Assembly (NCBI GenBank): GCA_002707085.1
Contig: PALY01000001.1
Span: forward strand, 24,467 to 37,583
Length of the DNA: 13,117 bases
Source of the DNA: Deltaproteobacteria bacterium
GTDB taxonomy: Bacteria; Myxococcota_A; UBA796
Direction of reading: 5' to 3'
The translations under genes were made by a program, and so were the position numbers. The notes under the pieces are model-generated. The model saw nothing but the letters and a program-made list of their open reading frames with translations. It made no database searches and had not been told where the DNA came from. Below are positions 1-13,117 of this stretch, piece by piece. Position 1 is the stretch's first letter. Each line of letters starts with the position of its first letter.

Positions 1-1
1 A

Positions 2-91
2 AAAGCATGTGCTACATCACCGAAAGGCGGGTCCATGGGCTGGCTGTTGGCAATGGGTACGCTGCTGGGTTGGCGACGTCGGCAAAATTAG
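2..91 (+). CDS. C-terminal fragment of a surface protein with MYXO-CTERM-like sorting tail (5' end outside window)
   Basis: Frame 2 of the plus strand is open from the window edge to a TAG at 89-91 and encodes the last 29 residues of a protein. The visible tail has a Cys (ACATSP), a small Gly/Ser-rich linker (KGGS), a hydrophobic stretch (MGWLLAMGTLLGW) and a terminal RRRQN. Cys, then a transmembrane segment, then an Arg cluster at the extreme C-terminus is the layout of MYXO-CTERM sorting signals. These are known in Myxococcota exported proteins, where they are thought to be cleaved near the Cys and sorted to the cell surface. The rest of the protein is not in the window, so its function is unknown. 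Its stop overlaps the stop of the convergent kinase gene on the other strand, which supports this being a real gene end. An alternative reading is a chance open frame of 29 codons, but the tail architecture makes that less likely. Confidence 0.6.
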   Translation, partial: KACATSPKGGSMGWLLAMGTLLGWRRRQN

Positions 92-2472
92 ACTGGCCGA
101 TTGACCAAAGCCACAGTCAGCGCACTGTCTAAACCATCGGCCAACAGGCCCGGTCTTGGCTCCACCCCGCCGTCGATCACAGACAAAATGCGTGTACCCT
201 CCCAATGTAAGAGAGGGAAGGTGTCACGATGAGCACACACCGCCTGGGCCAACGATCGCGCTTGATCTCGGTCCCCAAGCGACATCGCCCCTCGGGCCAA
301 CTGTAGATGAATTCCCAATGCAAGAGACTGCTCAACGTGTTTGGCCCAATTCAGCGCCGACTCAGAAGCTCGCTGGTATGAAATCGCGTCGCCTATCACT
401 GCCGCAGCGCGCGCCCATGTGGCAAAAAGAAGGGCATCTTCCGGTGTAAAACCACGAGACTCCGCACCACTGAGCATCGGTAAAATTCTATCGATGGCAC
501 TGGCTGCAGCGGATCTGGAGTTCGGCTGGCGATCTAAAGCAACCCAGGCGCGTAAACCATGACATAGTCGCCGTTGATCATCCCGACCGGCTGCATGCGC
601 CAAAGCCGAAGCGTCAGCCAATCGGCGACCTGCTTCTTCCAGCAACCCTACCCGAATCAAAACATTCGCCAGAGCAATGGTCGCATCCGCCTTCAATCCT
701 CGATCCGACATGACTTGGGACAACTCAACCGCACGCCGGACCGCAACCAAACCTTGATCTAGATGGCCACCCAATAAAGCATCCTCAGCCTTTTCGATTC
801 CACGACGAACTTCTTTTTCCATCCATTCAGACGCACTCTCGCCATCCGAAGTCGAATGAATGTTCATTTGGTTTTCATTCACTCGTTCCTGCAATCCATC
901 CGGATCAATCAACTGCTGGACAATCGCGGGAAAAAACAAAGAACCCATCAATCGAAAACGCCCACCCGCATCCACGACTAGGCCCCTCGAAATCAAATCC
1001 GGCACAATCTCGTCTGCCGGTACGTTGGCAATGTCTTCAAGGGTTCCTATATCCATGGGTTTGGCTGAGAAAGCAATGGCTCCTAGGACTTCCATCTGAT
1101 CCAAGTCCAATCCACCGACAAAACGATCTACATGTGAATTCAAGTTTTCAATGTCAGGTAGTTTGAACACATCATCAACCGTGTTCTCGATCAAAATTGC
1201 CGCCAACAACCGAGGTAAACCGCCTGTCCATTCATGAAGCGTTGCTGCGATATCGGCCGGATTGCTCACTTTCGGGGCCACCGAAACCAACGACCGTCGA
1301 ACATCAGCGATCCCCAAGGGTTTGAGTACAATTTCCACCTTTCCGACATGAGCAGGTACATCCAAGTCATGAGGCGAGACAACCAACAATGGTTCCCCCG
1401 CATCCAGTCTCTGCCGAACAGCATCCCATGCACCCTCTTCCAAAACCTCTACGACAGGAATGCCTCTGCGCTGAGCTCCTTGGCGCAGCAAATCTCCCAC
1501 CCAAGCCTTTCGGGTTCCACTGGGACCAACAGGACGCACACATAGCGCTTCACCCTCAGAGGCACGCTCTAAACATTCCGCCACCTTTGTCACCGTCGTC
1601 CGCGTGCCAGCCAGTACCGTACCGCCATCATCCTCTGAAGACAGAAGTGCGCGGACACTGCGTGCGTCTCTGGGTCTATTCTGAGGGTTGGCCGCCAACA
1701 GTCTCATGATGACGCCTTCAAGATCCGCGGGGACACCCGGGTCAACCCGTGATGGCGGTAGTGGCGTCTGCCCGTATTGGCGATCTAAACCTTCAAAGGG
1801 ACGGGTCTGAGTCAACAAGAAATACAAAGTAGCACCCAAACCAAACAAATCCGTTCGGGGACCAACAGCATCTCCATTGAGTTGCTCCGGGGCTGCATAA
1901 CTGAGCGTCCCTACGACGATACCCACAGCGGTCTTTTCCAAAGCTCCTGGGTCCTTCACCACTCCAAAGTCACCCAATACAACTCGCCCATCATCTCCAA
2001 TAAGCACATTGCTCGGCTTTACATCTCGATGAACCATTCCGGTCCGATGGATGTGTTCAAGCGCATCACACAAAATACGCCCTATCGAACGACAACGAGC
2101 ATATCTCTCCGCTGATGGGCGCTTATGAAGTTTGGCCGTATGCACTCGAAGATCCGTTCCCTCTACATGCTCCATCACAAGAAAAGGACGACCCAAGTGT
2201 TCACCCGAGTCAATGTACTTGGTCACACCGGGGTGGTTCAGTTTCTTCAGACTGTCTATTTCACGTAGGAATCGACTCACGAGAGGGCCGTGAGAATGAT
2301 TCATCCACTTCACCGCCGCAACCTGATTTTCAGGCCCACGACAAAGATAAACTGCCGCAACAGCCCCCCTTCCTATCAGCCGATCAGGCGACCAAGCACC
2401 GATCAATCCGGGACAATCCGTATCGCCCGAATGGGCCTGTTCTTGCAAATCAGGAAAGCGGTCGATCACCAC
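88..2472 (-). CDS. Ser/Thr protein kinase with degenerate STAND ATPase module and short helical C-terminus
   Basis: This 794-residue protein begins with a Hanks-type kinase at about 28-277. The Gly loop is GRGAVAAV (34-41), with the third Gly replaced by Ala. Also visible are the ATP-binding K55 in AAVK, the helix-C candidate E71, HRD 148-150 with N155, DFG 168-170 and APE 194-196, so it should be catalytically active. The next region (about 290-440) aligns in position with the ATPases of the neighbouring kinases but has lost the key motifs. Walker A reads GPSGTRKA (316-323, Gly to Arg and Ser/Thr to Ala), and SP (366-367) stands where the Walker B Asp pair should be. GxP survives as GLP (418-420). 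Residues from about 545 to 770 are Ala/Leu-rich helices, TPR-like and much shorter than in the paralogs. No membrane segment is seen. The gene is translationally coupled to the kinase upstream. Two GTG codons compete for the start: 2472, or 2469 with better spacing from GGAG and a classic GTGA overlap. Confidence 0.9.
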   Translation of the reverse strand: MVIDRFPDLQEQAHSGDTDCPGLIGAWSPDRLIGRGAVAAVYLCRGPENQVAAVKWMNHSHGPLVSRFLREIDSLKKLNHPGVTKYIDSGEHLGRPFLVMEHVEGTDLRVHTAKLHKRPSAERYARCRSIGRILCDALEHIHRTGMVHRDVKPSNVLIGDDGRVVLGDFGVVKDPGALEKTAVGIVVGTLSYAAPEQLNGDAVGPRTDLFGLGATLYFLLTQTRPFEGLDRQYGQTPLPPSRVDPGVPADLEGVIMRLLAANPQNRPRDARSVRALLSSEDDGGTVLAGTRTTVTKVAECLERASEGEALCVRPVGPSGTRKAWVGDLLRQGAQRRGIPVVEVLEEGAWDAVRQRLDAGEPLLVVSPHDLDVPAHVGKVEIVLKPLGIADVRRSLVSVAPKVSNPADIAATLHEWTGGLPRLLAAILIENTVDDVFKLPDIENLNSHVDRFVGGLDLDQMEVLGAIAFSAKPMDIGTLEDIANVPADEIVPDLISRGLVVDAGGRFRLMGSLFFPAIVQQLIDPDGLQERVNENQMNIHSTSDGESASEWMEKEVRRGIEKAEDALLGGHLDQGLVAVRRAVELSQVMSDRGLKADATIALANVLIRVGLLEEAGRRLADASALAHAAGRDDQRRLCHGLRAWVALDRQPNSRSAAASAIDRILPMLSGAESRGFTPEDALLFATWARAAAVIGDAISYQRASESALNWAKHVEQSLALGIHLQLARGAMSLGDRDQARSLAQAVCAHRDTFPLLHWEGTRILSVIDGGVEPRPGLLADGLDSALTVALVNRPV

Positions 2473-5400
2473 TCAACTCCGGTACCGTCATCTTCTTCAG
2501 GTGTAGCCAACAGCGCACGAATTCGGGGGCGTTCTCGGAAAGTATTCAACAACTCGGCTGGCACCGATAGACACAAAGCCTGGGCGAGCATCTGTGCCTC
2601 ATCTCGGGCGATTCTTGCTTCGTCTTCTTCTGCCAACACGGCCACAATGGACCGAGCAACCAAACTCCATAAACGAAACCCTCGCATACCCGCAGCACTT
2701 GAAGCCTCTCGAGCCAATCGTAGGGCATGTTCGTTTTCTTCCAGAGCTTGGTATCCGAGAGCCAACACGACCAGAACCTGTGTTCGTCGAGGAACAGCCA
2801 CACCTTCAAGCATCCCTTTCGCTTCATCCAAGGTCTTCTTGCCCAGCTCATCTTGGCCCGCAATCACAAATGCGCGCCCCTTCATGGCCGAAAGCAATGA
2901 TGCATACATTTCTGGATCGCCCTCTCCACACGACAGAAGACCCGAATCAATGTGTTTGATGCTGGAAATGGGATCACCCATTCTCAGAGCCAATCGACCA
3001 CACAAAAACCTCGTGGCGACCATGTCAACACCGGCTTGCTCTTCTCCATACGCTAGCGCACGGGTCAAAGAGCTTCCCGCTGCATTCAAATCGCCCGCAT
3101 CCATCTGCGCCATGGAAATGACCCGCAAAGCGGCAGCTGAACCAACATGAAAGTCGACATCCGCAGCCATAGTGAGCGCTTCTTTACCCCTACGAAGACC
3201 CTCTCCAATCTCACCCTGCCACAACAAAAGTTCAGCGAGATTGCACAACACAACACAATGGGCGCGCTTGTTTCTCAACCGATTGAAAATGCCTTCGGCT
3301 TCCGCCAAGCCACTGGTGGCTGCAGCAAGTTGACCGCGCTCTGCCTGAATCGCTGTCAGGACAACCAACAGTCCCGCACGACTGTCTTCCAAATCAGGAC
3401 CCGTGGCCGACAACAAACCTTGATTGGCCAGCTGTTCACACGTTTCCAAATCTCCGCGTTCCCACGCAAACATTGCTTGCCGACGCAAACCCTCAATGAC
3501 CGTCTTTCGATCGCCTCGAATACGTGCGGCTTCGACCACTTCTTCGATCATGCCCCAACCCACTTCTGGCCGTCCCAAGCGCTTCAGCGCAATGCCACGG
3601 TCCATCACCGCTTCAGCCGCCAACTCTCGCTCACCCAAAGCCGCAGCCACACCATGAAGCGAGGCCAATACTTGTTCGGTATGCTCCCACGAGCCGCGGT
3701 TGTATGCCACATAGGCACGCACCCGAAGAAGGGCCAAGCGTGCGCGCTTGAACTCGACATCTGTGAGATCGCCGGATGCAGATTCTTGAACCACCAACGC
3801 ACGCTCAGACAGCTCCCACGCCTCTCCAGCCAAAGCCCGCTGCCAAAGGCGTAGTGCTGACATGGACAGATATCGAAATGCCTTTCCGCTCTCTCCAGCG
3901 CGCAAATAATGCTCACCGATGGCTTCACTGATCACCGGATTGTCTCGATGTCGGAATTCAAGAGCAACCGCCAAACGGCGATGAAGGGTGGCCCGCCAAT
4001 CTGGATCCAAATCCCGATAGGCCACGTCGCTCACCTTTCGATGAACAAAATCGATGAAGACCTGGCCGCTCAATCGATGCTCCACAACAACGCCCGACCC
4101 AACCAAAGAGTCGATTGAGTCAAGCGCCTCCTCCTCTTCAAGGTCCAGGACATCCAGAATCACATCCAGATCGGCCTTTCCACCCATCACTGACAGCGTG
4201 TCGACCACTTCACGGTGAGCCACGGGGAGGGGAGCCAGCCTGTTTCTGACAACCTGACGAACACCCGGTGGGATGGCCAGTTCACCATCTGCGAGGTCCT
4301 TGGCGTTCACCGTCAACCGGTACCCTCCATGCTCTTTTTCAACAATCACTCCTTGTTGAATCAATGAACGCAAGAATTCCACAACGAAAAACGGGTTGCC
4401 CTCAGTTTCGGAATGTAGGATTTTGGCCAACTGCGCTGCGGCTCGCCCCTCTCCCAACATATCCGCAACCAAAGTGACAACCTCTGGCTCACTTAGGGCA
4501 TGCAAGGTGACATGGGTTGGATGTACAGACAGGGATGAACCATCTCGTATGCCATCCAGGATTTTAAACCGACGATCTGAGCGGGCAGCGATAATCAACA
4601 GCAACGGTTGTTTGTCACGACTGATCAAACTCCGAACCAAATAGCCAAGCAAGTCCAGCAAAGGGCCAGGCGTGTGATGAAAATCATCTATGGCGATGAT
4701 GCGTGGCCCGTTTTCCAGCAATTTGGACAGTGCATCTCGCATCCCGTCATACAGTTGGTAGCGAGCGTCTCCTGCCAACTGGCCACCTTCTTTTACAAAC
4801 GCGACCAGCGTATTTTGTAGATCGGAAGAAACATCATCTCCGAGAGCGTCACCCAACTGACTCGCAATATCGATCAAAGATTCAAAAGCACTGGCTCCTG
4901 AACCCATGGTGGAGTGGTGAACCGGGATCCCCATCAAACGGGCATGATGCGTAGCAGCACGCAACAATCGGGTCTTTCCTGAACCCTCATCTCCCTCTAC
5001 CAACACCACTCCGCCTTCCGACCGAGTGAGGACGCCGACGGCATCGCGCAAAGCCTCCACAGAGGAAGTACGACCCACCAGCGAAGGCTCCCACCCATCC
5101 CCCTGATGCGCAGGACCGTGGGCATCAAGATCGATTTGTTCCAACTGGTACAAAATCTCCTGCGCCGATTGAAACCGATTCCGGGGAGCTTTTTGCAGCA
5201 AACGCATGCAGATATTGTTGAGTTGAGGCGGTGTACCAGGAACCAGGTCTTCAGGAGGAACTGGACGTTGATCTCGATGCAACTCCAAATACCCAGCAAT
5301 GTCTTTGGCCACAAACGGGCGACGACCCGTCAGCATGGTGTAGAGAATCACGCCAAGCGAATACAGATCCGAGCGATTGTCGATGGCACGCCCCATGATC

Positions 5401-6011
5401 TGTTCTGGACTTGCATAGGCCCAAGTTCCAACCAAAGTCGTCGACAGCTGCACATCTGCTTCTGGATCCAACTCTTTGACAATGCCAAAGTCGGTGAGCT
5501 TGCACAGACCTTCTGTGCTGATCAATACATTGCTTGGCTTCAGGTCTCGATGAATCAAACCGCGCTGATGAATGTAGGCCAATGCACGAGACAGGTCGAT
5601 CAACACTTCTTCAACACGCGCCCAGCGCTTTGAAAGATCCGTTCGAGGAAAATTCCGAATCTCTTGGTAAAGATCGGTACCCTCTACACACTCCATGGCG
5701 ATGTATGGATGACCATGAATGTCTCCGTAGCTTTCTACACGGATGACGTTGGGGTGCTTCAAACGCGCCAAAGCACGAAACTCTCGCCGGAATCGCGCCA
5801 ACCCTGTACGAAAACGATTGACCTTTAAAATCTTGAGCGCAACAGCGAGTCCACCGGGATCACGGCCCAACAAAACATGGGACATTCCACCCTTACCGAG
5901 TGGGCGTTCGTACCGATACGGACCGATCGTATCACCGGGAGATAAAGTAATTCCTCCCATGACAATATCGGTCGGAAGCGGATCAACCGCGGACTGGTCC
6001 TGCTTGGTCAT
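2466..6011 (-). CDS. Ser/Thr protein kinase fused to canonical STAND/AAA_16 ATPase and TPR repeats (PknK-like)
   Basis: This 1181-residue protein has three parts. The kinase (about 31-290) shows the Gly loop GKGGMSHV (39-46), K60 in VALK, helix-C candidate E77, HRD 154-156 with K158 and N161, DFG 174-176 and SPE 201-203. Its activation segment is rich in Ser/Thr (190-196), as expected for autophosphorylated RD kinases. An AAA_16/STAND ATPase (about 308-560) follows, opening with LVGR. It has Walker A GDEGSGKT (340-347), Walker B IIAIDDFHH (438-446), an ARSD strand (476-479) and GNPFF (538-542). After a winged-helix-like linker (RNRLAPLP, 589-596), residues about 690-1130 are consecutive TPR-like helical pairs. 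The protein ends with an acidic tail. It is the only one of the four paralogs with a fully canonical ATPase site. No membrane segment is seen. It is the first gene of a coupled pair with the 88-2472 kinase. The ATG at 6011 has no obvious Shine-Dalgarno; the next in-frame ATG (5960) has none either. Confidence 0.93.
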   Translation of the reverse strand: MTKQDQSAVDPLPTDIVMGGITLSPGDTIGPYRYERPLGKGGMSHVLLGRDPGGLAVALKILKVNRFRTGLARFRREFRALARLKHPNVIRVESYGDIHGHPYIAMECVEGTDLYQEIRNFPRTDLSKRWARVEEVLIDLSRALAYIHQRGLIHRDLKPSNVLISTEGLCKLTDFGIVKELDPEADVQLSTTLVGTWAYASPEQIMGRAIDNRSDLYSLGVILYTMLTGRRPFVAKDIAGYLELHRDQRPVPPEDLVPGTPPQLNNICMRLLQKAPRNRFQSAQEILYQLEQIDLDAHGPAHQGDGWEPSLVGRTSSVEALRDAVGVLTRSEGGVVLVEGDEGSGKTRLLRAATHHARLMGIPVHHSTMGSGASAFESLIDIASQLGDALGDDVSSDLQNTLVAFVKEGGQLAGDARYQLYDGMRDALSKLLENGPRIIAIDDFHHTPGPLLDLLGYLVRSLISRDKQPLLLIIAARSDRRFKILDGIRDGSSLSVHPTHVTLHALSEPEVVTLVADMLGEGRAAAQLAKILHSETEGNPFFVVEFLRSLIQQGVIVEKEHGGYRLTVNAKDLADGELAIPPGVRQVVRNRLAPLPVAHREVVDTLSVMGGKADLDVILDVLDLEEEEALDSIDSLVGSGVVVEHRLSGQVFIDFVHRKVSDVAYRDLDPDWRATLHRRLAVALEFRHRDNPVISEAIGEHYLRAGESGKAFRYLSMSALRLWQRALAGEAWELSERALVVQESASGDLTDVEFKRARLALLRVRAYVAYNRGSWEHTEQVLASLHGVAAALGERELAAEAVMDRGIALKRLGRPEVGWGMIEEVVEAARIRGDRKTVIEGLRRQAMFAWERGDLETCEQLANQGLLSATGPDLEDSRAGLLVVLTAIQAERGQLAAATSGLAEAEGIFNRLRNKRAHCVVLCNLAELLLWQGEIGEGLRRGKEALTMAADVDFHVGSAAALRVISMAQMDAGDLNAAGSSLTRALAYGEEQAGVDMVATRFLCGRLALRMGDPISSIKHIDSGLLSCGEGDPEMYASLLSAMKGRAFVIAGQDELGKKTLDEAKGMLEGVAVPRRTQVLVVLALGYQALEENEHALRLAREASSAAGMRGFRLWSLVARSIVAVLAEEDEARIARDEAQMLAQALCLSVPAELLNTFRERPRIRALLATPEEDDGTGVEW
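2477..2480 (-). promoter_or_regulatory. Shine-Dalgarno GGAG for the downstream kinase gene, inside the end of the upstream gene
   Basis: On the minus strand GGAG lies 4 nt before the GTG at 2472 and 7 nt before the GTG at 2469. The upstream gene's TGA is at 2468-2466, so its stop overlaps the start region of the next gene. The spacing favours the second GTG. The arrangement indicates translational coupling of the two kinases. Confidence 0.6.
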
Positions 6012-6045
6012 CGTACCGGACTAACCGAATGTGGTCATATGGGCG

Positions 6046-6059
6046 TATGATGAATCATA
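6046..6059. promoter_or_regulatory. Palindrome TATGAT-GA-ATCATA: candidate overlapping -10 elements or operator
   Basis: The two 6-nt arms are perfect inverted repeats separated by GA. On each strand the arm reads TATGAT, five of six matches to the sigma-70 -10 consensus TATAAT. On the plus strand it would place a start of transcription about 17 nt before the lipoprotein ATG, leaving just enough leader for its Shine-Dalgarno. On the minus strand it lies 42 nt before the kinase ATG. It could equally be a dimeric regulator site. The lack of recognisable -35 boxes keeps confidence low. Confidence 0.3.
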
Positions 6060-6062
6060 GTT

Positions 6063-6069
6063 GAGGAGG
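6063..6069 (+). promoter_or_regulatory. Strong Shine-Dalgarno GAGGAGG of the lipoprotein gene
   Basis: GAGGAGG sits 5 nt before the ATG at 6075. It fixes that start, since the same frame is closed by a TGA at 6051-6053 with no other usable start codon between. Confidence 0.75.
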
Positions 6070-6074
6070 CATAC

Positions 6075-7214
6075 ATGCACATTGTGTTGTTGGCACCATG
6101 GTTCACCCTGGCAGGATGTGAGCCGATTATGGCCAAAACTCCCGGTTTGGGTGAAGATTCTGGCTTGAGTATCGACTCCGGATCCGAAGCGGACGCGGAT
6201 GCAGATGCAGATGCAGATGCAGATGCAGATGCGGACGCAGATGCGGATGCGGATGCGGACGCGGACGCAGATGCGGACGCAGATGCCGACCCCAGCCCTT
6301 GTCCAAATTTGGTGGTCAGCACCACTTTCATGACATGGGATGGCACCGTGCTTGGTGAAGCCGTCACCCAAGATGTGACTGTATCCAACAACTGTACAGG
6401 GGCTGAGAACTTAAGCGTGGATATGGCATGGCCCGACAGCGGCCACGCCTCCTTCGCCGGAGAGTTATTTTCGGGTGAATTGGCACCAGGTGAACGTCAA
6501 TCCATCGACATCACATTTACCGCAGAGGATTACAGCACAGCGACAAGCAGCATCGGCATCACGACCAACGACACAGATCGTCCCAGTGTAACCATTACCC
6601 TCGTGGCTTCCGCAACAGTCGATGGAGACGGAGACGGGCGAGCAGCCATCGCTGCTGGAGGCACAGACTGTGACGACACAGATTCTGATATCCATCCTGG
6701 CGCCACAGAAATTTGGTACGACGGCGTCGACCAAGACTGTTCTGGGGGTTCGGACAACGATGCGGACGGGGACGGCCACGACCACCCAGACTACGGTGGC
6801 GACGATTGTGATGAGACAGAGAGCGCTCGGTACCCAGGCGCAGAAGAAATCTGTGATGAAATCGACAACGACTGTGACGATGAAATCGATGAAGGTCTTA
6901 CTTTCGACTGGCTGTTTACAGACATCGATGGTGATGGTTTTGGGGATTCATCCACATCGACATACTCCTGTGATCCCGACGATGGCATCTTGATTGGCGG
7001 TGATTGCGACGATGAACACCCCTTCGTTCACCCGGATGCAGAAGAAATCTGTGATGACGAAATGGACAACGATTGCGATGGAGATGAAGACACCGACGAC
7101 GACGACTGTGAAGAGGAAGTCGATGACGACGACGATGACGACGACACAGGTGCGTCCGGTGGTGAGAGTGGATCCGATGATGACGAAGACACGGGAATGT
7201 CCAGTGGTCGTTAA
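6075..7214 (+). CDS. Acidic lipoprotein with Ala-Asp repeat, ASH/HYDIN-like domain and MopE-like metal-binding repeats
   Basis: This 379-residue predicted surface lipoprotein opens with a very short signal sequence ending in lipobox LAGC (lipidated Cys15). A 34-residue Ala-Asp repeat (39-72) follows as a probable extended spacer. Residues about 76-182 resemble an ASH/HYDIN-type beta-sandwich (choice-of-anchor D family). Supporting signs are VTVSNNC, a LAPGE turn (136-140) and TTND near the end (163-166). Three Asp/Cys-rich repeats of the putative metal-binding type found in MopE-like proteins come next (about 183-224, 228-274, 283-345), with DGDGDG, DCDD, PGAEEICD and DNDCD signatures. These are expected to bind Ca2+ or another divalent metal, although the ligand is not proven. 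The first repeat has IWYDGVDQDC and lacks the middle Cys. The tail (about 340-379) is mostly Asp/Glu with TG-rich ends. The gene is divergent from one kinase gene and convergent with another. A role in signalling is only suggested by position. Confidence 0.85.
   Translation: MHIVLLAPWFTLAGCEPIMAKTPGLGEDSGLSIDSGSEADADADADADADADADADADADADADADADADADPSPCPNLVVSTTFMTWDGTVLGEAVTQDVTVSNNCTGAENLSVDMAWPDSGHASFAGELFSGELAPGERQSIDITFTAEDYSTATSSIGITTNDTDRPSVTITLVASATVDGDGDGRAAIAAGGTDCDDTDSDIHPGATEIWYDGVDQDCSGGSDNDADGDGHDHPDYGGDDCDETESARYPGAEEICDEIDNDCDDEIDEGLTFDWLFTDIDGDGFGDSSTSTYSCDPDDGILIGGDCDDEHPFVHPDAEEICDDEMDNDCDGDEDTDDDDCEEEVDDDDDDDDTGASGGESGSDDDEDTGMSSGR
6189..6290 (+). repeat. Hexanucleotide (GCNGAY) tandem array, 17 units, encoding (Ala-Asp)17
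   Basis: The array is 102 nt of 6-nt units, each one Ala codon plus one Asp codon. Five consecutive units (6201-6230) are identical GCAGAT; the rest mix GCG/GCA/GCC with GAT/GAC. Because the unit is 6 nt, gain or loss of copies stays in frame and would change only the length of the spacer between the lipid anchor and the folded domains. The mixture of synonymous codons shows selection for the protein repeat and partly interrupts the array, which should reduce slippage outside the perfect block. Confidence 0.9.
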
Positions 7215-10200
7215 CTGGACATTGGGTCCAACCAACGACTCTTGAACCCCTCTGGGCTTCCCAGTTCGTGATCTAAAGCGTTCAATATTTTATGCGCTTC
7301 GTCTGCTGCTTCTCTCTCGATTCCCAACGATTCAGCCAACAAGCCGGCCTCCATTTTCAACAAACGAAAACGGCTATCCGACACTCTTTCTATGATCTTG
7401 CGGACCACCTCTTCTGCTCTTTCATCTGAAGCATTCACCAAGGTATAGGCTGCATCCAGTAAATGACGTGTTCCTGCCCAGGGTAAAATTGCTACAGGGC
7501 GATCCACCACTTGGCGGGCAAGAGCAACCGCCACCGTTGGGTTTCTTTTCAAAACCACGCGACTCTTGATCGCCAACAAACCGCCCATGGGATCAGAAAC
7601 CCCCACCATTTCTCTTGTGTTTGCTGGTGGCATGTTCGGGAGCAACTTTTGGGCTTCTTCGAAAGCGCCCAAACCAACAAAAACACGAACAGCGGGCAAA
7701 ATGCTGGCAATCGATCCTATCGTTTCTATTGCGCCTTGCGCCCGAGCCATTGTCGCACTGTCTTGGGCGAGGGTGCGCGCATCGTGTGGCACTCCAAGAT
7801 CAAACAAAGCTTGAGAAGCCATACCCAATGCTGTCGTACACAATCGAAGCCGCGGAATGTTGCGCGCAACACCATCTGCTTCCAATGCATACTCCCTCGC
7901 TTTCTCCAAATATCCCTGGGCGTACAGGAATTCAGCAAGCCACAATATTGCATCAGGAAGTAGATTTTGGTTCGCCTGATCTCTCATTCGAAAAATGGCA
8001 TTTTCCAAGCCGTCTTGGCCTTCCCCATACCGACCTTTCACCAAAGAAATCAGACTCAAGCCAGCAAGAGCACGAGCATGAACGGAGCCTTTACCCATCT
8101 CTTTGCCGAGCTCCAACAGTTCTCCCCACAGTCGACGGGCGCCATCCACATCCCCTCTAGACAGGCGTGCGCCCGCAAGGGCTTCCGCTGCTTCTGCCCA
8201 CATGGGGTCACCTTGAGGAAGTTTTCCAAGCGCTTGTTCAAGACCACTCGACGCTGCCACCACTTCACCGATGGCCACCCGAGAGAGTCCCATACCAGCC
8301 TGAGCGCGAGCAATACTCTCTGCACTTCCTTCTTCTCGGGCAACAGACAACGCTTGTTTCCAGGCTTCTAAGGCCTTTCGGGGCTGACTCATTCGATGGT
8401 ACAGGCTCCCCCACAACGTATAGAGACGTCGTTGACAACGGATTTGAACCTTTTCCTCCATGTTTGTTTCTGCAACCTGACGGGCGCGTTCAGCCTTCTC
8501 CAACAGCTTGGCAGCCTGTTTGGACTTCCCCGCCCTCAAGGTGGTTTCGGCCGCCACCAAAAGCATGGGGTAGGCCTCTCCCACTTGACCACCACTCAAA
8601 AGATGGCTGGCGATGACTTCAGCAAAAGTTCCTGATCGCCGTCGACTTCTCCGCCGTAAGGAAGCAGCCACAGACTGATGTAGAACCGTCCTCTTGTTCT
8701 TGGAAATCAACTGGTAGGCGACATCACGATTGCGATCTCCCCTCAAAGAAACAATGTCGTGGATTCCTTCACTCCGCTCTCTGATCAGCTGAGCTTGAGA
8801 TAATTCATGAAGAGCGCGTCCCAAGATGGTGGGGTCCAACGCCGCTATCTCTCCCACAAGCTCCAAGGTTGCCTCCATGTCGAGAACAACCAAAACATCG
8901 AATAAATGGCGTGCATCTGGACCCAAACCCTCGATCCGAGCAGCCTCTTTACGACGAATGCGATCGGGCAATGGAAGCGGATCATTGCGAAGCGCATCCA
9001 TCGTACAACCAGAACGGAGTCCGCCATCGGGGGTCGGCACAAGCCAACCCGTTTGAACCAATGCAGATATCTGCTCCAACACAGCACCCGGCATTCCAGC
9101 CAATTCTCCTGTCAGTCGGCGCCCAAGGGCTGCAGCCACAGCTCCACCCACTCCCTGGTCTCGAACAAGAGCGATAATTGCGGATCGTTCCAGGCCACCC
9201 AGCACCAACTGATCTGTGGTCAAGCCAGTATCCGCACCTGTACATAAACCCTGGGCTGTTCCGGTGGTGGACTCCACGGAACCCACTACAAAAATCGGCA
9301 TTCCCTCTATGGCCACTCGTTGCCGAAGCATGCTCGTAAGACCAGAAATCATCTCTGAGTCCATCTGGTCCATGTCATCGATAACAATCAGTGTGGGCTG
9401 CAATGTGGCAGCGGTACCAAGACCCAACCAGCTTGCTGCACCGACGGCTCGGGCAGGCAACTGCCGGGCGAGCTGCCCAACCAACTCGGTTCGAGCCCCA
9501 CTCGCAGCTGCTACCGCCAATTCCCGTGACTGGGCTTGTTCGACAAAGGCCTCAAGGAGGGCTGTTCGACCTGAACCCAGCTCACCCACGACAATGGCCA
9601 AGCCACCCGCACCACGTTCGACCTCACTCAAACAATCTCGAAACCACTCCACTTCACGTTCTCTTCCATGAAGAACCTTAGAGGGCGAATCACCATCTCC
9701 ATCGAGTTTCGCCAACACTTGACGGGCAGAGACAGGACGTTGATTCGCCTCCTTCTTCAACATCTGCATACAAATACGCTCTAAATGCGGAGGCACATTG
9801 CTGTCGTACTCAGAAGGCGGCCTGGGAGTCTCTGTGATGTGTCGCGCCAAATAACCAGCAATATTGTCGGCCTCTATCGGACGACGAAGGGCCAACAATA
9901 CATACAGAACAGCACCCAAACTATACAAATCTGATGCAGGGGTGACCGGATCTCCGGTGATCTGTTCAGGAGACATGAACGCCACGGTTCCAACCAACTT
10001 TCCAGCCACAGTGAGTTGGGTCGTAAACGCACCCGAAGCCTTGACCACACCAAAATCCGTAATCTTGGCTTCACCCGACGAGGTCACAAGAACATTGCTG
10101 GGCTTTAGATCTCGATGAATCAACCCTTCATCATGGATCATTGCCAACCCCTCACACAGGCCCCGTAGAATCCGTTCTGCTTGAGCAAACTGGTCGACGG

Positions 10201-10561
10201 GAGGGTTCGCAGTCCACCGATCCACAAGTGAACCCAAATCAGATCCGTCCACATACTCCATCGCTATCCAGGGGTAGTCCCCCGCCATTCCAGCCTCGTA
10301 CACCTGCACAACAGATGGATGTCGCAGGTCCCGAAGCGCAAGAAATTCTCGTTCAAATCGTTTCACTTCATCTGTTTGGGCCTTCCCAGGATGCAGAATC
10401 TTCACGGCACAAACGCCACCTGTGTCATCCACAGCCCGATACACAGTGGCCATGCCACCAACGCCCAGCAACTCGTGCAGGACATAGGGACCAACCTGAT
10501 CACCGGGGGTCGGTGGTGGTGAAACAATCGTCATTGGGCGAAGTGTAGCGGAACATCCCAA
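7211..10561 (-). CDS. Ser/Thr protein kinase fused to variant STAND ATPase (Walker A Lys to Arg) and TPR repeats
   Basis: This protein is 1116 residues if it starts at TTG 10561 (numbering used here) or 1107 from ATG 10534. The kinase (about 25-285) has GVGGMATV (33-40), K54 in CAVK, helix-C candidate E72, HRD 149-151 with K153 and N156, DFG 169-171 and SPE 197-199, all intact. The ATPase (about 298-510) opens with LHGRE. Walker A is GELGSGRT (326-333), with Arg332 where Lys is expected. Walker B is LIVIDDMDQMD (391-401), and GMP (489-491) is the GxP motif, without the FF seen in two paralogs. A linker (about 525-640) with an Arg-rich stretch follows, then TPR-like helices (about 655-1080). 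No membrane segment is seen. The gene lies 37 nt after the preceding kinase gene, probably in the same operon, and its stop shares TTAA with the convergent lipoprotein gene. TTG has AAGAAGG 10 nt upstream; ATG 10534 has no Shine-Dalgarno, so the start is unsettled. Confidence 0.9.
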   Translation of the reverse strand: MGCSATLRPMTIVSPPPTPGDQVGPYVLHELLGVGGMATVYRAVDDTGGVCAVKILHPGKAQTDEVKRFEREFLALRDLRHPSVVQVYEAGMAGDYPWIAMEYVDGSDLGSLVDRWTANPPVDQFAQAERILRGLCEGLAMIHDEGLIHRDLKPSNVLVTSSGEAKITDFGVVKASGAFTTQLTVAGKLVGTVAFMSPEQITGDPVTPASDLYSLGAVLYVLLALRRPIEADNIAGYLARHITETPRPPSEYDSNVPPHLERICMQMLKKEANQRPVSARQVLAKLDGDGDSPSKVLHGREREVEWFRDCLSEVERGAGGLAIVVGELGSGRTALLEAFVEQAQSRELAVAAASGARTELVGQLARQLPARAVGAASWLGLGTAATLQPTLIVIDDMDQMDSEMISGLTSMLRQRVAIEGMPIFVVGSVESTTGTAQGLCTGADTGLTTDQLVLGGLERSAIIALVRDQGVGGAVAAALGRRLTGELAGMPGAVLEQISALVQTGWLVPTPDGGLRSGCTMDALRNDPLPLPDRIRRKEAARIEGLGPDARHLFDVLVVLDMEATLELVGEIAALDPTILGRALHELSQAQLIRERSEGIHDIVSLRGDRNRDVAYQLISKNKRTVLHQSVAASLRRRSRRRSGTFAEVIASHLLSGGQVGEAYPMLLVAAETTLRAGKSKQAAKLLEKAERARQVAETNMEEKVQIRCQRRLYTLWGSLYHRMSQPRKALEAWKQALSVAREEGSAESIARAQAGMGLSRVAIGEVVAASSGLEQALGKLPQGDPMWAEAAEALAGARLSRGDVDGARRLWGELLELGKEMGKGSVHARALAGLSLISLVKGRYGEGQDGLENAIFRMRDQANQNLLPDAILWLAEFLYAQGYLEKAREYALEADGVARNIPRLRLCTTALGMASQALFDLGVPHDARTLAQDSATMARAQGAIETIGSIASILPAVRVFVGLGAFEEAQKLLPNMPPANTREMVGVSDPMGGLLAIKSRVVLKRNPTVAVALARQVVDRPVAILPWAGTRHLLDAAYTLVNASDERAEEVVRKIIERVSDSRFRLLKMEAGLLAESLGIEREAADEAHKILNALDHELGSPEGFKSRWLDPMSS

Positions 10562-10598
10562 CCGCCGTGGACCTTCTTTGTCAGCATCCCGTCTGGGA
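10562..10598 (-). promoter_or_regulatory. Short intergenic gap with Shine-Dalgarno-like AAGAAGG (10572-10578)
   Basis: This 37-nt gap separates two co-directional kinase genes. On the minus strand AAGAAGG ends 10 nt before the TTG at 10561, a long but usable spacing. There is no room for a normal promoter and only a weak 4-5 bp hairpin (10586-10599) without a T-tract, so read-through from the upstream gene is expected. Confidence 0.4.
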
Positions 10599-13117
10599 CT
10601 ACACTAAACTCACTTGCGGCTTGACCCCATGAATGGTCATAAAAGCCAACGAGTCCTCACGACTTAGGTTGGCTGCAAGGGAGCGTGTCAGTGCTTCAGC
10701 AACCCGTTGATGACGAGAAATAATCACTTCATCCTCCGTACAGTGCATGATCAATCGCCGCGCGCGCATGGCGTAGTGCCGGTATCCACAAGAGTCCGCC
10801 AAGCGCAGAGCCTCTTCAGCCAAGACCATCGCATCTGCATGGTTGCCCAACAATAGATAGGCGCGAGCCAGGCTCAGTTTGGCGCGTGCGCTTTGACCGG
10901 GCCAAGACCGCCCTTGTGACTGAGTCGACCGTTCAATGTCCTCATACGCCAAATCAATTTTTCCGCGCATCGCGTGTAAACGCGACCACCACGCATACAC
11001 AACCGGAGCAAAACCCTCTGTGTCGTAGTCAGCCAACAAATCTGTAGCCTCGGTCAACATGCGTTCGACCGCATCCAAATCTCCATTCACAAGTCCAGTC
11101 CGACACGCAACAACCAAACTGGAGAGTTCTTCTTCTTTGTTGCCCAACTCCCGATGGATCTTCAAACTCGCCAAAGCATTGTCCATCGCTTCACCGTACC
11201 GACCAATATCGGTCAACATGATGGTTCGATACCGCAACCCCAGTCCGATTCCAGATAAATACCGAACCTCTCGAGCCTGAGCGACAGTCTTATCCGACAA
11301 CTGTATTCCTTTACGGAAATTGCCCGTGAAATGGTACAGCTCGATCAAATTGATCCGGGCCACTGTCAGCCTGTCCATCAGACCATGCTTTTCGCTGACA
11401 GTGATCGCTTGTTCAAGTTTACGGCGTGCTTCTGCACTCTGCCCTTTACACAAGGCCAACAAGCCCAAAGCTCCATAGCCCCAAGCCAATCTGGGTTCAT
11501 CGTTGAACTGCTCGGAACGGGCCAGGCCTTCCACCCACCAATCACGAGCAGACTCCAAATCACCTTGCGCCCAAGCCACACCACCCATTTCATACAGGGG
11601 CAAAATCTCTAAACGACGATGACCACTCTCTCTCGCGATTTCAATCGCTTTCTTCAGTTGTTCGTCTGCAGTGTCCAAATTCCGTACACGTCGTGCTTGG
11701 CATCCGATTTCAATCGCAACTCCACACTGCAGCTTTGCCTCTTCCAGTTCGTCTGCAAGGGTCTTTACCCTTTGTAGTTCTGCTGTAGATTCCGACCATC
11801 GACCCAAGTGGTACAACGCTCGAGCGCGGCTCAAGAGTAGGTTGGCCAACCGTCGATCCGCCTCATCAAGCGTCATGTATTCTCGTGCATCAACCTCTAA
11901 GCTCAATGCGCGATCAAGGTATTCCAGCCCCTCTGCGACAAAGGTTCGCTGCATCAGCTTTTCCGCCGCCTGGACCAGATAGGGGTACGCCTTGGTTGGT
12001 ACATTCCCTTGCTCAAAATGATAGGCGAGCGCTTCTACAATGAACGGCACTCGACGACGATGGATTCGTTCCAGAGTCAGGCCAATACGTCGATGAAACA
12101 TCCTGCGTTCATCAACCGATGTCTCCTCAAGTACGACATCCTTCAAACGGTTTTGCGCCAGTTCAAACTTCTCCGTTTCTCCCATATGACGCTCGCGAAC
12201 CAAACCCGCATTCAGCAAGGTCTCCATACACACCATGACCCGGTCATGATCCATCGCAGCAGCCATGCACAACAGTGATGTGTCGAGTTCTTGGCGCGCC
12301 ACAGCCAAAACACCCACAATGGTGCGAGCATCATCACTCAAGGGAGCAAGTCGTTCTTTGATGGCCTCACGGATCGACTTGGGCACCGGCAATGAAGATT
12401 CAGTGATGGCCTTGGAATCCAAAGAGATGCGACCGCGTGCGCCATCATCACCTTGAACAATGACCCCTTCTTCAATCAGTCCTCGGATCATTTCACCAAT
12501 AAAGAATGGGACCCCTTCTCCTTCCCGCTGTAGGCGTGTCGCCAAGTGGCGTACTCGAGGCTCGTCATGAACCAAGGTGAGCAGCAATTCTTCGACAGCA
12601 CCTACACTTAAAGGTCCAAGACGAATGTACTCGGGCGTGATTCCTGTGGACACATTGTCAAAGGCTTCGTGCAGGCCGTTTCCACCACTGTTCGGCTCCT
12701 GTGTAGCAACGATGAGCAATGGAAAGTCCGCTTCGCCGATCAGGTTTCGTACCAAATATTCGGTCATCTCAACCGTTCCGCGATCAGCCCGATCAATGTC
12801 ATCGAGTACCAACAGATGTGGGCCATTTTCGACAAGCAGATTCTTGAAAGCGGCGAACACAGTCCATTTTTCCAGCGTACGGTCTTCCATCGTACGTTCA
12901 CCGAAAGCGATTTCCAGAACGGTGGGGCCGGTCACATCATCATCGAGTAAGGCCCGATACGAATCACGGTACCCTTCAAATGCGCGCTGATCCGTCGCTG
13001 TACTGCGCCCTACCGTGGTGGTAATCCCATACCGAGAAGCCTGTTCCATCGCTTCTGCAGCCAGGGCAGACCGACCCATACCGTAGGTCGCCTCCAGCAC
13101 CAAAAGACCACCTTTTC
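10599..13117 (-). CDS. STAND ATPase-TPR protein, probably C-terminal part of another Ser/Thr kinase (5' end outside window)
   Basis: The frame is open at the right edge and gives 838 whole codons, starting KGGLLVLEA just before Walker A; the TTG at 13103 is internal and not the start. Numbering from that TTG as residue 1, Walker A is ATYGMGRS (5-12), with Arg11 for the usual Lys and Ala for the first Gly. Walker B is HLLVLDDIDRAD (96-107), and the GxP motif is GVPFF (197-201). A linker containing KERLAPL (249-255) matches the RNRLAPLP of the 2466-6011 protein. Residues about 360-790 are TPR-like helical repeats with frequent W/Y-x2-G and A-x4-Y/A patterns. By homology to the three complete neighbours, a kinase domain is expected upstream, beyond the window, but this is not seen. 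The protein ends in VSLV and TAG. It probably forms an operon with the kinase gene 37 nt downstream. Confidence 0.85.
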   Translation of the reverse strand, partial: KGGLLVLEATYGMGRSALAAEAMEQASRYGITTTVGRSTATDQRAFEGYRDSYRALLDDDVTGPTVLEIAFGERTMEDRTLEKWTVFAAFKNLLVENGPHLLVLDDIDRADRGTVEMTEYLVRNLIGEADFPLLIVATQEPNSGGNGLHEAFDNVSTGITPEYIRLGPLSVGAVEELLLTLVHDEPRVRHLATRLQREGEGVPFFIGEMIRGLIEEGVIVQGDDGARGRISLDSKAITESSLPVPKSIREAIKERLAPLSDDARTIVGVLAVARQELDTSLLCMAAAMDHDRVMVCMETLLNAGLVRERHMGETEKFELAQNRLKDVVLEETSVDERRMFHRRIGLTLERIHRRRVPFIVEALAYHFEQGNVPTKAYPYLVQAAEKLMQRTFVAEGLEYLDRALSLEVDAREYMTLDEADRRLANLLLSRARALYHLGRWSESTAELQRVKTLADELEEAKLQCGVAIEIGCQARRVRNLDTADEQLKKAIEIARESGHRRLEILPLYEMGGVAWAQGDLESARDWWVEGLARSEQFNDEPRLAWGYGALGLLALCKGQSAEARRKLEQAITVSEKHGLMDRLTVARINLIELYHFTGNFRKGIQLSDKTVAQAREVRYLSGIGLGLRYRTIMLTDIGRYGEAMDNALASLKIHRELGNKEEELSSLVVACRTGLVNGDLDAVERMLTEATDLLADYDTEGFAPVVYAWWSRLHAMRGKIDLAYEDIERSTQSQGRSWPGQSARAKLSLARAYLLLGNHADAMVLAEEALRLADSCGYRHYAMRARRLIMHCTEDEVIISRHQRVAEALTRSLAANLSREDSLAFMTIHGVKPQVSLV

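Follow-up and report, generated by a model that had tools for sequence, protein, structure and literature searches.

Closest described systems

The P-loop lysine of STAND switches is generally taken to serve both the binding and the hydrolysis of ATP. Among the nearest known systems is PknK of Mycobacterium tuberculosis, in which, as at the locus described here, a kinase is followed by a STAND-type ATPase module and then by a sensor; PknK is named as a STAND kinase in one account (PMC4381067), and a ‘Kinase + MalT-like’ architecture is listed for M. tuberculosis in another (PMC1262709). MalT and AfsR have the order of NBD, winged helix and TPR in common with the proteins studied here, but their effector is a DNA-binding domain whereas ours is a kinase. 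To our knowledge, canonical MalT/AfsR-type members keep the P-loop Lys. The same holds for outgroup AAA_16 proteins (adenylate cyclases, SARP and LuxR-type regulators), whose GxGKT, DD and GNPFF motifs align with those of gene B below: the lysine was found in all 25 sampled in one set and in 25 of 27 in another (one Arg, one unread). Finally, Stp1/IreP-type PP2C phosphatases and Hanks kinases lie side by side, as do kinase and PP2C here; unlike those systems, our locus has four STAND-type kinases beside one phosphatase gene, with no PASTA domain reported by Pfam in any of the four.

We analysed a stretch of 13,117 nucleotides (henceforth the window, i.e., the whole stretch of DNA under analysis). 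Compared with PknK by described architecture, the predicted module differs in having four diverged tandem paralogues with a PP2C gene, in two of which the P-loop carries an Arg fixed by gene, while in a third, gene A, the Walker B unit is deleted. We found no prior report of this four-kinase STAND cluster among the open-licence papers listed. The locus offers a conserved module of four kinases and a phosphatase that can be traced through an uncultured lineage. Over about 60 genomes, Lys and Arg have replaced one another at its P-loops in a way that is constant for each gene within a lineage, while the acidic residues of Walker B are mostly retained. Such a series of natural mutants could be used to ask which of ATP binding and ATP turnover drives a STAND kinase, and whether the paralogues run on a common clock.

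Architecture and distribution of the module

The four genes lie on one strand in the order D-C-B-A (Table 1), and the product of each is a PknK/STAND-type protein with the architecture Ser/Thr kinase-AAA_16/winged-helix-TPR. The common domain order claimed in the preliminary description was recovered, as kinase, AAA_16-type NBD, winged-helix region and TPR, with Pfam and with the models of A and B, from which the winged helix and the TPR of A were assigned. Gene D is truncated by the window edge: only residues from ~317 onwards lie inside, and its kinase domain, being outside, was not visible to that description. From its listed GTG start, A shares its first 7 bases with the end of B. Between C and B lies an antisense open reading frame, which we do not count as part of the module because C and B abut in the two same-genus genomes.

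Table 1 Positions of genes and motifs in the window.
Feature	Position	Strand	Description
Gene D, first of run	10599..13117 (gene continues to 14063)	-	1154 aa; kinase-AAA_16-winged helix-TPR
D P-loop ATYGMGRS	13068..13091	-	translation; Arg at Walker A Lys position
D Walker B LDDID	12792..12806	-	translation
D GVPFF	12501..12515	-	translation
Gene C	7211..10561	-	1116 aa from TTG start; Ser/Thr kinase-AAA_16-winged helix-TPR
C P-loop GELGSGRT	9563..9586	-	translation
C Walker B IDD	9368..9382	-	translation
C GMP	9089..9097	-	translation
ORF between C and B	6075..7214	+	MopE-type metal-binding-motif protein with DA-rich repeat; antisense
Gene B	2466..6011	-	1181 aa; Ser/Thr kinase-AAA_16-winged helix-TPR; canonical P-loop
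B P-loop GDEGSGKT	4971..4994	-	translation
B Walker B IDDFH	4677..4691	-	translation
B GNPFF	4386..4400	-	translation
Gene A	88..2472	-	794 aa; Ser/Thr kinase, shortened NBD, winged helix, short TPR
A P-loop remnant GPSGTRKA	1504..1527	-	translation
A strand LLVVSP	1372..1389	-	counterpart of sensor-1 strand of B, not Walker B
A-specific motif PLxxADxRRS	1291..1320	-	P, A and both Arg invariant in 25 A orthologues
A GLP	within 1213..1224	-	translation

By Pfam, secondary-structure order and homology, the module is predicted to be STAND-type, of the PknK/MalT branch. B has a P-loop NBD of AAA+ type with both Walker A and Walker B (AAA_16 match at E 9.5e-16, with the Walker B strand present in its model), and C and D have the same with Arg replacing the P-loop Lys (E 6.6e-9 and 3.7e-11, respectively). 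In A, no Walker B strand was seen in model or profile alignment, and Pfam detected no AAA_16 in the window's copy, although 20 of the 25 A orthologues do give a match at E ≤ 1 (the best being 1.3e-7). A helical domain and winged helix following the NBD, with GxP, are indicated by homology and by the secondary-structure order of the AlphaFold models of A and B (mean pLDDT 89.4 and 86.5), both of which run from kinase through NBD and winged helix to TPR helices; as for the C-terminal repeats, Pfam recognises TPR in B, C and D, and both models show helical repeats. Fold searches of the two models against the PDB (Foldseek for A) returned only kinase chains among the 50 matches listed for each and are thus uninformative about the NBD, which leaves Pfam, secondary-structure order and homology as the basis of the STAND assignment. 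A profile of the B NBD-winged helix region gave only weak P-loop matches in the PDB (Apaf-1 at E 0.91), and the D TPR region gave weak MalT and AfsR profile matches, far below their cut-offs.

The four-kinase module seems to be confined to a single uncultured myxococcotan order: of 282 genomes of the phylum searched with the D tail (three candidates scored per genome), 47 gave a match, and all 47 belong to that order. The order comprises 63 genomes, and stretches were fetched from 60 (none from G019, G039 or G062). In these 60, D and B were each assigned by profile in 57 genomes and C in 50, with C assigned in 6 more after a later fetch; open reading frames with an HMM ratio below 1.3 and second gene copies from overlapping loci were dropped before counting. 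A scan of genome contigs returned, among the matches listed, mostly generic kinases, and only locus L073 was used from it. Next to D, a divergent PP2C phosphatase gene is present in 52/57 genomes, the remaining five being contig edges, and ABC-transporter genes lie beside the module. Adjacency was found for D-C in 43/49, C-B in 27/48 and B-A in 23/32 cases; no A was detected in family f4 (0/21), and in genus g8 the module genes are spread over several contigs.

Gene A carries a shortened but conserved nucleotide-binding domain

The preliminary description had read GPSGTRKA, GLP and an SP in place of the Walker B DD in A. Translation bears out the first two, except that the degeneracy of the P-loop concerns the flanking residues: the Lys itself is present, while the preceding Gly and the following Ser/Thr are lost. 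The third reading has to be abandoned, as profile-profile alignment and the secondary structure of the AlphaFold models place the SP strand at sensor 1 and indicate that the Walker B strand is missing together with ~75-90 surrounding residues. This unit is absent from all 25 aligned A orthologues, and a canonical P-loop (GxxxxGK[ST]) was read in only 1 of 32 (G014).

The first Gly of the P-loop remnant is invariant (25/25) and the Trp after it near-invariant, and A has a motif of its own (Table 1). Mean pairwise identity of the A NBD is 0.40 (25 rows) vs 0.37 (22 rows) for the B NBD, so that the two are equally conserved. By sequence, A is a putative pseudo-NTPase with its own conserved signature, i.e., a derived relative rather than a working STAND NTPase.

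P-loop states are fixed by gene in close relatives and vary across the order

Translation confirmed the motifs first noted in B (GSGKT, IDD, GNPFF), C (GSGRT, IDD, GMP) and D (GMGRS, LDD, GVPFF). The accompanying statement that GxP is kept in all four is true of the window but not of the orthologues, where the Pro was kept in 41/57 B, 44/48 C and 54/56 D sequences and is lacking from most copies of A in family f2.

We compared P-loop and Walker B states using three homologue sets (best 120 of 726, best 120 of 146, and all 30 of the third), each search having scored roughly 8000 candidates sharing most words. Among the matches listed, close relatives of B carried Lys in 26 of the 27 that could be read (2 of 29 had no P-loop region), while close relatives of C and D carried Arg without exception (26/26 and 30/30). 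Set beside the Lys of the outgroup AAA_16 proteins, this exceeds what chance would give. The Walker B DD was kept among these same listed matches in 28/29 B, 26/26 C and 30/30 D sequences (84/85 together). Since Arg is fixed by gene and DD kept, C and D appear to be constrained Lys-to-Arg variants rather than decaying sites; and as B, C and D each retain an intact Walker B, Lys vs Arg among them is not a gradient. The ‘graded decay’ originally proposed for the four neighbours therefore does not describe C and D of this clade, although it does apply to A. The pattern points to specialised switch roles, as far as sequence can indicate, rather than to simple decay.

Across the order the states were less uniform (cells with motif gaps were left out of these counts). 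B was almost evenly divided (27 Lys, 29 Arg; n=56), C was mostly Arg (41 Arg, 7 Lys, 2 other; n=50) and D mostly Lys (40 Lys, 13 Arg, 2 other; n=55). B kept the Walker B DD in 54/56, including all 29 Arg-bearing orthologues. D kept it in 33/55, and in 21 of 62 far relatives among the matches listed, with several lineages altered (e.g., YE, HE and AD in family f5). The P-loop region of C reads GDEGEGLG in G050, no P-loop was found by motif pattern in C of G009 and G056, and C of G016 is absent from the readings.

Proposed mechanism and alternative explanations

We propose, with about an even chance of being right, that the locus encodes a signalling module, specific to the order and made up of four soluble PknK-like Ser/Thr kinases and a PP2C phosphatase, in which the state of the P-loop tunes the switch. 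The data show the architecture, synteny, motif states, fixation within lineages, the deletion in A and the intact kinase motifs; what we infer concerns nucleotide binding or turnover, sensing, oligomerisation and targets. By analogy with STAND biology, a ligand or partner on the TPR would open the NBD-winged helix unit, ATP binding would then assemble the opened units, and assembly would bring the kinases together for phosphorylation in trans, which PP2C would reverse. Lys sites (B here) would bind and hydrolyse ATP and hence reset; Arg sites with an intact Walker B (C and D here) would most likely bind ATP and turn it over slowly; and A, having no Walker B unit, may be a nucleotide-independent partner or scaffold kinase. 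STAND proteins are described as assembling in the ATP-bound state and being reset by hydrolysis (PMC4381067), and AfsR and MalT as being activated by ATP binding, not hydrolysis (PMC10936776). Walker A Lys-to-Arg changes are reported to block hydrolysis while often, but not always, leaving binding, with ATP-binding defects in Msh2-Msh6 mutants of this kind (PMC6254361); on that precedent, the Arg sites of C and D may be empty. As a separate observation, the variation of the D Walker B in the wider order counts against an explanation by P-loop tuning. So do the 8 of 47 clusters without any Lys, since by this criterion a resetting subunit is not needed.

Another explanation, which we consider rather unlikely, is that the four are independent homomeric sensor kinases that merely share an operon, their nucleotide dependence decaying gene by gene while selection acts only on kinase and TPR. 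The trees (excluding sequences of 600 aa or less) require at least 8 Lys/Arg changes in B, at least 4 in C and at least 5-6 in D, which fits such a history, as do the altered D Walker B sites and the aberrant C P-loops. Against it stand the Walker B retained by every Arg-bearing B across the order and, among the matches listed, by all close relatives of C and D, as well as the conservation of the shortened NBD of A.

The hetero-oligomer first suggested for this locus, in which the four co-assemble and at least one subunit per lineage turns over ATP while the others bind it without turning it over or act as adaptors, we regard as unlikely. The co-linear run, the B/A overlap and the phosphatase are what one would expect of it, and among the matches listed only B carries Lys among B, C and D in the genus-level clade. 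Moreover, contigs of sizes 13583, 15344, 15765, 82049 and 89264 recur in the B and D matches listed, each pairing a Lys-bearing B with an Arg-bearing D, which suggests that the two are on the same contig. However, when orthologous clusters were compared, placement was gene-specific only within this clade: the window pattern (B Lys, C and D Arg) occurs in 3/44 clusters, Lys moves between genes across the order, and 8 of 47 clusters, including that of the same-genus genome G001, have no Lys at all. The original idea of one member as the hydrolysing switch is thus not conserved. Nor did Lys in B, C and D show complementarity, with 5 Lys-free clusters observed vs 4.2 expected under independent assortment (only 5 tree-independent pairs were available) and both genes carrying Lys in 22/52 B/D pairs. 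That no A was detected in family f4 speaks against co-assembly of all four, and the occurrence of module genes on different contigs in some genomes makes an obligate complex slightly less likely. Within the window's genus, the sequence patterns would allow for a hetero-oligomer with one hydrolysing subunit, but the placement of the active site is not conserved across the order.

Equally unlikely, in our judgement, is that Arg and Lys are functionally equivalent in this NBD family and their differences without meaning. B does toggle between the two with its Walker B DD steady, and even sister genomes disagree (Arg in G001; Lys in G000 and G002). Yet, among the matches listed, Arg is fixed in close relatives of D and C where B of the same clade is nearly always Lys, the outgroup AAA_16 proteins are near-universally Lys, and a neutral toggle should probably give within-gene mixtures at such divergence.

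A further variant, which we hold to be improbable, is a hetero-STAND kinase platform whose single ATP-hydrolysing, resetting position has moved between subunits, residing in D in several lineages (B-C-D as R-R-K) but in B (K-R-R) in the genus of the window; the remaining positions, as Arg P-loops, would bind ATP without resetting, and the Walker-B-less A would have joined as an adaptor kinase. A role in anti-phage defence or conflict is very improbable: the kinase domains do score against PADLOC kinase models, but, among the matches listed, all four kinases matched over the kinase region, the only support found, and the module is syntenic, present in most genomes of the order and beside ABC-transporter genes.

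Kinase domains and phosphatase

The set of VAIK Lys, HRD, catalytic-loop Asn and DFG Asp was complete in 31/33 A, 56/56 B, 49/50 C and 53/54 D sequences (189/193 overall, three of the four misses being gaps). The D catalytic loop reads HRDxT/S, not HRDxK (Thr 47, Ser 5, Asn 1, Lys 1; n=54); since, of 16 other kinases of the same genome in which the motif was read, 2 have HRDxS as well, HRDxT/S alone does not show the D kinase to be dead. The kinase-domain tree required 4 label changes vs a minimum of 3, and contained two long rows without a kinase (B_G008 and D_G005), for which we take contig ends to be the cause. The phosphatase beside D scored 223.6 bits to Stp1_PP2C_phos, just under the cut-off of 230.

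Gene run, domains and distribution

The window (G000:C1:24467-37583) comes from an incomplete source assembly (72%) and carries four consecutive genes on the minus strand in the order D, C, B, A, with a 7-base overlap between B and A, as calculated from the ORF bounds. All four proteins have an N-terminal Ser/Thr kinase domain (Pfam E-values from 4e-39 to 2e-47); in B, C and D, Pfam also detected an AAA_16 match after the kinase, and TPR matches. The preliminary description had reported the same domain order for all four within the window, which stands except for the kinase part of D, as that domain lies outside the window. Some homologues of these proteins carry a Myxococcota label in public records.

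Features of the gene run and its surroundings (window positions unless a fetched stretch, L011 or L012, is named)
Feature	Position	Strand	Remarks
Gene D	10599-14063	minus	runs past window edge
D catalytic loop, HRDVTPAN	13614-13637		outside window, L012
Gene C	7211-10561	minus	
MopE-motif ORF	6075-7214	antisense	between C and B
Hexanucleotide (DA) repeat	6189-6286		within MopE-motif ORF
Gene B	2466-6011	minus	
Gene A	88-2472	minus	
Trypsin-like protease gene	-1075 to 91	opposite to A	after A; L011:9392-10558
PP2C phosphatase gene, Stp1-like	14078-14893	divergent	directly before D; outside window, L012:4644-5459
ABC-transporter gene sets	L012:5456-9988; L011:1669-5992		both sides of module

The order sample comprised 63 genomes, with stretches fetched from 60. 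The tails of B and D were each matched in 61 of the 63 (E 1e-20), some of these matches being to the paralogues. Among the 60 genomes, profile assignment gave 57 with D, 57 with B, 50 with C and 33 with A; stretches fetched later added C in 6 further genomes and A in 1. A single-sequence search, which misses some A genes (e.g., in G042, where A lies at a contig end), found the A tail in 34 of 63 genomes and in none of the 21 from family f4. The A tail also matched none of the 8 genomes from other orders of the class. Of 282 genomes sampled from the phylum, 47 had a match to the D tail, and all 47 belong to this order (E 1e-30; three candidates per genome scored).

P-loop and Walker B states

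The motif letters listed in the preliminary description are all present in the sequence; it had read them as a graded decay of the STAND ATPase site across the four genes. We compared the Walker A Lys position and the Walker B acids (DD) in close relatives, which identity suggests to be a genus-level clade (genus-mates G001 and G002 are ~65% identical for B). The close sets were P0006-P0034 for B (at least 57% identity), P0126-P0155 for D (at least 56%) and P0245-P0270 for C (at least 51%). Among the best 120 of 726 homologues of B, 27 close relatives were read at the Lys position, 26 with Lys and one with Arg, and 28 of 29 keep DD; farther relatives (P0035-P0100) had 53 Lys and 10 Arg (n=66), and outgroup AAA_16 proteins had Lys in 25 of 25. 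Among the best 120 of 146 homologues of D, Arg and DD were each found in 30/30 close relatives, while far relatives had Lys in 40 and DD in only 21 of 62; of 27 outgroup proteins, 25 carry Lys and one Arg, the last being unread. Close relatives of C had Arg and DD in 26/26 each. Graded decay therefore does not describe C and D of the window's clade, which we term arginine P-loop variants. Given these gene-specific, near-fixed residues, the P-loop state of each gene appears to be held by selection in the window's lineage.

Across the order, by contrast, K/R placement shifts. The last Walker A position was Lys in 27 and Arg in 29 B genes (n=56), Arg in 41, Lys in 7, His in 1 and Thr in 1 for C (n=50), and Lys in 40, Arg in 13, Cys in 1 and Thr in 1 for D (n=55), implying at least 8, 4 and 5-6 changes between Lys and other residues, respectively; Walker B was DD in 54/56, 39/48 and 33/55. 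The B-C-D patterns in the 44 clusters with all three genes read included RRK and KRK (14 each), RRR (5) and KRR (3), the last being the window's own (G000, G002 and G032). Three added C genes (G007, G027, G042) raised RRR to 8/47, a count that excludes C of G050, where the P-loop reads GDEGEGLG, and of G009 and G056, where a pattern search found no P-loop. Lys-free clusters among the 44 were as frequent as independent assortment predicts (5 observed vs. 4.2 expected), and thus gave no sign of mutual compensation among B, C and D. The proposal of a hetero-complex with a single hydrolysing member would fit the genus-level pattern but not that of the order.

According to passages in the cited sources, STAND proteins, among which PknK is named, assemble in the ATP-bound form and return to rest by hydrolysis (PMC4381067), while AfsR and MalT are activated by ATP binding rather than hydrolysis (PMC10936776). 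Lys-to-Arg changes in Walker A are described there as often, though not always, blocking hydrolysis and leaving binding (PMC6254361), with RecA K72R as an example (PMC5663514); Msh2-Msh6 Arg mutants, however, had binding defects (PMC6254361). The most economical reading would be that all four proteins are TPR-gated kinases in which P-loop type sets the lifetime of the ATP-bound state, and that A has given up nucleotide control.

Gene A has a shortened NBD

Decay was more pronounced in A than first proposed. Profile-profile alignment of 25 A with 22 B orthologues left ~75-90 B residues, including Walker B, without a counterpart in A, and matched LLVVSP of A to the sensor-1 strand; the motif reading was mostly right, but SP does not replace the Walker B acids. 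AlphaFold models agree on the missing segment: the B NBD has strands at 334-340, 364-368, 437-442 (Walker B), 470-477 and 499-503 with helices between, and the A NBD only at 310-315, 340-342, 363-365 and 377-382. At the P-loop Lys position, A has Arg (18), Gln (7), Lys (6) or Leu (1; n=32), and one copy (G014, GRPGTGKS) is canonical. We therefore regard A as a putative pseudo-NTPase. Its NBD is nonetheless not freely drifting: mean pairwise identity (0.40) is comparable to that of the B NBD (0.37), with 0.50 for the kinase domain of A, and some conserved residues are particular to A. In the 25 aligned sequences the first P-loop Gly is invariant, a Trp nearly so, and P, A, R and R of PLxxADxRR occur in 25/25.

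Kinase motifs

Of 193 orthologues of A-D together, 189 have the full Lys/HRD/Asn/DFG-Asp set. The HRDxK Lys is present in every copy read of A (n=33), B (n=56) and C (n=50), whereas 52 of 54 D orthologues have Thr or Ser instead, a change confined to D and a second gene-specific feature, absent from the preliminary description. Among 16 other kinases of this genome with the motif read, two also have HRDxS, making it a known local type and no proof of D inactivity.

Surroundings of the module

Of 57 D-bearing genomes, 52 have the PP2C gene next to D in divergent orientation, the remaining 5 being contig edges. Adjacency, with contig breaks counted in, was 43/49 for D-C, 27/48 for C-B and 23/32 for B-A. 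In genus g8 the module genes are spread over different contigs, C orthologues lying on contigs other than those of B and D (L258 in G009, L259 in G050, L260 in G056).

The host module lies between two sets of ABC-transporter genes (DUF4340, ABC_transp_aux, ABC2 permease). Such a set, with DUF4340 and mostly ABC_transp_aux, permease or ATPase, adjoins PP2C and D in 20 fetched stretches, which repeat parts of the host's PP2C-side set.

The MopE-motif ORF, whose start reads lipobox-like, interrupts the run; since G001 and G002 have C directly next to B, the ORF appears to have been inserted recently. The protease gene following A has a DA-rich tail. A relative lies directly after B in 8 genomes of f4, the family without detected A, so that presence or absence of A falls exactly between protease and B.
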